Shown here: in pieces, positions 1 through 64,000 of the stretch
Position numbering within the stretch: position 1 is the stretch's first letter
How the letters are laid out: the number at the start of each line of letters is the position of its first letter
NCBI RefSeq assembly: GCF_900111745.1
Contig: NZ_FOIJ01000027.1
Coordinates: forward strand, 1-64,000
Reading direction: 5' to 3'
From: Stigmatella erecta
GTDB taxonomy: Bacteria > Myxococcota > Myxococcia > Myxococcales > Myxococcaceae
Length of the DNA: 64,000 bases
The notes under the pieces: generated by a model
What the model was told of the DNA's origin: nothing
What the model saw: only the letters and a program-made list of their open reading frames with translations
The model's database searches: none
Program-made: the position numbers and the translations under genes

Positions 1-27
1 GAGTGCGCGGCATCTCGAGCTCCTCTC

Positions 28-85
28 GACGCAGCGGTTCAAGTCCGGCGTGCAGGCGCTCCACTTCCGTCGCAAAGCGGGATGA
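28..85. repeat. 58-bp direct repeat, copy 1
   Basis: This segment is repeated at 585-642 with only two mismatches. In the second copy it spans the 3' end of the LysR gene, so this first copy is probably the tail of a second, lost or off-window LysR-like gene. It marks a duplication or recombination event at the island edge. Confidence 0.85.
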
Positions 86-323
86 GCGTGGAAGGTCCCG
101 AGTGCTTCACCGGCGGCTGCCGTGCGGCAGCGTCCGCTTCGTCGCGTCGGGACGGCCGTTCCGCGTCGGCGTGTGCCACTGCCTCGACTGCCGCAAGCAT
201 CACGGCGCTTTCGGGAGCCCAATCGGCGGCGGAGAAGCGGGGGCATTCCGCTCTGCGAGGGCGAGAGCCGAGAACGCCCTGTTCAGCACCGTGAGCCAGA
301 ATCCCTGGGATTCATCAGCTTGA
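82..323 (+). pseudogene. Remnant of a GFA-family (CENP-V/GFA) protein, frameshifted
   Basis: The family uses Cys-rich motifs to bind zinc. The frame opening at 82 gives a CFTGGCR start, the usual beginning of the first Cys motif. The continuation, CGSVRFVASGRPF and then CHCLDCRKHHGAFGS, lies in another frame from about 123. A single lost base near 120 would explain the break. After the second motif the sequence no longer resembles the family, so the 3' part is missing as well. It lies between copy 1 of the 58-bp repeat and the left copy of the tRNA-flank repeat, in a stretch made of gene fragments. I regard it as a decayed gene, not a working protein. Confidence 0.6.
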
Positions 324-403
324 GCACCAGGCCCCCGCGCTGTCCGGCAAAAGCAAAAAGGCCCTGCCGGTTTAGGGCAGGGCCTTCTTTTCTTGCTCCC
401 CGA
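282..403. repeat. Left copy of tRNA-Asn 3'-flank repeat (att-like)
   Basis: This stretch matches 3060-3192 imperfectly: the ttcagcaccg start, the aatccctgg and gcttgagcac blocks, the whole terminator hairpin, and the nine bases gctccccga that are the 3' end of tRNA-Asn. The copy next to the intact tRNA is at 3060-3192. A duplicated tRNA 3' end plus flank around foreign-looking genes is typical of an integrative element. No integrase gene is visible in the window. Confidence 0.65.
355..391. terminator. Rho-independent terminator, duplicated copy
   Basis: An 11-bp stem (aaggccctgcc with ggcagggcctt) is followed by cttttc on the plus strand and preceded by an A-run, so it can work in both directions. 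It is nearly identical to the tRNA-Asn terminator at 3145-3183 and appears to have been copied with it. Confidence 0.8.
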
Positions 404-520
404 ATGAAGCCTTGTGCGAACTCGTTCTCGGTTTTGCTCTGGATGGCTCGGGCTGCTGTGCGCTGAGAGCGCTCTTCGTAGAGTCCCACGCCATGGGCCT
501 TCTCACCTTCGGTCTCAATG

Positions 521-589
521 GTGACTTTGGATGGGTGCATCGACCACACCCAGGGAATCGCGGACGACGAACTGCACGACTATTGACGC
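521..589 (+). pseudogene. Possible N-terminal scrap of a RibD-C/dihydrofolate-reductase-like protein
   Basis: A 22-codon frame starts MVTLDGCIDH and continues TQGIADDELHDY before a stop. It looks like the opening of the bacterial dihydrofolate-reductase-like family (a V-S/T-LDG start followed by an acidic stretch). It runs directly into copy 2 of the 58-bp repeat, as if cut there. The match is short and from memory, so this is a weak call. Confidence 0.3.
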
Positions 590-642
590 AGCGGTTCAAG
601 TCCGGCGTGCAGGCGCTCCACCTTCGTCGCAAAGCGGGATGA
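585..642. repeat. 58-bp direct repeat, copy 2
   Basis: Second copy of the repeat at 28-85, with two mismatches. Most of it lies inside the 3' end of the LysR coding region. Confidence 0.85.
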
Positions 643-1543
643 ATTTGCGAGCTACCGCGACTTCGCGGGCCAGTGCGACGAACGCCGTGTGAGCGGCCGA
701 GGAATTGCGCCGGCCAGGGTAGTAGAGGCAGAGCCGAGCGAGCTCCGGTGTCCAGTCCTCGAGCACGCGAACGAGGCGTCCCGCTTCGATGTCGCCTCGC
801 ACGTCCGGCTCCATGAAGAAGCCGAGTCCGATGCCCTCCAGGACTGCGATCCGCGAGAGGCTGGCCTCGTCCAGCGTGATGGGCCCCGTCACATCGATCA
901 GGGCCGTCTGCCCCCGCTTACGGAACTCCCACCGGAAGAGGCTGCCGTTCGGCAAGCGCACCCGGATACACCGATGACGGAAGAGGTCCGATGGGACGCG
1001 CGGCCGACCGTGCTTCTTCAGGTACGCCGGCGAAGCGACGATGGCATGGCGTTGGGGCTCTCCAAGCGGAATTGCAATCATGTCGGTGGGCACGAGGTTC
1101 GCCATCCGCACGCCGAAGTCGAACCCCTCGGCGACGACGTCGACCAGCCGGCCTTCGGTCACGACGTCGACATGCACGTCCGGATGGCGGCGGAGGTACT
1201 CCAGCACCAGTGGCGCGAGGATCTCGCGCGCCGCTGTCGCAAACGTGTTGATGCGCAGCATGCCGGACGGCTTTGCCTGCTGGGAGCGAGCCGCGTCCAT
1301 CGCGCCGCGGATGTCCTCGAGTCCCGGAGCCACCTGTTCGACGAACGCTCTGCCGGCGTCGGTCAGCGAGACGCTGCGCGTCGTGCGGTTGAAGAGGCGG
1401 ACGCCAAGATGTGCTTCGAGCTTCGCGATCGCGCTGCTCATCGCCGTCGTCGACATCCCGAGATCGAGGGCAGCGCCGCGAAACGAGCTCCTGCGAGCGA
1501 CGGCGAGGACGGCATCGAGATCATTCAGTCCGGGTTGATACAT
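596..1543 (-). CDS. LysR-family transcriptional regulator
   Basis: This is a DNA-binding regulator of 315 residues, the usual LysR length. Residues 5-65 form the winged helix-turn-helix, with the family signature visible as [23 protein letters not shown] and then [19 protein letters not shown]. Residues about 90-295 are the periplasmic-binding-protein-like effector domain. I start at the ATG giving MYQPGLND because a longer frame (to 1570) would add nine residues not expected in the family. It is divergent from the SnoaL-like and SDR genes, with about 80 bp between them, so it probably controls that pair; the inducer is unknown. Its last codons lie in a duplicated 58-bp repeat, so the extreme C-terminus may not be original. 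Confidence 0.9.
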
Positions 1544-1623
1544 CGATAGTCCTGTAGATCGGGATGTCACATCTTACTTTGTCCCTGTTGAGCGGGCAAT
1601 CGCGCGGGCTTACGTCTTGGGTC

Positions 1624-1935
1624 ATGACAATGCACCCATCAATTCGAGCCTATTTCGACGCGGACAGTGCCACGCCGCTCCACGCCTTCGCGCCCGATGC
1701 CGTTGTCGAGGATGAGGGACATCGGCATGTCGGGCATGCGGCCATCGACGAATGGTGGCGTGACTCCCAGGTGAAGTATCAGGCCGTCGCGCAGCCGATC
1801 GAGGTGAACGCGAAGGACGATGCCTGCGAGGTTCGCGCGAAAGTGACGGGCCAGTTTCCCGGCAGTCCCATCACGCTCACCTTTGCGTTCCGGATGAAGG
1901 GCGATCGGATCGCGGCTTTGAGCATCGGCGCGTGA
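1624..1935 (+). CDS. SnoaL/NTF2-like small protein
   Basis: A protein of 103 residues with the pattern of the SnoaL-like NTF2 fold: a helical start ([13 protein letters not shown]), [20 protein letters not shown], a WW pair at the cone entrance, and a final strand ending RIAALSIGA. Such proteins are small hydrolases, isomerases or ligand binders; the substrate cannot be read here. A start at 1564 is possible, but ATG codons at 1624 and 1630 fit the fold start better and leave room for a divergent promoter with the LysR gene. The stop lies 41 bp before the SDR start, so the two are likely co-transcribed. Confidence 0.75.
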
Positions 1936-1976
1936 GCCGCGATGCCCATTTCAACCCTGCGGAAGGAGATGACGTG

Positions 1977-2723
1977 ATGAGAGAGCTAGAGGGTAAGCGC
2001 GCGCTCGTGACGGGCGGAACGAGGGGTATCGGCAAGGCGGTGGTCGCATGGCTGCGCGCGGCCGGCGCGACGGTGCTGACGACCGCGCGGGAGGGAACGG
2101 GCGAGGGCTTCATCGCCGCCGATGTCGCCACGGCCGAGGGCTGCGCGCGCGTCGTGAAGGCCGCCGGAGCAATGGACATCTTGGTCCACGTCGTGGGTGG
2201 AACGTCGGCGCCGGCGGGCGGCTTCTCCGTCCTCGACGACGACGCGTGGCAGAAGACGATCGACCTGAACCTGATGGCGGCGGTGCGTCTCGACCGGGCA
2301 CTGGTCCCCGGAATGCGCGAGCGCCGGACCGGCGCGGTCGTGCACGTGACGTCGATCCAGCGGCAGATGCCGCTTCATGATGCGACGACCGCGTACGCCT
2401 CGGCCAAGGCCGCACTCTCGAACTACAGCAAGGCCCTCTCGAAGGAGGTCGCGCCGCAGGGCGTGCGCGTGAATCGCGTGTCACCGGGCTGGGTCGAGAC
2501 CGAGGCCTCCGTCGGATTCATGAGCGAGATCGCGGCGAAGAACGGCACCGACGAGGCGGGCGCGAAGGATCTCGTGATGCGCTCGCTCGGCGGAATTCCT
2601 CTCGGGCGCCCCGCGCGTCCGGCCGAGGTCGCTGAGTTGATCGGGTTTCTCGTCTCGGACCGAGCGAGCGCGATCACCGGGGCGGAGTACGTGATCGACG
2701 GCGGGACGGTGCCCGTGAGCTAG
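1977..2723 (+). CDS. SDR-family oxidoreductase
   Basis: A classical short-chain dehydrogenase of 248 residues. The Rossmann motif TGGTRGIG is near residue 12, and the active site is a Ser in HVTSIQ followed by YASAK (YxxxK). The C-terminus ends with the usual [12 protein letters not shown] start at the ATG preceded by ggaaggag eight bases upstream; an in-frame GTG at 1932 would overlap the previous gene and add residues with no family match. It probably acts on the same unknown compound as the SnoaL-like protein before it, under the divergent LysR regulator. Codon choice seems less GC-rich at third positions than in the genes after 3387, which fits transfer into the genome. Confidence 0.88.
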
Positions 2724-2725
2724 CA

Positions 2726-3059
2726 GGCTGCTGAAAAACTCCGGTGCGGGGACGACCTCCCGCACCGGAGCAGGGTCTCCTCCTGACCTGGTGAGCCAGG
2801 AGCCTCCGGACGACAAGGGCAACCCCTCCGTCGACTTCCACGGCGAGAAGAGAAGCAACGCCGCGCACGCGTCAACGACCGACCCGGAGTCGAGGCTGGC
2901 GCGCAGAGGATGCCGGGTATGACGTGCAGTGCTTCGTGGAAGCTGTACGGGAGCGACGGATGACTCCGCACGTGGCCCAAACGCGGGACGTGCGCCGGGC
3001 CAGCCGAATCGACGGCCGGGCCCCCCGCCATACGGGTTGCGCCCTGCCAGCGCGCGCTC
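2726..3059 (+). mobile_element. Decayed IS remnant with C-terminal transposase pieces
   Basis: The segment opens with caggctgctgaaaaact, a sequence typical of IS ends. From 2785 one frame reads NPSVDFHGEKRSN and then ASTTDPESRLARRG, a conserved block of IS5/IS1182-type DDE transposases. From 2918 another frame gives GYDVQCFVEA and then TPHVAQTRDVRR and IDGRAPRHTG, which is the next conserved block of the same family. The DNA between the blocks is missing and the frames disagree, so the gene is deleted and dead. It sits between the SDR and tRNA-Asn, on the inner side of the right-hand island repeat. Confidence 0.72.
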
Positions 3060-3192
3060 TTCAGCACCGCGAGGAAAATCCCTGGGGATTCAGCGGCTTG
3101 AGCACGAAGGCCCCGCGGTGTTCATCGCGAGGCCCGTGGAAAACAAAAAGGCCCTGCCGGGTTAGGGCAGGGCCTTCTTTTTTGCTCCCCGA
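3060..3192. repeat. Right copy of tRNA-Asn 3'-flank repeat
   Basis: Partner of 282-403. It includes the terminator and the last nine bases of tRNA-Asn and is joined to the intact tRNA. The two copies differ by small indels, so the event is not recent. Confidence 0.65.
3145..3183 (-). terminator. Rho-independent terminator of tRNA-Asn
   Basis: Read on the minus strand, an 11-bp GC-rich stem (aaggccctgcc paired with ggcagggcctt) is followed by tttttgtttt. It begins two bases after the tRNA 3' end. Confidence 0.88.
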
Positions 3193-3257
3193 CGTGGACT
3201 CGAACCACGGACATGGTGATTAACAGTCACCCGCTCTACCAGCTGAGCTATCGGGGA
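3185..3257 (-). tRNA. tRNA-Asn (GTT)
   Basis: A 73-nt cloverleaf with acceptor stem TCCCCGA/TCGGGGA, discriminator G, D-arm GCTCAGCTGGTAGAGC, anticodon loop CTGTTAA giving GTT, and T-arm GTTCGAGTC. CCA is not encoded. The gene marks the right border of the accessory island, and a nine-base copy of its 3' end lies at 395-403. Confidence 0.97.
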
Positions 3258-3386
3258 ATATGTCCGCCGCCGCGACCCAGGCCGCTGCGGCGAGGTGCTT
3301 TCTAGAAAACGGAGCCGGCTCTGTCAACAGTCCCTTTCGATCCTCTCGCACGTCTGCGCCTCCAGCCGTGGTCCGCCCTGGCCGGA

Positions 3387-4583
3387 ATGGCCCCCGTGGC
3401 CGGGGCGGCCCTGGACCGTGTCCTCTCGGGGACCCCCGCGGAGCGCGTCCTGGACCGGACCCTGCGGGAGCACCGGTCCCTCTCCCGGGAGCAGCGCCAG
3501 GCCCTCAAGGAGGCCACCTTCAATGTCGGCCTGTGGCGGCGGCGGCTTGGCTTCCTGCTGGGGCGCCAGGAGGCTCCTGCGCCCTGGCTCCTCTATGCCT
3601 TCTTGCGCGGCCTCGCCGGTGTGGCCTCCGACGAGGCCGCTGCCTGGGCTGGGCTCGATGCGCCCGTGCCGCTGGTTCCGGAGGCCCCTCCCTCGCTCGC
3701 CTTGAGGGCTTCCCTTCCAGATTGGCTCGCGGACCACTTCGTGCGCGAGTGGGCCTCCGAGGCCGAGGACTTCTGTGCCCACCTCAATGTCCCAGGGCCG
3801 ATTACGCTGCGGGTGAACCTCCTCCGGATTTCGCGTGAAGCGCTGGCGTCGCGGCTGCGCTCCGAGGGCGTTCAGACCCGGCCGGGGACGTGGAGCCCCC
3901 TGTCGCTCCACATCGAGGGCGAGCGGCCCAACCTTTATGGCCTCAAAGCACTTCAGGAGGGACTCTTCGAGGTTCAGGACGAGGGCAGTCAGCTCCTGGG
4001 GTTGCTCGTGGAGGCACGCCCGGGAGAGACCGTGCTCGACCTCTGCGCGGGGGCGGGGGGCAAGACGCTCCAGCTGGGCGCCGCCATGGAGAACCAGGGC
4101 CAGTTGCTGGCCTATGACCCGGATGCCGGGCGGCTCGACCGGCTCCTGCAACGGTGTGCCCGGGCCGGACTGTCCCGGGTGCAGGTGCTCCGGGCTCCCC
4201 CCGGGGCGCTGAGCGTGGACCGGGTGCTCGTGGATGCGCCTTGCTCCGAGCTGGGCTCGCTGCGCCGGGGGCCCGACCTGCGCTTCCTGAAGGCCCCGGC
4301 GGTGCTGGAGGCGTTCGTTCCCCTCCAGCGGGAGCTGCTGGCCCAGGCGGGGGCCCAGGTACGTCCAGGTGGGCGGCTGGTTTATGCCACCTGCACGGTG
4401 AACCGGGCCGAGAACCAGGACCGCGTCGCCGAGTTCCTGCGCCAGCGGCCGGACTTCCGGCTCATCCGCCCTGGGGCCGGGTGGCTTCCGGAGACGTGCC
4501 TCCAGGAGGGGGTTTTTCTCTGTGCGCCCCACCGGCAGGGCACGGATGCCTTCTTCGCGGCCGTCCTGGAGCGCTCGGGGTAG
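3387..4583 (+). CDS. rsmB: 16S rRNA m5C967-type methyltransferase (RsmB family)
   Basis: An RsmB/Fmu-type RNA cytosine-C5 methyltransferase of 398 residues. The first ~100 residues are helical and NusB-like, as in RsmB. Residues 194-203 read FEVQDEGSQL, the conserved lead-in to the catalytic domain. SAM motif I (LDLCAGAGGK) is at about 217-226. The two catalytic cysteines are in DAPCS (Cys286) and ATCT (Cys336). It uses SAM to methylate a cytosine in 16S rRNA. The family contains close paralogues (RsmF, NOP2 types), so the exact target base is inferred. Frame evidence does not settle whether translation begins a few codons before 3387. Confidence 0.85.
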   Translation: MAPVAGAALDRVLSGTPAERVLDRTLREHRSLSREQRQALKEATFNVGLWRRRLGFLLGRQEAPAPWLLYAFLRGLAGVASDEAAAWAGLDAPVPLVPEAPPSLALRASLPDWLADHFVREWASEAEDFCAHLNVPGPITLRVNLLRISREALASRLRSEGVQTRPGTWSPLSLHIEGERPNLYGLKALQEGLFEVQDEGSQLLGLLVEARPGETVLDLCAGAGGKTLQLGAAMENQGQLLAYDPDAGRLDRLLQRCARAGLSRVQVLRAPPGALSVDRVLVDAPCSELGSLRRGPDLRFLKAPAVLEAFVPLQRELLAQAGAQVRPGGRLVYATCTVNRAENQDRVAEFLRQRPDFRLIRPGAGWLPETCLQEGVFLCAPHRQGTDAFFAAVLERSG

Positions 4584-4655
4584 GGGAGGGCGGGGTTGTG
4601 GACGCTTGCTTTCCCGGCGCCCTCGAAGACCCGTGCCCCTCTTGCTCCGGGTGCT

Positions 4656-5567
4656 ATGAAGGCGCCCGTGCGCTGGCAGAAGCCGCTTCCCCTTCGTCCT
4701 CGTGACTCCGTCCACATCGTTGCCCCCGCTGGGCCCTTCGACCGGGCCGGGTTCGAAGCGGGTCTGGCCGTCATCGGGCAGCGGTACTCCCCCGTGTACG
4801 GCCCGGACCTCTTCTCGTCCTACCGGTACCTGGCGGGCGAGGATTCGCGGCGCCAGGAAGAACTCTCCCGGGCCCTGAGGGACCCCCGGTGCCGCGCCAT
4901 CTTCTGCGCCCGGGGCGGCTACGGGAGCATGCGCCTGTTGCCGGGGCTTCCCCTCGCGGACGGCGGGGCCTCGGCCCTCGTGGGCTTCTCGGACATCACC
5001 GCGCTGCACCTCGCGCTCCAGGCCCAGGGCCGGGTCTCCGTCCATGGCCCGGTGCTAACCCAGCTCGGCAAGCAGCCCTCCGAGGTGCATGAGCGGCTCT
5101 TCCACCTTCTGGAGTCCCCCGCGCCCTCGCCCGCGCTCTCGGGCACGGCCACCTTCGTGGCGGGCACCGCCGAGGGGCCGCTGCTGGGGGGCAACCTGTC
5201 GGTCCTGGCCTGCCTGGTGGGCACGCCGTATCTGCCCTCGTTCGAGGGGGCCGTGCTCCTCCTGGAAGATGTGGGAGAGCGCCCCTACCGGCTGGACCGC
5301 CTGTGGACCCAGCTGCGCCTGGCCGGGCTCTTCCGGCAGGTGCGGGGCATCGTCCTGGGCGACTTCACCGTGTGCGAGGAGAAGGGCGCGGAGTACTCCA
5401 GCGTGGACGTGCTGCGCTCGCTTGCCGAGGAGGAAGGGTTGCCCTGCGCGGCGGGTTTCCCCATCGGCCATGGGACGCTGAACTTTCCCGTCCCGCTGGG
5501 CGTCACCGTCCGGTTGGAGGCGGATGCGGCCCGGCTCTCCTTCCTGGAAGGGGCGGTGCGCGAATGA
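4656..5567 (+). CDS. LD-carboxypeptidase (peptidase S66, LdcA-like)
   Basis: A 303-residue S66 serine peptidase, which releases the terminal D-Ala from the L-Lys/DAP-D-Ala bond of tetrapeptide muropeptides during cell-wall recycling in the cytoplasm. The catalytic Ser-Glu-His set is readable: Ser112 in GFSDIT, Glu204 in LLLEDVGE and His272 in PIGHG; ARGGYGSMRLL at 85-95 is the other family signature. No signal peptide is seen, in keeping with a cytosolic enzyme. The ATG at 4656 fits the family start better than an upstream GTG at 4596. The stop overlaps the start of the next gene by four bases. With Mpl two genes on, this forms a murein recycling operon. Confidence 0.92.
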   Translation: MKAPVRWQKPLPLRPRDSVHIVAPAGPFDRAGFEAGLAVIGQRYSPVYGPDLFSSYRYLAGEDSRRQEELSRALRDPRCRAIFCARGGYGSMRLLPGLPLADGGASALVGFSDITALHLALQAQGRVSVHGPVLTQLGKQPSEVHERLFHLLESPAPSPALSGTATFVAGTAEGPLLGGNLSVLACLVGTPYLPSFEGAVLLLEDVGERPYRLDRLWTQLRLAGLFRQVRGIVLGDFTVCEEKGAEYSSVDVLRSLAEEEGLPCAAGFPIGHGTLNFPVPLGVTVRLEADAARLSFLEGAVRE

Positions 5568-6742
5568 GCCTCCTGGGTGGCTTGCAGTCCGTGCTCGAAG
5601 AGGCCGTGGAGCTCAAGATCTTCCCGGCCGCCCAGGCCGTGGTGCTTCACCGCGGCATCCAGGTGTTTGGCGGCGTGGCCGGCGCGGCCACGGGCGAGAC
5701 GCGGTTCGACCTGGCCTCGCTCACCAAGGCGATCTGCACGGCCCCGCTCTTCCTGCGCCTCTGGACCGACGGCAAGCTGGGCCCCGAGACGCAGGTGGCG
5801 CGGTTCTTCCCTGGCTCTCCCGTGGGGGAGGCCGGGGCCACGGTGGCGGACCTGCTGTACCACCGCTCGGGCTTGCCTCCCTTCGTGCCCTTCTTCGCCC
5901 AGGCGCTCACCTCCACCCCGGAGTTGCTCGATCCGGCCTGCCCCCCGTCCGTCCGGGCCCAGGCACGCGAGGCGCTCGTCCAGGCCGCCGCGAGCACCCC
6001 GCTCGCCGTCCCCTGCCGCACCCGGGCCGCCTACAGCGACGTGGGGTTCATCCTCCTGGGGGAGATTCTCTCCCGGGCGGCCGGGGCGCCGCTGGAGGTG
6101 CTCTTCCAGCGCCATGTCGCCGAGCCGCTGGGGCTCGGGACGCGCTTCCACCGGCTCTCGGAGCAGCCCCTGGAGGGGACCGTCGCGCCCACCGGCGCCA
6201 CGCGCCCCCGGGAGCCCGCTCCCGGCCAGGAGGGCCTGTGGGGCGAGCTGCCCCGCAGGGCCAGTGCTCCGGGCGAGGTGGACGACGACAATGCCTGGGT
6301 GATGGACGGCGTGAGCGGGCATGCGGGGCTCTTCGGCACGGCGGTGGACGTGGCCCGCTTCGGGCAGGCCGTCCTGGAGGGGTGCGCGGGCAGTCCCACG
6401 CTCGCGCCCGGGCCCCTGTGGCACCGCGCGCTCGCCACGGATCCGCTCGTGCCGGGCAGCACGCGCTCCATGGGCTTCGACTCGCCCTCGGTGGAGCACT
6501 CCAGCGCGGGCCACTTCATTGGAAACATGCCCCCGGGCGCCGTGGGGCACCTGGGCTTCACCGGGACCAGCCTCTGGGTGGACCTGCGCCGCGCGCTGGT
6601 GGTGGCGCTCGTCACCAACCGGGTGGCCCATGGCCGCCAGGAGACGCGCATCCGCGAGTTCCGCCCCGTCTTCCACGACCTGGTGATAGAGGCCCTGGGC
6701 CTCGAGAGACTCGACGAACCGAAGCAAGGGAATCATGGCTGA
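5564..6742 (+). CDS. Serine hydrolase, class C beta-lactamase/PBP4* family
   Basis: This 392-residue protein carries the three motifs of the penicillin-binding/serine beta-lactamase fold: SLTK (52-55, nucleophile Ser52), YSD (157-159, in place of YxN) and HLGFTG near residue 330 (HxG triad). No clear signal peptide is present, so it may be cytoplasmic, unlike true AmpC. Its position between an LD-carboxypeptidase and Mpl, joined by ATGA and an eight-base overlap, suggests a hydrolase acting on muropeptides or peptide fragments, although the wider family also includes esterases and D-amino-acid amidases. The substrate is inferred from the neighbours only. Confidence 0.85.
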   Translation: MSLLGGLQSVLEEAVELKIFPAAQAVVLHRGIQVFGGVAGAATGETRFDLASLTKAICTAPLFLRLWTDGKLGPETQVARFFPGSPVGEAGATVADLLYHRSGLPPFVPFFAQALTSTPELLDPACPPSVRAQAREALVQAAASTPLAVPCRTRAAYSDVGFILLGEILSRAAGAPLEVLFQRHVAEPLGLGTRFHRLSEQPLEGTVAPTGATRPREPAPGQEGLWGELPRRASAPGEVDDDNAWVMDGVSGHAGLFGTAVDVARFGQAVLEGCAGSPTLAPGPLWHRALATDPLVPGSTRSMGFDSPSVEHSSAGHFIGNMPPGAVGHLGFTGTSLWVDLRRALVVALVTNRVAHGRQETRIREFRPVFHDLVIEALGLERLDEPKQGNHG

Positions 6743-8201
6743 CGACAACGGAAACGTCCTGGAGACCATCGAGCCTGGTGCTGTGCGCCGCATCCACCTG
6801 CTGGGCGTGGCGGGCACGGGCATGGGCTCCTTCGCGGGCATGCTCAAGGCGGCCGGTTACGAGGTGACGGGCAGCGACGAGAACGTCTATCCCCCCATGA
6901 GCGACATGCTCCAGGCGTGGGGCATTCCCGTCGTCACCCCCTACCGCCCGGAGAACCTGGACACGGCCAAGCCCGACCTCGCCATCATCGGCAACGTCAT
7001 CCGCCGGGTGAACCCCGAGGCCACCGAGGTGCGCGCCCGCCACCTGCCGCAGATGAGCTTCCCCGCGGCGCTCGGCTCCCTGTTCCTCAAGAAGGCCCAC
7101 TCGGTGGTGGTGGCCGGTACCCACGGCAAGACGACCACCTCCTCCCTCATGGCGCACGTGCTGGTGGCGGCGGGCAAGGACCCGTCCTTCCTGGTGGGCG
7201 GCGTCACCCAGAACTACGCGGGCAACTACCGCGTGGGCCAGGGGCCGCACTTCGTCGTCGAGGGCGACGAGTACGACACGGCGTACTGGGACAAGGGCTC
7301 CAAGTTCCTGCACTACCAGCCGCGCACCGCCATCCTGACCAGCGTGGAGTTCGACCACGCGGACATCTTCCGGGATCTGCCGCACTACGAGGCCACCTTC
7401 GAGAAGTTCGTGCGGCTCATCCCGCCGGACGGGCAGCTCGTGGTGTGCGCGGCGTACCCGAACGCGCTGCGCATCGCGGGCGGCACGCAGGGCCGGGTCG
7501 TCACCTATGTGGCCCGTGAGGGCGCGGAGGCGGACTACACGCCCCGGAGTGTCTCCTTCGGCGCCGAGGGCGCGCGCTTCGATGTGGTGGAGCGGGGCAC
7601 GGTGCTGGGCACGGCGCGCATGGAGCTCACGGGCCTCCACAACGTGGAGAACGCGCTAAGCGTCATCGCCGCGGCGCGGGGCCTGGGGCTCTCCTTCGAG
7701 GAGATCGCCCGGGGGCTCGCCAGCTTCCGCGGGGTGAAGCGCCGCCAGGAGGTGCGCGGCGAGCCCGGCGGCATCCTGGTGGTGGACGACTTCGCGCACC
7801 ACCCCACCGCCGTGCGGGAGACGATCGCCGCCCTGCGCCACCGCTACCCGGAGCGGCGGCTGTGGGCCATCTTCGAGCCGCGCTCCAACACCAGCCGCCG
7901 CAACATCCACCAGGAGGACTACGCCCACGCCTTCACCGGCGCCACCCGGGCCAGCCTCAAGGTGCCCGAGCGCCATGACAAGGTGCCCTCCAACGAGGAG
8001 CTGAACGTGCCCCAGCTCTGCGAGGCGCTGAAGGCCCAGGGCATCGAGGCCGACCACGCCGCCGACGTGCCCACGCTCCTGGAGCGCGTGGCCCGCGACG
8101 CCCGCAAGGGGGATGTGCTGCTGGTGATGAGCAACGGCGCCTTCGGTGGGTTCATCGACAAGGTGCTCGCCGCGCTCCAGGCGCGGGGCGGGGAAGGGTA
8201 G
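6735..8201 (+). CDS. mpl: UDP-MurNAc:L-Ala-gamma-D-Glu-meso-DAP ligase
   Basis: The murein-tripeptide ligase joins recycled L-Ala-gamma-D-Glu-meso-DAP to UDP-MurNAc with ATP, feeding recycled peptide back to peptidoglycan synthesis. It is 488 residues, close to the usual Mpl size. The Mur N-terminal motif (HLLGVAGTGMG, residues 21-31), the P-loop GTHGKTTTS (128-136) and the central VEGDEYDTAYWDKGSKF block, which separates Mpl from MurC, are all visible. The start overlaps the previous gene by eight bases and is preceded by an aaggga ribosome site. It implies meso-DAP peptidoglycan and active recycling. Confidence 0.96.
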   Translation: MADDNGNVLETIEPGAVRRIHLLGVAGTGMGSFAGMLKAAGYEVTGSDENVYPPMSDMLQAWGIPVVTPYRPENLDTAKPDLAIIGNVIRRVNPEATEVRARHLPQMSFPAALGSLFLKKAHSVVVAGTHGKTTTSSLMAHVLVAAGKDPSFLVGGVTQNYAGNYRVGQGPHFVVEGDEYDTAYWDKGSKFLHYQPRTAILTSVEFDHADIFRDLPHYEATFEKFVRLIPPDGQLVVCAAYPNALRIAGGTQGRVVTYVAREGAEADYTPRSVSFGAEGARFDVVERGTVLGTARMELTGLHNVENALSVIAAARGLGLSFEEIARGLASFRGVKRRQEVRGEPGGILVVDDFAHHPTAVRETIAALRHRYPERRLWAIFEPRSNTSRRNIHQEDYAHAFTGATRASLKVPERHDKVPSNEELNVPQLCEALKAQGIEADHAADVPTLLERVARDARKGDVLLVMSNGAFGGFIDKVLAALQARGGEG

Positions 8202-8203
8202 CC

Positions 8204-8764
8204 ATGCGCACCGTGCTTGGAGCCGGGGCCTTTCTCGTGCTGGCGGGGTGCGCGCGGAACGCGGAGCTGCCACCGCTCGTCGAGGACCGGCAGACCCAGC
8301 GCTCGGCCCTCTCCGGGGAAGGAACCTCTAAAGGAGAGCCGCTGCACTTCGAGGTGAAGCGCTACCCGGGCAACGAGCCCTACAGCGTCGCGAGCGACCG
8401 GGGCAGCGTGGTGCTGCTGGATGTGTGGGCCACCTGGTGCGAGCCGTGCCGGGACTCCCTGCCGCTCTACGAGCAGCTCGCCAAGGAGTACGGCCCCCGC
8501 GGCCTCAAGGTGTACGCGCTGAACGTGGATGAGGACGAGCGCGCCATTCCCGCCTTCGTGGCGGCGACGAAGGTGGCGCTGCCCATCCTCGTGGACGCCA
8601 ACGCGGCCGTGGCGGAGAAGACGCTGAAGGTGCGGATGATGCCCTCCACGTTCCTGGTGGACCGCCGGGGCGTGGTGCGCTTCGTCCACGAGGGCTTCAC
8701 GGAGGAGTTCCTCCAGAAGTACCAGACGGAAATCGAACAGCTCCTCGCCGAGCGAGCGGAGTGA
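8204..8764 (+). CDS. TlpA-like thiol-disulfide oxidoreductase lipoprotein
   Basis: A thioredoxin-fold protein of 186 residues with a lipoprotein signal (VLAGC, lipid-bearing Cys16), so it should face the periplasm on a membrane anchor. The redox centre is WCEPC (Cys79, Cys82), inside the TlpA/ResA pattern VVLLDVWATWCEPC, and the cis-proline loop is seen in MMPSTFLVD. Such proteins reduce exported disulfides, for example in cytochrome c maturation. It starts two bases after mpl and ends 16 bases before the phosphatase gene, so it is probably in the same transcript, though no functional link with murein recycling can be read from the sequence. Confidence 0.9.
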   Translation: MRTVLGAGAFLVLAGCARNAELPPLVEDRQTQRSALSGEGTSKGEPLHFEVKRYPGNEPYSVASDRGSVVLLDVWATWCEPCRDSLPLYEQLAKEYGPRGLKVYALNVDEDERAIPAFVAATKVALPILVDANAAVAEKTLKVRMMPSTFLVDRRGVVRFVHEGFTEEFLQKYQTEIEQLLAERAE

Positions 8765-8780
8765 AGGGGAGGACCCAGCC

Positions 8781-9599
8781 ATGGAGCAGGAGACGCCCGC
8801 GGCGCTGCGCCGCATCGCCGAAGAGGCCGCCCGGCTCGCGGGAAAGATTCTGGCCGAGCGTTTTCTGGGCAAGCGCACCATCGAAACGAAGGGCAGCCCC
8901 TCGAACCTGGTGACCGACGCGGACAAGGCGTCCGAGGCCGCGCTGCTCCAGTTCCTGCACGCGCGCTACCCGCACCACGCCATCCTGGCCGAGGAGAGCG
9001 GTGCCTCCCAGGGCACGGGCCTGCGGTGGCTCATTGATCCGCTGGATGGCACGACGAACTACGCGCACCAGGTTCCGCACTTCTGCGTCAGCCTGGCCGT
9101 GGATGGCCCGGACGGCGTGCGGGCCGGCGTGGTGTATGACCCCATGCTCGACGAGCTCTTCTCGGCGGCCCGGGGCGAGGGGGCCACGCTCAACGGCCGG
9201 CCCCTGAAGACCAGCGGCACCACGCAGATGGAGCGGGCCCTGCTGTGCACGGGCTTCCCCTACGACTTGCGCGAGCGGCCCGAGGGCCCGCTGGGACTCT
9301 TCAGCCACATCGTCCGCCGCGCCCAGGGCATCCGCCGCACGGGCAGCGCCGCGTTGGATCTGGCCTACGTGGCCGCCGGGCGCTTCGATGGCTTCTTCGA
9401 GTTTGGCCTCAAGCCCTGGGACATCGGCGCGGGCTCGCTGCTGGTGCAGGAGGCCGGCGGGCTGATGGCACAGATCGACGGGCAGCCCTTCGAGGTGATG
9501 CGCGGGGACGTGCTGGCGAGCGCGCCGGGGCTGGCCACGGAGCTCCAGTACGAGTGCCACCTGTTCCTCCAGGAGCTGGGCCTCCTGCCGCGCGTCTAG
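8781..9599 (+). CDS. Inositol monophosphatase family protein (SuhB-like)
   Basis: A metal-dependent sugar/inositol phosphatase of 272 residues, normal for the family. Metal ligands are visible in EESG (Glu71), in DPLDGTTNY (86-94) and in [15 protein letters not shown] near 214. It hydrolyses inositol-1-phosphate or a related sugar phosphate (some members act on 3'-phosphoadenosine compounds); the exact substrate cannot be decided here. The last codons overlap the stop of the convergent export lipoprotein by four bases, which leaves no room for a terminator between them. Confidence 0.92.
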
Positions 9600-10207
9600 A
9601 AGAAGCTCTCGGGGACGAAGATGATGTCGCCGGGCTGCAGGAGGAAGTTCTTCTCCCGGCCCACGCCGATGTCCTCCACCGGCACGCGGATCTTCCGCTC
9701 CTGCCCTTCCACCAGCCGCGTCACGTTGGTGCTGTTCTTCGCCGCCAGCTTGGTGAAGCCGCCCGCCACGGTGATGGCCTGGATGATGGTCATCTCCCCC
9801 TCGTAGGGGAACGTGCCCGGCTTCTGCACCTCGCCGAAGACGAAGATCTTCTTGGAGTTGTACTCGCGGATGAGCACCGCCACCTGGGGGTTGCGCAGGT
9901 AGCGGGCCAGGCAGCCGCGCAGCGCGTCCGCGGCGGTGCTGGAGGTGCGCCCCGCGAGCTCCACCTTGCCGCACAGCGGGTAGTCGATGGTCCCTTCCGG
10001 CGACACGAGCCAGATGCCCGAGTGGTCCGGCTCCTGGAAGACGCGCACCTCCACCACGTCCCCGGCGCCCAGGGTGTTGCTCGTGCTGGCGGCCGCCCGG
10101 GCCTCCTGCTCCGTGGGCAAGGGGAGGTCCGGCACGCGGGGCGCCGAGCGGCACGCCAGGGCCGCGGTCAGCATCCAGGGCAAGAGGAGGGCAGGGGAGA
10201 GGCGCAT
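9596..10207 (-). CDS. Wza-type polysaccharide export lipoprotein (short OPX)
   Basis: An outer-membrane-polysaccharide-export protein of 203 residues. It has a lipoprotein signal (TAALAC, Cys19), a poly-export domain from about 44 ([14 protein letters not shown]) and one SLBB repeat ([19 protein letters not shown]). It lacks the second large domain and the C-terminal amphipathic helix that let E. coli Wza cross the outer membrane. In Myxococcus, short proteins of this kind work with a separate outer-membrane barrel, and here the next gene upstream in the transcript encodes such a barrel, 10 bases away. In M. xanthus a Wza/barrel pair of the BPS biosurfactant pathway lies near mglBA, so this could be its orthologue (from memory, not tested). 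Confidence 0.88.
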
Positions 10208-10217
10208 CGGTCAGGGC

Positions 10218-11483
10218 TCAGTACACCAGGGACACCCGAAGGTACGCCTCGTTGCGCGTGTAATTCAGGCCCGTGCCGTCCACCGACGAGGAGCGCGAGC
10301 CCAGCAGGTACCCCACCGCGCCGAGCAGCCACGGCTTGAACGGGTAGTCCGCCCCCACATCCAGGCTCACCAGCGTGTCCGAGCGCGGGTCGGCCTCGTC
10401 GTAGAAGCCCAGCAGGTCCAGGGTCGCCAGGCCGTGCAGCGTCAGCTTGCCCCCGAGCAGGGTCCGGGCCTCGGCGAAGAGCCGGTCGTTGCGGTACAGC
10501 CCGTAGGCGGCCACCGGGCTCAGCGTCCGGTAGTAGCCTCCCTTGAAGGTCATCGTGGGGCTGAACATGTAGGTGCCGTCGAGCTGGGCGATGAGCGTGC
10601 TGCCGCCCGAGTCCGCGAAGTCATAGCCCCAGCCCAGCTTCGCGGTGGCGCTGATCTTCGGAGACACCAGCCCCGCGAGGCCCGCCGACACGCGCAGCAG
10701 CAGCGCATCCGGCGAGCTGCCCCGGAAGTAGCTGCGGTAGTCCAGGTCCGAGTCCAGCACCACCGCCGTCTTGGGCAGGAAGCGCCAGCGCCCATCCAGC
10801 CCCGTGTGCAGGGTGCTGTTGTCGAAGTTGTCGACCTCCAGCGGGTTGCACACGTCCTCCTCGCACCCCACCGGGATGGACTCGCCGACGGGCGAGAAGA
10901 ACTCCACGGCCCAGGACGCCTCGGGGGTGATTTCGAACGCGCCCCCGCCCGGTTTGATGGGAGCGCTGACCCGCAGCTCGTTGAAGAGCGACAGGACGCC
11001 CGCCCCCAGCGCCACGTTGCGCGTCTGGTCCGTGCGCAGCAGCCGGTCGGACACCACCAGTTGCAGGGGCGCATCCGGGTTGAAGGTGGCCGTCAGGTCC
11101 GCGGCCCCCTCCAGGTGCGAGGCGTTCACGGAAGGGGCCGTCAGCAGCCCCGTGTAGCGCACGTACTCCAGGAACGCCGAGGCGTTCACGGACATCCGCG
11201 AGGAGGGCAGCTCCAGCCTCGCCCCGGGCCGCACCCGCAGCACCAGCTCGCTGGCGAGATCATCCGAGACGTCATTCGGATCCGCGGTGGCGTCGTCCGG
11301 GAAGTAGCCCACGCCGGTGTCGAGCCGGGTCTCCAGCTCCAGGAACGGGTGCAGCCGCCCCTCGCCCACCTTGAAGCCGTTGCCTCCCGGGGCGCTGGTG
11401 GGGACCTGCGCCGAAGCGGCGATGGGCAGAAGCATCGCCAGCAGCGCGCACACGGCTCCTCGGATGTGTCCAGGCTGCGTCAT
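10218..11483 (-). CDS. Outer-membrane beta-barrel, probable polysaccharide secretion pore (Wzp-like)
   Basis: About 420 residues with a signal peptide (GAVCALLAMLLPIAASAQ) followed by many amphipathic strands with aromatic girdle residues, ending in RVSLVY (C-terminal aromatic, as in BAM substrates). Repeated strand pairs such as ARLELPSSRMSVNASAFLEYVRY suggest a large barrel. Its pairing with a short Wza-type lipoprotein fits the myxobacterial scheme in which the barrel forms the outer-membrane channel. In-frame ATG codons also occur at 11498 and 11552; I prefer 11483 because it gives a compact signal peptide. A perfect CRP-like palindrome lies about 190 bp upstream. Confidence 0.78.
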   Translation of the reverse strand: MTQPGHIRGAVCALLAMLLPIAASAQVPTSAPGGNGFKVGEGRLHPFLELETRLDTGVGYFPDDATADPNDVSDDLASELVLRVRPGARLELPSSRMSVNASAFLEYVRYTGLLTAPSVNASHLEGAADLTATFNPDAPLQLVVSDRLLRTDQTRNVALGAGVLSLFNELRVSAPIKPGGGAFEITPEASWAVEFFSPVGESIPVGCEEDVCNPLEVDNFDNSTLHTGLDGRWRFLPKTAVVLDSDLDYRSYFRGSSPDALLLRVSAGLAGLVSPKISATAKLGWGYDFADSGGSTLIAQLDGTYMFSPTMTFKGGYYRTLSPVAAYGLYRNDRLFAEARTLLGGKLTLHGLATLDLLGFYDEADPRSDTLVSLDVGADYPFKPWLLGAVGYLLGSRSSSVDGTGLNYTRNEAYLRVSLVY

Positions 11484-11668
11484 GGCTCGGACGAACATTC
11501 CGGGAAACGCTTCCCCGTCTCCTTCCCTGGCAAGAGACCCGCGAAGCGTCATAACACGCAGCGTCGAGGCCCCCAGGAAAATTGAAATCCCTGTCGTCCG
11601 GGGCGCGAGGCCACCGGTGCGGACGGCTGATCAGGGTGCAATTATCGGTTGTGGCCGTATCTCACGCC

Positions 11669-11686
11669 CTGTGAGCGCGCTCACAG
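11669..11686. promoter_or_regulatory. Perfect 18-bp palindrome matching the CRP consensus
   Basis: CTGTGAGCGCGCTCACAG is a perfect inverted repeat, and its core TGTGA-N6-TCACA is exactly the E. coli CRP half-site pair. It is about 186 bp upstream of the barrel gene start on the minus strand and two bases after the stop of the preceding gene. It may be an operator for a CRP/FNR-family regulator; it could also form a stem, but no T-run follows. Confidence 0.55.
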
Positions 11687-11688
11687 GT

Positions 11689-12252
11689 TCACTCGGTCGG
11701 GCTCGCGGGCGGCGGCCGGGCGATGACGTTGCCGGGAGGCTGGGGCTGGGTGGGGTCTCCGCCGGGCAAGTCCCGGGGCTCCTCCACGTCGACGGAGAGG
11801 TTCTCGTCCGTGCGGAACAGGAGCTGGCCGACGCACTCCTCGGTCTCGGCGTTGAGCTGGGACACCTTCTGCCGGGCGATCGTCACCTTGGTGTACTCGT
11901 GCTCGCTGGAGGTGCTGTCCCGGCGCGCCACGGCCTCCTGAAGGGCGACGTCCGCCTGCTCGGAGATGCGCAGCAGGCCTTTGATCTGGGTGAGCTTCTC
12001 GTTGACGCAGTTGAGCTTCACCACGTCCTTGGTGCCCCGCGCCTCGACGAGCTTGGCCTGCACCTCGGTCAGCACCCCGCGCATGACGACGAGGGCCTGG
12101 GTGCTGCGCTGGAGCTTGTCCGCGTCCGGCACCTCACTGGCCCGCTCCACGGGAGGCCGCGCCGGGGCCTCCTGCGCGAGGGACGCTCCCGCCGCGAGCA
12201 GGACGGCCAGGGAACCAAGGATGCGCAGGGAGCGGCTCAACCGTGTCTCCAA
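11689..12252 (-). CDS. Secreted coiled-coil protein of unknown function
   Basis: 187 residues with an N-terminal signal peptide (LGSLAVLLAAGASLAQ). Residues 45-145 are charged and helical, probably a coiled coil, with two conserved-looking cysteines (in KLNCVNEKL and ETEECVGQ) that may form a disulfide. The tail is rich in Pro, Asp and Glu. I do not recognise a family. It is the last gene of the run that starts at mglB, 63 bases after the AgmX/PglI-domain gene, so it may be a periplasmic part of the same apparatus. Confidence 0.75.
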   Translation of the reverse strand: METRLSRSLRILGSLAVLLAAGASLAQEAPARPPVERASEVPDADKLQRSTQALVVMRGVLTEVQAKLVEARGTKDVVKLNCVNEKLTQIKGLLRISEQADVALQEAVARRDSTSSEHEYTKVTIARQKVSQLNAETEECVGQLLFRTDENLSVDVEEPRDLPGGDPTQPQPPGNVIARPPPASPTE

Positions 12253-12315
12253 CCCGGAAAGGGAAATGGGTGCCGAGCGTAGGAGTGGCCCGGGGGGGTG
12301 TCAAACCCTCCCCGT

Positions 12316-13665
12316 CTACCCCGCGGGGGAGAAGACAAACGGGTAGGCCACGGGCACTTCGTCGTCCGGCTTGAAGGGGAAGACCCAGCTGCGGATGACG
12401 GTGCGGATGCAGCTGCCCACCGCCTCGTTGCCCAGCGTGTTCTCCTCCACGTCGATGTCGCCCGTGCGGCCCGAGGGCTTGATGTTGAAGCGCACCACCA
12501 CCTTGCCCTTGAGGTTGGGATTGCGCTTGAGCTCCTTCTCGTAGCAGTTCTGGATGGCCTTCAGGCGCGCCTTCACGTAGCGCGACAGCGCCTCCCGGTC
12601 CACGTCCGAGCTGTCCACCTCGGGGGCCGCGTCCTTCACCCGGCCCACCACCGCCACCTCTTTCTTGGTGCCCAGGTCCACGTTGCCACCGCCGCGTGTG
12701 CCCACCTCGCCGATGCTCGCCACGTTGCCGGTGCCGCCGCCCTTGGGGCCGCCGGCCGCCAGGGCCTCCGTGGTGGCCACGCCCACGCCGCCCGCGCCCG
12801 CCAGCGCCTCGGCGATCTCATTGCCCCCGGTGCCGCTGCCGAGGATGTCCGCGAACGCGCCGCCGCTGCCTCCTCCCGACGAGCCGAGGATTTTCAGCAG
12901 GCCCTTGCTGGAGACCTTCTTGGCGAGCTCCGCGCGCTGCTGGGCGGAGTTCGCGGGGCGGGGCGACTCGGGCTTGGCCTCCGTGGGAGGCTTCTTCTCG
13001 GCGGGCTTCTCGGCCGCGTCGTCGGTGGAGGCTGGGGCCGCCTCGGCCACCGGCTGCTCCTGGGTGCGCTGCTGGGGGATGATCTCCGCCCGGACGAAGC
13101 GGTCCTCCAGCTCGTCCAGCGACAGCTCGGGCTCGGCCGGGGGGGCCGAGGAGACGATGAAGACGCCCCACGCCATGTGCAGCAGGAGCGAGGCCGCCAG
13201 GATGCCGAAGAAGGCGCGGTCCATCGTCTTCCAGGCGCCCCCCTTCACGCCGGGGGGAAGCGCGGGCTTCTCCGTCTCCTGCGGGGGGATGAACTGGAAG
13301 AAGAGGGTGACGCCGCCCACCTCCACCTTGCCGCGCGCGGTGTCCTCCAGCGGCAGCACGTAGACGCTGCCGCGCTCCTGGGCGAGCCCCTGCTGGCGCA
13401 CCCGGGCGAGGTCCAGGTCGTCCTTGCCCTGGTGGACCCGGCCCTGCATCGTGTCGTCGAACACCAGCTGGTACTGGTTGTTGCGGTTCTCGAAGAGGGC
13501 GAACTTCGCGGGCAGATCGTCGTGGGGCGGCAGGATGAGGGTGTTCTTCCCATCGTGCCCGATGGTGATGTCCTCACGCTGGACGTGCCGCTCGTCGAGG
13601 ATGCGGCCGCCCTGGATGAGGCCGACGCGCAACAGCTTGCTGTGCTGGGGCTGGGGAGACGCCAT
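12316..13665 (-). CDS. FHA-like/TM/AgmX-PglI C-terminal domain protein (GltG-like)
   Basis: 449 residues. Residues 1-125 are cytoplasmic and resemble an FHA-type beta sandwich. One membrane helix lies at about 152-170 (FFGILAASLLLHMAWGVFIV). Then comes a long charged and Gly-rich periplasmic linker, and the last ~90 residues form the TonB-like AgmX/PglI C-terminal domain, with IQNCYEKEL, GKVVVRFNI and VFPFKPDDEV. This is the layout of GltG of the Myxococcus gliding machinery and its paralogues, which couple a Tol/Mot-type motor to the envelope. Upstream genes encode a tiny secreted protein, a TPR lipoprotein and large TPR proteins, in the order seen in gltD-E-F-G. Whether this is the true Glt locus or a paralogue cannot be settled here. 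Confidence 0.82.
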   Translation of the reverse strand: MASPQPQHSKLLRVGLIQGGRILDERHVQREDITIGHDGKNTLILPPHDDLPAKFALFENRNNQYQLVFDDTMQGRVHQGKDDLDLARVRQQGLAQERGSVYVLPLEDTARGKVEVGGVTLFFQFIPPQETEKPALPPGVKGGAWKTMDRAFFGILAASLLLHMAWGVFIVSSAPPAEPELSLDELEDRFVRAEIIPQQRTQEQPVAEAAPASTDDAAEKPAEKKPPTEAKPESPRPANSAQQRAELAKKVSSKGLLKILGSSGGGSGGAFADILGSGTGGNEIAEALAGAGGVGVATTEALAAGGPKGGGTGNVASIGEVGTRGGGNVDLGTKKEVAVVGRVKDAAPEVDSSDVDREALSRYVKARLKAIQNCYEKELKRNPNLKGKVVVRFNIKPSGRTGDIDVEENTLGNEAVGSCIRTVIRSWVFPFKPDDEVPVAYPFVFSPAG

Positions 13666-13686
13666 GGAGTCCGTGAGAAGGCCGTC

Positions 13687-13935
13687 CTAGAAGGGTTGCT
13701 TGTCCACGCTCTCGACCACCTGCGGCACGAAGCTCTCGGGACGGTTGAGGTCTTCGAAGTTCAGGTTCGAGCGTTGAAGAATGTAGAAGGCCTGGGGCTT
13801 CTGGATCTTGCCCTCGACGGTGAGGGCATCCAAACGGATGACCTTCTTCTTCTTGGCGCCCTCGTCCGCGGGCTTGTCCTGGGCGAGCGCGGGCAGGGCG
13901 GCGGTCATCAGCAGGAGGGCGAGGAAGGTTTTCAT
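13687..13935 (-). CDS. Small secreted protein (GltF-position)
   Basis: 82 residues from the ATG giving MKTFLALLLM; a start two codons upstream is also possible. It has a signal peptide with cleavage after ALPALA, a short basic stretch (KKKKVIRLDA) and a compact domain containing EGKIQKPQAFYIL and FVPQVVESVDKQPF. It lies between the TPR lipoprotein (11 bases) and the FHA-like/AgmX-PglI gene (21 bases), the position of the small gltF gene in glt-type clusters. No enzymatic motif is present; it is probably a periplasmic connector. Confidence 0.8.
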   Translation of the reverse strand: MKTFLALLLMTAALPALAQDKPADEGAKKKKVIRLDALTVEGKIQKPQAFYILQRSNLNFEDLNRPESFVPQVVESVDKQPF

Positions 13936-13946
13936 GGGCACAGGCG

Positions 13947-15242
13947 CTACTTCTGACCGTCGGTGGCCAGCTTACCCGAGTTGGGGGTGGATGTCAGGGA
14001 GTTGCCCACAGGGGCGCGTTTCTCGCGTTCCCGGCGGCGCTCCTCCTTGTCGATGCCCTTGCGGGCGTCCTTGAGGTACTGGTCCACCCGTTCGTCCTTG
14101 CCGCCCTGGGCGCGGTACTTCTCGAAGAAGGCGATGGACGTCTGGAAGCGCTCCAGGGTGTCCAGGCCCTCGGGCTCCAGATCCAAGTAGAGAATGGCCA
14201 GGTTGAACAGGGCGTCCGCCAGGGTGGGCTGGAGCTTGAGTGCCTGCTCGTACTCGGACCGGGCCTGGGCGAACTGTCCCAGCCCCCGGTAGGCATTGCC
14301 CAGGTTGAGCCGCGCGGAGGCGAAGTCGGTGGCGGCCTTCACGGCGGCCTCCAGCTCCTTCACCGCCGAGGGGTAGTCCTGGGTCTCGTTGAGCAGGGCG
14401 CCATGGTTGTTGCGGGCCTCGGCGAAGTCCGGGCGCAGCTGCACGGCGCGCTTGAAGCTCTCCAGGGCCTGGGCGCGCGCGTTGAGCGTGAGCTGCACCA
14501 CGCCCAGGGCGTTGTGGGTGGCGGCATCCTGGGGCGCGATGGCCAGGGCGTTCTCCAGCACCATGTGGGCCAGCTCGTGCTTCTTCTCGAGCGAGTACAC
14601 CTGGGCCAGCACCTGCATGGACTTCACGTGGCGCTCGTCCACCTTGAGGGCGCGCTTGGCCTCGGCGGCGGCCGCGTCCAGCCTGCCCTGGTGGAGCTGC
14701 ACGAAGGCCAGCGCCGCGCGGAGGCTGACCGCGTCCGGGCGGGCCTCCAGCTTCTGGCGCAGCTCCGCCTCGATGGCCGGGGCCCGGCCGGTGCGGCAGA
14801 AGAGCCGGGCCAGGTAGTCCCAGGCGGCCTCCTGGTCCGGCTTCAGCTCCAGGGCCTTGCGGTAGGCGCGCTCGGCTTGCTCCAGCTTGCCCTTGCGCTC
14901 GCGCACGACGCCCAGGTTGGTCCACGCGTAGTCGAGCGTGGGGTTCGTCTTCAGCAGCGCTTCCAGGCCGCGCTCCGCCGTCTCCCACTCGCCCCGCTGG
15001 GCAACCCCCACTGCTTGCTCGAAGTCCGCGCGGGACTGGGCATCCAGCGGGACGCTGGCGGGCGGGGCCGGGGTGGCGGCGGCCTCGGGCGCGGCCTCTG
15101 CCGGAGGCGTCTCCAGAGGGGCCTGGGAAGCCTGGGCGGCCGTGTCCGTTGGGGGCGCGGGGGTGGGGCGCGGCGCGGGGGCCGACGTGCAGGCGGCGCC
15201 CAGCAGCAGGCCCAGACACGCGCAGAGCCGGAGCGGCCTCAC
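13947..15242 (-). CDS. TPR-repeat lipoprotein (GltE/AglT-like)
   Basis: 431 residues with a lipoprotein signal (LLLGAAC, Cys18), a Pro/Ala-rich linker to about residue 65, then nine or so tetratricopeptide repeats (for example YAWTNLGVVRERKGKLEQAERAY-type units) up to residue 390, and a basic tail. It should be an outer-membrane or periplasmic scaffold. AglT/GltE of Myxococcus gliding is also a TPR lipoprotein, followed by gltF and gltG, and the same order is seen here. Its start overlaps the stop of the 1110-residue TPR gene by four bases, so translation is coupled. Confidence 0.85.
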   Translation of the reverse strand: MRPLRLCACLGLLLGAACTSAPAPRPTPAPPTDTAAQASQAPLETPPAEAAPEAAATPAPPASVPLDAQSRADFEQAVGVAQRGEWETAERGLEALLKTNPTLDYAWTNLGVVRERKGKLEQAERAYRKALELKPDQEAAWDYLARLFCRTGRAPAIEAELRQKLEARPDAVSLRAALAFVQLHQGRLDAAAAEAKRALKVDERHVKSMQVLAQVYSLEKKHELAHMVLENALAIAPQDAATHNALGVVQLTLNARAQALESFKRAVQLRPDFAEARNNHGALLNETQDYPSAVKELEAAVKAATDFASARLNLGNAYRGLGQFAQARSEYEQALKLQPTLADALFNLAILYLDLEPEGLDTLERFQTSIAFFEKYRAQGGKDERVDQYLKDARKGIDKEERRREREKRAPVGNSLTSTPNSGKLATDGQK

Positions 15243-18200
15243 TTGTCACCTCCCGTGCTCAGCTTTTGCGTGGGCTCGCTGGCGCCGGCCGTGGAGCCCG
15301 GGAGCTGGCCCACGAGGCCCTCGGGGTAAGCCGTCGCGGAGGCAATGGACTGCTTGGGCTCCTTGAGCACGGGGTACTCTTTGGGGCGGAAGCGGTTGAG
15401 CGACTCCAGGGTGCGCCGGGACCACTCGTTGGACACGTGGCTCTTGCGGATCTCCTGCAGGGTGGCCGCGTACTTCTCCACGGCCTTGTCCTCGACTTCC
15501 GCGGTCTGCTGGGCGAGCAGGTCCTGGTAGGCCACCACGGCCTCCTCGCCCAGGCGCTTCACGTCCGCGGGCACGGGCGTCTCGATGATGGTGTTGGCGA
15601 AGCGCTCCAGCACGTAGCCCTTGCGGTACGAGGCCGCCAGGGACCACTCCAGGCGCTTGAAGGGGAAGACCTTGTCGTAGGCGCTGTTCACGGCCTTCAC
15701 CCCGTTGCGCTTGGCCTCGAAGCTCCGCTCCAGCGCCTTGCCCCGGCCGCCAATCTTCAGCGTGTCGAACTCCTTGAGCTCCAGCTCGGCGAGCTGGAAG
15801 CGGCTGAAGGCAGCGGCCTCGGCGGCGCGGGGGTGGGTGTCGGGCTTCATGCCCCGGCGGTTGAACTCGTCCGCCGCCCGGGTCCACGAGCGCCGCGCGT
15901 CGCGCTCCTTGTCCACCTTCAAGAACGCCTCCCCGAGTCGCTTGTGGGCTTCCACCACCAGCTCCGCCTGGGCCGGCTTGTTGGCGAACGTCCGCACGAA
16001 GGCGTTCAGCTCGCGCAGCGTGCGCCACCAGTCCTGGTGCTTCTCGAAGATGAGCGCGGCCCGGTACTGGTTGCGCGGCGCGTCCTCGGACTTGGGGAAC
16101 AGCTCCACCAGGCGCATGAAGGCCCGCGCGGCCTCGGGGTAGCGCTGCTGGGCTTCCAGCAGGCGGGCGGCGTTGAAGAGCGCCGCCTCGCGGTCCTTCG
16201 AGGTGGGGTAGTCCTTCACCAGCTTCTGGTAGCTGACGACGGCCTTCTCGAAGTCGTAGGACTTCTCCGCGTTGACCGCCACGCGGAACAGGGCCGCGTC
16301 CGCCAGCTTCGAGGTGGGGTACTCGCGGTAGATGCGCTCGTAGAGCTTGAGGGCCGAGTCGAACCGGCGCGTGTTCTCGTAGGCGATGGCGGCGTTGTTG
16401 AGGGCCTTGTCCGCGAACTCGTGGCGCGGGGCCTCCTCCACCAGCAGGAGGTACTTCTGGGCGGCCTCGTCATACTGGCCCGCAGCCAGGAGCTGGTCGG
16501 CCAGCTTGAAGCGGCCGGAGAGCTTGTACTTCACCAGCTCCTTGTAGAGGTTGCTCGACGGGTCGATGACGTCCTTGTTGGCGATGAGCCGGCCGCTCAC
16601 CTCCTCGACGCTGCGCCAGTCCTTGTCGATGAGGAAGCTCTCCACGATGAGGTTGGTGGAGAAGCCCGCCACCTCGTGCTTGGGCCAGTTCTGGACGATG
16701 GCCTCCAGGCGCCGGCGCGCCTCGGGAAAGTCATTGTGGGCGTAGAACAGCTCGGCGGCCTTGTAGGCGATGCCCGGGCTCTTCTCGTCCCGGGGCAGCT
16801 TCTCCACGTACACGTCCGAGCCCGCCACCAGCCGCGTCTCCGCCTCCGACAAGGGCAGCCGTTCGATCTGCTGGGCCTCGGCCAGCTCGCTGGCGCGCAG
16901 AGCCTTGTACTGCTTCGCCTGGCCTGACTGGATGTCCAGCGTGAGCTGCTGCTGCCAGGCGAGCACCGTGCTGAAGGCCGCGTCCTTGAGGAAGCGCGTG
17001 TCCTTGGGCCAGTCGCGCACCTGCTCGTAGTTCCGCGCCGCCAGGGAGAACTGGAGCGAGTGGTAGAGGCACTCGGCGTAGTAGAAGCGGATCTCGTACG
17101 CGTTCGGGCTGCGCGGGAATCGCTCCAGGTAGTTGCCGTAGGACGCGGCGGCCACCTGGTAGCCCGCGCGGGCCTGCTCGGGCGAGCCCTCCTTCTTGAG
17201 CGCGAGCGCCTGCTGGTGGTGGTAGATGGCGGCGCTGTAGAGGCTCTTCTCCGCCATGGCGTTGGCGGTGGCCAGCGCCTGGGGCGAATGGGCGTTCGCC
17301 TTGTACCAGTCGCTCCCGGGGCTGTAGAGCCGGGCCAGCACCTCCGCCTCGGCGAAGGACTCGGGCAGCTTCCGGTCCCGCTCGTACGCCTCGACGATTC
17401 GCTGCTGGAGCCGCGGCGCATCCGGCGCCAGGGGATCCTTCTGGAGCGCCCGCCGGTAGGCGGTGATGGCATCGGGGTGGTTGGTCTGGTCGAACCAGAC
17501 GTTGCCCAGGCGCCGGTAGAGGTCGGCCTCGTACGGGCGGGGGCCCCGCTGGGCGAGGACGGCCTCGGTCCTGGGCAGGCCGCCCCAGGTGTCATCCGCC
17601 AGGGAGACCGCCACGTACTGGAGCGCCTCCTCGCGCAGGTCTCCGCCCCCGAAGCCCTCGCCCTGGGCCTGCTTCTGGGCCTCGTAGAAGTCCGCCAGGT
17701 CCAGGAAGCGGGCCACCGCCTCGCCGAAGCGGTCCATGCGGTAGTACGTCCAGCCCAGCTTGTAGAGCGCCTTGTCGTAGAGCGGGTGGGTGGGGTCCTT
17801 CGTGGCGGCCTCGTAGGCCTCGGCCGCCTTGGCCAGCGCTTCCGGGCCGCTGTACGAGTCGAAGTAGTGCTCGCCGATGCGCACCCACGCCTCGATGGCG
17901 AAGCGGCTCTTCGGGTAGCGCGCGATGAGCTGCTGGTAGGTGGCGTGGCTCTCGTCGAACTGGTTCTGCTTTTCCTGGCAGTAGCCCAGCAGGTACCAGG
18001 CCCCGTCGTTGAGCCGGTAGTCCGGAAAGCCGTGGATGAGCCGCTGGTACAGGGCGATGGAGAGCCCGAAGTTCACCGCGGGCTCCTCGGGCGGCTGCGC
18101 GCTGTCCGGCAGGGTCTGGAGCTTCTGCTCGTGGGCGCTCAGGGCCGTCAGGTGCTCGTCGCTGGAGCGCTCGTAGTACAGCTCCGCCAGGCGGAACATG

Positions 18201-18571
18201 ACGTCCGGGGTGTGCCGGGGCTCGCGTGGGTAGCGCTCCAGGAATGCCTCGAACTGGGCAATGGCCGCCAGCCGCTCCTGGCGCTCGACGGCCTCCAGCG
18301 CGCCGAGGTTCTTCTCATAGGAGGAGGTCAGCTCGCCGCGCCGCGCCTCGTACCGGCGCTCCATCAACCGCCGCGCTTCGAGCCGGTACTCGCGGGCCTC
18401 GGCCTCATAGGCCTGGAGGGCGCGGCTGAGCTCCTGGAGCAGCGCCTCGTCCTCCGGCGTGCGGCCCATGCCCTCCAGGTAGCGGCCCTGCACGGGGGCG
18501 GGGGAGGGCGGCTGGGCGGAGGCCACCCAGGGCACCAGCGCCAGCAGCATGGGGATCAGGCGCCGCATCAC
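15239..18571 (-). CDS. Large periplasmic TPR protein (AgmU/GltD-like)
   Basis: 1110 residues with a signal peptide (IPMLLALVPWVASAQ). The rest is helical and made of tetratricopeptide units, some of the YbgF/outer-membrane-assembly type with the spaced FLERYPREP and LIARYPKSRFA pattern, running to about residue 950, then a coiled-coil-like end. There are no enzyme motifs. Size, export and position before a TPR lipoprotein match AgmU/GltD, the periplasmic TPR scaffold of gliding motility. Four-base overlaps join it to both neighbours (18568-18571 and 15239-15242), so these genes are made as one unit. Confidence 0.85.
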   Translation of the reverse strand: MMRRLIPMLLALVPWVASAQPPSPAPVQGRYLEGMGRTPEDEALLQELSRALQAYEAEAREYRLEARRLMERRYEARRGELTSSYEKNLGALEAVERQERLAAIAQFEAFLERYPREPRHTPDVMFRLAELYYERSSDEHLTALSAHEQKLQTLPDSAQPPEEPAVNFGLSIALYQRLIHGFPDYRLNDGAWYLLGYCQEKQNQFDESHATYQQLIARYPKSRFAIEAWVRIGEHYFDSYSGPEALAKAAEAYEAATKDPTHPLYDKALYKLGWTYYRMDRFGEAVARFLDLADFYEAQKQAQGEGFGGGDLREEALQYVAVSLADDTWGGLPRTEAVLAQRGPRPYEADLYRRLGNVWFDQTNHPDAITAYRRALQKDPLAPDAPRLQQRIVEAYERDRKLPESFAEAEVLARLYSPGSDWYKANAHSPQALATANAMAEKSLYSAAIYHHQQALALKKEGSPEQARAGYQVAAASYGNYLERFPRSPNAYEIRFYYAECLYHSLQFSLAARNYEQVRDWPKDTRFLKDAAFSTVLAWQQQLTLDIQSGQAKQYKALRASELAEAQQIERLPLSEAETRLVAGSDVYVEKLPRDEKSPGIAYKAAELFYAHNDFPEARRRLEAIVQNWPKHEVAGFSTNLIVESFLIDKDWRSVEEVSGRLIANKDVIDPSSNLYKELVKYKLSGRFKLADQLLAAGQYDEAAQKYLLLVEEAPRHEFADKALNNAAIAYENTRRFDSALKLYERIYREYPTSKLADAALFRVAVNAEKSYDFEKAVVSYQKLVKDYPTSKDREAALFNAARLLEAQQRYPEAARAFMRLVELFPKSEDAPRNQYRAALIFEKHQDWWRTLRELNAFVRTFANKPAQAELVVEAHKRLGEAFLKVDKERDARRSWTRAADEFNRRGMKPDTHPRAAEAAAFSRFQLAELELKEFDTLKIGGRGKALERSFEAKRNGVKAVNSAYDKVFPFKRLEWSLAASYRKGYVLERFANTIIETPVPADVKRLGEEAVVAYQDLLAQQTAEVEDKAVEKYAATLQEIRKSHVSNEWSRRTLESLNRFRPKEYPVLKEPKQSIASATAYPEGLVGQLPGSTAGASEPTQKLSTGGDK

Positions 18572-20913
18572 TCGCCGGTGTCCTGGAGGGAGTCCTGGAG
18601 GCTCTTGTCCAGGGCGCGCACCGCCCCGTCCTTCTGGACGGACAGCGCCTGGATCTGCTCCGTCTTGTCCTGCTTGCGCGTGAAGGCCACGTCCACGAGG
18701 CCCAGGTCCCCCTTGAGCACCAGCTCGTAGAAGTGCTGGCGGACGCGGCGGAAGCTGTCGAAGGCGATGCGGCCCACGAGGTTGCGCGCATCCGCCGAGG
18801 CGGTGGCCGTCTCCGCGTCATACCGCGACAGCAGCACCTCCTCGGCCCGGACCTTGTCCTGGATGATGCGCACGCGGCGCTCCCGCTGGGCCTGCAGCAC
18901 GCCCTTGGAGGCGCCCACCCGGGCGCGAAGGCCGTCGGCGCGCTCGCGCACCTCCTGCACGCGCGCCATCTGCCGGGCCACGTCCTCGGGGAGCCGGCTG
19001 GAGATGGAGGCCAGCAGCAGGTGCTCGCGCTGGAGCACCTCGTAGAACTGCTGGCGGATGGTCTCCTCGCCCGCCACGAAGGAGGCCACGTGGGTGCGCT
19101 CGTCGGAGAGCTGGGCGCGGGTGCGGGCCAGCTCCGCCTTCAAGTCCTCCTGGAGGTCCGTCTCGGCCTGGATCTTCCCGAGCACGTCGATCTCCGCCTC
19201 GGACGGCGGCTTCTTCGGGTCGCGCGAGTCGGCCAGCCACTTGAGCACCGAGGCCGTCACGGCATTCTGGCTCTGCAGCTCGTAGATGAGCCGGAAGGCC
19301 TCGCGGTCCAGCGTGTCGATGCGGGCCTGCATCCGCTGGCGCCGGGTCTCCTTCTCCTCCAGGGTGGTGGGCAGCAGGGCGAAGCGCTCGGACACGGGCT
19401 CGCGCTCGCGGCGGAGGGCCTCCAGCTGCTGGCGCTCCCTGGGCGTGAGGTGCTCCAGCACCAGGTCCGCCTCCAGCTGCACCAGCACGTGCTCCATCCG
19501 GATGAGCCCGCTCTCCACGGCGTCCACGCGGTTGTACCCCTCGTGCAGCTCGGGAAACGCCTCCCAGCCCTGCTTGGCCAGGGTGTCGAGGACGCGCGTG
19601 GCCAGTGCCCGGGCCTCGGTGACGCCCTTCTGGCCCTTGGCGAGGTCTCCCACCAGCCGCGAGGCGTCGGAGATCTCCTGCTGCGTGGTGGCGTAGCGCA
19701 GCGCCACCGGGGGCAGCAGCGTGCCCAGCTCCAGCGTGCGGCTGCTCTCGGAGAGCAGGTTGTCGAAGTAGACGACCGGATCGCTCGTGCGGGTGAGCAG
19801 CTCGTCGAGCTGGTCCTTCACCGGCCGGTACGCGGTGATGACCTGGTGGTAGCTCTCGGTGGCCTCGTCGTAGCGCCGCATCTTGAGCAACAGGTGCGCC
19901 TGGAGGAGCTGGGCATCGGGCACCCGCGTGGACTCGGGGGCCATCTGCAGCAGCAGGTCGACGGCGTCCTTGGCGGGCCCGTAGCGGCCCCGCTTCACCT
20001 GCGTCCAGGCCACCTCGTAGAGCGTGTCCACGAAGTATTCGCTGTCCCGGGGAATCTCCTGGTAGCGGTCCAGCGCCTCGTCCAGCCGTCCACTCTCGTA
20101 GAGCAACCGGCCCATGGAGAGGTTGGCGAGCTCGCGGATGCGCAGCTCCTCCTGGCTGCTGGTGGGCAGGGCCGTCACGGCGCGGAAGCGCTCGATGGCG
20201 TCCGCGAACTCCCCAGCCTGCACGGACAGCACGCCCAGGTGGTAGGCGCTCTGCCGGGGGATGAGCTCGTTGGGGGCCTGCGTCAGCGGCTCGAACGCGG
20301 CCCGGGCGCTGCGGATGCGCTCCGCGGGGGGCAGGTCCGTGCGCTTGAAGAGCCACTTGGCGTACACGTACGCCAGCTCGGGCGGGAGCTGGCCTCCGGA
20401 CAGCCGCCGGGCCTGTTCGATGTACGAGTCGATGTCCTCGAACTGGTTGAGGCGGCTGGCGACGCTCAGGTACCGCGACAGGCCGTCCTTGTAGCGCTCC
20501 GTGGGCGGCAGGGAGAGCTGCTGGCGCAGGTACAGCCGCGCGCCGATGAAGTTCTGCTGCTGGTAGAGCGCGTCCGACAGGTAGAAGAGCGCATCGGCGT
20601 AGCGCGGATGGCTCTTGAAGGCCGGTTCGCTCACCAAGTCATAGAAGAGGACCGACGCCGAGGCCCAGTCGCCCAGCAGGTACTGAATCTCTCCATCGGA
20701 GAAGCGCCGCAGGTGGCTGCCGTCGTCCGTGGGCTCGGGGCGCTGGGTGAACTGCGTCTCGACGAAGCGGATGTGGGCGTCCGCGTTCTGGAGCTGCTCC
20801 TCCACCTGCTTCAGCGGAAGCGCGTGCTCCGGGGGCTCCGCGTGGGCGGGGCCCGGCACGGGGGTCAGCAGCAGGGCCGTTGCGGCGAAGGCCAGGACGC
20901 GGGAGGGACTCAC
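18568..20913 (-). CDS. Large periplasmic TPR/coiled-coil protein
   Basis: 781 residues with a signal peptide (FAATALLLTPVPGPAHA). Residues 40-400 hold TPR-like helical pairs, including DALFYLSDALYQQQNFIGARLYL and DALDRYQEIPRDSEYFVDTLYEV. Residues 470-780 are rich in Glu, Arg and Gln and should form long coiled coils. It is upstream of, and overlaps, the 1110-residue TPR gene, and follows a secreted coiled-coil gene by 12 bases. I see no family-specific function; it is probably a second structural element of the trans-envelope assembly encoded here. Confidence 0.82.
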   Translation of the reverse strand: MSPSRVLAFAATALLLTPVPGPAHAEPPEHALPLKQVEEQLQNADAHIRFVETQFTQRPEPTDDGSHLRRFSDGEIQYLLGDWASASVLFYDLVSEPAFKSHPRYADALFYLSDALYQQQNFIGARLYLRQQLSLPPTERYKDGLSRYLSVASRLNQFEDIDSYIEQARRLSGGQLPPELAYVYAKWLFKRTDLPPAERIRSARAAFEPLTQAPNELIPRQSAYHLGVLSVQAGEFADAIERFRAVTALPTSSQEELRIRELANLSMGRLLYESGRLDEALDRYQEIPRDSEYFVDTLYEVAWTQVKRGRYGPAKDAVDLLLQMAPESTRVPDAQLLQAHLLLKMRRYDEATESYHQVITAYRPVKDQLDELLTRTSDPVVYFDNLLSESSRTLELGTLLPPVALRYATTQQEISDASRLVGDLAKGQKGVTEARALATRVLDTLAKQGWEAFPELHEGYNRVDAVESGLIRMEHVLVQLEADLVLEHLTPRERQQLEALRREREPVSERFALLPTTLEEKETRRQRMQARIDTLDREAFRLIYELQSQNAVTASVLKWLADSRDPKKPPSEAEIDVLGKIQAETDLQEDLKAELARTRAQLSDERTHVASFVAGEETIRQQFYEVLQREHLLLASISSRLPEDVARQMARVQEVRERADGLRARVGASKGVLQAQRERRVRIIQDKVRAEEVLLSRYDAETATASADARNLVGRIAFDSFRRVRQHFYELVLKGDLGLVDVAFTRKQDKTEQIQALSVQKDGAVRALDKSLQDSLQDTGE

Positions 20914-20925
20914 CGGGGTGCGCCC

Positions 20926-21699
20926 TTACGGAGTGCCGGTGGTGGAAGTGGGGCCCAGGGGCGCTTCGGGGACGGGGGCGGCGGCCTTGCCGGGCTCGCG
21001 CGACACCTCGATGTCGTAGCGCACCGCGGGACGATCCTTCAGGTCCGTGGTGAAGCCCCCCTTCTCGAAGCCGACCACCGTCAACGCCGTCCGCTTGCCG
21101 GCATCGGCGCTGAACGTGTAGCTGGACTGCACCTTGAACTTGTAGCCATCCAGGTAGCTGAACACGCCGTAGCCGTTGCCCCGGTACGTCAGCCGCACGG
21201 ACACCTGGTGCTGGCCGGGGATGATGCGGCCGTTGAAGATCTCGAACCCCTCGGGCTTGTCGAGCTCGCCGTTCTCGTTCACGCGCGTGAAGATGGGCGC
21301 GCCGTCCAGCGAGTAGCTCACCGACTCCAGGACGAAGGAGCTGCCCAGGGTGTTCTTGTGGATGAGCACCGCGCGCGCGCCCGAGGCGATGTCCCCGGCG
21401 AGCACCGTCTCCTGCAGCAGCATCAGCCGCGCCTTGGAGCGGTAGATCTTCTCCTTCAGGTCGACGACCTGCTCCTCCAGCGTCTTGACGCGGGTGTTGA
21501 AGGACTCCTCGGCCGTCTGGGCGGAGACCGCGGCCTCAGGGCTCGGGGGCGCAGGGGCCGCGGGGGCAGGCGCGGCGGGGACTTCGGCCGCGGGGGCCGC
21601 AGGGGCCTCCTGGGCGGACACCGGCAAGCTCAGGCCGATGCCCAGCAGCGCGAAGAGGCAGAGGGTGGAGGAAGCGCAACGCACGAGCGACCTCGACAA
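20926..21699 (-). CDS. Secreted coiled-coil/beta-domain protein, unknown function
   Basis: 257 residues: a signal peptide ending near SLPVSAQ, an Ala/Pro-rich linker (30-60), a short coiled coil (NTRVKTLEEQVVDLKEKIYRSKARL, about residues 68-92), and a beta-rich C-terminal domain (FVLESVSYSLDGAPIF, IIPGQHQVSVRLTYRG). The Ala/Pro linker can mislead automatic annotation toward dihydrolipoamide acetyltransferase; no lipoyl or catalytic motif is present. It stands between mglA (89 bases) and the TPR genes and is likely a periplasmic part of the same module. Confidence 0.78.
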   Translation of the reverse strand: MSRSLVRCASSTLCLFALLGIGLSLPVSAQEAPAAPAAEVPAAPAPAAPAPPSPEAAVSAQTAEESFNTRVKTLEEQVVDLKEKIYRSKARLMLLQETVLAGDIASGARAVLIHKNTLGSSFVLESVSYSLDGAPIFTRVNENGELDKPEGFEIFNGRIIPGQHQVSVRLTYRGNGYGVFSYLDGYKFKVQSSYTFSADAGKRTALTVVGFEKGGFTTDLKDRPAVRYDIEVSREPGKAAAPVPEAPLGPTSTTGTP

Positions 21700-21788
21700 A
21701 GAAGCTGGCCTGACCGGCGCCCGGTCATAACACCCTTTCCCCCCAAGGCATCAGAGGGGGGCGGATGAGCGGCTGCTTGCTCCGCGAG

Positions 21789-22376
21789 CTAGCCGCCTTT
21801 GCGCAGCTCCGTGAGCACCAGCTTCGCCACCGCCTTGAGCGTGTCGAACACGCCCACGCCGGTGGGCGCCACGGCCTGGTACTCGGGGATGTTGCGCGGG
21901 TTGAGCGCCTTGCGGATCTCCTCCACCGTCACCGCGTTGGGCAGGTCCCGCTTGTTGTACTGCATGACGTACGGGATCTTGTTCAGATCGTAGCCTTGCT
22001 CAGCCAGGTTGATGCGCAAGTTCTCGAGCGACTCCATGTTCGCTTCCATACGCTCGATCTGGCTGTCGGCCACGAACACCACGCCGTCCACGCCCTTGAG
22101 GATGAGCTTGCGGCTGGCGTCGTAGAACACCTGGCCGGGCACCGTATAGAGGTGGAAGCGCGTCTTGAAGCCGCGGATCTCGCCGAGCGAGAGCGGAAGG
22201 AAGTCGAAGAAGAGCGTCCGGTCCGTCTCGGTGGAGAGCGAGATGAGCTTGCCCTTCGTGTCCGCGGCGGTCTTGTTGTAGATGTACTGAAGGTTGGTCG
22301 TCTTCCCGCAGAGCCCCGGCCCGTAATAGACGATCTTGCAGTTGATCTCGCGGGAGGAGTAGTTGATGAAGGACAT
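21789..22376 (-). CDS. mglA: Ras-like polarity GTPase MglA
   Basis: A 195-residue small GTPase that sets the leading pole and drives motility in myxobacteria. The P-loop GPGLCGKT is at 19-26 and the base-recognition motif NKRD at 141-144. The switch-II region reads TVPGQ with Thr78 where Ras has Asp, a hallmark of MglA. Length and sequence are essentially those of Myxococcus MglA. It acts with MglB, whose gene lies 11 bases upstream, and with the gliding and type IV pilus machines. Genes downstream on the same strand encode a Glt-like envelope module, placing the GTPase beside a probable output machine. Confidence 0.98.
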
Positions 22377-22387
22377 GGCTTCCCGGC

Positions 22388-22867
22388 TTACTCGCTGAAG
22401 AGGTTGTCGATATCGTCGTCGGAAATCTCGGCGAACGGCGAACCGATCCCCGGAGTGTCGGTCTTCTTCACCAGGCTCTCGAAGATCTTCGCCAGCTCGT
22501 CGCTGGCCTTCTTGATGCGCAGGCGGACGAGGCCGAGGCTGGTGCGGTTGTCAAAGATGACGACCAGCACCACCCGGCTGCCGACGATGGTCATGTAGAG
22601 GGAGTCCTTCGCCCCCTCGTGGAATTGGTTCGGGAACTCGTTCTCGCCAATCAGCTTGGCCAGACCGCCCATCGCCGCCACGTTACCGGCCGTCAGCGAG
22701 GCCAGTGAGGTGGTGTCGATGTTCTGCGTCTGGCCCGCCGAGGAGATGAGCTGCCCGTTCTTGTCGACGAGGAACACCACCTTCGCGTTCGCGTCCTTGG
22801 TCAGCCGGTCGCAAACCGCGTTGATCTTGGTGAACTCCTCTTCGTACATCACCAATTGCGTGCCCAT
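22388..22867 (-). CDS. mglB: MglB, Roadblock/LC7 GTPase-activating protein of MglA
   Basis: 159 residues with a Roadblock/LC7 domain over residues 5-130 ([16 protein letters not shown], then [19 protein letters not shown]) and an acidic C-terminal tail ([15 protein letters not shown]). MglB dimers bind MglA-GTP and stimulate hydrolysis at the lagging pole. It is the first gene of the transcript, with mglA 11 bases downstream, as in other myxobacteria. A 182-bp region without genes precedes it and should hold the promoter. Confidence 0.98.
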
Positions 22868-22923
22868 GGGCGTATCCGCTCCTCTACGCTCCTCAGCGTT
22901 CGCTTCTCCCCGCGTGTTAGCGG

Positions 22924-22954
22924 CCTCCGGGGTTTCCGGAGTGAATCCCGGAGG
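22924..22954. promoter_or_regulatory. Inverted repeat upstream of mglB
   Basis: CCTCCGGG (22924-22931) pairs with CCCGGAGG (22947-22954) around a 15-base loop, about 60-90 bases before the mglB start. It may be an operator or a leader hairpin of the mglBA mRNA. No T-run follows on the coding strand. Confidence 0.35.
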
Positions 22955-23049
22955 TTAGATGCGTCGCTCCCGACCGGCGGATGCTTAGCAGACACCTCCC
23001 TGTCCAGCAAGCTACGTGACCGCTCTTTCTCGGAGATCAGCGGTTGGGT

Positions 23050-24012
23050 TCAAGGTACACGCACTGCTACATCGCTGATCGTACAATGCGGCCCGCCCGG
23101 ACGCGCGCCCGTCCGGTCCTCCAGGAACAGCTGGGGGTTGTCCTCGGAGGCCCGGAACGTCAGCGCGGTGCGCTCCGGCTGCAACCCGACTTTGAGGGGC
23201 AGGGGCTCCTGGGCGCCGATGCGCACCCGGAAGTCCTGGCCGAACACGTCCGCCGGGGGGGCCAGCTTGCTCTTGCGGCCCTTCTGGGCCGGGGGCGTGC
23301 AGGTGCCGGTGGCGTGAAGGATGTAGGTGAAGCCCGCCTGGATGTTGCGGGTGCGGAACGTCCGCTGGCCGCCACTCTTGAGGGTGCCGCGCGTGCTCCA
23401 CGCCTCGCTGCCCGGGCGGGGGGCGTGCGAGGGTGTCTGGGCGGCCTCCTCGGCCCGCTCGGCCAGGGCGCGCTCCTCGCGGGCCAGGGCCTCGCGCGCC
23501 TCGGCGTCTGACTGGAGGGCGCTCTGGTGGCGGGCCAGCAGGGCCCGGGCCTGCTCGCCATACTCGGGGTGGCTCGCCAGGGCGGAGGCCAGCTGCACGG
23601 CCAGGGCGTTCTCGGACTCCTGGCCCGCGAGCTGGGCACGCAGGAGCTTCGCCCGGGCGGCGCTCTTCGGGTGGTCCTTGAGAATCGCGTCCAGCAACCG
23701 GGCCGCGTCTGTGCGCTCCTCCACACTGAGGAGGCTCTCCGCGTGGGCCGTGCGCACGCCTGGGTCCTCCGGGGCCAGCGCCAGCGCGCGCTCGGTGAGC
23801 GCGAAGGCCAGCACGGTGTCCTGCGCCCGACAGGCGGAGGCGCCGCGCACGAGCAGCCGCGCCGCGGGGACGCGGCTGCCGGCGGCGGGGCTGTCCGCGG
23901 GGGCGAAGAGCGCCTGGAGCCCCTCGCAATCGCGGGCCGCCAGGAGCTTCTCGCCGGAGTCCAACCGTGGGTCGCTGACGGACAGCAGGGTCATCAGCAG
24001 CAGGGAGCGCAT
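23050..24012 (-). CDS. Exported TPR-like protein of unknown function
   Basis: 320 residues starting MRSLLLMTLLSVSDP, a weak signal peptide. Residues 20-150 look like degenerate TPR helices (VLAFALTERALALAPEDPGVRTAHAES pattern). Residues 150-210 are charged and helical, and the final ~100 residues are a beta-rich domain (SGGQRTFRTRNIQAGFTYIL, then CTPP with a later PHCTISD, possibly a disulfide pair). It runs in the mglB direction but is separated from mglB by 182 bp and lies divergent from the beta-barrel operon that starts at 24115. I do not recognise the family. Confidence 0.72.
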   Translation of the reverse strand: MRSLLLMTLLSVSDPRLDSGEKLLAARDCEGLQALFAPADSPAAGSRVPAARLLVRGASACRAQDTVLAFALTERALALAPEDPGVRTAHAESLLSVEERTDAARLLDAILKDHPKSAARAKLLRAQLAGQESENALAVQLASALASHPEYGEQARALLARHQSALQSDAEAREALAREERALAERAEEAAQTPSHAPRPGSEAWSTRGTLKSGGQRTFRTRNIQAGFTYILHATGTCTPPAQKGRKSKLAPPADVFGQDFRVRIGAQEPLPLKVGLQPERTALTFRASEDNPQLFLEDRTGARPGGPHCTISDVAVRVP

Positions 24013-24114
24013 GGCCCGCCATTTACGGGATGAGACAGGGGGCTGACAATCCAGGGGATTCTTCATCCCGGGTTTGGGGGAAGCTCCGCTCTTTCCTATA
24101 TACTCCTGGGGGCC

Positions 24115-25713
24115 TTGGCCTCCTCGTGCCGCTGCCCTTCGCTGCTTGCCCTCGTTGTGCTCGCCCTCGTGGGGATGCCGCGCGACGGCATGGCCCAGGG
24201 CCCGGGCGCGGACGGGGCCGGGCACGGCTGGGAGCGCGCCTCGCTGCGCCTGCGCTACGGGTTGGCCCTCCGGGAGGGGCAGCAGGTGGCCCCCACCCCC
24301 GGCTTCCGCTACTCCGGGATGACCCCCAACGACATGGCGGCCTGGGCCACCGTGTATGGGTGGCAGGGGCTCGGGGCCTGGGCGGGGGTCCAGCGCGAGG
24401 GCTTCTCCCTGCGGCGGGAGTCGGCGCTCCTGTCCGAGGGCAGCCTGCTGCGGGCGGCCGGAGGGCTCGTGGGGCGGGTGCGGCTCGGGCCCGTCCGGGC
24501 GGAGCTGACCGCCGGGTACGGCTTTGCCCAGTTGCCGCTCTTTGGCGGCGCGATTCCGGGGGCGCCCGCGTTCCAGTCCGGCGAGCGGCAGGCGGTGCTC
24601 GTGGGCGGGCGGCTGCGTTTTCCGCTGCTGCTCCAGCTCCAGGGCGAGGTGCGGGGAGAGTATCCCCTGGTCCTCTCCGCGAAGGATGCGGCGGGGGCGG
24701 AGGCCCGCTCGCGGGGCTTCGAGCTGGGGGCCGCGCTGCGCGTTCCCCTCGTCCAGGCACGCCGCTGGTCGGGCGCGCTCGCGCTCGACTACCAGTACCT
24801 CCATGACCGGCTGTCGGCCTCCCGGGCCTCCTCGGAGCAGACGCTTCAGCGGGTGGGCGCGGCGCTGGAGCTCTCCTGGTTCGATGCGGAAGTCTCTCGC
24901 GCGTCAGCCGCCTCCGATTCCGAGGCGCCACCGCCGCCGCCCGCGTGGGGCGCGCTGGCGCTGAAGGTGGTCGATGCGCAGACCGGTGAGCCTCTGGGGA
25001 GCGCCCCGGTGACGCTCGTGGTGGCGGGGGAGGCCCAGGCGCCCCAACTGGCGGATCCGGAGGGGCTGCTCCTGGCGCCGGAGCTCGAGCCGGGCGAGGT
25101 GGTGGCCCAGGTCCGGGCCGAGGGCTATCAGCTCGCCGAGGCGAGCGTCACGGTGGAGGTGGGCGCCCGCGCCACGCTGGAGGTCCGCGCCCAGAAGCTT
25201 CCACCCCAGGTGGGCTCCCTGCGGATCTCCGTGGCCGACAAGCGCGATGGCTCGCCCGTGCCGGATGCCGTGCTCGGGGTGGGGACGCGGGAGCTTCGGG
25301 TGAATGCCGCGGGGCAGGTGCGCCTGGATGATGTGGCGCCCGGGCCCGTCTCGGTCCGGGTCACCGCGCCCGGCTTCCAGCCGATGGAAGAGGCCGCGTT
25401 CGTCGTCGCGGGACAGGAGGCCGTGCTCCCCGTGCAGCTCCTGCCGGTCCGGCGCGTGGGCCACGCCACCATCTCGGGACGGGTGCGCAGCACCCAGGGG
25501 CGCGCCCTCGTGGCCCGGCTTGTCATTCCCACGACGAAGGTGCGCACCCGCACCCAGGCCCAGGGGACCTTTTCCCTGAAATTGAAGCCTGGTACCTACC
25601 GCATCATTATTTCCGCCAAGGGCCACCTCTCGCAGACCAAGTCCGTCACCGTGCGCGATGGGGAGCAGGCCATCTTCAACGTTGACCTCTTCCCGAGGAC
25701 GAGGTCCCGGTGA
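24115..25713 (+). CDS. Outer-membrane barrel with carboxypeptidase-regulatory-like repeats
   Basis: 532 residues, with TTG as the only good start. A signal peptide (LLALVVLALVGMPRDGMAQ) is followed by about 240 residues of beta-barrel-like strands (SLRLRYGLALREGQ, VRAELTAGYGFAQL, SGALALDYQYL). Then come three or four CarboxypepD-regulatory/PEGA-like beta-sandwich repeats (GALALKVVDAQTGEPLG, GSLRISVADKRDGSPV, ATISGRVRSTQGRA and KLKPGTYRIIISAKGH). The barrel should sit in the outer membrane with the repeats in the periplasm. Its stop overlaps the GTG of the FecR-domain lipoprotein, and the membrane kinase follows, so it probably passes a signal or force inwards. The function is not known. Confidence 0.75.
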   Translation: MASSCRCPSLLALVVLALVGMPRDGMAQGPGADGAGHGWERASLRLRYGLALREGQQVAPTPGFRYSGMTPNDMAAWATVYGWQGLGAWAGVQREGFSLRRESALLSEGSLLRAAGGLVGRVRLGPVRAELTAGYGFAQLPLFGGAIPGAPAFQSGERQAVLVGGRLRFPLLLQLQGEVRGEYPLVLSAKDAAGAEARSRGFELGAALRVPLVQARRWSGALALDYQYLHDRLSASRASSEQTLQRVGAALELSWFDAEVSRASAASDSEAPPPPPAWGALALKVVDAQTGEPLGSAPVTLVVAGEAQAPQLADPEGLLLAPELEPGEVVAQVRAEGYQLAEASVTVEVGARATLEVRAQKLPPQVGSLRISVADKRDGSPVPDAVLGVGTRELRVNAAGQVRLDDVAPGPVSVRVTAPGFQPMEEAAFVVAGQEAVLPVQLLPVRRVGHATISGRVRSTQGRALVARLVIPTTKVRTRTQAQGTFSLKLKPGTYRIIISAKGHLSQTKSVTVRDGEQAIFNVDLFPRTRSR

Positions 25714-27686
25714 GTCCGCTTCGCTTGGCTCTGGCCGTGCTCGTGGGGGTCCTGCTGGCCGGGTGCGACAAGGAGGCCTCGCCGCCCCCGGCGGCCCCGC
25801 CCTCCACGGCCCCCGCGCCGGCCGCCCCCGCTGGGAACACCGGCGCGATTGCGCGCCTCGAGGCGGTTCAGGGCGAGGTGCGGTGGGAGCAGGACGGGAA
25901 GACCGGGCCCGCCCGCGAGGGGCCGCTTCCACGCGGGGCGGCGCTGGAGACCGGGGCGAATGGCTCCGTCACGGTCCGCTTCGAGGATGGCCGGACGATC
26001 GATGTGGGCCCCCACGCGCGCTTCGTGCTGGAGGAGGACGACGGCGGGGTGGTCCTGCGGGTGTCCCGCGGCATCGTGCTCAGCCGGGTGCCCGCGGCGG
26101 CCCCGGGGCGCCCCGGCCCGAAGGTCGAGCTGCGCATCCTGACCCCCTACGGCCTCACGCGGGTGAGTGCCCAGGAGCCGAGTGAAGTCCGCGTGAGCGT
26201 GGGCGGCGGGGAGGGGGCCGGCGAGGGCCGCGTCGAGGTGCGGCTGGGAACCATCGCCTTCGTGGGCAAGGACGGCGAGGCGCTCCAGGCCCAGGCGGGC
26301 GAGACGGTGTCGGTGACGGCGGGCCGCGCGGAGCTGGTGGCCCGTCCGGCCAAGGTCTTCGAGCTGGCCCCCATTCAAGTCACCGTCCGCGCCGACAGCG
26401 GCAAGGTGGAGGTCCGCGCTCAGGGCAGCGAGCGGTGGACGGGGAGCAAGGGCCCGCGGCCGCTCGCGCCGGGAGATGGGGTGCGGGTGAAGGGCGGCGT
26501 GGCCCTGCTGGGGCTGGAGGGCTCGGCCTCGACGCTCGCGCTCTCCTCGGGGGGCGAGCTGGTGCTGCAGGGGGCGGGGCAGCAGGGCACCACGGATGAG
26601 GCCCGGGTGGACCTGCGCCGGGGCCAGCTGTCGCTGCGGCTCGCCGAGGGGCGGGACAGCCGCGTGGTGATGCCCGGCCTCACGGTGGAGTCCAAGGACG
26701 CGGCCCACGTGGACGTGCGCCGCACCTCCCAGGGGCTCGATGTCGCCTCGATCGCCGGAGACGTGGTGTTGTTGCAGGGGGAGCGCCGCCAGCCCCTGCG
26801 CGCCGGGGAGCAGGCCTCCGTGGCGGGCAGCGGCCCGGCCAGGATTGTCCCCCTGGAGCGAGGCCCCCTGGTGCTGCCCGTCGAGCCGCGCCTGCAGGTG
26901 TTTCACCGGGGGCTCTCGGACGTCACCTTCGAGTGGAAGGAGGCGGGCGACGCGGTGGTGGAGGTGGCCACCGACGCGGACCTCCAGCGCATCGTCCTTC
27001 GCGGCGCCGTCCACCAGCCCTTCCTCCGGGTGCCCGTGCCCGCCCGGGGCGCGCTGCACCTCCGGGTGCGGCGGCCCGATGGCACCGAGGTGGCCCGGGG
27101 CAGCGCGAGCTTCTCGCCGGAGCGGGCGCCCAAGGAGCTGGCCCGCGTCACCAACGAGGTGCCCGAGGGGCTCGAGAAGACGACCATCTACTACCAGGAC
27201 AAGCCCCCCGCGGTGTCCTTCACCTATGCGGCCGAGGCCCAGGCGGCCAAGTACCGCGTCCAGGTGTACCGCAGCGGCGCCCTGGGCAAGCCCGTGGCGG
27301 AGCGGACCGTGTCCGACACGCGCGCCTCCGTCGAGTCCGGCGTGCTGGGCGAAGGCAGCTTCCTCTGGTCGGTGACGCCCCTATCCCAGGCGGGCAAGGC
27401 GCTCCGGGGCGGGCGGATGAACAAGCTGGAGCTGGTGTACGACAACTCGGTCCCCGTCCTGGTGATTAACGCGCCGCGTCATGGGCAGCAGGCAGGCGCG
27501 CGGGTCCGGGCGGCGGGGGTGGCCCCGGTGGGGGCGAGGCTGTCCATCAACGGACGGCCCGTAACGCTCGATAGCAAGCACCGCTTCAGCACGTGGGCCG
27601 AGCCGGTGGGCGCTCCCCCCCTTCTGCTGTTTAAGATGCAGCGGGCGGGCGGTCCGGACGTCTACGTGGTGCGTACCTTGAAGTGA
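25710..27686 (+). CDS. FecR-domain lipoprotein
   Basis: 658 residues with a lipoprotein signal (VLVGVLLAGC, Cys18) and a Pro/Ala linker. Residues about 48-125 are a FecR domain (LEAVQGEVRW, then LPRGAALETGANGSVTVRFEDG), and a second, weaker FecR-like copy follows near 215-290. The C-terminal 270 residues are fibronectin-like beta domains (DVTFEWKEAGDAVVEVATD, VSFTYAAEAQAAKYRVQVY). In other bacteria FecR relays signals across the periplasm; here it has no cognate ECF sigma factor nearby. The GTG start overlaps the barrel gene stop, and the kinase starts 11 bases after its stop. Confidence 0.85.
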   Translation: MSPLRLALAVLVGVLLAGCDKEASPPPAAPPSTAPAPAAPAGNTGAIARLEAVQGEVRWEQDGKTGPAREGPLPRGAALETGANGSVTVRFEDGRTIDVGPHARFVLEEDDGGVVLRVSRGIVLSRVPAAAPGRPGPKVELRILTPYGLTRVSAQEPSEVRVSVGGGEGAGEGRVEVRLGTIAFVGKDGEALQAQAGETVSVTAGRAELVARPAKVFELAPIQVTVRADSGKVEVRAQGSERWTGSKGPRPLAPGDGVRVKGGVALLGLEGSASTLALSSGGELVLQGAGQQGTTDEARVDLRRGQLSLRLAEGRDSRVVMPGLTVESKDAAHVDVRRTSQGLDVASIAGDVVLLQGERRQPLRAGEQASVAGSGPARIVPLERGPLVLPVEPRLQVFHRGLSDVTFEWKEAGDAVVEVATDADLQRIVLRGAVHQPFLRVPVPARGALHLRVRRPDGTEVARGSASFSPERAPKELARVTNEVPEGLEKTTIYYQDKPPAVSFTYAAEAQAAKYRVQVYRSGALGKPVAERTVSDTRASVESGVLGEGSFLWSVTPLSQAGKALRGGRMNKLELVYDNSVPVLVINAPRHGQQAGARVRAAGVAPVGARLSINGRPVTLDSKHRFSTWAEPVGAPPLLLFKMQRAGGPDVYVVRTLK

Positions 27687-27697
27687 GGTCCTTCGGA

Positions 27698-29431
27698 ATG
27701 AACGAGTCCCAGACGGTCCATGAGCCCGCCATCGTGGCCCAGCCCCTGCGTCCGTACGGGAACTACGTGCTGGTGCGGAAGCTCGCCGAGGGCGGCATGG
27801 CGGAGATCTTCCTCGCCAAGCTGCTGGGCGCCGACGGCTTCGAGCGCAACGTCGTCATCAAGCGCATGCTCTCGCACCTGTCGAACATGCCCGACTTCGT
27901 GGACATGTTCCGGGACGAGGCGCGGCTGGCGGCGCGGCTGTCCCACCCGAACATCATTCAGATCCACGAGCTGGGCTTCATCGAGGGCTGCTACTACATC
28001 TGCATGGAGTACCTGGCGGGGGAGGACTTCTCCACCACGCTCCGGCAGGCGGGGCGCAAGCGCCAGTACACGCCCATCCCCATCGTCCTGCGGGTGCTCG
28101 TGGATGCGGCCCGGGGGCTGCACTACGCCCACGAGTTCACCAACGAGCTGGGCCAGCCCCTGCACATCGTCCACCGGGACATCTCCCCGTCGAACCTCTA
28201 CCTGACCTACCAGGGCCAGGTGAAGGTGCTGGACTTCGGCATCGCCAAGGCCGAGTCGCGCCTGTCCCAGACGCGCACCGGCGTGGTGAAGGGCAAGTAC
28301 ATCTACATGGCCCCCGAGCAGGCCCGCGGGGATGAGGTGGACCGGCGCTCGGACGTCTTCTCCCTGGGGGTGAGCCTCTACGAGTCGCTCACCAACGTGC
28401 GCCCGTTCGCGCGGGAGAACGACCTGGCCATCCTCAACGCGCTCCTGAAGGGCGACTTCGCGCCGCCCACCACGCTGCGCCGGGAGATTCCCAGGGCGCT
28501 GGAGGCGGTGGTGCTCAAGGCGATGGCACCGCGCCCCGAGGACCGCTACGCCACGGCGGGCGAGTTCGCGGACGCGCTGGAGCGGGAGCTGGCCGGGCAG
28601 GTGGGGCTGGCCACGCACGCCCAGCTCGTGGAGTACCTGCGCGGCCAGTTCGGCGACGAGCGCTTCGCGGAGAAGACGCGCATCCCCGCGCTGGCCACCC
28701 TGAAGGCCCAGGCGGCCGCCACCCCGCCGCCCCCGCCCCGGAGCAGCATCACCATCTCGGTGGTCTCCGCGCAGACCTTTGTCGAGGGCGCGGGCAACGC
28801 GCAGGTGACGCGCGAGGCCGGCGCGCGCAGAGCGGTGCGCGGCAAGCGCGTGCTCGCGCTCGGCACGGCGGTGGGCTTGCTGCTGCTCGGGGCGGCGTTC
28901 ACCACGTGGCGCCTGTCGGCGGTCCCGGCCGTGACGGCCCGCATCGAGGCGCCGGCTCCCGCCGGGAACGAGCCGCCTCCCGCCGTGGCGGCCGAGGCGC
29001 CGGCTCCCGCACCGGGGGCCGAAACGCTCCCGGCCCCCGAAGCGCTCCCGGAGCCGCAGACGGCGGCGGCCGTGGCGGAACCGGCCCCGGAGCCGGTGAA
29101 TGCCCCCCCGGCGAAGGCGGCCAAGGCGGCCAAGGCGCGGGCGGTGTCGCTGGGCCTGGAGGACGTGCAGCGGGTGGTGTCCCGGGCCAGCGCCCGCATC
29201 GCGACGTGCTTCGAGCGGTACAAGGCGGACCTCCCCGCGGACGCGGGCAAGGTGAGCGTGCGGCTGACCATCGCGTCCTCGGGCAAGGTGAAGGCGCAGA
29301 CGCAGGGGCCGCTGGCCTCCCGGTCGGTGGGGCGGTGCCTGGAGACGCAGGCCGAGCGCCTGCGCTTCCCCGCCCACCGGGACCAGGAGGTCAACGTGGT
29401 GCTGCCGTTCGACTACCGGGTGGCGCGGTGA
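27698..29431 (+). CDS. Membrane Ser/Thr protein kinase with AgmX/PglI-like periplasmic tail
   Basis: 577 residues. The N-terminal Hanks-type kinase (20-300) has the glycine loop LAEGGMAEIFLA, Lys55 in VVIKRM, the catalytic HRDISPSN (159-166), DFG at 179-181 and MAPEQ at 204-208, so it should be active. A single membrane helix is at about 385-404. The outside part has a Pro/Ala linker and a final ~90-residue domain (IATCFERY, GKVSVRLTIASSG, LRFPAHRDQEV) with the same pattern as the C-terminal domain of the GltG-like protein at 12316-13665. This links phosphorylation to a TonB-like envelope domain. I start at ATG 27698, preceded by gagg, rather than at GTG 27683. Confidence 0.9.
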   Translation: MNESQTVHEPAIVAQPLRPYGNYVLVRKLAEGGMAEIFLAKLLGADGFERNVVIKRMLSHLSNMPDFVDMFRDEARLAARLSHPNIIQIHELGFIEGCYYICMEYLAGEDFSTTLRQAGRKRQYTPIPIVLRVLVDAARGLHYAHEFTNELGQPLHIVHRDISPSNLYLTYQGQVKVLDFGIAKAESRLSQTRTGVVKGKYIYMAPEQARGDEVDRRSDVFSLGVSLYESLTNVRPFARENDLAILNALLKGDFAPPTTLRREIPRALEAVVLKAMAPRPEDRYATAGEFADALERELAGQVGLATHAQLVEYLRGQFGDERFAEKTRIPALATLKAQAAATPPPPPRSSITISVVSAQTFVEGAGNAQVTREAGARRAVRGKRVLALGTAVGLLLLGAAFTTWRLSAVPAVTARIEAPAPAGNEPPPAVAAEAPAPAPGAETLPAPEALPEPQTAAAVAEPAPEPVNAPPAKAAKAAKARAVSLGLEDVQRVVSRASARIATCFERYKADLPADAGKVSVRLTIASSGKVKAQTQGPLASRSVGRCLETQAERLRFPAHRDQEVNVVLPFDYRVAR

Positions 29432-29437
29432 CGGGCG

Positions 29438-30031
29438 CTACAGCTCGCGCCGGGCGCTGAGCGCCTTGGCCAGCGTGGCCTGGTCCGCGTACTCGAGGTC
29501 TCCGCCCATGGGCAGGCCCTGGGCGATGCGGCTGACGCGCAAGCCCAGCGGCTTGAGCAGGCGCATGAGGTAGAGCGAGGTGGCCTCGCCCTCCACGTCC
29601 GGGTTGGTGGCGAGGATGATCTCCTCCACCTTGGCGTCGGACAGCCGCTCCAGCAACTCTCGGATGCGCAGCTGGTCCGGGCCCACGCCCTCCAGCGGCG
29701 AGAGCACGCCGTGCAGCACGTGGTAGCGGCCCTTGAACTCGCGCGTGCGCTCCAGCGCCATCAGGTCCGCGAACGTCTCCACCACGCACAGCACGCGCTC
29801 GTCGCGGCGGCCATCCCGGCAGAAGCCGCACAGCTCGGTGTCCGTGAGCGAGAAGCAGCGGGTGCACAGGTGCACCTTCTCCTTCACCTCGCGGATGGCC
29901 TGGGACAGCTCCGAGGCGTAGTCGCTGGGCGCCCGCAGGATGTGGAAGGCGAGGCGCTGCGCGGTCTTCTCACCGATGCCCGGGAGCTTCGCGAGCTGGG
30001 CGACCAGGCGATTGAGGGGATCGGGCGTCAT
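29438..30031 (-). CDS. recR: Recombination protein RecR
   Basis: 197 residues, normal for RecR, which works with RecF/RecO to load RecA on gapped DNA. Visible parts are the helix-hairpin-helix (LAKLPGIGEKTAQRLAFH, about 14-31), the zinc finger (CTRC then CGFC) and the Toprim domain (VLCVVETFADLMALE, ILATNPDVEGEATSLYL). It follows ybaB by six bases on the minus strand, the common recR-ybaB-dnaX arrangement. Its 3' end nearly meets the convergent kinase gene, with six bases between. Confidence 0.97.
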   Translation of the reverse strand: MTPDPLNRLVAQLAKLPGIGEKTAQRLAFHILRAPSDYASELSQAIREVKEKVHLCTRCFSLTDTELCGFCRDGRRDERVLCVVETFADLMALERTREFKGRYHVLHGVLSPLEGVGPDQLRIRELLERLSDAKVEEIILATNPDVEGEATSLYLMRLLKPLGLRVSRIAQGLPMGGDLEYADQATLAKALSARREL

Positions 30032-30037
30032 CCGGAG

Positions 30038-30355
30038 TTAAGTAATCCCGGGGATCTTCACGCCGCCGGAGATTTTGGCCAGCTCCTTCTGCATGTGCTG
30101 GCGGCTGCTCGCCAGGGCAGCGTTGACCGCGGCGGTGATGAGGTCCTCCAGCATCCCGGTGTCGTTCGGATCGATGGCGGACTTGTCGATCTTGATGCTC
30201 TGGATTTCCTGGATGCAGTTGGCGACGACCTTGACGCGGCCCTCGCCCGAGGCGGCTTCCACCTTCTCGTTGGCGAGCTCCTGCTTGCGCTGTTCGATCT
30301 TCTCCGTGAGCTTGTTGGCCTGCCGGATGAAGTAGTTCAGGTCGATGCCGGGCAT
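30038..30355 (-). CDS. ybaB: YbaB/EbfC nucleoid-associated protein
   Basis: 105 residues of the YbaB/EbfC family, dimeric DNA-binding proteins that are almost always encoded between dnaX and recR, as here. The sequence shows the N-terminal coiled helix (FIRQANKLTEKIEQRKQELAN), the central strands (GEGRVKVVANCIQEIQSIKI) and the C-terminal helix with MLEDLITAAVNAAL. It starts about 95 bases after the dnaX tail. Confidence 0.94.
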   Translation of the reverse strand: MPGIDLNYFIRQANKLTEKIEQRKQELANEKVEAASGEGRVKVVANCIQEIQSIKIDKSAIDPNDTGMLEDLITAAVNAALASSRQHMQKELAKISGGVKIPGIT

Positions 30356-30449
30356 GGGACTTCCTCTTCGAGCGTGGGAGCGGCCGCTTGGCAGGGGCCG
30401 CGGGACCGGAAGAACGCGGGGCGCACCCTAGCGTTGCGCGAGGGCATTG

Positions 30450-31409
30450 TCAGGCACTGTCCTCGGGAACCTCGGGGGCCGGGCTGGCGGAGGGGCGCTC
30501 GGGCTCCAGGACCTGGATGTGCTCGATTTCGCCCCCCAGCAGCTTCAGCACCGAGCGCACCGCGGGGTGGGAGCGGACCTTGCCCTCGGTGCTCTGGGTG
30601 TGGGCGGCGCGGGCCTGGGAGTCCTGCTCGGCGAGGCTGACCGTGGAGGCGGCGATCTCGGCGGTGGCCTCCTCCACGGTGAGCTTCATGGGCCGGCCGA
30701 AGTGCTCCGCGAGGGCCTTCTCCACGACGGCCTTGCCACCGGACGCCGAGAGGGTGGTGCGGTGGAACGCGGCCTTGGGGACGTAGGCCACGCCGACCTC
30801 TCCCGGGCGCAGCCACAGGAGCCGCCCGTTGGCGAGCGCGGTGCCATGGCGGATGCTCGCGGTGCGGACGGTCTCCACCGCCGCGCGCCAGCGCTCGATC
30901 AGGGGCTGGGTGGGGTTGTCCCGCCCCCGGGCCGCGGGAGGCGGGGCCACCTCGGGCTCCGGCTCTCGCTCGGACTCCGGCTCGGCTTCCGGCAGACACT
31001 CGCCGGAGGCACAGCCCTCGGCGGAGCCCTCTTCGGGAAAGAGGCGCTCGTCGGCGCTGCCGGCCGCCACCTCCGGCTTGCGCACGTTGGTGACCCGGAC
31101 CACGGGGGCCGGGGTGGTGACGCGCGACAGCGGCGTGGCCCCCGCGGGCGCGGGGGAGGGCGGCGCCACGGGCCCCGGCGGGGCGCGGGAGGGAAGGGAC
31201 TCGTTGGAGGGCGGCCCCCAGGGCCGGGCCGGCGGCACGGGGGGGCCATGACCGTTCCGGGGCGCCGGAGCGGCTGGAACGGGAGCGGCCTGGACGGGGG
31301 CGGCCTGAGCCGGCGGGGCCGGGACAGGCGCCGCCGGGGTGGGGGCGGGGCGGGGCGGCTCGGGGGCGCGCTCAGACGCGAAAGTTCGGGGGACCGGAGC
31401 GACCTCCTG
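30450..31409 (-). CDS. dnaX: DnaX C-terminal (tau-type) region in the +1 frame
   Basis: This open frame continues DnaX but is shifted +1 relative to the gamma frame, which stops at 31372. It starts with a Pro/Ala linker (APEPPRPAPTPAAP) and ends in a folded domain containing LIERWRAAVETVRTASIRHG, ALAEHFGRPMKLTVEEA and HPAVRSVLKLLGGEIEHI, the pattern of the tau C-terminal domain that binds the polymerase in many bacteria. Codon bias switches from the upstream frame to this one at about 31409, next to an AGGAGG. No start codon sits at a proper distance after that site; the first GTG is at 31238. Full-length tau therefore needs a +1 shift, unless the sequence has an indel. Confidence 0.7.
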   Translation of the reverse strand, partial: QEVAPVPRTFASERAPEPPRPAPTPAAPVPAPPAQAAPVQAAPVPAAPAPRNGHGPPVPPARPWGPPSNESLPSRAPPGPVAPPSPAPAGATPLSRVTTPAPVVRVTNVRKPEVAAGSADERLFPEEGSAEGCASGECLPEAEPESEREPEPEVAPPPAARGRDNPTQPLIERWRAAVETVRTASIRHGTALANGRLLWLRPGEVGVAYVPKAAFHRTTLSASGGKAVVEKALAEHFGRPMKLTVEEATAEIAASTVSLAEQDSQARAAHTQSTEGKVRSHPAVRSVLKLLGGEIEHIQVLEPERPSASPAPEVPEDSA

Positions 31410-32586
31410 GCGCTCCGGTCTGGGACTTCGCGGTGCCGTCGCCGGCGGTGAGGCCCTGGGCCAGCCGGTCCACCTTGGCCAGGAGGTCCGGGATGCTGCT
31501 GGCCGGAGAGAGCTGGATGGCCTTGAGCAGCGCCATCTCCAGCGCGAGCCGGGGCTGGGCGGCGCGGGCCACGTCCCACACGCAGCCGTGCACCACGTCG
31601 AACAGGCGCGCGAGCTGGGCCGAGTCCGCCTCCTGCGCCAGGGCCAGGAGGGCCTTCTGCTCGGACTCGGCGAGCTCCGCGGGCGCCTCGCCCACGGCCT
31701 TGGTGACGAAGAGGTGGCGCAGCTGGAGCGCCAGCTCCTCCGCGAGCCGCTTCAGGTCCAGGCCGCGGTTGAAGATTTCCTCCACGCGCTCCAGCACCTT
31801 GCGCGCGTCCTTGCGCACGAGCGCCTCGGCGAACTCCTGCACCACGGTGCGGTCGATGGCGCCCAGCGCCTCGGCCACGGACTCATCGGTGGGGTTGGCG
31901 CCGCACGAGGCGAGCACCTGGTCCAGGAGGCTCAAGGCATCGCGCATGCCGCCCTCGGACTGGCGGACCACGAGCGACAGGGAGCGGTCGGAGATGCCCG
32001 CGCCTTCCGCGTCGGAGATTTGCTTGAGCCGCTGGAGCATGCGCGCGGCGGGGATGCGGCGGAAGTTGTGGCGCTGGCAGCGCGAGAGGATGGTGTCCGG
32101 GAGCTTGTGCGCCTCGGTGGTGGCGAAGATGAACTTCACGTGCCCGGGCGGCTCCTCCAGCGTCTTCAGGAGCGCGTTGAACGCCGCCCCCGAGAGCATG
32201 TGGACCTCGTCGATGATGTAGATCTTGTGCCGGTCGCGCTGCGGCAGGTACTTGGCGTTCTCGCGAATCTCGCGGACGTTCTCGACGCCGTTGTTGGACG
32301 CACCGTCGATCTCCGCCACGTCCACGGAGGTGCCCGAGGTGATTTCGGTGCAGGCCCGGCAGGTGCCACAGGGGCTGGCGGTGGGGCCCTGCTCGCAGTT
32401 GAGGGCCTTGGCGAGCAGGCGGGCGGCGGTCGTCTTGCCCACCCCGCGAGGACCGCAGAACAGGTAGGCGTGGGCCACGCGGTCCATCTTGATGGCGTTC
32501 GCGATGGTCCGGACGATGTGCTCCTGTCCGGTCATGTCGTCGAAGGTTTGAGGCCGCCACTTCCGCGCGAGGACGAGGTAACTCAT
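31372..32586 (-). CDS. dnaX: DNA polymerase III clamp-loader subunit (gamma form of DnaX)
   Basis: 404 residues from the ATG giving MSYLVLARKWRPQTFDD, the family's standard opening. The Walker A motif GPRGVGKTTAARLLAKALNC is at about 42, a four-Cys zinc module follows (C at CEQGPTASPCGTCRAC), Walker B is YIIDEVHMLS, and the SRC sensor is at LSRCQRHNF. It ends with GPPNFRV after domain III and a short linker, close to where E. coli gamma ends. The tau region lies downstream in the +1 frame. It is followed by ybaB and recR on the same strand. Confidence 0.93.
   Translation of the reverse strand: MSYLVLARKWRPQTFDDMTGQEHIVRTIANAIKMDRVAHAYLFCGPRGVGKTTAARLLAKALNCEQGPTASPCGTCRACTEITSGTSVDVAEIDGASNNGVENVREIRENAKYLPQRDRHKIYIIDEVHMLSGAAFNALLKTLEEPPGHVKFIFATTEAHKLPDTILSRCQRHNFRRIPAARMLQRLKQISDAEGAGISDRSLSLVVRQSEGGMRDALSLLDQVLASCGANPTDESVAEALGAIDRTVVQEFAEALVRKDARKVLERVEEIFNRGLDLKRLAEELALQLRHLFVTKAVGEAPAELAESEQKALLALAQEADSAQLARLFDVVHGCVWDVARAAQPRLALEMALLKAIQLSPASSIPDLLAKVDRLAQGLTAGDGTAKSQTGAPGGRSGPPNFRV
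31386..31408 (-). other. dnaX: Possible +1 recoding site in dnaX (internal SD and C-run)
   Basis: On the coding strand AGGAGG (31408-31403) lies ten bases before a run of five C (31392-31388), read GGT CCC CCG in the gamma frame. An internal Shine-Dalgarno and a slippery Pro codon pair are the kind of elements that stimulate frameshifting in dnaX and prfB. The inferred frame change happens just here. A sequencing or assembly indel in the GC-rich tract is the main alternative. Confidence 0.45.
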
Positions 32587-32716
32587 GGGGAGGATCATCT
32601 AAACACGGGGGCGCGAAGGATCCATGCGCCCGCCGTGAAAGTCCTCCGCTGGCTCCGCCCGGGGTGGAAAGCCGTCCACATTCTGGACTCCTGGGCAGGA
32701 AAATTCCGGGATTCGC

Positions 32717-34255
32717 TCAGTGTTCCAGGGCTTGGAGCACCACGCCCGCGGCGTTGTGGCCCGCGGCGCCGATGACGCTGCCGGCCGGGTGGCAGCCCGC
32801 GCCGCAGAAGTAGAGCCCGGGGATGGGCGTCTCGTAGGGCAGGCGGTCGGTGAAGCCGCGCTTGTTGTCCACGTGGTGGATGTGGCCGTGGGTGATGCCG
32901 AAGTGGGACTCGATGCGCGGCGGGGTGAGGGCGAAGGTCTCCACCACCAGGTCGCTCGTGCCGGGGGCGAAGCGGTCGCAGATGGACAGCAGGTGCTGGA
33001 CGTAGCGCGCCTCCTCCTTCTCCCAGGTGGAGCCCGCGGGCTGCGAGGGCACCCACTGCACGAAGAGGGCGGAGTTGTGGTGGCCCTGGGCATCGCGGAG
33101 CGAGGGGTCGATGGGGGTGTGGAAGTACCACTCGATGGAGGGGAACTCCGACAGCCGCCCGGCCTTCGTGTCGGCGTAGGCGCGCGCCAGGGCGCCGAGC
33201 ACGTCCTTCTCCTGTGGCAGCAGGTGGATGGTGGGGCCGAACTGGCCCCGGTCCTCGGGCAGGCAAGTGAAGGTGGGCAGGCCCTTGAGGCACAGGTTGA
33301 CCTTGAGGGTGGTGCCCGGGGCGGCCATGGCCTCGATGCGCTGGCGGAAGTCCTGGGGGACGGCGGAGGACTCCAGCAGGCGGAGCGTGCGGAACGGATC
33401 CGCGTTGGAGACCACCACGGAGGCGGAGAGCTCCTCGCCGCTCTGGAGCACCACGCCCTTCACCACGCCCCCTTCCGTGCGGATGGAGACCACGGGGGCC
33501 CGGGTGCGGATCTCCGCGCCGTGCTTGCGGGCCACGCGCTCCAGGGCCTGGGTGACGGTGCCCATGCCGCCGCTGACGATCATCCACGTGCCGCCCGCGC
33601 CGGGCAGCCGGCACATGTTGTGGACGAGCAGGTTCATGCCCGCGCCCGGCGTGTCGTACCCGGCATCCAGGCCGGAGAAGGCATCGGTCACCGCGTACAT
33701 GGCCTTCACGAGATCCGACGCGAAGCCGAAGCGGTCCAGGTACTCGTGGGCGGAGCCCCGGCACAGCCGGATGAAGGCCTGGCGCAGGGCGGGGCGGAGG
33801 TAGCGCTCGGCGGTCTCCTCCAGCGGCAGCGGCGGCAGCAGCCAGGCCGGGGCCAGGTCATCGCGCATGGCGGCCAGCTCCGCGTTCATGGCCTGATTGG
33901 CCTTCCAGTCCGCCTCGGAGAAGAACTCGAGGAACTGGCGCTGCATCTCGCGCTCGTTGGAGCCGAACAGGAGGTAGCGCGTGTCGGTGGTGGGCAGGAA
34001 GTAGTGCGGATCCCTCCGCTTCAGGGGCAGCTCCAGCTCCAGCTCGCTCAGAATCTCCGGGGGCATGAGCCCCAGCAGGTACGCCCCCGTGGAGACGCCC
34101 AGCTTGGGGGCGGAGCGGAACGGGTACTCCGTCTTGCACGCCCCGCCCACGGTGTCCTTGTCCTCCAGGACGGTGACCTTCAGCCCCCGGCGCGCGAGCA
34201 GCGCCGCGGTGACGAGTCCGTTGTGGCCAGCCCCGACGATGATGACATCCGGCAT
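32717..34255 (-). CDS. Phytoene desaturase/CrtI-type FAD-dependent oxidoreductase
   Basis: 512 residues. The N-terminal dinucleotide-binding motif VIIVGAGHNGLVTAALLARRG and the family signature DTVGGACKTEYPF place it with CrtI-like carotenoid desaturases and isomerases; the C-terminus has PGLYFCGAGCHPAGSVIGAAGHNAA. The subgroup starting this way (often annotated as pyridine nucleotide-disulfide oxidoreductase domain 2 type) contains many proteins with unknown substrates, so a carotenoid substrate is not certain. I start at the ATG giving MPDVIIVG, preceded by gggagg, rather than six codons upstream. It is divergent from the mannosyltransferase gene at 34365, about 110 bp away. Confidence 0.88.
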   Translation of the reverse strand: MPDVIIVGAGHNGLVTAALLARRGLKVTVLEDKDTVGGACKTEYPFRSAPKLGVSTGAYLLGLMPPEILSELELELPLKRRDPHYFLPTTDTRYLLFGSNEREMQRQFLEFFSEADWKANQAMNAELAAMRDDLAPAWLLPPLPLEETAERYLRPALRQAFIRLCRGSAHEYLDRFGFASDLVKAMYAVTDAFSGLDAGYDTPGAGMNLLVHNMCRLPGAGGTWMIVSGGMGTVTQALERVARKHGAEIRTRAPVVSIRTEGGVVKGVVLQSGEELSASVVVSNADPFRTLRLLESSAVPQDFRQRIEAMAAPGTTLKVNLCLKGLPTFTCLPEDRGQFGPTIHLLPQEKDVLGALARAYADTKAGRLSEFPSIEWYFHTPIDPSLRDAQGHHNSALFVQWVPSQPAGSTWEKEEARYVQHLLSICDRFAPGTSDLVVETFALTPPRIESHFGITHGHIHHVDNKRGFTDRLPYETPIPGLYFCGAGCHPAGSVIGAAGHNAAGVVLQALEH

Positions 34256-34364
34256 GTTGCCTCCCGAGGACATAGCTCTTAGCCGAGCCCCGGGGAGGGG
34301 AACAAACTTCCCTTGGCTTGCGTGTTGAAGCCGGGACGGTGAGAGTCGGGCCGCCCCGCCCGTG

Positions 34365-35807
34365 ATGACGACCTCCCCGACCCCCGTGAGCGACCCTTCC
34401 GAGCCACTGCCCGCCGACGTGACGGGGGCTCCGGCGCCCGCCGAGGGGCGTGGGTGGCGCCTGCTGCTGGGGGCGGTGGCGGTGGCCCCGGCGGTCATCG
34501 CCGTGGCGCAGCTGGGCCGCATCCATCCGGACGAGGTGTACCAGCTGCTCGAGCCGGCGTGGTTCCGGGCCCATGGGTACGGGGTGCTGGCCTGGGAGTG
34601 GCGCGAGGGCCTGCGCAACTGGGCGGTGCCGATGCTGGCCTCCTGGCTGCTGCGCCTGGCGGACCTGCTGGGCATCACCCACCCCCGGGCGTACCGGGCC
34701 GTGCTGGCGCTTCCCCAGGTGGCGCTGCATGCGTGGATGCTGTGGGCCACGTACCGCTTCGCCTGGCGCCGGGGAGGGCAGGGGGCCGCGCGGCTCACCA
34801 CGCTGCTGGTGGGCCTGTACGGGCCGGTGCTCGTCTTCGCGGGCCGGACCCTGGGCGAGTCCCTGTCGGCCGCCTTTCTGGTGGTGGGGCTGGAGGCGCT
34901 CGACCGGAAGGAGCGCCTGCGCGAGGCGGGGCTGCTCGGAGGACTGGCGCTGGGGCTGGCGGTGGTGGCGCGCTATGGCTCGGCCGTCTTCGTGGCCGGG
35001 GCGCTCGTGGGGCTGGTGCTGGCCGCCCGGTGGCGGACGCTCCTCTTCACCTGTGCCGGGGGCGCCCTCGTGGCCGCGGCATTGGGGGCGCTCGATGCGG
35101 TGACCTGGGGCACCCCCTTTCACTCGTTCCTGGCCTACGTGCGCTTCAACGTCCTGTCCGGGGGGGCGGCCCAGCAGTTCGGCGCGCACCCTCCCGGCTT
35201 CTACGTGCCGGTGCTCCTCGGGGCGATTCCCCTGTGGGCGTGGGGGGCGGGGGGGCTGGCGCTCCTGACGCGCCGCCGGGGGCTCTCCCTGCCGCTGCTC
35301 TGCGCGGCGGTGTACGTGGGGGCCATCACCGCGACCGCGCACAAGGAGGAGCGCTTCCTGTACCCGGCGCTCGTGCTGCTCCTGCTGGCCGCGGGCCCGC
35401 CGCTGGCCGCATGGCTGCTGGAGGAGGCCCGGCCCGCCTGGCTCCGGAAGGGGGGCGTGGCCCTGGCGCTCGCGGCGAGCCTGCTCCCCGCGGCGTTCTA
35501 CCCGCCGAATGACCTCCGGGGAGACCAGTTCCGGGCCATCGTCGCCGCCACCCGGGACGAGGGGGTCCGGGGGCTGGTCATCGTCAACGAGGGGCTGTGG
35601 GGCGCGGGGGGCTTCTTCTACATCGGCAAGAACCTCCCCTGGCTCACCTGTGACTGGCCCCAGGACCGGAACTTCCAGGCCGCCATGCGCCACCGGGACA
35701 TCAACCGGGCGGTGACCTTCCAGGGCCGGGCCCTGAAGGAGCTGCAGGCGGCCGGCTTCCGGGTCGTGGGGCAGGTGGGGCGGGAGACGATCCTCGCCCG
35801 CGACTGA
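34365..35807 (+). CDS. GT22-type (Alg9/PIG-B-like) polyprenol-mannosyltransferase
   Basis: 480 residues with about ten membrane helices. The first lumenal/periplasmic loop carries RIHPDEVYQLLEPAWF, the HPDE..Q..E signature of family GT22, known from ER mannosyltransferases such as Alg9, Alg12 and PIG-B. FAGRTLGESLSAAFLV and ATAHKEERFLYPAL are two further family blocks, the latter being the HKEERFL motif. Enzymes of this fold use a dolichol- or polyprenol-phosphate sugar on the outer face of the membrane. Few bacterial members have been studied, so donor and acceptor are unknown. It faces the ffs-tRNA operon end to end. Confidence 0.84.
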   Translation: MTTSPTPVSDPSEPLPADVTGAPAPAEGRGWRLLLGAVAVAPAVIAVAQLGRIHPDEVYQLLEPAWFRAHGYGVLAWEWREGLRNWAVPMLASWLLRLADLLGITHPRAYRAVLALPQVALHAWMLWATYRFAWRRGGQGAARLTTLLVGLYGPVLVFAGRTLGESLSAAFLVVGLEALDRKERLREAGLLGGLALGLAVVARYGSAVFVAGALVGLVLAARWRTLLFTCAGGALVAAALGALDAVTWGTPFHSFLAYVRFNVLSGGAAQQFGAHPPGFYVPVLLGAIPLWAWGAGGLALLTRRRGLSLPLLCAAVYVGAITATAHKEERFLYPALVLLLLAAGPPLAAWLLEEARPAWLRKGGVALALAASLLPAAFYPPNDLRGDQFRAIVAATRDEGVRGLVIVNEGLWGAGGFFYIGKNLPWLTCDWPQDRNFQAAMRHRDINRAVTFQGRALKELQAAGFRVVGQVGRETILARD

Positions 35808-35840
35808 GCCCGGGGCAGGGGACCGTGGGCCCGCAAAGAG

Positions 35841-35874
35841 AAAGAGCCGACACCCGGGAGGGTATCGGCTCTTC
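35841..35874 (-). terminator. Rho-independent terminator after the SRP RNA
   Basis: On the minus strand AAGAGCCGATACC pairs with GGTGTCGGCTCTT (one G-T pair) around a CTCCCG loop, then TTCTCTTT follows. It lies ten bases downstream of the SRP RNA and should end the whole serS-tRNA-ffs transcript. Confidence 0.85.
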
Positions 35875-35883
35875 CATAAGAAC

Positions 35884-35963
35884 GGCCGGGACACACGCGA
35901 AGGTGCGCTACCGTTGCTTCCTTCCGGACCTGGCGGGGTTCACGTCCCCACGTTGTCCCGACC
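35884..35963 (-). ncRNA. ffs: Signal recognition particle RNA, bacterial small (4.5S) type
   Basis: About 80 nt, with the conserved apical domain GTCCGGAAGGAAGCAAC (GGAA tetraloop closed by CC/GG, and the asymmetric bulge that binds the Ffh M domain) and closing helix GGTCGGGACA with TGTCCCGGCC. It forms the protein-targeting particle with Ffh. It is 16 bases downstream of tRNA-Ser(GGA) on the same strand, so it may be processed from the common transcript. Exact ends are estimated from the closing helix. Confidence 0.95.
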
Positions 35964-35979
35964 ACAAAAACAACAACTA

Positions 35980-36066
35980 CGGAGGGGGTGGGATTCGAAC
36001 CCACGATACCCGTTAAGATATACACGCGTTCCAGGCGTGCGCCTTCAACCGCTCGGCCACCCCTCC
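35980..36066 (-). tRNA. tRNA-Ser (GGA)
   Basis: 87 nt with acceptor GGAGGGG/CCCCTCC, discriminator G, a long variable arm, anticodon loop CTGGAAC giving GGA, and T-arm GTTCGAATC. It reads UCC and UCU. It is the last tRNA in the serine tRNA cluster. Confidence 0.97.
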
Positions 36067-36079
36067 AAGACACAGAGAG

Positions 36080-36166
36080 CGGAGAGCGTAGGATTCGAAC
36101 CTACGGTACCGTTGCCGGTACGCCTGATTTCGAGTCAGGTGCCTTCGACCACTCGGCCAGCTCTCC
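36080..36166 (-). tRNA. tRNA-Ser (CGA)
   Basis: 87 nt with acceptor GGAGAGC/GCTCTCC, discriminator G, a long variable arm and anticodon loop CTCGAAA giving CGA, which reads UCG. It starts six bases after the tadA stop on the same strand. Confidence 0.97.
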
Positions 36167-36171
36167 AATAT

Positions 36172-36636
36172 TCACTTGTCGCGCTTCTTCTCTCGCAACC
36201 GCCCGAAGAAGCCCTTGAGAAGCTGACGGCTTTCGTCCGCCAGAATGCCACTTGTCACTTGGAGCCGGTGGTTGTGCCGGGGCTCCTCGACCAGGTTGTA
36301 GAGCGAGCCGGCCGCGCCCGCCTTCGGATCCAGGGTTCCAAACACCAACCGGGTGACCCGGCCCTGAACCATCGCGCCCGCGCACATCGCACAGGGCTCC
36401 AAGGTAACGTACAGGGTGACGCCGGTGAGCCTCCAGACCCCCAGTGCCCGCGCCGCGGCATCCAGTGCCAGCAGTTCCGCGTGTGCGAAGGGGTGGCGGT
36501 CGATTTCCCGGCGGTTGAAGCCCGTGCCGATGACCTGGCCCTGGTGTACCGCGACCGCGCCCACGGGGACCTCTCCCAAGGCTTCGGCTTCCCGCGCCAG
36601 CGCAAGCGCCTGCTGCATGAAAGCCTCGTCACTCAT
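36172..36636 (-). CDS. tadA: tRNA(adenine34) deaminase TadA
   Basis: 154 residues. TadA deaminates A34 of tRNA-Arg(ACG) to inosine so that one tRNA reads CGU, CGC and CGA. The zinc site is HAE (52-54, with Glu54 as the proton shuttle) and PCAMC (81-85). Its only usual substrate, tRNA-Arg(ACG), is encoded 25 bases upstream in the same transcript. tRNA-Ser(CGA) follows six bases after the stop, so the coding region is sandwiched in a tRNA operon and its mRNA end is probably made by tRNA processing. Confidence 0.96.
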   Translation of the reverse strand: MSDEAFMQQALALAREAEALGEVPVGAVAVHQGQVIGTGFNRREIDRHPFAHAELLALDAAARALGVWRLTGVTLYVTLEPCAMCAGAMVQGRVTRLVFGTLDPKAGAAGSLYNLVEEPRHNHRLQVTSGILADESRQLLKGFFGRLREKKRDK

Positions 36637-36660
36637 GAGGAGGTGCCGCGAGAAAGAGAG

Positions 36661-36734
36661 CGCTCCCTGGAGGATTCGAACCTCCGGCCTTCGGATTCGT
36701 AGTCCGACGCTCTATCCAGCTGAGCTAAGGGAGC
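36661..36734 (-). tRNA. tRNA-Arg (ACG)
   Basis: 74 nt with acceptor GCTCCCT/AGGGAGC, discriminator G, anticodon loop CTACGAA giving ACG, and T-arm GTTCGAATC. A34 is the target of TadA, whose gene is 25 bases downstream. Confidence 0.97.
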
Positions 36735-36766
36735 ATGTCTTTCGACGCCGCTACAACGATAAGTGG

Positions 36767-36853
36767 CGGAGAGAGAGGGATTCGAACCCTCGATACCCTT
36801 TCGAGTATGCAGGTTTAGCAAACCTGTGCCTTCAGCCTCTCGGCCATCTCTCC
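36767..36853 (-). tRNA. tRNA-Ser (GCT)
   Basis: 87 nt with acceptor GGAGAGA/TCTCTCC, discriminator G, a long variable arm and anticodon loop TTGCTAA giving GCT, which reads AGC and AGU. Confidence 0.97.
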
Positions 36854-36904
36854 AACTTTTCTCTGTCAAAGAACCGCGTAAGGCAAGAACAAAATCAGCG
36901 ACTT

Positions 36905-36991
36905 CGGAGGAGGTAGGATTCGAACCTACGGAGAGCTTTCACCCTCTGCGGTTTTCAAGACCGCTGCCTTCAGCCGCTCGGCCACTCCTCC
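36905..36991 (-). tRNA. tRNA-Ser (TGA)
   Basis: 87 nt with acceptor GGAGGAG/CTCCTCC, discriminator G, a long variable arm and anticodon loop CTTGAAA giving TGA, which reads UCA and, by wobble, UCG. It is the first tRNA after serS, 82 bases from the serS stop. Confidence 0.97.
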
Positions 36992-37073
36992 ACTTCATGG
37001 ACCGTACGGCCCGCCCAGATGCGCGGGGCCGCCCTTCTACCTCATTCTTCGCCCATTGCAATGGGGATGTGGC

Positions 37074-38354
37074 TCAGAGCGGACGGATCTCCTTGAGACC
37101 CCCCATGTAGGGCACCAACGCGTCCGGGATGGCCACGCTTCCGTCCTCGCGCTGGTAGTTCTCCAGGATGGCGATGCTCGTCCGGCCCACGGCCAGGCCG
37201 CTGCCATTGAGGGTGTGCAACAGCTGGGGCTTGTCGCCCTTCTGGGCGCGGAAGCGAATCTTGGCCCGGCGCGCCTGGAAGTCGCCGCAGTCCGAGCACG
37301 AGGAAATCTCCCGGTAGGCCCCCTGGCCCGGCAGCCACACCTCGATGTCGAACGTCTTCCGGGCCGAGAAGCCCATGTCCCCGGTGCACAGCAGCATCAC
37401 CCGGTGGTGCAGCCCCAGGCGCCGGAGGATGTCGCACGCATCGTCCGTCATGGCGTCCAGCTCGCTCAGGCTGGTCTCCGGCGTGGCGAACTTCACCAGC
37501 TCCACCTTGTGGAACTGGTGCTGGCGAATCAGGCCGCGCGTGTCCCGGCCCGCGGCGCCCGCCTCGGCCCGGAAGCAGGGGCTGAAGGCGCAGTACTTCA
37601 GCGGCAGCTGGGCGCCCTCCAGGATTTCGTCCGAGTGGTAGTTGGTGACGGGCACCTCGGCGGTGGGGATGAGGAAGCGCTCGGGCTCGCCGGACGTCTT
37701 GAAGGCGTCGTCCTCGAACTTGGGCAGCTGGCCGGTGCCCATCATCGTCTCGCGCAGCACCAGGTAGGGCGGCAGCAGCTCCGTGTAGCCCTTCTGGGTG
37801 TGCACATCGATCATGAAGGTGACGAGCGCCCGCTCCAGCCGGGCCAGCGCCGCCTTGTAGAAGGTGAACCGGCTGCCGGACACCTTCGCCGCCCGCTCGA
37901 AGTCCAGCATCCCCAGCTTCTCGCCAATCTCGAAGTGCTGCCGGGGCGTGAAGGGGAGGTTGGGTTTCTCGCCCCAGGTGCGGGCCACCACGTTGTCTTG
38001 CTCGCTGGTGCCGGTGGGCACCGACTCGTGGGGGATGTTAGGGATGAGCAGCAGGATGCGGCTGATCTCCTCCTCCACCTCCTTGAGGCGCCCCTCCTTC
38101 TCCTTGATGTCCTGGGACACGGCGCGCAGGTCCCCGCGCAGCGCCTCCAGCGCTGACGGGTCCTCCTTCGCCTTGCGCTTCATCTCGTCGTTGGCCGCGT
38201 TGCGGCGCGCCGACAGCCCCTCCACGGCGACGTAGAGCTCCCGCCGCTCGGTGAAGAGCTTCTGGAAGGGACCGAGGTCCAGGTTGCCGCCGCGGGCCTT
38301 CAGCCGGGCAACAACCGCATCGAAGTTCTGCGCGACGTATCGGAGATCCAGCAT
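37074..38354 (-). CDS. serS: Seryl-tRNA synthetase
   Basis: 426 residues. The N-terminal coiled-coil arm (about 25-110), which grips the long variable arm of tRNA-Ser, and the class II catalytic core are present: motif 2 in [26 protein letters not shown] and motif 3 in [18 protein letters not shown]. It charges serine onto all four tRNA-Ser species. All four are encoded immediately downstream on the same strand, starting 82 bases after the serS stop. The gene start is the ATG giving [12 protein letters not shown], the family standard. Confidence 0.97.
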
Positions 38355-38439
38355 GGAGGGCGACTTCTAGCCACCCTGGCCCCAGCGGGCAAGCCAGTCC
38401 TGGCCCGCGGCGTCCGCTACCGGGCGCCGCGGGGGGCTT

Positions 38440-38468
38440 CCGGGGGCCTCTTCCCAGCAGGCCCCCGG
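38440..38468 (-). terminator. GC-rich hairpin after the giant TPR gene
   Basis: A perfect nine-base stem (CCGGGGGCC with GGCCCCCGG) around an 11-base loop lies 12 bases past the stop at 38480. There is no T-run, so it is either a terminator of the T-less kind common in high-GC genomes or an mRNA 3'-end stabiliser. Confidence 0.45.
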
Positions 38469-38479
38469 CTTCCTACGGG

Positions 38480-41400
38480 CTACTCGAGGGCGGCGATTTC
38501 ATCCTCGATGTCCCGCTTGTCCTCGGCGTTCGGCTTGAGGCTCAGGTACTGCTGGAAGGCGGCGGTGGCCTCCTTGCGGCGGCCCTTCGCCTTGTAGGCG
38601 AAGCCCAGGTAGTACTGCGCCATGGCGTTGTTGGGCTCGGCCGTGACGGCCTTCTTGTACCAGTCGATGGCGCGGCCGGGCTGCTCGCGCTCGGACCAGG
38701 CGCGGCCAATCTTGTAATAGATGTAGGTGAGGTCCGGGGCCTCCTTGAGCGCCTTCTCGTAGCGCCGGATGGCCTCGTCCCAGCGGCCCTCCGAGAAGTA
38801 CACGTCCCCGATGGCGCCCAGCACGCGCTTGCGCTTCGGGTCCGCGGCGAGCGCGGACTCGAAGGCGGGGATGGCCTCGCCCGTGTTGTTGGTCTCCAGG
38901 TAGGCCTTGCCCAGCTGCTCGTAGGTGTCCGCGTGGTTGGGGTCGCGCTTGATGGTCTCCTTCCACTCCACGATGGCCTCGGGCAGCCGGTCCGCGTCCC
39001 GGTAGATGTTGCCCAGCGCGTAGTGGTAGTCGGCCCGGTGCGGCGCCTTCTCCACGGCGCTCTTCATCTGGTCGACGGCGCCGGTGTACTCGGCGCGCTT
39101 GGCCTTCACCAGGGCGACGTAATAGAGCGCCTCGTGGTTGGAGGGCTCCCGGTTGAGCGCGAGCATGAGGTTCTTCTCCGCCCCCGCCAGGTCTCCCTTC
39201 TCGAAGAGCACCGCGCCCAGGGTGATGGGGATGTTGATCGACCGCGGGTCCTCTTCCTTGGCCTTCTCCAGCTCGACGACCGCCTCGTCCAGCTGGCCCA
39301 GCCGCCAGAGCACCGTGCCGCGCTGCAGCCGCCCGTCCTTGAGCAGGAACGGGTCCAGCTCCAGGGCCCGCGTGGACTTGGCGCGCGCCGTCTCCAGGTC
39401 CCCGGTGAGCAGCGCCACGCGCGACAAGCCCAGCTGCGCATCGGCGAGGCTGGGGTTGAGCTCGGCGGCGCGCAGGAACTCCTCCTCGGCCAGCCGCACG
39501 TTGTTCTCCGCCAGCGCCAGCTCGCCCAGGCCCGCGCGCACGCCGGCGTCATTGGGGGCCTTCTTCGCGGCCTCCTCGAGCTGGGTGCGGGCATCGCCCG
39601 TGCGGCGCAGGCGCAGGTAGAAGCGGCCCAGGTAGAGGTTCGCCTCGAAGAGGCTCGGGTCCTCCTTGATGGCGCGCTGGTAGTGCCCCTCGGCGGAGGC
39701 GATCTGGTCGCGCGAGTCGTCGATGCGGCCGAACAGCAGCGCGATGCGCGCGTCGTTGGTGAAGCGGGCATTGGCCGCCTCCACCGCCTTGAGCGCGTCG
39801 CTCATCTTGCCGAGCATCACCAGCGAGGTGATGTAGCCCTCCGCGTACTCGATGACGCCGCCCTCCTCCTTGGCGGCCTCCTCGTACAGGGGCAGGGCGC
39901 CGGCGAAGTCCCGGTTGGCCCGCAGCACCCGGGCCAGCTGGGCCTTGATGAAGGTGGAGTTCGGGTCCTTCTGCAGCGAGTCCTTCAGCTCCGTCTCGGC
40001 CTCCTTGAAGCGGAACAGCCCGGCGAGCGCCACGCCCTTGAGGCTGCGGGCGCGGGCGATCTCCGCGGGCCCCAGCCCCGTGAGCGCCTTCTCGTCGAGC
40101 GCCTGCTCCACGGCCTGGAGGCCCTTGGCGGCATCCCCCTTGCGCAGCAGCAGCTCCACTGCGGCCAGCTCCACCGCGGAGATGGCGTGGGTGGGGTCCG
40201 CCTGGAGCGCCTGCTCGTAGGCCTTGACGGCCTCATCCGGGCGGTTCGCGTCCCGGTGGAGGTTGCCCAGCATGTGGTAGGCCTTGGCGGAGTCCTTGTG
40301 GCTCTTGAGGACCTGCTCCAGGGTGGCGATGGCTTCCTTCTCCTGGCGCTTGAGGCCCTGGGCCTCGGCCAGGAGGAAGGCCAGCTCCATGTCCTGGGCG
40401 TTGGCATCGCGGCTGCGCGCGTCCTTCAGCGTGGCCAGCGTCTCGTCCGGAAGGCGCCGGGCCAGGGCCGAGCCCGCGAAGGCCTTGATGACCTCCAGGT
40501 TCTTGTCCCCCAGCAGCTCCAGGTCCTCCTTCGCCGCCTGGCAGCGGGCGGTGTCCTTCCCCTCCGAGGCGGCGTAGCGGCGCTGCAGGTAGAAGATGGA
40601 CTGGCACCAGAGCGCGCGCACCTCCGGGTACTCCTTGGTGGCGAGCACCTTGGCGCTCAAGTCCCGGGCCTGCTGGTAGCTGGCGAAGGTGTCCTTGAGC
40701 AGCTCCTGGCGCGCCTTCTCCACGTCCGCCGCGGCGGTGGAGCCCGACGAGACGGTGGGCGGGAACAGCTTGCGGTGGCCGAAGGCCCCGTAGCGCGTGA
40801 AGTGGAAGCTGAAGCCGATGGAGAGCAGGACAGTGGCCACGCCTCCGGCGACGAGGAAGGGCACGCGCTTGCGCCACTTCTCGTACGTGCCGCTGCGGTC
40901 CACGACGGACACCGCGGCCATGCGGCCCTCGTACAGCTGGTTCATCCGGTCCAGCGTGACGGCGGGGCTCGAGGCCGGGGCCGCGTCCGGCCGGGAGGCC
41001 TCCACCACGGCGCCCGCGGGGGCCACGGGGCCCTTCACCGCGGGGCCCTCCATCAGCTTCTGGATGGCCGAGGCGAACGCCGCCACCGTGCCGATGGGCG
41101 CCCAGTTCTCTGAGTCCTCGGAGACGTCCTCGTTGCCCAGGAGCTGGCCGTCCTCGAGCATCTTGACGATGACGCCTTCCTCGAAGGGGCCGAACACCTT
41201 GCCCGAGCGGCGCCGGACGTGGAAGCGCTTCACCTTGCCCGAGGGCTTGGCGCCGTTCTCCTTGGCCGCGGTGTCGATGAAGCTGAGCATCTCCAGCCCG
41301 TCCGCGCTGCCGGTGGAAGGCGGGGGCGGCAGGGGCGCGGAGAGGTCCACCTCGAGGTCATCCGAGGCGGGGCTCGGCGCCGTCGGGTCGAACTCGAGCG

Positions 41401-42517
41401 AGTCGGCCGAGGCCCCCGCGGACGGAGGCCCTGCCGGGGGCAAGTCGTCGAAGCTGACGTCGCCGAAGTCGGTGCCCACGTCGGGCGCCATGTTCATGCC
41501 CTGGGCCGGGGCGGCCGGGGGCGGCTGGCTGGAGAAGTCGAGGCTGAAGTCCGCCGAGGCCACGGGCGCCGGGGTCGAGAGATCCACCGCGAACGGGTCC
41601 GGCTCGGTGCCGGCCGCCGGGGCAGGGGGCTCGGTGAACTCGAACCCCGTGGCGCTCTGCGGCTCGGAGACCTCCATGGAGGGGAAGTCCATGCCCGCGT
41701 CCGGGGGCGGGGCCAGGGCGAAGGCATCCCCGGCCGGAGGCGGGGGCAGGGCGAACGGGTCCTCCGGAGGGGGCAGGGCGAACGGGTCCTCTTCGGGCGC
41801 CGCGGGCGGGGGCGGCAGGGCGAACGGGTCCTCCTCGGGCAGGACCGTCTGCTGCGCGTAGCCGTGCTCCTCGCCGGAGGGCGGCGGCAGGGCGAACGGA
41901 TCCTCCGCGGCCTCCGCGCCCGGCAGGGGGATGGCCGTATCGAAGGACATCGGCTCCGGGGGCGGCGCGAACGCCTGGGGCGCGGCGGTGCCCGGCAGGG
42001 GAATGGCCGACGGGTCGTAGGCGCCGAACGGATCGTCCTGCACCGCGCCCGGATCAAAGCTGTACGCGGGGGCCGCGGGGGGCGGAGGCTCGTTCGAGAA
42101 GTCGAAGGCATGGTCCGGCTCCGGCACCCCGCCGTAAGCGGGCGCGGCCGGCACGGTGTCCCGGAAGGCCGCGCTGGGCAGCGACGCCAGGGACATGACG
42201 CGGGTGGACTCCTCCTGCTCGGGCGGGTGGAAGTCCTCGCTGTTATAGCCCGCGAAGGGGTCCGCGGCGGCCGCGCCGGGCAGCGGAATGGCCGTGGGCA
42301 CCGGCATGGCGACGGCGCCGGGCAGCGGAATGGCCGTGGGCACCGGCATGGCGACGGCGCCGGGCAGCGGAATGGCCACCGGGGGCTGCAACGCGTCCGC
42401 GGGCTTGATGGGGAAGGTGGCCTGGCACTTGGCGCACTTCAGCTTGGCTCCGCCGGCGGGGATCCGCTTGTCATCGATGTTGTAGTTCGTCTGGCAAGAC
42501 GGGCACGAGACTTTCAT
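38480..42517 (-). CDS. Giant zinc-ribbon/GYF/TM/TPR protein
   Basis: 1345 residues. Residues 1-38 are an MJ0042-type zinc ribbon (CPSCQTNYNIDD, then CAKCQATFPIKP). Residues 45-400 are low-complexity, with AIPLPGAVAMPVPT repeats and several EEDPFALPPPP units. A GYF-like domain follows at about 430-490 (VRRRSGKVFGPFEEGVIVKML). One membrane helix is near 570 (VPFLVAGGVATVLLSIGFSF). The remaining ~750 residues are about 20 TPR units. The zinc ribbon plus GYF plus membrane helix is the cytoplasmic layout of AgmX/GltJ, which recruits the MglA-linked motility complex, but the periplasmic TPR part differs. It is therefore a candidate envelope-spanning scaffold; its partner is unknown. Confidence 0.85.
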   Translation of the reverse strand: MKVSCPSCQTNYNIDDKRIPAGGAKLKCAKCQATFPIKPADALQPPVAIPLPGAVAMPVPTAIPLPGAVAMPVPTAIPLPGAAAADPFAGYNSEDFHPPEQEESTRVMSLASLPSAAFRDTVPAAPAYGGVPEPDHAFDFSNEPPPPAAPAYSFDPGAVQDDPFGAYDPSAIPLPGTAAPQAFAPPPEPMSFDTAIPLPGAEAAEDPFALPPPSGEEHGYAQQTVLPEEDPFALPPPPAAPEEDPFALPPPEDPFALPPPPAGDAFALAPPPDAGMDFPSMEVSEPQSATGFEFTEPPAPAAGTEPDPFAVDLSTPAPVASADFSLDFSSQPPPAAPAQGMNMAPDVGTDFGDVSFDDLPPAGPPSAGASADSLEFDPTAPSPASDDLEVDLSAPLPPPPSTGSADGLEMLSFIDTAAKENGAKPSGKVKRFHVRRRSGKVFGPFEEGVIVKMLEDGQLLGNEDVSEDSENWAPIGTVAAFASAIQKLMEGPAVKGPVAPAGAVVEASRPDAAPASSPAVTLDRMNQLYEGRMAAVSVVDRSGTYEKWRKRVPFLVAGGVATVLLSIGFSFHFTRYGAFGHRKLFPPTVSSGSTAAADVEKARQELLKDTFASYQQARDLSAKVLATKEYPEVRALWCQSIFYLQRRYAASEGKDTARCQAAKEDLELLGDKNLEVIKAFAGSALARRLPDETLATLKDARSRDANAQDMELAFLLAEAQGLKRQEKEAIATLEQVLKSHKDSAKAYHMLGNLHRDANRPDEAVKAYEQALQADPTHAISAVELAAVELLLRKGDAAKGLQAVEQALDEKALTGLGPAEIARARSLKGVALAGLFRFKEAETELKDSLQKDPNSTFIKAQLARVLRANRDFAGALPLYEEAAKEEGGVIEYAEGYITSLVMLGKMSDALKAVEAANARFTNDARIALLFGRIDDSRDQIASAEGHYQRAIKEDPSLFEANLYLGRFYLRLRRTGDARTQLEEAAKKAPNDAGVRAGLGELALAENNVRLAEEEFLRAAELNPSLADAQLGLSRVALLTGDLETARAKSTRALELDPFLLKDGRLQRGTVLWRLGQLDEAVVELEKAKEEDPRSINIPITLGAVLFEKGDLAGAEKNLMLALNREPSNHEALYYVALVKAKRAEYTGAVDQMKSAVEKAPHRADYHYALGNIYRDADRLPEAIVEWKETIKRDPNHADTYEQLGKAYLETNNTGEAIPAFESALAADPKRKRVLGAIGDVYFSEGRWDEAIRRYEKALKEAPDLTYIYYKIGRAWSEREQPGRAIDWYKKAVTAEPNNAMAQYYLGFAYKAKGRRKEATAAFQQYLSLKPNAEDKRDIEDEIAALE
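42273..42377. repeat. 42-bp tandem repeat (2.5 copies) inside the giant TPR gene
   Basis: The unit starting gcgccgggcagcggaatggc recurs at 42273, 42315 and 42357. It encodes the 14-residue AIPLPGAVAMPVPT motif. Period and sequence are exact over the first two copies, so copy number may vary by slippage. Confidence 0.9.
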
Positions 42518-42745
42518 GGATTTCCTTCGAGAACCTTTTGGCGCGAGCGCCCGCGGGCGGGTCCGGATCCATCCCGCGACGCGCGCACGCTATCAGAGGG
42601 CTTTCCACGGCGGAAAGAAGGCGAACGTGTGGGCGGCCGGATGCCCTTGGCCTCCCGGAGAGGGGGCAGGGAGCCGGGTGCCCGGTGCGCGCGGGGCGAA
42701 CGGGTTTTGCCCACCTTGCCGCGAGAGGTGGTAGACCCTTCCGCC

Positions 42746-44062
42746 ATGGATCCCACCGTCATTCTCGGCGCGGGCCTGGCGGGCCTCTCCGCCGCCCATT
42801 TTCTCCAGCGCCCCTGGCGCCTCATCGAGAAGAGCGACCGCGTGGGAGGCCTCATCAAGACCGAGGTCATCGACGGCTGCTACTTCGATCCCACCGGGCA
42901 CTGGCTGCACCTGAGGGATCCGGAGATCCGCGAGCTGGTGAATACGCGCTGGCTGCCTGGCCAGATGGTGAGCATCCAGCGCAAGGCGGCCGTGTTCTCC
43001 CGGGGCGTCTTCACGCGCTTTCCCTACCAGGTGAACACCCATGGGCTGCCGCCGGAGGTCGTCGCGGAGAACCTGGTGGGCTACGTGGACGCCATCTACG
43101 GCGAGAAGGGCCGCGCGCTGCGCGAGCGGGACCCGCGCAACTTCGAGGAGTTCATCCTCCGTTACATGGGCGAGGGCTTCGCGAAGAACTTCATGGTGCC
43201 GTACAACCAGAAGCTCTGGACGGTGCACCCGCGCGAGCTGTCCGCCGCCTGGGTCGGCCGCTTCGTGCCCCGGCCCAGCCTCAAGGAAGTGGTGGACGGG
43301 GCGCTGGGGGTGGGCAGCGATGCGCTGGGCTACAACGCCTCCTTCCTGTACCCCCGCGAGGGCGGCATCGAGAGCCTCGCCCGGGCCATGCTGCGCGGCC
43401 TGCAGGGGGGCGAGCTGAGCGTCCGCACCGAGCCCACCGCGATCGACTGGCAGGCCCGGAAGCTCACGCTCTCCGATGGGCGCACGCTCGGCTATTCGGA
43501 GCTGCTGTCCACGCTGCCCTTGCCCTACCTGGTACGTCTGCTGGGGCAGGGCGCCTCGGGGGTGCCGGACGAGGTGCGCGCCGCCGCGGGCCGCCTGCGC
43601 GCCACCACGGTCACCTATGTCTGCGTGGGGGCCCGGGGAGAGAACCGGCAGCCCTGGCATTGGATCTACCTGCCCGAGCCGGAGTTCACGACCTACCGCA
43701 TCGGGTCGCCCTCGGCGGTCTACGCGCCCCTGGCGCCGCCCAACACGGCCACCTTCTACGTGGAGTACAGCCACCACGGGGAGCTGTCCCCCGGGCAGTG
43801 CGAGCAGCTCGCGGTGGAGGACCTGGTGCGCTCCGAGATGGTCCACGCCGCAGGGGACATCCTCTTCACCCGGGCGGTGGAGATTCCGCATGCGTACGTG
43901 CTCTACGACGAGGCCTACGGCGCCGCGAAGGCGGAGATTCTCCGCTTCCTGGAGCACGCCCGCATCCTGACGGCCGGGCGCTATGGCCAGTGGGAGTACT
44001 CGTCCATGGAGGATGCCATCCTGGGCGGCCGGGCCTGTGCCCAGGCCATCAACGCGCGGTGA
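42746..44062 (+). CDS. FAD-dependent amine oxidase/UDP-galactopyranose-mutase-like protein
   Basis: 438 residues. The FAD motif VILGAGLAGLSAAHFL (5-20) is followed by RLIEKSDRVGGLIKTE, and the C-terminus carries ILTAGRYGQWEYSSMEDAILGGRACAQAI, the flavin-closing block. The family includes protoporphyrinogen oxidase, amine oxidases and UDP-galactopyranose mutase. DPTGHWLHLRDPEI and the long middle part resemble members found in glycan clusters. The next genes encode a GT2 enzyme and a polysaccharide deacetylase, so a sugar-nucleotide or glycolipid substrate is plausible. The start is clear at ATG 42746. The 228 bp before it, shared with the divergent giant TPR gene, shows no other gene. Confidence 0.82.
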   Translation: MDPTVILGAGLAGLSAAHFLQRPWRLIEKSDRVGGLIKTEVIDGCYFDPTGHWLHLRDPEIRELVNTRWLPGQMVSIQRKAAVFSRGVFTRFPYQVNTHGLPPEVVAENLVGYVDAIYGEKGRALRERDPRNFEEFILRYMGEGFAKNFMVPYNQKLWTVHPRELSAAWVGRFVPRPSLKEVVDGALGVGSDALGYNASFLYPREGGIESLARAMLRGLQGGELSVRTEPTAIDWQARKLTLSDGRTLGYSELLSTLPLPYLVRLLGQGASGVPDEVRAAAGRLRATTVTYVCVGARGENRQPWHWIYLPEPEFTTYRIGSPSAVYAPLAPPNTATFYVEYSHHGELSPGQCEQLAVEDLVRSEMVHAAGDILFTRAVEIPHAYVLYDEAYGAAKAEILRFLEHARILTAGRYGQWEYSSMEDAILGGRACAQAINAR

Positions 44063-44154
44063 ACGCTGGAGGGCAGGGCGTGCATCTCGGCTGTCGACGG
44101 TTCGCCGGGAGCGTGCTAGGCCCCGGCCTCTGACCCTCTGGCATCCGTTCGACC

Positions 44155-44865
44155 ATGGCCCTGTACCTGTCCGTCGTCATTCCCGTCTACAACGAGGCCT
44201 CCATCCTCGCCTCCGCCGCGGCGGAGCTGTGCCAGGGGCTGGACGCGCGAGGCTGGGACTACGAGGTCATCTTCGCGGAGAACGGCTCGCGGGACGCGAC
44301 GCCGGAGCTGCTGGCGAAGCTGTGCGCCCAGAACCCGCGCCTGCGCTGGTTCCACTCGGAGCGGCCCAACTACGGCGCGGCGCTCAAGGCGGGCATCATC
44401 CAGGCCCGGGGCACCTACGTGGTCTGCGACGAGATCGACCTGTGCGATCTCACCTTCTACGACGCGGCGCTGCCCCGGCTGGAGCGGGGCGACGCGGACA
44501 TGGTGGTCGGCTCCAAGGCCGCCAAGGGCGCCAGTGACCACCGGCCGCTGGTGCGGCGCGTGGCCACGCGCGTCCACAACAAGCTCCTGAAGGTGATGCT
44601 GGACTTCCGGGGCACCGACACGCACGGCCTGAAGGCCTTCCGGCGCGAGGCCCTGCTGCCCGTCATCGCCCGGTGCGTGGTGGACATGGACGTGTTCGCC
44701 AGCGAGTTCGTCATCCGCGCGTGGCGCGAGGGGCGCAAGGTGATGGAGATTCCCATCCAGCTCCACGAGAAGCGCCAGCCCTCCATCCACCTCTTCCGGC
44801 GCGTGCCCAACGTGCTGAGGAACGTGGGCAAGCTCGTCTACGTCATCCGCATTCGCGGCACCTGA
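44155..44865 (+). CDS. GT2-family glycosyltransferase
   Basis: 236 residues with the GT-A start LSVVIPVYNEASIL, the ENGSRDAT nucleotide block and the metal-binding region CDEIDLCD, where the usual DxD reads DEID. MVVGSKAAKGASDHRPLVRR and the later GTDTHGLKAFRREAL are typical of polyprenol-phosphate sugar transferases of the DPM1/GtrB type. No membrane helices are seen, so it would act at the cytoplasmic face. It lies 92 bases after the FAD enzyme and 14 before the deacetylase. Confidence 0.88.
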   Translation: MALYLSVVIPVYNEASILASAAAELCQGLDARGWDYEVIFAENGSRDATPELLAKLCAQNPRLRWFHSERPNYGAALKAGIIQARGTYVVCDEIDLCDLTFYDAALPRLERGDADMVVGSKAAKGASDHRPLVRRVATRVHNKLLKVMLDFRGTDTHGLKAFRREALLPVIARCVVDMDVFASEFVIRAWREGRKVMEIPIQLHEKRQPSIHLFRRVPNVLRNVGKLVYVIRIRGT

Positions 44866-44879
44866 GGGAGGGGACGCGG

Positions 44880-45821
44880 ATGGCCTCCCGGCTCGCCTCC
44901 CTCTCCGTCGACCTCGATTCGCTGCACCACTACTGCCGCATCCATGGCCTGCCCGAGACGGTGCTCGATGCGCGCGCCCGGAAGCTGGTGTACGCGAAGG
45001 CCGTGCCGCGCTTCCAGGAGCTCTGGGCCACGGTGGGGGTGTCCGGGACGTTCTTCGCCATCGGCGAGGACCTGGCGGACGCGGACGCCGCGGCGGCCCT
45101 GCGGCAGGCCCATGCGGCGGGCATCGAGATCGCCAACCACAGCTTCTCGCATGACTACGCCCTGAGCCGGCGCGCCCCCGAGTCCATTCACGAGGACCTG
45201 GTCCGGGGCGAGGAGGCCATCCGGGCGGCCACGGGCGCGCGGCCGGTGGGCTTCCGGGCCCCCGGCTACACCCTGAACGCGGCCCTCTACGCGGCCACGG
45301 AGGCGCGGGGCTACCGGTATGGCTCGTCCACCTTCCCGGCCGCCCCGTACTACGCGGCCAAGGCCACCGTCATGGGCGCGCTCGCGCTCGCCCAGCGCCC
45401 CTCGCGCTCGGTGCTGGACAGCCCGAAGGTGCTGCTGGCCCCCCGCGAGCCCTACCGGCCCGACCCGGCGCAGCCCTACCGGCGCGGCACGGGGGCGGTG
45501 CTGGAGTTGCCCATGACGGTGACGCCGGGCGTGCGCTTTCCCTTCATCGGGACGTTCGCCGCCACGCTGCCGCTGCCCTTCATCCGCGCGGCGTACAAGG
45601 CCTGCCTGGGCCGGGCGTTCTTCAACTTCGAGCTGCACGCGGTGGACGTGCTGGACGCCACGGACGGCATCCCCGAGGCGCTGGTGCACCGGCAGCGGGA
45701 CCTGCGGGTGCCCGCGGCCCGGAAGCTGGAGCGGCTCGCCACGCTGTTCCGGTGGCTGAAGGCCGACGCGGACCCCGTGCCCCTGCGGGTGGCCGCGGAG
45801 CGGCTGGCGCCCGGCCTGTAG
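44880..45821 (+). CDS. Polysaccharide deacetylase (NodB-like)
   Basis: 313 residues of the CE4/NodB fold. The catalytic base and metal ligand come from SVDLDSL (residues 8-14) and the metal His pair from NHSFSHDY (HxxxH). VGFRAPGYTL is motif 3. It removes acetyl or formyl groups from an amino sugar, perhaps the product of the neighbouring GT2 enzyme. No signal peptide is found, so it works on a cytoplasmic or membrane-bound intermediate, as in 4-amino-arabinose-type (ArnD) pathways. The start ATG is preceded by gaggggacgc. Confidence 0.87.
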   Translation: MASRLASLSVDLDSLHHYCRIHGLPETVLDARARKLVYAKAVPRFQELWATVGVSGTFFAIGEDLADADAAAALRQAHAAGIEIANHSFSHDYALSRRAPESIHEDLVRGEEAIRAATGARPVGFRAPGYTLNAALYAATEARGYRYGSSTFPAAPYYAAKATVMGALALAQRPSRSVLDSPKVLLAPREPYRPDPAQPYRRGTGAVLELPMTVTPGVRFPFIGTFAATLPLPFIRAAYKACLGRAFFNFELHAVDVLDATDGIPEALVHRQRDLRVPAARKLERLATLFRWLKADADPVPLRVAAERLAPGL

Positions 45822-45905
45822 CGGAGGTTCTGTGGAAAACGCCCGGGCGCATGGCACGCCCATGAACCCTCCCAGCGGCGGGAGGGGAGTGTTAAAGAAT
45901 GGGCC

Positions 45906-46760
45906 ATGTTCGAGCAGCTCGGTGACAAGGTCCGGCAGCAGCTAAAGGGGTGGACGGAACAGATGGCGGGCCCGGAGCGCAAGGAGCGCCTCCAGGCCCT
46001 CGCGCGCACGGAGAACGAGTACGGGGTGGACCCGTTCGGCTTCAACCTGGACTTCAGCCTCGCCGCCGTGGCGCCCCTGGTCTGGCTCTACCGCCACTAC
46101 CACCGCGTGGAGACCTTCGGCATCGAGAACGTGCCCGCGGGCCGCGTGCTCCTCGTCTCCAACCACTCCGGCCAGCTGCCCATGGATGGCGCCATGATTG
46201 GCGTGGCCCTGATGATGGAGGCCTCCCCCCCGCGCGCCATCCGCAGCATGGTGGAGAAGTGGGTGCCCACCCTGCCTTACGTCTCGGCCTTCTTCGCCCG
46301 GGTGGGGCAGATTGTCGGCACGCCGGAGAACTGCCGCCGCCTGCTGAACGCGGGCGAGGCCATCCTCGTGTTCCCCGAGGGCATGCGCGGCATCTCCAAG
46401 CTGTGGCCCCAGCGCTACCAGCTCCAGGACTTCGGCCTGGGCTTCATGCGGCTGGCGCTGGAGACGGACACCCCCATCGTGCCGGTGGCCGTCATTGGCG
46501 CCGAGGAGCAGGCCCCCGCCTTGATGGACCTGAAGCCCCTAGCGAAGCTGCTGGGCTTCCCCGCCTTTCCCATCACCCCCACCGGGCTGCCCATTCCCCT
46601 GCCCACCAAGTACCGGCTCTACTTCGGCGAGCCCCTGCACTTCACCGGCCGCGCCGATGACGAGGACAGCGAGCTGGACAAGAAGGTGCGCACGGTGCGG
46701 GCCGCCATCCAGACCATGATTCACCAGGGCCTCAAGGAGCGCCGGAGCATCTTCTGGTGA
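45906..46760 (+). CDS. PlsC-like 1-acylglycerol-3-phosphate O-acyltransferase family protein
   Basis: 284 residues. The acyltransferase motif I is NHSGQLPMD (HX4D), and FPEGMRGISK is motif III; an IVGTPENCRRLL segment between them fits motif II. One amphipathic or membrane helix precedes the active site. The enzyme should move an acyl chain to a glycerol or sugar lipid at the inner membrane. Its exact acceptor is unknown. It follows the deacetylase after 84 bases and is 31 bases ahead of the epimerase-like gene. Confidence 0.87.
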   Translation: MFEQLGDKVRQQLKGWTEQMAGPERKERLQALARTENEYGVDPFGFNLDFSLAAVAPLVWLYRHYHRVETFGIENVPAGRVLLVSNHSGQLPMDGAMIGVALMMEASPPRAIRSMVEKWVPTLPYVSAFFARVGQIVGTPENCRRLLNAGEAILVFPEGMRGISKLWPQRYQLQDFGLGFMRLALETDTPIVPVAVIGAEEQAPALMDLKPLAKLLGFPAFPITPTGLPIPLPTKYRLYFGEPLHFTGRADDEDSELDKKVRTVRAAIQTMIHQGLKERRSIFW

Positions 46761-46791
46761 GCCCCGGGGCGCGTGCTAAGAGGCAGGCTCC

Positions 46792-47715
46792 ATGAGACCG
46801 GCGATCGTCGTCACGGGCATCAGTGGCAACCTGGGCCGTACCCTCGCCAAGCTCTTGCACAAGAGCGAGCGCATCATCGGCATCGACCGGCGGCCCTTCC
46901 TGGGCAAGCCGAAGGATGTCGAGATGTACCAGCTGGACTTGCGCAAGAAGAAGGCCGAGGACGTCTTCCGCAAGAACGAAATCCGGGCCGTCATCCACAT
47001 GGGCATCATGCACGACCCGCGCATGAGCGAGGAGGAGCACCACTCCTTCAACGTGGTGGGCACCACGCGCCTGCTGGAGTACTGCGCCAAGTACGGGGTG
47101 AAGAAGGTCGTCGTCCTCTCCTCGGCCAACGTCTACGGGCCCAGCCCCGACAACTCCAACTTCCTCACCGAGGACGCGCCCCTGATGGCGGCCAGCCGCT
47201 TCTCGGGGGTCCGGGACTTGATCGAAGTGGACATGCTCGCGCATGGCTTCTTCTGGCGGCACCCGGACATCAACACCGTCATCCTCCGGCCCGTCCACAT
47301 CGTGGGCCCCACCATCAAGAACGCGCCCTCCAACTACCTGCGGCTGCGCCACCCGTGGACGCTCGCCGGGTTCGATCCGATGGTGCAGCTCATCCACGTG
47401 GAGGACGCGGCGCGCGCCATGGTGGAGGCCCTGCGCCCCGAGCCCAAGGGCGTCTACAACGTCGTCGGCCCGGGCGAGGTGCCCCTGTCCTCGGTGCTGC
47501 GCGAGCTGGGCCACACGCCCATCCCCGTGCCGCACCCCATCGCCCGCCCCGTGCTGGGCATGCTCTTCAAGTACCGCCTGGCCAACTTCCCCCCGCCCGA
47601 GCTGGACCACATCCAGTTCCTCTGCAACGTGGATGGCAACCGCTGGCTGAAGGAGCTGGCCTGGAAGCCGCGCCACTCCATGCGCGAGACGATCCGCTCC
47701 GTCCTCGGCGAGTAG
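46792..47715 (+). CDS. NAD-dependent epimerase/dehydratase-like protein lacking YxxxK
   Basis: 307 residues of the extended SDR fold. The NAD-binding motif is TGISGNLGRTL (residues 8-18) and SSANVYGP gives the usual Ser region. The catalytic Tyr-Lys pair is absent where expected: ASRFSGVRDLIE stands in place of YxxSK, with Phe for Tyr and Arg for Lys. It may bind NAD without classical chemistry, use other residues, or act as a regulator. The C-terminal substrate half is intact (RPVHIVGP, VEDAARAMVEAL). The tail of the gene is followed by the promoter region of the sRNA. Confidence 0.86.
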   Translation: MRPAIVVTGISGNLGRTLAKLLHKSERIIGIDRRPFLGKPKDVEMYQLDLRKKKAEDVFRKNEIRAVIHMGIMHDPRMSEEEHHSFNVVGTTRLLEYCAKYGVKKVVVLSSANVYGPSPDNSNFLTEDAPLMAASRFSGVRDLIEVDMLAHGFFWRHPDINTVILRPVHIVGPTIKNAPSNYLRLRHPWTLAGFDPMVQLIHVEDAARAMVEALRPEPKGVYNVVGPGEVPLSSVLRELGHTPIPVPHPIARPVLGMLFKYRLANFPPPELDHIQFLCNVDGNRWLKELAWKPRHSMRETIRSVLGE

Positions 47716-47727
47716 TCTGAGGGGGGC

Positions 47728-47741
47728 TGACACCCGTGTCA
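47728..47741 (+). promoter_or_regulatory. Inverted repeat 1 upstream of the sigma-54 promoter (candidate activator site)
   Basis: TGACACCCGTGTCA is a perfect 14-base inverted repeat about 145 bp before the -24 element. A related, less perfect element lies 45 bp downstream. It could be an enhancer-binding-protein site; a small hairpin ending the epimerase transcript is the alternative. Confidence 0.45.
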
Positions 47742-47772
47742 GAGCCTCCGGTGCCTTCTTCCCGAGGGGCCC

Positions 47773-47786
47773 TGACAGGCTTGTCG
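47773..47786 (+). promoter_or_regulatory. Inverted repeat 2 upstream of the sigma-54 promoter (candidate activator site)
   Basis: TGACAGGCTTGTCG is an imperfect copy of the palindrome at 47728-47741, centred 45 bp downstream and about 100 bp before the -24 element. Paired sites at such distances are usual for sigma-54 activators. Confidence 0.4.
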
Positions 47787-47873
47787 TGTCCCGCGGGGGC
47801 CCCGGAGGACCGGGGGGCCCTCGCGTCCCCGTAAGGTGTTGATTTTTGAGGTACGCCCGGGGGCGCGGGGGCG

Positions 47874-47889
47874 TGGCACCCGCCTTGCT
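47874..47889 (+). promoter_or_regulatory. Sigma-54 (-24/-12) promoter
   Basis: TGGCACCCGCCTTGCT matches the sigma-54 consensus TGGCAC-N5-TTGC[AT] at every conserved position, with the strict GG-N10-GC spacing. Transcription should begin around 47900 on the plus strand and enter the small-RNA region. No coding gene begins within reach before the terminator at 47942-47986. Confidence 0.85.
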
Positions 47890-47899
47890 TTGTCTTAGC

Positions 47900-47986
47900 A
47901 GCAAGTAAACCTGGTAGGGGGTTCCATTGGGGAACCCTCGACGCCCGTCGCCTCGGCCGGCCCCGAGTCGACGGGCGATTTTTTTT
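47900..47986 (+). ncRNA. Sigma-54-driven small RNA, Pxr-like candidate
   Basis: About 87 nt between a perfect sigma-54 promoter and a strong terminator. A first stem-loop pairs the region around 47916-47925 (agggggttcc) with 47930-47938 (gggaaccct), and a second long hairpin is the terminator. Size, sigma-54 control and stem-loop structure recall Pxr, the sRNA that blocks fruiting-body development in Myxococcus and is found across Cystobacterineae. I cannot compare the sequences here, so the name is a hypothesis; the RNA gene itself is better supported. The 5' end is estimated from the promoter. Confidence 0.7.
47942..47986 (+). terminator. Rho-independent terminator of the sRNA
   Basis: CGCCCGTCG (47942-47950) pairs perfectly with CGACGGGCG (47969-47977). 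An inner CTCGG/CCGAG stem extends it, and eight T follow (47979-47986). The T-run meets the stop codon of the convergent lipoprotein gene at 47985. Confidence 0.92.
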
Positions 47987-48404
47987 ACGGCAGCTCGCCC
48001 GCGAAGGGCCCCTCGAGCTGGCGCTCCAGCAGCCACACGCCCCCCTGGTAGACGAACTCCGAGGTGGTGGTGGCCGTCTGCTCCGAGGCCGAGGGCAGGC
48101 GCATCCACTGAATGCGGCTCGTCACCGTGGCGCGCAGGCCGTCCGGCGCAAGGCCCACCTCGAGCACCTCGTAGTCGGTGATGGACAAGTCCCTCTCGTC
48201 GTGGAGCTCGCGCCGGGCCTTCAGGAAGGCCTCGCGGTGCTCGGGCACGAGGTGCCGGGACGCGCCCCGGAAGTCCTTCCAGCGCAGGCGCTTGTAGAAG
48301 TCGTCCACCACGGGCTGGAGACCCTCCAGACCGGTGCTCTTCGCCGTGTGGGCGCACGCCCCACAGAACAGGGCCAGCAGAACGAGGGGGACGAGCAGGC
48401 GCAT
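47985..48404 (-). CDS. Small lipoprotein with NTF2-like features
   Basis: 139 residues from the ATG giving MRLLVPLVLLALF. The signal ends in a lipobox-like CGAC, so it is probably a lipoprotein. The mature part (VVDDFYKRLRWKDFRGASRHLVPEHREAFLKAR, then TVTSRIQWMRLPS and SEFVYQGGVWLLERQLEGPF) has the helix-then-strands order of NTF2-like or DUF4878-type proteins. The function is unknown. The longer start at 48425 would add seven residues before the signal and is less likely. It is divergent from the TPR giant at 48500. Confidence 0.78.
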   Translation of the reverse strand: MRLLVPLVLLALFCGACAHTAKSTGLEGLQPVVDDFYKRLRWKDFRGASRHLVPEHREAFLKARRELHDERDLSITDYEVLEVGLAPDGLRATVTSRIQWMRLPSASEQTATTTSEFVYQGGVWLLERQLEGPFAGELP

Positions 48405-48499
48405 GGTGGTGGGTGACGGTAACACCTGGAAGTGGACCTACAAGAAGATCCCAGTGCTATCGTCTCGGCTCCGCCTGCGCACCGGAGTACCGAACGTCC

Positions 48500-51400
48500 A
48501 TGGCCAAGTCGATGGTGGAGCGCTACGAGCAGCTGTTGGCGCAAGACCCCAGTTCCGCGGTTTTCGTCGAGCTCGCCAAAGCGCTTCTCGAGAAGGGTGA
48601 CATCCCGCGCGCCATCTCCACGTGTGAGCAAGGCGTCGTGCACCACCCCCAGTCCATCATCGGCCGCGTGCTGTGGGGCAAGGCCCTGCTGCAGCAGGGC
48701 AGGCCCGCGCAGGCGATGGAGCAGTTCGATCAGGCTGTCGCCATCGACAAGGAAAACCCCCACGCCTACAACCTCATTGGCGAGGTGCTGGTGCAGCGGG
48801 GGTTGTTCCGCTCGGCGCTGCCCATCCTGCGCAAGGCCGCCGCGCTCCAGCCCAATGACGCGCGGGTGCGCCTGTGGCTGGACCAGACCCAGCAGTCGCT
48901 GTCCGGCGGTCCTCCGCCCGTGGTCGCGGACCTGCCGGGGCTCACCGCCAATGCGCTCACCGCGCAGGAGCCGGAGGACGAGACCCCGGAGTCCCCACCC
49001 GCGGAGCCCGCGGCTGCCGCTGCCGGGGCGCCACCGGAGGAGGAGGAGCAGCCCGAAGTCACCGGCGTGATGCGGCTGCCCGTCGTCCCGCTGGTGGATG
49101 ACAAGGACCTGGACGGGCTTCCGCTCCCGCCGGCCGGCTCCGAGGCGCCGCTGGCCGCGCGTCCCAGTGGCTCGCCGCCGTCGAGGAAAGTGGAAGTGGT
49201 GATGTTTCCTCCCAAGCGGCCCTCGGGCACCATGGCGTCCGTGCCGCCGCCCCCGCCGCCCCCGGGCTTCGGCATGGAGGAGCCGCCCGAGGAGGACCTG
49301 GAGGACACCCCGCCGTATTCCAACCGGGTCGCCTCCGAGTTCGATCCGAACCCACCGGGCGAGGAGGACCTTCCGCCCGGGGAGGCGCCGGCGGAGGACG
49401 AGGAGGCGCAGCGGGCCGCCGCGGCACCGCCGCCCGCCGCGGCGTTCGAGCCCGAGCCCCCCCCGGCCCCGTCCTCCGGAGGCGGACTCCTGGGAGACCT
49501 GCCACCTCCCGAGGAGCTGCCCGCGGTGCCCTCCTCGGCGCGCGTCTCCGCGCAGGCCCGGAGCGCGTCCTCGTCCCGGAAGCAGCGCGCCGCCGCCGCC
49601 CCCAAGCGCGCGCTGCTGGATGACATTCCGGATGCCGCGGAGCCCCAGGCCGCCGCGGCCCCCCGGGCCGCCCGCGCCACCGGCGTGGATGCCGCGGCCA
49701 GCGCCGCCGCCTACGAGAAGGAGCTGCGCGAGAAGCTCGCCAAGACGGCCACGGAGTCCTCGTTCCTCGCCCGCCATGGGGTGAAGCTCATCGCGGGGGT
49801 GGTCTCCGGGGTGGTGCTGGCCGTGTTCGCGTGGGTGTACCTCTCCCACCGCGCGGAGCAGGGGGGCCGCACGCTCGTGGAGGTGCTGGCGCGCACCGAG
49901 CGCGTCATCGCCCTCGACACGAGCACCTCCCTGGACGAGGCGCTCACGCTGCTCGACCGGGCGCGCGAGATGGACGAGAGCAGCAGCAAGGTCTGGGCGC
50001 TGACGGCCTACACCCATGCCCTCCTCTTCGCCGACCACGGCAGCACGCCCGAGGACCGGCAGCAGGCGCTCGCGGCGCTGGAGCGTCCGGGCGTGCGCGC
50101 CGAGCACCCGGGGCTCAGCCTCGCCACGGATGTGCTGGTGGCCGACGAGAAGGGCAAGGAGGCGGCCCGCCGCGCCTTGCTCAACGCCAGCGTGCAGGAC
50201 TCCGTCGAGCTGGATGCGCTGGCGGGCAGCCTGCTCCTGGAGATGAAGCAGCAAGAGAAGGCCCTGGATCGCTTCAAGCGGGCCGTCGAGAACGTCCGCG
50301 CGCTGGTGGCGCTGGGCCGCTATTACCAGGACTTCGGCGACGCGGCGAAGGCGCACCAGATGTACGCGAACGCCCGGAAGCTCTCGCCCGAGCACCCCCT
50401 GGCGCGCATCGGCATGGCGGAGAGCCAGCTGGAGCTCGATCAGGACCTGGGCCTGGCGCTCGCGGACATGGAGTCGCTCGGCAAGAACAAGGACCTGGGG
50501 GACCCGCTGCGCGCGCGGCAGCAGCTCGTCCAGGGCCGGCTGCTGACGGAGCTGGGGCGGTACGACGAGGCGCTCGCCCTGCTGGCCCAGGGCACGAAGG
50601 GACCGCGCGCCTTCGACTTCCACCTGGCCCTCGGGGACGCGAGCCGCGCCGCCGGGAAGCTGGAGGAGGCCCAGCAGTCCTACGAGGCCGCCCTCCAGGC
50701 CGACCCGAAGAGCGAGGATGCCCGCGAGGGGCTGGGGCGCACGCTGCTCGACCGGGACCGGGTGAAGGAGGTGCTCACGCGGCTGGACGGCGAGAGCCGC
50801 AAGGTGGCCCTGGTGCGCGCTGCGGCCCACGTCCGGCAGGAGGACTGGAAGCGCGCCCGCGCCGAGCTGGAGAAGACGCGGGTGAACAACCGCTACCCGC
50901 CGGAGGCCGTCGGCTACCTGGCCCTGGCGGACACCATGGAGGGCAACGGCGAGCAGGCGCGGGAGATCCTGGAGAAGGCCGTCAACGTGAAGAAGCCGCG
51001 GACGGATCTCCGCGTGGCGCTGGGGCGGGTGTACTGGCGCCAGCGCGCGCTCGACAAGGCGCAGGCCCAGTTCCAGGAGGCCATGAAGGACCCGCGCGAC
51101 TACGAGGCCGCCTGCTCCGAGGGCCGGCTGCTGCTGGCCCGGGGGCTGCCCGACATGGCCCTCAAGCCCCTCACCCAGGCGGTGGAGCGCAATGGCTTCC
51201 ACGGCGAGGCCCGGGATGCGCTGGGCCGGGTGTTGCTCGCGCTGGGCCGCACGGACGAGGGCCTCAAGCAGTTCGAGCGCTGGCGCAACGACAACCCCGA
51301 CAGCGCCAAGGCCCAGAAGGGCTTCGCCCTGGCGATGCTCCACCTGGGGAAGTCCACGGAGGCGGTGGAGTCCGCGAGCCGCGCGGTGAAGCTCGACGGC

Positions 51401-52084
51401 AACGACGCCGAGGCGCACCGCCTGCGCGCCGTCAGCCTCTTCGCCACCGGCGATGGCAAGGGCGCCTTCACGGCCCTGTCCCGCGCCAACAGCCTGGATC
51501 CGAGAGACCCGGAGACCTTCTGCGAGATTGGCCAGGCGTTCCTGCGCCAGGGCGACGCGGAGAACGCGGCGGCGGCCTTCGCGGCGGCGCGGCGCGAGGG
51601 CCCCGACGTGGCCTGTGGCCAGGCCGGGGAGCACTACGTCCAACCCTCCGAGGGCGGACGTGCGGCGGCCAAGGCGCTGCAGGGCATTGCCGACCGGGCG
51701 GCCTCCGTCTGGGACAAGGCCTTCGCGCAGACGGCCCTCGCCCGGGTGCTGCTGAGCGCCGGGGACGTGAAGGGCGCTCAGGCCGCCGCGGCGGAGGCCG
51801 TGCGGCTGGCGCCGTTCAGCGGACGGGCCCAGCTCGCCCTGGGGCTCGTGGCCCAGCGCCAGCGGCAGGAGGAGCCCGCACGGGCGGCGCTCTCCAAGGC
51901 CGTGGCGCTGGATCCGGCCAATGGCATGGCGCACCTGGCGCTGGCGGACCTGCTCGTGCGCAAGTCCGAGGAGCTGCCGCAGGCCATCAAGGAGTATGAG
52001 ACGTTCCTCAAGCTGGCCGGTGGAGCCGAAGAGGCGAAGCGGGTGAAGAAGGCCCTGCCTCCCCTCAAGAAACGAGCGAAGTAG
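48500..52084 (+). CDS. Giant TPR protein with central membrane anchor
   Basis: 1194 residues from ATG 48500. Residues 1-140 hold about four TPR units (YEQLLAQDPSSAVFVELAKALLEKG, VVHHPQSIIGRVLWGKALLQQG). Residues 150-400 are Pro/Glu/Ala-rich and disordered. One membrane helix is near 435 (LIAGVVSGVVLAVFAWVYL), preceded by a basic, coiled segment. The remaining 740 residues are TPR-like repeats to the end. With TPRs on both sides of the membrane, it looks like a scaffold joining cytoplasm and periplasm, and its plan is parallel to that of the protein at 38480-42517. No enzymatic motif is seen. Confidence 0.83.
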   Translation: MAKSMVERYEQLLAQDPSSAVFVELAKALLEKGDIPRAISTCEQGVVHHPQSIIGRVLWGKALLQQGRPAQAMEQFDQAVAIDKENPHAYNLIGEVLVQRGLFRSALPILRKAAALQPNDARVRLWLDQTQQSLSGGPPPVVADLPGLTANALTAQEPEDETPESPPAEPAAAAAGAPPEEEEQPEVTGVMRLPVVPLVDDKDLDGLPLPPAGSEAPLAARPSGSPPSRKVEVVMFPPKRPSGTMASVPPPPPPPGFGMEEPPEEDLEDTPPYSNRVASEFDPNPPGEEDLPPGEAPAEDEEAQRAAAAPPPAAAFEPEPPPAPSSGGGLLGDLPPPEELPAVPSSARVSAQARSASSSRKQRAAAAPKRALLDDIPDAAEPQAAAAPRAARATGVDAAASAAAYEKELREKLAKTATESSFLARHGVKLIAGVVSGVVLAVFAWVYLSHRAEQGGRTLVEVLARTERVIALDTSTSLDEALTLLDRAREMDESSSKVWALTAYTHALLFADHGSTPEDRQQALAALERPGVRAEHPGLSLATDVLVADEKGKEAARRALLNASVQDSVELDALAGSLLLEMKQQEKALDRFKRAVENVRALVALGRYYQDFGDAAKAHQMYANARKLSPEHPLARIGMAESQLELDQDLGLALADMESLGKNKDLGDPLRARQQLVQGRLLTELGRYDEALALLAQGTKGPRAFDFHLALGDASRAAGKLEEAQQSYEAALQADPKSEDAREGLGRTLLDRDRVKEVLTRLDGESRKVALVRAAAHVRQEDWKRARAELEKTRVNNRYPPEAVGYLALADTMEGNGEQAREILEKAVNVKKPRTDLRVALGRVYWRQRALDKAQAQFQEAMKDPRDYEAACSEGRLLLARGLPDMALKPLTQAVERNGFHGEARDALGRVLLALGRTDEGLKQFERWRNDNPDSAKAQKGFALAMLHLGKSTEAVESASRAVKLDGNDAEAHRLRAVSLFATGDGKGAFTALSRANSLDPRDPETFCEIGQAFLRQGDAENAAAAFAAARREGPDVACGQAGEHYVQPSEGGRAAAKALQGIADRAASVWDKAFAQTALARVLLSAGDVKGAQAAAAEAVRLAPFSGRAQLALGLVAQRQRQEEPARAALSKAVALDPANGMAHLALADLLVRKSEELPQAIKEYETFLKLAGGAEEAKRVKKALPPLKKRAK

Positions 52085-52085
52085 C

Positions 52086-52475
52086 GTGGACAGCCCCTCT
52101 GAAAGACAGGCCCCGTACCCACTGCTGCGCATCATGGGGAGCAATGCCTTTCTGCTCTCCATCATCTATCTGCTGGCGGGCATCGGCGTGGAGCTGGCGC
52201 GGCGCTTCTACCCCACGCGCCTCGTGCAGCAGCTCTCCCTGTCCCTGGACTCGCTGCCCGCCCGGGCGCTGGATCTCGTGGGCGCCCTGGAGCCCCTGCG
52301 CGCCACCTACCTGGATGGCCGCATCTCGGATGCGCAGGTGCGCCTCGTCTTCGGCCTCACCACCATCGCCGTCATCTTCATCCTGGCCTTCGGGGTGGGC
52401 CTGCTCGTGGGAGGCCTGCGCAGCTACGTCGAGCGCCGGGCCCTCCGGAAGACCCGCCAGCGCGGGCCGGGGTAG
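52086..52475 (+). CDS. Small two-helix membrane protein
   Basis: 129 residues, GTG start one base after the stop of the giant TPR gene. Two membrane helices are clear: 18-37 (GSNAFLLSIIYLLAGIGVEL) and about 90-112 (LTTIAVIFILAFGVGLLVGG), with a soluble loop between them and a basic tail (RRALRKTRQR). I know no family for it. Tight spacing suggests it is made together with, and may anchor, the TPR giant. Confidence 0.8.
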   Translation: MDSPSERQAPYPLLRIMGSNAFLLSIIYLLAGIGVELARRFYPTRLVQQLSLSLDSLPARALDLVGALEPLRATYLDGRISDAQVRLVFGLTTIAVIFILAFGVGLLVGGLRSYVERRALRKTRQRGPG

Positions 52476-52487
52476 CACAGCTGGGGG

Positions 52488-54521
52488 CTACTCCCGGCGC
52501 CGGCGCACCCGGGGGGCCACCGCCATGGCCACGGGCTCGTGGCCGGCCGCGCGCGCCATCAGGCAGATCTCCACCACCTTCGGGCCGAAGCGCTCCCAGC
52601 GGCTCTCGCCCGTGCCCTTGACCGCGAGGAAGGCGTCGCGGTCGGTGGGCAGGGCCGCCGCCAGGCCCAGGAGCGTCGCATCGTTGAAGATGATGAAGGG
52701 CGCCACCTCCAGGTCCTTGGCCAGCGCCTTGCGCCAGCGCCGCAGCTCCGTGGCGGCCAGCTCGCTGTAGTTCTCGGGCCGCCCCTGCGGGCCCTCCGGC
52801 CGGGACAGGGCGCTGGGCCGCGCCATCCGCGCGCTCGTGCACACGTCACAGTTGCCGCAGCTCGTCTCCAGGTCCGTCTGCCCGAAGTAGCCCAGGATGA
52901 AGGCCCGCCGGCACCGCTTCGTGTACGCGTAGTCCGTCATCCGCTTGAGGAGCAGCAGGGCCAGGCGCTCCTGCTCCCGCATCCGGCTCAGGTCCACCCC
53001 CAGCTCCAGGAAGGGCACCTGCTCCAGGGCGCGGATGGTGCGCCCGGAGAAGGGGCGGCGCACCTTCACCGCGCCCGCCTTCTCCAGCAGCCCCAGGGCG
53101 TGCCGCACCTGCTCCGGGGACAGGCCGGTGCGCCGCGAGAGCACCATCAGCTCCGTCGTCACCGAGCGCCCGGTGGGGAAGGTGGCCAGGAGCGACTGGA
53201 GCAGCTGCTGGGACTCCGCCGCGTGGGGGTGGGCGGTGGCGGCCTTGTCCGTGAGCGTCAGCCCGTACTCGCCCTCGCCCCGGCTGCTGCGCTCCACCTT
53301 GCCCGCGCGCTCGAAGATGCGCAGCGCCGCGGAGACCTCGAACTCGCTGGTGCCCACCATGCCCGCGAGCACCCCCACGCCCTTGTCGAACTCGGGCACG
53401 TTGCGCAGCACGTTCCAGATGTCCGCCAGCACCACGTCCGAGGGGTGGTTGCCCTCGATGAGCCGCTCCTGGGTGTAGACGTCCGCGTGGTTGAAGAGCA
53501 GCACCGCCGTGGCGGGCTGCCCATCCCGGCCCGCGCGGCCGATCTCCTGGTAGTACGCCTCCACCGCGCGGGGGATGTTCGCGTGGGCCACGAAGCGGAT
53601 GTCCGGCTTGTCGATGCCCATGCCGAAGGCATTGGTGGCCACCGCCACCGCCCCCTGGGCCGACATGAAGTCCTCCTGAGCGCGCTGCCGGGCCTCGTCC
53701 TCCATGCCCGCGTGGTACAGCACGGCCTTCACGCCCCGGCCCTTCAGCGAGGCGTGCATGCCCTCGGCGGCCTTGCGCGTGGCGCAATAGATGATGCCGC
53801 TGCCCCCCTGGGCCGCGAGCTGGGCGCACCCCTGCCGCTTCTCCTCGTCCCCGCCGACGCTCATCACCTCCAGGAAGAGGTTGGGCCGGTCGAAGCCCTG
53901 CGCGAACACCTGCGGATCCTTCATCAGCAGGACGCGGATGATGTCGTCGCGGACCTCCGGGGTGGCCGTGGCGGTGAGCGCCATGGTGCGGGGCGGACGC
54001 AGGCGCTTGCGCACCTGGCCGAGCTGCGCGTAGTCCGGCCGGAAGTCATGGCCCCACTGCGAGATGCAGTGCGCCTCGTCCACGGCGAGCAGGTCCACGC
54101 CGATGTCGGCCAGTGTGTCCAGGAAGCTGGTGCTGCGCAGGCGCTCCGGGGCCACGTAGAGCAGCCGGTACTCCCGGGCGCGCAGCTTCCGCATCCGCTC
54201 GGCTCGCTCCAGGTCCGACAGGGAGGAGTTGAGGAAGGCCGCCGGAATGCCCTTCGCGGTGAGCTGCTCCACCTGGTCCTTCATCAGCGCGATGAGCGGG
54301 GAGATGACGAGCGTCAGGCCGGGCAACAGCAGGGCCGGCAACTGGTAGCAGAGGCTCTTGCCTGCCCCCGTGGGCATCACCACCACGGTGTTGCGCTTGC
54401 TGAGGACGGAGCTGATGACCTCCGCCTGCCCCGGCCGGAACTCGGACAGTCCGAAATGGCGGACCAGTCCTTCCTGGGCTTCCACGAAATGGGGCAGATC
54501 CTCCGGCAGCATCCGCCGCAT
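52488..54521 (-). CDS. recQ: RecQ-family ATP-dependent DNA helicase
   Basis: 677 residues. A 3'-5' superfamily 2 helicase: motif 0 FRPGQAEVI, Walker A MPTGAGKSLCYQLPALL, DEAH box VDEAHCISQWGHDFRPDY, and motif VI QEIGRAGRDGQPA. The zinc cluster is around CRRAFILGYFG with CGNCDVC. A C-terminal HRDC domain (ELAATELRRWRKALAKDLEVAPFIIFNDATLLGLA) is present. It unwinds forks and recombination intermediates. It ends a three-gene minus-strand set after radC and a DUF3006 gene. The start could be GTG 54527 or ATG 54521; the ATG has an aaggga site. Confidence 0.95.
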   Translation of the reverse strand: MRRMLPEDLPHFVEAQEGLVRHFGLSEFRPGQAEVISSVLSKRNTVVVMPTGAGKSLCYQLPALLLPGLTLVISPLIALMKDQVEQLTAKGIPAAFLNSSLSDLERAERMRKLRAREYRLLYVAPERLRSTSFLDTLADIGVDLLAVDEAHCISQWGHDFRPDYAQLGQVRKRLRPPRTMALTATATPEVRDDIIRVLLMKDPQVFAQGFDRPNLFLEVMSVGGDEEKRQGCAQLAAQGGSGIIYCATRKAAEGMHASLKGRGVKAVLYHAGMEDEARQRAQEDFMSAQGAVAVATNAFGMGIDKPDIRFVAHANIPRAVEAYYQEIGRAGRDGQPATAVLLFNHADVYTQERLIEGNHPSDVVLADIWNVLRNVPEFDKGVGVLAGMVGTSEFEVSAALRIFERAGKVERSSRGEGEYGLTLTDKAATAHPHAAESQQLLQSLLATFPTGRSVTTELMVLSRRTGLSPEQVRHALGLLEKAGAVKVRRPFSGRTIRALEQVPFLELGVDLSRMREQERLALLLLKRMTDYAYTKRCRRAFILGYFGQTDLETSCGNCDVCTSARMARPSALSRPEGPQGRPENYSELAATELRRWRKALAKDLEVAPFIIFNDATLLGLAAALPTDRDAFLAVKGTGESRWERFGPKVVEICLMARAAGHEPVAMAVAPRVRRRRE

Positions 54522-54523
54522 AT

Positions 54524-54814
54524 TCACTGTTCCCTTCGATCCGTCAACGGAGGAGCGGGGCTACCCTCCAGGTCGAGTCCTGGTGGAGCAGGAACAGCCC
54601 GGCGAGCCCGGACTTCGGCCACCTCTCGCGCCATGCGGGCCCTCAGCTCGGGGTCCAGCCGGCCATCCACCACCACGTCTCCCTCCCGCGCCTCGCGGGG
54701 CAGGGTGGCGCGGTCCACGCTCCGGGCCCGCCCCGTGTCCAGCTCCACCACCTGGGCCCGTGTCTCCTCCATCACCTCCACCTGCCAGCCGCCGCTTCCG
54801 AGCACCGCCGCCAT
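54524..54814 (-). CDS. DUF3006-like small protein
   Basis: 96 residues. The first half reads VLGSGGWQVEVMEETRAQVVELDTG, then LPREAREGDVVVDGRLD, the two-part pattern of DUF3006 proteins (a small beta domain of unknown role, often encoded beside DNA-uptake or nuclease genes). Its ATG overlaps the radC stop, and its stop falls at the recQ start, so the three genes are translationally coupled. The tail is Pro-rich and variable. Assignment rests on a short motif read by eye. Confidence 0.72.
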   Translation of the reverse strand: MAAVLGSGGWQVEVMEETRAQVVELDTGRARSVDRATLPREAREGDVVVDGRLDPELRARMAREVAEVRARRAVPAPPGLDLEGSPAPPLTDRREQ

Positions 54815-55581
54815 CACCCAGGCCCCCCCGCCGTGTCCCATCTGGAGCAACCCTCCCCGCCCGGCAGCAGCCCGCGCTCCAGCAGCGACACGTACGCGCC
54901 GTCGCCCAGCACCAGGTGGTCCAGCACCTTGATGCCCAGAAGCTGCCCCGCCTCGGCCAGCTGCACGGTGAGGCTCACGTCCTGCGCCGATGGTTCGGGA
55001 TCTCCCGAGGGATGGTTGTGCGCGAACACGAGCGCGCTGGCCCTCAGGTGGAGCGCGGCGGCGTACACCTCGCGCGGATCCACCAGGCACGTGTCCATGG
55101 TCCCCTCGGCCACGCGCACGTCCGCCAGGAGCACGTTGCGCGGGTTGAAGCACAGGACGTGGAAGACCTCCCGCCGCAGCGCGCCCAGGGAAGGGGCCAG
55201 GTACGTGTGAATCTCTCGCGGCGTCCGCAGCCGGGGGCGCCGCTCTGTGGCCCGCTGGGCGCGACGGCCGAACTCCAGCGCCGCGAGCACCTGCGCCGCC
55301 CGCACGGGCCCCAGCCTGGACCGTGCACACAGGTGCAGCGGATCCATGTGGAGCAGGGCCTTGAGGCCGCCCCGCCCGGAGACCAGCTCCTCGGCGAGGT
55401 GCTTGGCCCGTGTGCCCGGCACCAGGAGCACCGAGAGAAGCTCCGGATCGGTGAGGGCCGAGGCCCCCAGCCGGAAGAGGCGCTCCCGCACCTCCTCCTG
55501 CCCTGAGCGCCGTGCCCTCACCGACCCTTTGCCCGCGGATACCGCCCCTTCCACCGTCCCCATCGCCGCCGCCCGTTCCAT
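54814..55581 (-). CDS. radC: RadC-like JAB/MPN-domain protein
   Basis: 255 residues starting MERAAAMGTVEG. Residues 45-110 form the helix-hairpin-helix-like UPF0758 N-domain (RLFRLGASALTDPELLSVLLVPG). The C-terminal MPN/JAMM metallo-domain carries FAHNHPSGDPEPSAQD, the HxH-x7-Asp metal site. Despite the name, RadC proteins have no proven repair role; they often accompany mobile DNA or competence genes. Here the gene is coupled to a DUF3006 gene and recQ, which supports a DNA-processing context. A start further upstream (55677) would add 32 residues not typical of the family. Confidence 0.9.
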   Translation of the reverse strand: MERAAAMGTVEGAVSAGKGSVRARRSGQEEVRERLFRLGASALTDPELLSVLLVPGTRAKHLAEELVSGRGGLKALLHMDPLHLCARSRLGPVRAAQVLAALEFGRRAQRATERRPRLRTPREIHTYLAPSLGALRREVFHVLCFNPRNVLLADVRVAEGTMDTCLVDPREVYAAALHLRASALVFAHNHPSGDPEPSAQDVSLTVQLAEAGQLLGIKVLDHLVLGDGAYVSLLERGLLPGGEGCSRWDTAGGPG

Positions 55582-55699
55582 CCTGCCCGCCCTCCGCGCC
55601 AGAAGGGCATAGCAACCCACGTGCCAGACCCTATCCCCTCGGTAGAGGGGCGCGCACCCGTCCCAGGGGGTGGGCAAACCGTCCCGTTTCGAGACGGCC

Positions 55700-56563
55700 T
55701 CAGTCCTGGCTCAGACGCTCCGCGAGCAGGGGCAGCACTTCGCCCGCGCGGGCCTCCAGCACCACGTTCGCCAGGGCCGCCCCCCGGCACTCGCCGATGT
55801 TGACGAGCGCGATGGGCATGCGCCGCTCGGCGGCCCGGGTCACGAAGCGGTAGCCGGAGAAGATGGCCAGGGAGGAGCCCACCACCAGCAACACGTCCGC
55901 CTCCTCCAGGAGCGCGAACGCGGCCTCCACCGTGGGGCGGGGGACGTTGTCCCCGAAGAACACCACATCGGGCTTCAGGGGCCCGTCACAGTGCAGGCAG
56001 TCCGCCACCTGGAACGCGTGAAGGGCCTCGGAGGACAGGTCGGCGTCCCCATCGGGCCGGAACTCCACCACGTGCTCCAGGAAGCCCGGGTTGAGCGCGA
56101 GCAGGCGCTGCTGCAGGGACGCCCGGGGCTCCAGCACGCGGCAGCTCAGACACCGCACGTCCGCCAGCGCCCCATGCAGCTCGATGACGCGCGCGCTCCC
56201 GGCGGCATGGTGCAGCCGGTCCACGTTCTGGGTGATGAGGCCCTGCACGTGCCCGCTCCGCTCCAGCGAGGCCAGCGCCTGGTGCGCGGCATTGGGCTGG
56301 GCGGAGGAGAACCGTGGCCAGCCCAGCAGGCTCCGGGCCCAGTACCGCGCCCGGACCTCGGCCCGGTCCAGGAACTCCCGGTGCTGGATGGGGTTGCGCG
56401 CCCGGGCCCGGGTCCCGGGGCCGCGGTAGTCCGGAATTCCTGACTCGGTGCTGCACCCCGCGCCCGTGAGCACGGCGGTGCGGCGGCCTCGCATCAGGTG
56501 AACCAGGGCCTCCACCTCGGAGGGCGCGGAAGCGGGGGACGGGGGCACGGGGAGTGCGGACAT
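55700..56563 (-). CDS. Sir2-family NAD-dependent protein deacylase
   Basis: 287 residues. The sirtuin motifs are complete: GAGCSTESGIPDYRG (NAD binding), TQNVD, the catalytic His in ELHG, and a four-Cys zinc site (CLSC and CLHC). FFGDNVPRP and VGSSLAIFSGYRF follow in order. It resembles the SIRT4-type (class II) group. It removes acetyl or related acyl groups from lysine using NAD, making nicotinamide. It stands alone on the minus strand between radC and the catabolic cluster. A promoter link with the neighbours is not seen. Confidence 0.94.
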   Translation of the reverse strand: MSALPVPPSPASAPSEVEALVHLMRGRRTAVLTGAGCSTESGIPDYRGPGTRARARNPIQHREFLDRAEVRARYWARSLLGWPRFSSAQPNAAHQALASLERSGHVQGLITQNVDRLHHAAGSARVIELHGALADVRCLSCRVLEPRASLQQRLLALNPGFLEHVVEFRPDGDADLSSEALHAFQVADCLHCDGPLKPDVVFFGDNVPRPTVEAAFALLEEADVLLVVGSSLAIFSGYRFVTRAAERRMPIALVNIGECRGAALANVVLEARAGEVLPLLAERLSQD

Positions 56564-56671
56564 GGCGGGAACCTAATAGCGCCCAGGCCCCTCTCTCGCA
56601 GGATCGGCTGGCGCCCGCCGGAAGCCACCTTGGCGGGCCCCCAGGCAGCCAGGAGGGGGCACCCCCGTGGC

Positions 56672-57457
56672 TCAGCGCGTCACCGAAACCGACACGCTCC
56701 CCAGCCCCTCGACGGTGAGCCGGACCTCATCGCCGGGATGGAGCATGTGGGCGGCGGTGGCCGCGCCGGCGAGCACGATGCTCCCGGCGGGCAGCGCCTC
56801 TCCCCGCTCCGCGAGCAGCTCGCACAGCTGGACGACGGACAGGAGCGGGTCCCCCGAGATGGCGCTGGAGAGCGCCGACTGCACGGGGGCGCCGTTCACC
56901 TCCAGGGACATCCCGAGCTGGGCCAGCACCAGCTCGCGGAGAGGACGTTCAAGGGTGCCCAGCACGAACATCGAGGACGAGGAGTTGTCCGCCACCACGT
57001 CCGGCAGGGAGAAGTACTTGAAGTCGAGGTAGCGCGAATCGAGGATCTCCATCGCCGCGAACACGCTCTCACACGCCTCCAGCGCCTCCTCCCGGGAGAT
57101 GCGCCCGCGCAGCTCGCGCGAGGTGCGGAAGGCGACCTCCGGTTCAATCTTGGGGTGGATGAAGCCCTGCAGCCGGAAGACGCCGCCCGCGGGCACCTGC
57201 ATCGCCTGGGTGAGCACCCCGTAGACGGGGGAGTCCAGGTTCATCTGCTTGCGCTTGGCCTCGGAGGTCAGTCCCATCTTGAGGCCGATGACGCGCTCGC
57301 CGCGCTCCTGGCGCAGGCGGATGCCCTCGGCCTGAATGGCATAGGCGTCCTTCAGCGTCAGGTCCGGCAGGGACCGGGTGAGGGGCGGGATGGACTGGGC
57401 CTCGAGCCGGGCACGGTCCAGCACGCGGGCCAGCTCCGGGTGATTCGTCATGGGCAT
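56672..57457 (-). CDS. 4-Oxalocrotonate (2-oxo-3-hexenedioate) decarboxylase-like protein
   Basis: 261 residues of the 2-keto-4-pentenoate hydratase/decarboxylase family. IGLKMGLTSEAKRKQM, VYGVLTQAM, IHPKIEPEVAF and MEILDSRYLDFKYFSLPDVVADNSSS follow the pattern of XylI-type decarboxylases closely, so decarboxylation of 2-oxo-3-hexenedioate is more likely than hydration. In the 3-hydroxyanthranilate route this enzyme acts after 2-aminomuconate deaminase. It is divergent from the rest of the pathway genes, with 154 bp between. The start ATG at 57457 has agggag eight bases before it. Confidence 0.86.
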   Translation of the reverse strand: MPMTNHPELARVLDRARLEAQSIPPLTRSLPDLTLKDAYAIQAEGIRLRQERGERVIGLKMGLTSEAKRKQMNLDSPVYGVLTQAMQVPAGGVFRLQGFIHPKIEPEVAFRTSRELRGRISREEALEACESVFAAMEILDSRYLDFKYFSLPDVVADNSSSSMFVLGTLERPLRELVLAQLGMSLEVNGAPVQSALSSAISGDPLLSVVQLCELLAERGEALPAGSIVLAGAATAAHMLHPGDEVRLTVEGLGSVSVSVTR

Positions 57458-57611
57458 GGGTGGGCTCCCTCGGACGCCCGGCAGCTTCAAGGCGGTGCGC
57501 GGGCGAGGCAAGGGGCATCTGCTTGCTATGTGAAACCCTGGGCGGACGGCGGTGGGCCGGGGCAGTTCACCGTGTTATTCGAGGCGCAAGGTCTCCCAGG
57601 AGGGTGCCAGC
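57458..57611. promoter_or_regulatory. Divergent control region of the kynurenine cluster
   Basis: 154 bases separate the decarboxylase (minus) from the aldehyde dehydrogenase (plus). Both promoters must lie here or further in. I see no convincing palindrome, and the best -24/-12 look-alike (near ggggcatctgcttgct) has a poor -24 element. No regulator gene is adjacent in the window. Confidence 0.4.
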
Positions 57612-59054
57612 GTGCAGAAGGTCCTCAACTACATCGGTGGGGAGCTGGTCCCTCCCACCTCCCAGCAGTGGCTCGACAAGCCCGAGCCGGCCACGGCCGA
57701 GCTGTACGCCCACGTGCCGGACTCGGACGAGACGGACGTGCAGCGCGCCGTCGAGGCCGCCACGAAGGCCTTCCCCGCCTGGTCCGCCATGCCCGCGGTG
57801 GAGCGGGCCCGGCTGCTGCGCCGCATGGCCAGCACGATTCAGGCCCGCATGGAGGCCTTCGCCCGCGCCGAGTCCATCGACACGGGCAAGCCGCTCGCGG
57901 TGGCCACCAGCGTGGACATCCCGCGCAGCATCCTCAACCTGGAGTTCTTCGCCGACGCGGTGACGCAGTTCTCCAGCGAGGCCCACGCCACGGACGCGGT
58001 GGCGCTCAACTACACCCTGCGCGCGCCGCTGGGGGTGGTGGGGTGCATCTCGCCCTGGAACCTGCCGCTCTACCTCTTCACCTGGAAGATCGCCCCCGCG
58101 CTGGCCATCGGCAACTGCGTGGTGGCCAAGCCCTCCGAGGTGACGCCCATGACGGCCTTCCTCCTGGCGCAGGTGTGCCAGGAGGTGGGGCTGCCGCCGG
58201 GGGTGCTCAACATCGTGCACGGGCTGGGGGCCAAGGTGGGAGCGGCCCTGAGCCGCCACCCGGACATCGCGGCCCTCTCCTTCACGGGCAGCACGCGCAC
58301 GGGGGCGGAGATCGCCCGCACCGCGGCACCCCTCTTCAAGAAGCTCTCGCTGGAGATGGGGGGCAAGAACCCCAACGTCGTCTTCGCGGACTGCGACTTC
58401 GAAGAGGCGCTGGCCACCACCGTCCGCTCCTCCTTCTCCAACCAGGGGCAGATCTGCCTCTGTGGCCCGCGCATCTTCGTGCAGGCACCGATCTACGAGC
58501 GCTTCAAGGAGGCGCTGGTGGCGCGCACGCGGGCCCTGAAGGTGGGAGACCCCCTGGAGCCGGGGACGGAGCAGGGGGCGCTCGTCTCCCAGCAGCACTT
58601 CGAGAAGGTGATGGGCTACATCGATCTGTCCGTCCAGGAGGGCGGCCGGCTCCTCACCGGAGGCCGGCGCGCGAAGCTGGAGGGGCGGTGCCGCAACGGG
58701 TGGTTCGTGGAGCCCACGCTCGTGGAGGGGCTGGGGCCGGAGTGCCGCACCAACCAGGAGGAGATTTTCGGCCCGGTGGCCAGCCTCATCCCCTTCGAGC
58801 ACGAGGAGGAGGTGCTCGCCTGGGCCAACGCCACCCGCTACGGGCTGGCGGCGAGCGTGTGGACGAAGGACCTGAGCCGGGCGCACCGCTTCGCCGCGAA
58901 GCTGCACAGCGGCATCGTCTGGGTGAACTGCTGGATGCTGAGGGACTTGCGGACACCCTTCGGCGGGGTGAAGGACTCCGGGGTGGGGCGGGAGGGCGGC
59001 CACGAGGTGCTGCGCTTCTTCACCGAGCCCAAGAACGTGTGCGTGAAGCTATGA
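57612..59054 (+). CDS. 2-Aminomuconate-6-semialdehyde dehydrogenase (ALDH family)
   Basis: 480 residues from the GTG that follows an aggagg site. This NAD-dependent aldehyde dehydrogenase carries SPWNLPLYLFTWKIAPALAIGN, the general-base Glu in LEMGGKNP and the nucleophile in SNQGQICLCG. FGGVKDSGVGREGG closes the active site. The sequence belongs to the 2-hydroxy/2-aminomuconic semialdehyde dehydrogenase group. The next genes encode a RidA-type deaminase, 3-hydroxyanthranilate dioxygenase and ACMS decarboxylase, which supports the aminomuconate substrate. Its stop overlaps the RidA start (ATGA). Confidence 0.9.
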   Translation: MQKVLNYIGGELVPPTSQQWLDKPEPATAELYAHVPDSDETDVQRAVEAATKAFPAWSAMPAVERARLLRRMASTIQARMEAFARAESIDTGKPLAVATSVDIPRSILNLEFFADAVTQFSSEAHATDAVALNYTLRAPLGVVGCISPWNLPLYLFTWKIAPALAIGNCVVAKPSEVTPMTAFLLAQVCQEVGLPPGVLNIVHGLGAKVGAALSRHPDIAALSFTGSTRTGAEIARTAAPLFKKLSLEMGGKNPNVVFADCDFEEALATTVRSSFSNQGQICLCGPRIFVQAPIYERFKEALVARTRALKVGDPLEPGTEQGALVSQQHFEKVMGYIDLSVQEGGRLLTGGRRAKLEGRCRNGWFVEPTLVEGLGPECRTNQEEIFGPVASLIPFEHEEEVLAWANATRYGLAASVWTKDLSRAHRFAAKLHSGIVWVNCWMLRDLRTPFGGVKDSGVGREGGHEVLRFFTEPKNVCVKL

Positions 59055-59476
59055 GCCAGGACGAGCGAATCGAGTCGAAGCGGGCCCCGGAGCCGGTGGG
59101 CCTCTATCCCCACGCGCGGCGGGTGGGCAATCTCCTGTTCCTGTCGGGGGTGGGCCCGCGCGAGCGCGGCACGAAGAAGATCCCCGGCGTGGAGCTGGAC
59201 GGGGAGGGCAACATCGTCTCCTACGACATCGAGGCGCAGTGCCACTCGGTGTTCCGCAACGTGCGCTACATCCTGGAGGAGGCGGGCTCCTCGTGGGACC
59301 GGCTGGTGGACGTCACGGTGTACCTGACGAACATGAAGGCGGACTTCCCCACCTACAACCGGCTGTGGGCCGAGTACTTCCAGGGCAACCCGCCCTGCCG
59401 CACCACGCTGGAGATCAACCGGCTGCCCACGCCGATCGCCATCGAACTCAAGTGCATTGCCACCCTGGGGGACTGA
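59051..59476 (+). CDS. RidA/YjgF-family 2-aminomuconate deaminase
   Basis: 141 residues of the RidA fold, with VGLYPHARRVGNLLFLSGVGP, VFRNVRYILEEAGSSWDRLVDVTVYL and PCRTTLEINRLPTPIAIELKCIA. The last part holds the conserved Arg of the family (CRTTLE). In 3-hydroxyanthranilate-degrading bacteria a member of this family (NbaF/AmnD type) hydrolyses 2-aminomuconate to 4-oxalocrotonate and ammonia. The position between the aldehyde dehydrogenase and the dioxygenase fits this role. A generic imine deaminase is the alternative. Confidence 0.87.
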   Translation: MSQDERIESKRAPEPVGLYPHARRVGNLLFLSGVGPRERGTKKIPGVELDGEGNIVSYDIEAQCHSVFRNVRYILEEAGSSWDRLVDVTVYLTNMKADFPTYNRLWAEYFQGNPPCRTTLEINRLPTPIAIELKCIATLGD

Positions 59477-59479
59477 GCC

Positions 59480-60001
59480 ATGGGACGCCTGCAACCCATC
59501 AACTTCAAGAAGTGGATCGACGAGCACCGCCACCTGCTCAAGCCGCCGGTGGGCAACCAGCTGGTCTGGGAGGACCGGGAGTTCATCGTGATGGTGGTGG
59601 GCGGGCCCAACGCGCGCACGGACTTCCACATCAACGAGGGCGAGGAGTTCTTCTACCAGGTGGAGGGGGACATCACCCTGCGCATCATGGAGGACGGCAA
59701 GCCCCAGGACATCCCCATCCGCGAGGGGGACATCTTCCTGCTGCCCCCGAAGGTGCCGCACTCGCCGCAGCGGCCCGCGGGCACGGTGGGGCTCGTCATG
59801 GAGCGCAGGCGGCGGCCCGAGGAGCAGGATGGCTTCGCCTGGTTCTGCCCCCGGTGTGACACCAAGCTGTACGAGGAGACGCTGCACGTCACCCACCTCG
59901 TCACGCAGCTTCCCCCGGTGTTCGACCGCTTCTTCGGCACGCCGGAGCACTGCACCTGCAAGCAGTGCGGCTTCCAGGCCACCCGGGGCAAGGGCAAGTG
60001 A
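59480..60001 (+). CDS. nbaC: 3-Hydroxyanthranilate 3,4-dioxygenase
   Basis: 173 residues of the cupin fold. It opens the ring of 3-hydroxyanthranilate with O2 and Fe(II), giving 2-amino-3-carboxymuconate semialdehyde. Iron ligands are His50, Glu56 and His94 (DFHINEGEEFF and KVPHSPQRP). The C-terminal rubredoxin-like site keeps all four Cys (Cys123, Cys126, Cys160, Cys163), as in the bacterial enzymes. It starts three bases after the RidA gene and overlaps the next gene by GTGA. Confidence 0.95.
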   Translation: MGRLQPINFKKWIDEHRHLLKPPVGNQLVWEDREFIVMVVGGPNARTDFHINEGEEFFYQVEGDITLRIMEDGKPQDIPIREGDIFLLPPKVPHSPQRPAGTVGLVMERRRRPEEQDGFAWFCPRCDTKLYEETLHVTHLVTQLPPVFDRFFGTPEHCTCKQCGFQATRGKGK

Positions 60002-61014
60002 AGATCGACATCCACACCCACCTGCTGCCGGCCGAGCTGCCGCGCTTCGCCGAACGCTATGGCTACGGGGGGTTCATCACCCTGGAGCACCACCAGCCGT
60101 GCCGGGCGCGGATGATGCGGGATGACGGGACGTTCTTCCGCGAAATCGAGAGCAACTGCTGGGACCCGGCGCGCCGCCTGGCGGAGTGCGATGCCGCGGG
60201 CGTCAGCGTCCAGGTGCTCTCCACGGTGCCGGTGATGTTCAGCTACTGGGCGAAGCCGGAGCACGGGCTGGACCTGTCGCGCTTCCTGAATGATCACCTG
60301 GCCTCGGTGGTGCGGACGAACTCGCGCCGCTTCGCGGGGCTGGGCACGGTGCCCTTGCAGGATGTGCCCAGGGCCATCGGGGAGCTGGAGCGCTGCGTGC
60401 GCGGGCTGGGGCTCGCGGGGGTGCAGATCGGCTCCCACGTGAACGGCACCAACCTGGGGGACGCCTCGCTCTTTCCCTTCTTCGAAGCGGCGGCGGCGCT
60501 GGGGGCGGCGGTGTTCGTCCACCCGTGGGACATGCTGGGCGGGGCGCGGCTGGAGAAGTACTGGCTGCCGTGGCTCGTGGGCATGCCCGCCGAGGTGGCC
60601 ATCGCGCTCTCCACGCTCATCTTCTCGGGGACGCTGGAGCGGCTGCCCACGCTGCGGCTCGCCTTCGCCCACGGGGGCGGCTCTTTCCCGGGCACGATTG
60701 GCCGGCTCCAGCATGGCTTCGAGGCGCGGCCGGACCTGGTGGCCGTGGACAACCCGGTGCCGCCGCGGGACTACCTGGGCCGCTTCTGGGTGGACTCGCT
60801 GGTGCACGACGCGGACGTGCTGCGCCTCATCCTCCGGCTGCTGGGGCCGGAGAAGGTGGCGCTGGGCAGTGACTACCCGTTCCCGCTGGGAGAGGAGCGC
60901 CCGGGCACGCTGCTCGAGTCCCTGACGGAGCTGGATGCCGCCACGCGCGAGCGGCTGCTGTGGCGCAACGCCCTCGACTGGCTCGGGCGCACCCGGGAGG
61001 ACTTTGGCTCATGA
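59998..61014 (+). CDS. nbaD: 2-Amino-3-carboxymuconate-6-semialdehyde decarboxylase
   Basis: 338 residues from a GTG overlapping the dioxygenase stop. This amidohydrolase-fold decarboxylase binds zinc through HTH (His6, His8 in KIDIHTHLLP), a middle His in FVHPWD, and Asp in ALGSDYPFPLG. RMMRDDGTFFREIESNCWDP and STVPVMFSYWAKP are specific to the ACMSD group. It removes CO2 from the dioxygenase product to give 2-aminomuconate semialdehyde and so diverts the pathway from quinolinate/NAD synthesis to full degradation. Its stop overlaps the kynureninase start. Confidence 0.95.
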   Translation: MKIDIHTHLLPAELPRFAERYGYGGFITLEHHQPCRARMMRDDGTFFREIESNCWDPARRLAECDAAGVSVQVLSTVPVMFSYWAKPEHGLDLSRFLNDHLASVVRTNSRRFAGLGTVPLQDVPRAIGELERCVRGLGLAGVQIGSHVNGTNLGDASLFPFFEAAAALGAAVFVHPWDMLGGARLEKYWLPWLVGMPAEVAIALSTLIFSGTLERLPTLRLAFAHGGGSFPGTIGRLQHGFEARPDLVAVDNPVPPRDYLGRFWVDSLVHDADVLRLILRLLGPEKVALGSDYPFPLGEERPGTLLESLTELDAATRERLLWRNALDWLGRTREDFGS

Positions 61015-62294
61015 CGGAGGCTTCGATGCGTTTCGAGGAAGGGGAGGCGTTCGCGCGGAGGATGGACGCCGAGGACCCCCTGCGCGCGTTCCGGGAGGAG
61101 TTCCTCTTTCCCCAGAACCCCCAGGGCGGGCCGCTGGTCTACCTGGCCGGAAACTCGCTGGGGCTCCAGCCCCGCCGGACGCGGCAGTACGTCCAGGAGG
61201 AGCTGGAGGACTGGGGGCGGCTGGGCGTGGAGGGCCACTTCCATGCGCGCCACCCCTGGCTGCCGTACCACGAGAACCTGACCGGACAGACGGCGCGGCT
61301 GGTGGGGGCGCTGCCCTCCGAAGTGGTGGTGATGAACACCCTCTCGGTGAACCTCCACCTGATGATGGTGTCGTTCTACCGGCCCACGCGCGAGCGCTTC
61401 AAGCTCCTCATCGAAGGCGGAGCGTTCCCCTCGGACCAGTACGCGGTGGCCTCGCAGGCGCGCTTTCACGGGTTCGATCCCAAGGACGCGGTGCTGAAGC
61501 TGGAGCCACGCGCGGGCGAGGACACGCTGCGCACGGAGGACATCCTGGAGACGCTGGAGCGGCACGGCGCCAGCATCGCCCTGGTGCTGCTGGGCAACGT
61601 GAACTACCTCACCGGGCAGGCGTTCGACATGAAGGCCCTCACCCAGGCCGCGCACGCGCGGGGCTGCCGGGTGGGGTTCGATCTGGCGCACGGGGCGGGC
61701 AACCTGCACCTGTCGCTGCACGACGATGGGCCCGACTTCGCCGTCTGGTGCTCGTACAAGTACCTCAACGGCGGCCCGGGAGCGCTGGGAGGCGTCTTCG
61801 TCCACGAGCGGCACGCCCGGGCGGAGGGCCTGCCGCGCTTCGAGGGCTGGTGGGGCAACGACAAGGCCACCCGGTTCCAGATGGGGCCGGACTTCGTCCC
61901 GCTGCCGGGGGCGGAAGGGTGGCAGATCTCCAACCCGCCCATTCTCCAGCTCGCGGCCCTGAGGGCCTCGATGGAGCTGTTCGACCAGGCCACCATGCCC
62001 CGCCTGAGGGCCAAGGGCGACCTGCTCACGGGCTACCTGGAGTTCCTGCTCGGCCAGTTGCCGCCGGGGTTCGTGCGCATCACCACTCCGAGGGACGTGA
62101 AGGCGCGGGGCTCGCAGCTCTCGCTGCGCTTCTCGCGGGACCCGAGGCGCTTGCTGACCCGGCTCTCCGAGGCGGACGTCTGCTGTGACTTCCGGTCGCC
62201 GGACATCATCCGGGCGGCCCCCGCGCCGCTGTACAACTCCTTTCAGGACGTCTACCGCTTCGTGAAGGTGCTGGAGAGCCATGCCCGCGATTGA
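61011..62294 (+). CDS. kynU: Kynureninase
   Basis: 427 residues. This PLP enzyme cleaves 3-hydroxykynurenine (or kynurenine) to 3-hydroxyanthranilate (or anthranilate) and alanine. YLAGNSLGLQPRRTR near the start, the cofactor Asp in GFDLAHGAGN, and the Schiff-base Lys in WCSYKYLNGGPG are visible, then GWWGNDKATRFQM. The ATG overlaps the previous stop (ATGA), and its end overlaps the monooxygenase start by 14 bases, so it is firmly within the operon. Confidence 0.96.
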   Translation: MTEASMRFEEGEAFARRMDAEDPLRAFREEFLFPQNPQGGPLVYLAGNSLGLQPRRTRQYVQEELEDWGRLGVEGHFHARHPWLPYHENLTGQTARLVGALPSEVVVMNTLSVNLHLMMVSFYRPTRERFKLLIEGGAFPSDQYAVASQARFHGFDPKDAVLKLEPRAGEDTLRTEDILETLERHGASIALVLLGNVNYLTGQAFDMKALTQAAHARGCRVGFDLAHGAGNLHLSLHDDGPDFAVWCSYKYLNGGPGALGGVFVHERHARAEGLPRFEGWWGNDKATRFQMGPDFVPLPGAEGWQISNPPILQLAALRASMELFDQATMPRLRAKGDLLTGYLEFLLGQLPPGFVRITTPRDVKARGSQLSLRFSRDPRRLLTRLSEADVCCDFRSPDIIRAAPAPLYNSFQDVYRFVKVLESHARD

Positions 62295-63678
62295 CCCGAC
62301 GCAGACCGTGACGTTGGCTGGAGCGGGGCTGGTGGGCTCATTGCTGGCCATGTTCCTGGCCCGGCGCGGCTTCCAGGTGGAGGTGCTGGAGCGGCGTGCG
62401 GACATGCGGAAGGAGCAGGGCTCGGCGGGGCGCTCCATCAACCTCGCCATCTCCGCGCGAGGGCTGCATGCGCTGCGGCAGGTGGGGCTGGAGCAGGAGG
62501 CGCTGCGGCACGCCATCCCCATGCAGGGCCGGATGATCCACCCGCTGTCGGGGGAGCTGAGCCTGCAACCCTACGGGAAGGATGACTCCCAGCACATCAA
62601 CAGCATCTCCCGGGCGTGGCTCAACAAGAGCCTGATGACGCACGCGGAAGAGACAGGCCGGGTTGCCATCCGCTTCAAGCAGCGCATCCAGCACGCGGAC
62701 TTCGACACGGGCACGCTCACGGTGCTGGACGAGCCCAGCGGCACGTCCCGGGAGGTGCGGACCGCCGTGCTGCTGGGAACGGACGGCTCGGGCTCGGCGG
62801 TGCGGCAGGAGATGATGCGGCTGCCGGGCTACCACTCGACCCAGGAGCCGCTGGGCCACGGCTACAAGGAGCTGACCATTCCGGCGGGGCAGGGGGGCAC
62901 GTTCCGGATGGAGAAGAACGCGCTGCACATCTGGCCGCGGGGCGCCTTCATGCTCATCGCGCTGCCGAACGAGGACGGCAGCTTCACCTGCACGCTCTTC
63001 CTGCCGTTCGAAGGGCCGGTGAGCTTTGCGTCCCTGGACTCCCCCGGGAAGGTGCAGGCCTTCTTCGAGGAGCAGTTCCCGGACGCCGTTCCGCTCCTGC
63101 CGGAGCTGACGCAGGACTTCTTCCACAACCCCACGGGGACGATGGTCACCGTGAAGAGCGCGCCCTGGCACGTGGGAGGGCGCGCGCTGGTGCTGGGAGA
63201 CGCGGCGCACGCCATCGTGCCGTTCTTCGGCCAGGGGATGAACTGCGGCTTCGAGGACTGCGTGGAGCTCGATGCGTGCCTGAAGCGCCACCGGACGTGG
63301 GAGGACGCCTTCGAGGAGTTCTTCGGGCTGCGCAAGACGAACGCGGATGCCATCGCGGACATGGCGGTGGAGAACTTCACGGAGATGAGCAGCAGCACGG
63401 CCAGCGCGCGCTTCTTGCTGGAGAAGCAGGTGGAGAAGGCGCTGCTCAACGCGTTTCCGGGCCAGTTCCTGAGCCGCTACTCGCTGGTGAGCTTCAGCCG
63501 GGCGCCCTACCGCCTGGCCTACGAGGCCGGCACGCGGGCGGGAGGCATCGTGTCCGAGCTGGCCGAGGGCCTGTCGCGGGTGGAGGACGTGGACATGGAG
63601 CGGGCCGCCCGGCTCATCCAGGAGCGGCTGGTGCCATTCATGAAGGAGCACGCGGATGGATTTCGGACTGAAGGATAA
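62281..63678 (+). CDS. kmo: Kynurenine 3-monooxygenase
   Basis: 465 residues. A flavoprotein hydroxylase that makes 3-hydroxykynurenine from kynurenine with NADPH and O2. The FAD motif is VTLAGAGLVGSLLAMFLARRG (GxGxxG), and GRSINLAISARG and the second FAD motif LVLGDAAHAIVPFFGQGMNCGFEDC are typical of KMO. A C-terminal helical part (residues 380-450) carries the hydrophobic membrane-associating region. Together with kynU and the nba-type genes it gives a route from kynurenine to central metabolites. The first two steps from tryptophan are not in the window. Confidence 0.96.
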   Translation: MPAIDPTQTVTLAGAGLVGSLLAMFLARRGFQVEVLERRADMRKEQGSAGRSINLAISARGLHALRQVGLEQEALRHAIPMQGRMIHPLSGELSLQPYGKDDSQHINSISRAWLNKSLMTHAEETGRVAIRFKQRIQHADFDTGTLTVLDEPSGTSREVRTAVLLGTDGSGSAVRQEMMRLPGYHSTQEPLGHGYKELTIPAGQGGTFRMEKNALHIWPRGAFMLIALPNEDGSFTCTLFLPFEGPVSFASLDSPGKVQAFFEEQFPDAVPLLPELTQDFFHNPTGTMVTVKSAPWHVGGRALVLGDAAHAIVPFFGQGMNCGFEDCVELDACLKRHRTWEDAFEEFFGLRKTNADAIADMAVENFTEMSSSTASARFLLEKQVEKALLNAFPGQFLSRYSLVSFSRAPYRLAYEAGTRAGGIVSELAEGLSRVEDVDMERAARLIQERLVPFMKEHADGFRTEG

Positions 63679-64000
63679 GCGGGCGCTGGTGCTGGGGGCC
63701 TCCGGTGGCTTGGGGTTCGCCATTGCCTCGACGCTGGTGAAGGAGGGGGCGAAGGTGGCCATCTGCTCGCGCAGCGAAGAGCGGATTCGCGCCGCGGCAT
63801 CGAGCATGGGGGCGGTGCAGGGAATCGCCGCGGACCTCACCACGCCGGGGAGCACCCGGTCGGTCGTGGAAAAAGCCATCGCGGTGCTGGGCGGCGTGGA
63901 CATCCTGGTCATCAACACCGGGGGCCCGCCGAAAGGCGGCATCCTGGATGTGACAGACGCTCAGTGGCAGGAAGGCTTCCAGAGCCTGTGGATGGGCGCG
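63656..64000 (+). CDS. SDR-family oxidoreductase, cut by the window end
   Basis: The first 115 residues of a short-chain dehydrogenase. DKRALVLGASGGLGFAIA is the NAD(P)-binding motif, and DILVINTGGPPKGG is the NNAG-equivalent strand with the GGPP variation typical of a subgroup annotated as 3-oxoacyl-ACP-reductase-like. Ser, Tyr and Lys of the active site lie beyond the window. It overlaps kmo by 23 bases and so belongs to the operon. Its place in kynurenine degradation is unknown; a reductase for a pathway aldehyde or keto acid is possible. Confidence 0.88.
   Translation, partial: MDFGLKDKRALVLGASGGLGFAIASTLVKEGAKVAICSRSEERIRAAASSMGAVQGIAADLTTPGSTRSVVEKAIAVLGGVDILVINTGGPPKGGILDVTDAQWQEGFQSLWMGA

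Follow-up and report, generated by a model that had tools for sequence, protein, structure and literature searches.

Several kinds of bacterial small RNA (sRNA) bear comparison with the RNA described here. The Qrr RNAs of Vibrio combine sigma-54 with an NtrC-like activator and occur in several copies per genome; these are separate genes whose products pair with mRNAs through Hfq, whereas our RNA family has modules arranged head to tail behind one promoter. CrcZ and CrcY of Pseudomonas, and the CsrB, RsmY and RsmZ RNAs, are signal-activated and carry repeated protein-binding motifs. Their partners are Hfq/Crc and CsrA, respectively, whereas neither Hfq nor CsrA was found in the genome that carries our RNA. 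QseF (GlrR), which recognizes TGTC-N10-GACA, likewise differs in its site from the TGACA-N4-TGTCA repeat at our RNA gene. GlmY and GlmZ of the enterobacteria, which form a RapZ decoy system, share with our RNA the sigma-54 promoter; in the accessible part of one account, GlmY is activated by the two-component system QseE/QseF and acts as a protein decoy (PMC7073468). By analogy, GlmY may be regarded as the nearest working parallel, the likeness being one of proposed mode of action, with no known relation in sequence.

Within the myxobacteria, Pxr is the only sRNA with functional studies in the literature searched, as far as titles and abstract openings disclose. Pxr of Myxococcus (pxr, with pxrK/pxrR) resembles our RNA in being a short, structured myxobacterial transcript with a sigma-54 promoter and tandem paralogues in some genera, and differs in sequence, locus and usual hairpin number. 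Excerpts of its description give three stem-loops as usual and two in some Cystobacter paralogues (PMC5568312); our RNA folds into two, so that hairpin number alone does not set it apart from Pxr. The NmpR regulon offers a further likeness, since it too joins an NtrC-type activator to paired inverted repeats upstream of sigma-54 promoters. We rejected NmpR as the activator of our RNA, however, because its site in M. xanthus, given as GCGCA-N5-TGCGC in the portion of the report at hand (PMC11841059), differs from TGACA-N4-TGTCA.

The DNA analysed, hereafter the window, comprises 64,000 nt of Stigmatella erecta (GCF_900111745.1, NZ_FOIJ01000027.1, positions 1-64,000, forward strand). An earlier note on it had proposed a sigma-54-controlled small RNA that might be a homologue of Pxr. 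From its sequence features (Table 1) and those of its relatives, we are confident that the window encodes a real sigma-54 sRNA distinct from Pxr. On our reading the gene stands alone, specifies a small structured RNA and represents a family separate from Pxr.

Table 1. Features of the sRNA locus and its immediate surroundings (window coordinates).
Feature	Position	Strand	Basis or remark
SDR, NAD-dependent epimerase/dehydratase, upstream neighbour	46792-47715	+	PF01370, E 2.9e-27
Distal inverted repeat TGACACCCGTGTCA, perfect TGACA-N4-TGTCA	47728-47741	+	146 bp upstream of promoter start
Proximal inverted repeat TGACAGGCTTGTCG	47773-47786	+	1 mismatch; 101 bp upstream of promoter start
Sigma-54 promoter TGGCAC-N5-TTGCT, TGGCACCCGCCTTGCT	47874-47889	+	exact consensus match
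Predicted 87-nt small RNA	47900-47986	+	start inferred from promoter (GC element placed at -13/-12), end from T run
Hairpin 1	47917-47939	+	9-bp covarying stem; pentaloop AUUGG at 47926-47930
Hairpin 2, terminator stem	47942-47977	+	loop CCGGCC at 47957-47962 within 12-mer CGGCCGGCCCCG at 47954-47965
Eight-T run, intrinsic terminator tail	47979-47986	+	sequence
Small convergent protein, outside RNA gene	47985-48425	-	lipobox-like start (own reading); no Pfam match

The perfect promoter, the eight-T terminator and a predicted transcript of about 87 nt between promoter and T tail, all claimed in the earlier note, were borne out. Its single stem-loop was correct in that the RNA folds, but the predicted fold has two hairpins and a free energy of -44 kcal/mol (z -3.6; none of 200 shuffles was equally stable). 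In the 64 kb, TGGCAC-N5-TTGCW with at most one mismatch is present at two sites, each of them exact, where chance predicts 1.48, so that the promoter is not significant by itself and its significance derives from conservation across loci. The second perfect site, TGGCACGTGGGTTGCT at 55611-55626 on the minus strand, lies just upstream of a gene whose protein reads as RadC/JAB-type.

That conservation was assessed in a selection of regions from most of the genomes with a match. The 82 loci include two genomes twice (L020 = L046, L030 = L047); duplicates and loci short of upstream DNA were dropped, giving denominators of 75 for the promoter and 74 for the repeat, although duplicates are still counted in a first repeat scan (76) and in the tally of G-U pairs and leader lengths (77). 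The promoter has no mismatch in 56 of the 75 loci, one in 16, two in 2 and three in 1, and thus at most one in 72; when these stretches were shuffled by mononucleotide, no perfect site arose and one mismatch was seen in 0.3%, a ratio that, like the others reported here, overstates significance because the loci are related to one another and the shuffles are mononucleotide. Promoter and module are mostly separated by either about 31-42 or about 72-86 bases, with one locus at 55. The 5' leader is variable among relatives, and those of the longer leaders that were folded contain one additional hairpin. In many genera this extra hairpin, of different sequence, lies between promoter and module in a leader some 50 nt longer (e.g., L043, L051, L061).

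The earlier note had made its proposal depend on conservation in related genomes, and the RNA is present in 95 of the 96 genomes of the window's own family, the Myxococcaceae (f1). A DNA query matches 95 of the 96, with weak matches in G013 and G081. A covariance model, run on 195 genomes of the phylum, also matches 95 f1 genomes, G081 and G082 included, and misses among them only G013 (79% complete); it further matches one genome of f7 and five of f8, two other families of the same order, which is apparently every f7 and f8 genome searched. The total of 102 matching genomes includes one weak match (G127) that we judged false, as it has neither promoter nor repeat. The window's genome has one true match (E 2.8e-18), followed by the reverse strand of the same hairpin (E 0.07) and a match at E 0.4. 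A weak match of 21.8 bits elsewhere in this genome (L093, G000:C1:363487-363560) may be chance or a degenerate relative, and three genomes (G001, G156, G081) have a second model match elsewhere.

Beyond these genomes, a core pattern modelled on f1 matches 55 contigs across 84,980 species; 54 of them belong to records titled as myxobacteria or as metagenome-assembled genomes of such or broader groups, and viral sequences scanned with the same pattern gave no match. The remaining contig (L225, BNCN01000011.1) has three sRNA modules and bears the title Comamonas sp. KCTC 72670. At 339,546 bases it is as long as contig G066:C11 of the Myxococcus group, and the Comamonas title looks wrong. Rfam 15 at gathering thresholds gave no match at the locus or at those of eight relatives. 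The best sub-threshold match in a 361-base search, Burkholderia ncS035 (E 0.003; 22.6 bits, where the cut-off is 79), is taken as the resemblance of a GC-rich terminator. Nor is the RNA named in the titles and abstract openings of the open-licence PMC literature searched, so that, as far as these searches show, the family is unnamed. It may already sit unrecognized in transcriptome data such as those of a study which, in the part available, counted sRNAs and then set them aside (PMC9548883).

The structure is conserved along with the gene. Seventy-two distinct modules align over 71 columns, an absence of gaps that is partly built in, as the modules were cut at fixed length around an anchor; the f8 copies are 1-3 nt shorter. 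Across the 23 base pairs of the two hairpins, 96.9% of 1656 cells are paired, and 12 pairs have changed on both sides. Double changes fill 134 cells, whereas shuffles average 35.4 and sliding the structure along the alignment yields no more than 12. RNAalifold recovers 22 of the 23 pairs unaided. G-U cells outnumber A-C cells by 59 to 10, which points to the plus strand as the RNA strand. The loops hardly vary: AUNGG occupies the pentaloop in 71 of the 72 modules and, by our own reading of the alignment, is kept in f7 and f8 while its closing pair changes. The 12-mer CGGCCGGCCCCG, which contains an 8-nt palindrome, is found in all 72 modules and in ten aligned matches from f1, f7 and f8; it served as the anchor in collecting the alignment, and is absent from only one of 77 loci selected by blast (some genomes being counted twice).

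In every one of the 27 genomes of the Myxococcus group (g19), and in no other genus, the model matches two to four times in one place. In the 16 arrays that were read the modules stand head to tail, with 24 of 27 spacings at 71 nt and three at 70, and no sigma-54-like site within them comes closer to the consensus than four mismatches. After the stem, the longest T run measures 2-3 in 24 of 27 inner copies and 4-6 in the other three, whereas it measures 4-6 in all 16 last copies. Given a single promoter and such short inner T runs, several modules can be contained in one transcript, although it may be partly terminated or processed within the arrays. In a contig titled M. xanthus AM003 the tandem consists of two modules.

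Upstream of the promoter lies a paired inverted repeat, TGACA-N4-TGTCA, which the earlier note does not mention. The best repeat 60-135 bp upstream has no mismatch in 39 of 74 loci, one in 25, two in 6, three in 2 and five in 2, so that 64 loci have at most one, compared with 0.1% of shuffles. These 64 repeats stand 90-91 bp (3 loci), 98-103 bp (44), 111-113 bp (16) or 129 bp (1) from the promoter; distances of about 90, 101 and 112 bp are mostly steps of roughly one helical turn. A second repeat with at most one mismatch lies 45-47 bp further upstream in 38 loci. In f7 and f8 (L124-L129), a repeat of the same quality stands 103, 123, 126, 93, 94 and 113 bp, respectively, upstream of the best promoter-like site, which has at most one mismatch except in L127, where it has three. 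One f8 copy (L130) has neither promoter nor repeat, the f8 genome G158 has the promoter only with three mismatches, and L132 has a perfect promoter and no repeat. Three g23 genomes of 2.1-2.7 Mb (L069, L070, L078) have kept the RNA, but there the promoter is weakened, with 1-3 mismatches, and the repeat is missing.

The perfect form of the repeat occurs at only five sites in the 9.2-Mb genome of the window, against one for a control pattern. When a promoter is required 83-113 bp downstream of it, 54 of the 96 genomes have one such place each (control: 0), and 52 of these places belong to this RNA family; with one mismatch in its proximal repeat, the genome of the window does not count towards the 54. 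We suggest that the paired repeat is likely an enhancer and a candidate binding site for an NtrC-type activator. A scan for GAFTGA-like motifs, confined to near neighbours (loci mostly of 3-6 kb) and to motifs other than GAFSGA-type variants, found enhancer-binding proteins only at pxr loci. We then compared three small f8 genomes in which the repeat is kept (G158-G160) with three small g23 genomes without it for their enhancer-binding proteins, a comparison of 30 loci that covers part of the places and in which three loci gave no protein. Two groups are present in all three f8 genomes and have no clear g23 counterpart among 27 proteins compared, one NtrC-like (L291/L299/L302) and one FHA-type (L305/L309/L311). 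Both are leads only, as candidate activators. The perfect repeat is absent from the 30 enhancer-binding-protein loci, the best having one mismatch (L297, L311).

An apparent second target of the repeat is the gene for a small protein whose start resembles a signal peptide with a lipobox; it follows repeat and sigma-54 promoter at 24 distinct promoters by eye and at 19 by a stricter automatic pattern. The lipoprotein-like signal ends in ATS (ASS in one case), and where the sequence extends far enough to be seen, a membrane protein follows. Neither protein had a Pfam match in the Stigmatella-group example. The window's genome has such a place (L141/L190, G000:C8:86539), with repeat and promoter before a small lipoprotein-like gene and a membrane protein; the other 23 promoters counted by eye are in relatives. 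A looser repeat with a gap of 52-82 bp finds 35 places in 29 genomes (control: 0), five of them sRNA loci, and among the places examined some precede no lipoprotein-like protein. The lipoprotein-like gene and the membrane protein are apparent regulon partners of the sRNA. In one genome (L184, G051:C771:4876), repeat and promoter stand upstream of a gene read from its protein start as lpxC. The lipoprotein-like and lpxC targets hint, if weakly, at an envelope signal.

We propose that a signal acting through the candidate activator would switch the RNA on, and that the RNA would act through its two near-invariant loops, AUNGG and CCGGCC, displayed on stable stems. These loops would bind one conserved partner without Hfq, ProQ or CsrA, none of which had a match in the window's genome, each control search being positive in at least one genome. 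The partner could be a protein that is titrated or altered by the RNA in the style of GlmY or CrcZ, and the two to four copies of the 71-nt module behind one promoter in the Myxococcus group would then supply more binding sites per transcript. As a whole, a signal-activated sRNA whose loops bind a conserved partner, with a protein favoured, is our best explanation, and we regard the chances for and against it as evenly balanced. The same even balance applies to protein-binding or decoy action, once a real sigma-54 sRNA distinct from Pxr is granted. Recognition of the loops is favoured over seed pairing because the loops are kept while the stems change, the leader is variable, and Hfq, ProQ and CsrA were not found. 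A CsrA sponge of the CsrB/RsmZ type was rejected, since no CsrA was found in the window's genome, the loop is AUNGG, and the f8 loops have no GGA. The fullest version of the proposal, a modular system confined to the myxobacteria in which an enhancer-binding protein senses a possibly envelope-related signal and drives both the RNA and, in some genera, the lipoprotein operon, the modules sequestering an RNA-binding protein, is offered tentatively and is rather unlikely to hold in all its parts.

This sRNA family is ordinary in kind; its conservation, the phasing of its repeats and its modular repetition are what is unusual. Being roughly as common in the family as pxr, it would, as a second sigma-54 sRNA, be a ready genetic target. 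Its invariant loops could serve as bait for the RNA-binding protein or the targets that Hfq-less bacteria use, and the repeats upstream could lead to an orphan enhancer-binding protein. If the proposal is true, a modular RNA would titrate an RNA-binding protein where no Hfq, ProQ or CsrA was found.

The strongest competing explanation is a sigma-54-dependent, Hfq-independent trans-antisense sRNA, in which the C-rich loop of hairpin 2, the AUNGG loop or both pair with conserved mRNAs and thereby block or activate translation, tandem modules raising the dosage. We consider it a serious contender somewhat short of even chances, a protein partner being slightly more likely than mRNAs. Pairing is how known sigma-54 sRNAs, Qrr among them, exert their effect, Pxr is thought to do so, and iterated modules suit base-pairing sRNAs as well; the 12-mer is invariant in all 72 modules, which were, however, anchored on it. 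Yet the RNA presents no unpaired conserved seed, as its leader is variable and its invariant bases lie inside stable hairpins, and its pairing with the 5' regions of co-regulated genes at eight loci was no better than that of mononucleotide shuffles (z -1.9 to +1.5).

Far less probable, to the point of being very improbable, is that the hairpins simply belong to the SDR transcript as a conserved terminator or repeat, with no separate RNA gene. An acyltransferase gene and the SDR epimerase gene lie upstream, and 70 of 82 loci (68 of 80 once duplicates are removed) have the SDR gene there on the strand of the RNA. The RNA does begin about 185 bp past the SDR stop codon, and a terminator closes it. 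But the conserved promoter and repeats stand between the SDR gene and the hairpins, the loop sequences go far beyond the needs of a terminator, and hairpin 1 covaries. Moreover, of the twelve loci without the SDR, six have fewer than 160 bases of upstream DNA, whereas the other six of the 82 have about 2.9 kb or more and retain the RNA with no SDR in sight. Downstream, most loci have a small convergent gene and a TPR protein; in g26 the small gene is at least 1.4 kb away in six of seven loci and was not found in the seventh, so that it is not a fixed partner.

That the RNA is Pxr itself, or a divergent pxr paralogue serving as developmental gatekeeper, has next to no probability left. The similar size class, the sigma-54 promoter and the Cystobacterineae host had made this identification attractive to the earlier note, which also looked to sequence comparison and flanking genes to settle it. 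A pxr query joined from published primer and probe sequences, as given in extracts of the source (PMC5568312), has one match in the window's genome, at G000:C5:120124-120227 (97%, E 1.6e-43), that is, on contig C5, whereas the window is on C27. This true pxr lies downstream of a gene for a GAFTGA-bearing NtrC-like protein, in keeping with partial texts of two reports in which pxrR (nla19), an NtrC-like regulator gene, adjoins pxr upstream (PMC5684412, PMC5568312). The same query matches 11 of 20 genomes searched (the window's own included), 11 of the 12 from the family among them. Aligned with the pxr of its own genome, the window RNA gives no significant similarity (best E 0.51); its neighbours are instead the SDR epimerase and the small convergent gene, and the best repeat upstream of pxr, TGAAACCGATTTCA, has two mismatches. 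Pxr orthology is therefore refuted by a true pxr elsewhere in the same genome, the lack of similarity and the different neighbours, and the earlier note's own alternative, a new sigma-54 sRNA, is strongly supported by conservation, covariation, promoter and upstream repeats. For the starvation decision, which the earlier note would place under this locus were it Pxr, the analysis gave no evidence of control.

Equally remote is a small-protein gene in place of a non-coding RNA: an 84-aa frame from TTG (47927-48181) does begin within the RNA and extend beyond its end, against the earlier claim that the region lacks a coding frame, and 58 of 75 loci have frames that continue beyond the end of the transcript, which is usual for GC-rich DNA, but these are spread over all three frames (40, 36 and 12 loci), the 71-nt period is not divisible by three, and the changes follow base-pairing. 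The claim holds loosely in that the relatives' predicted transcripts (75 loci), 18 of which contain a closed frame of at least 10 aa, showed no shared reading frame. Elsewhere in the window, at 35876-36992 on the minus strand, a bacterial small SRP RNA lies beside four tRNA-Ser genes with different anticodons and a tRNA-Arg gene.
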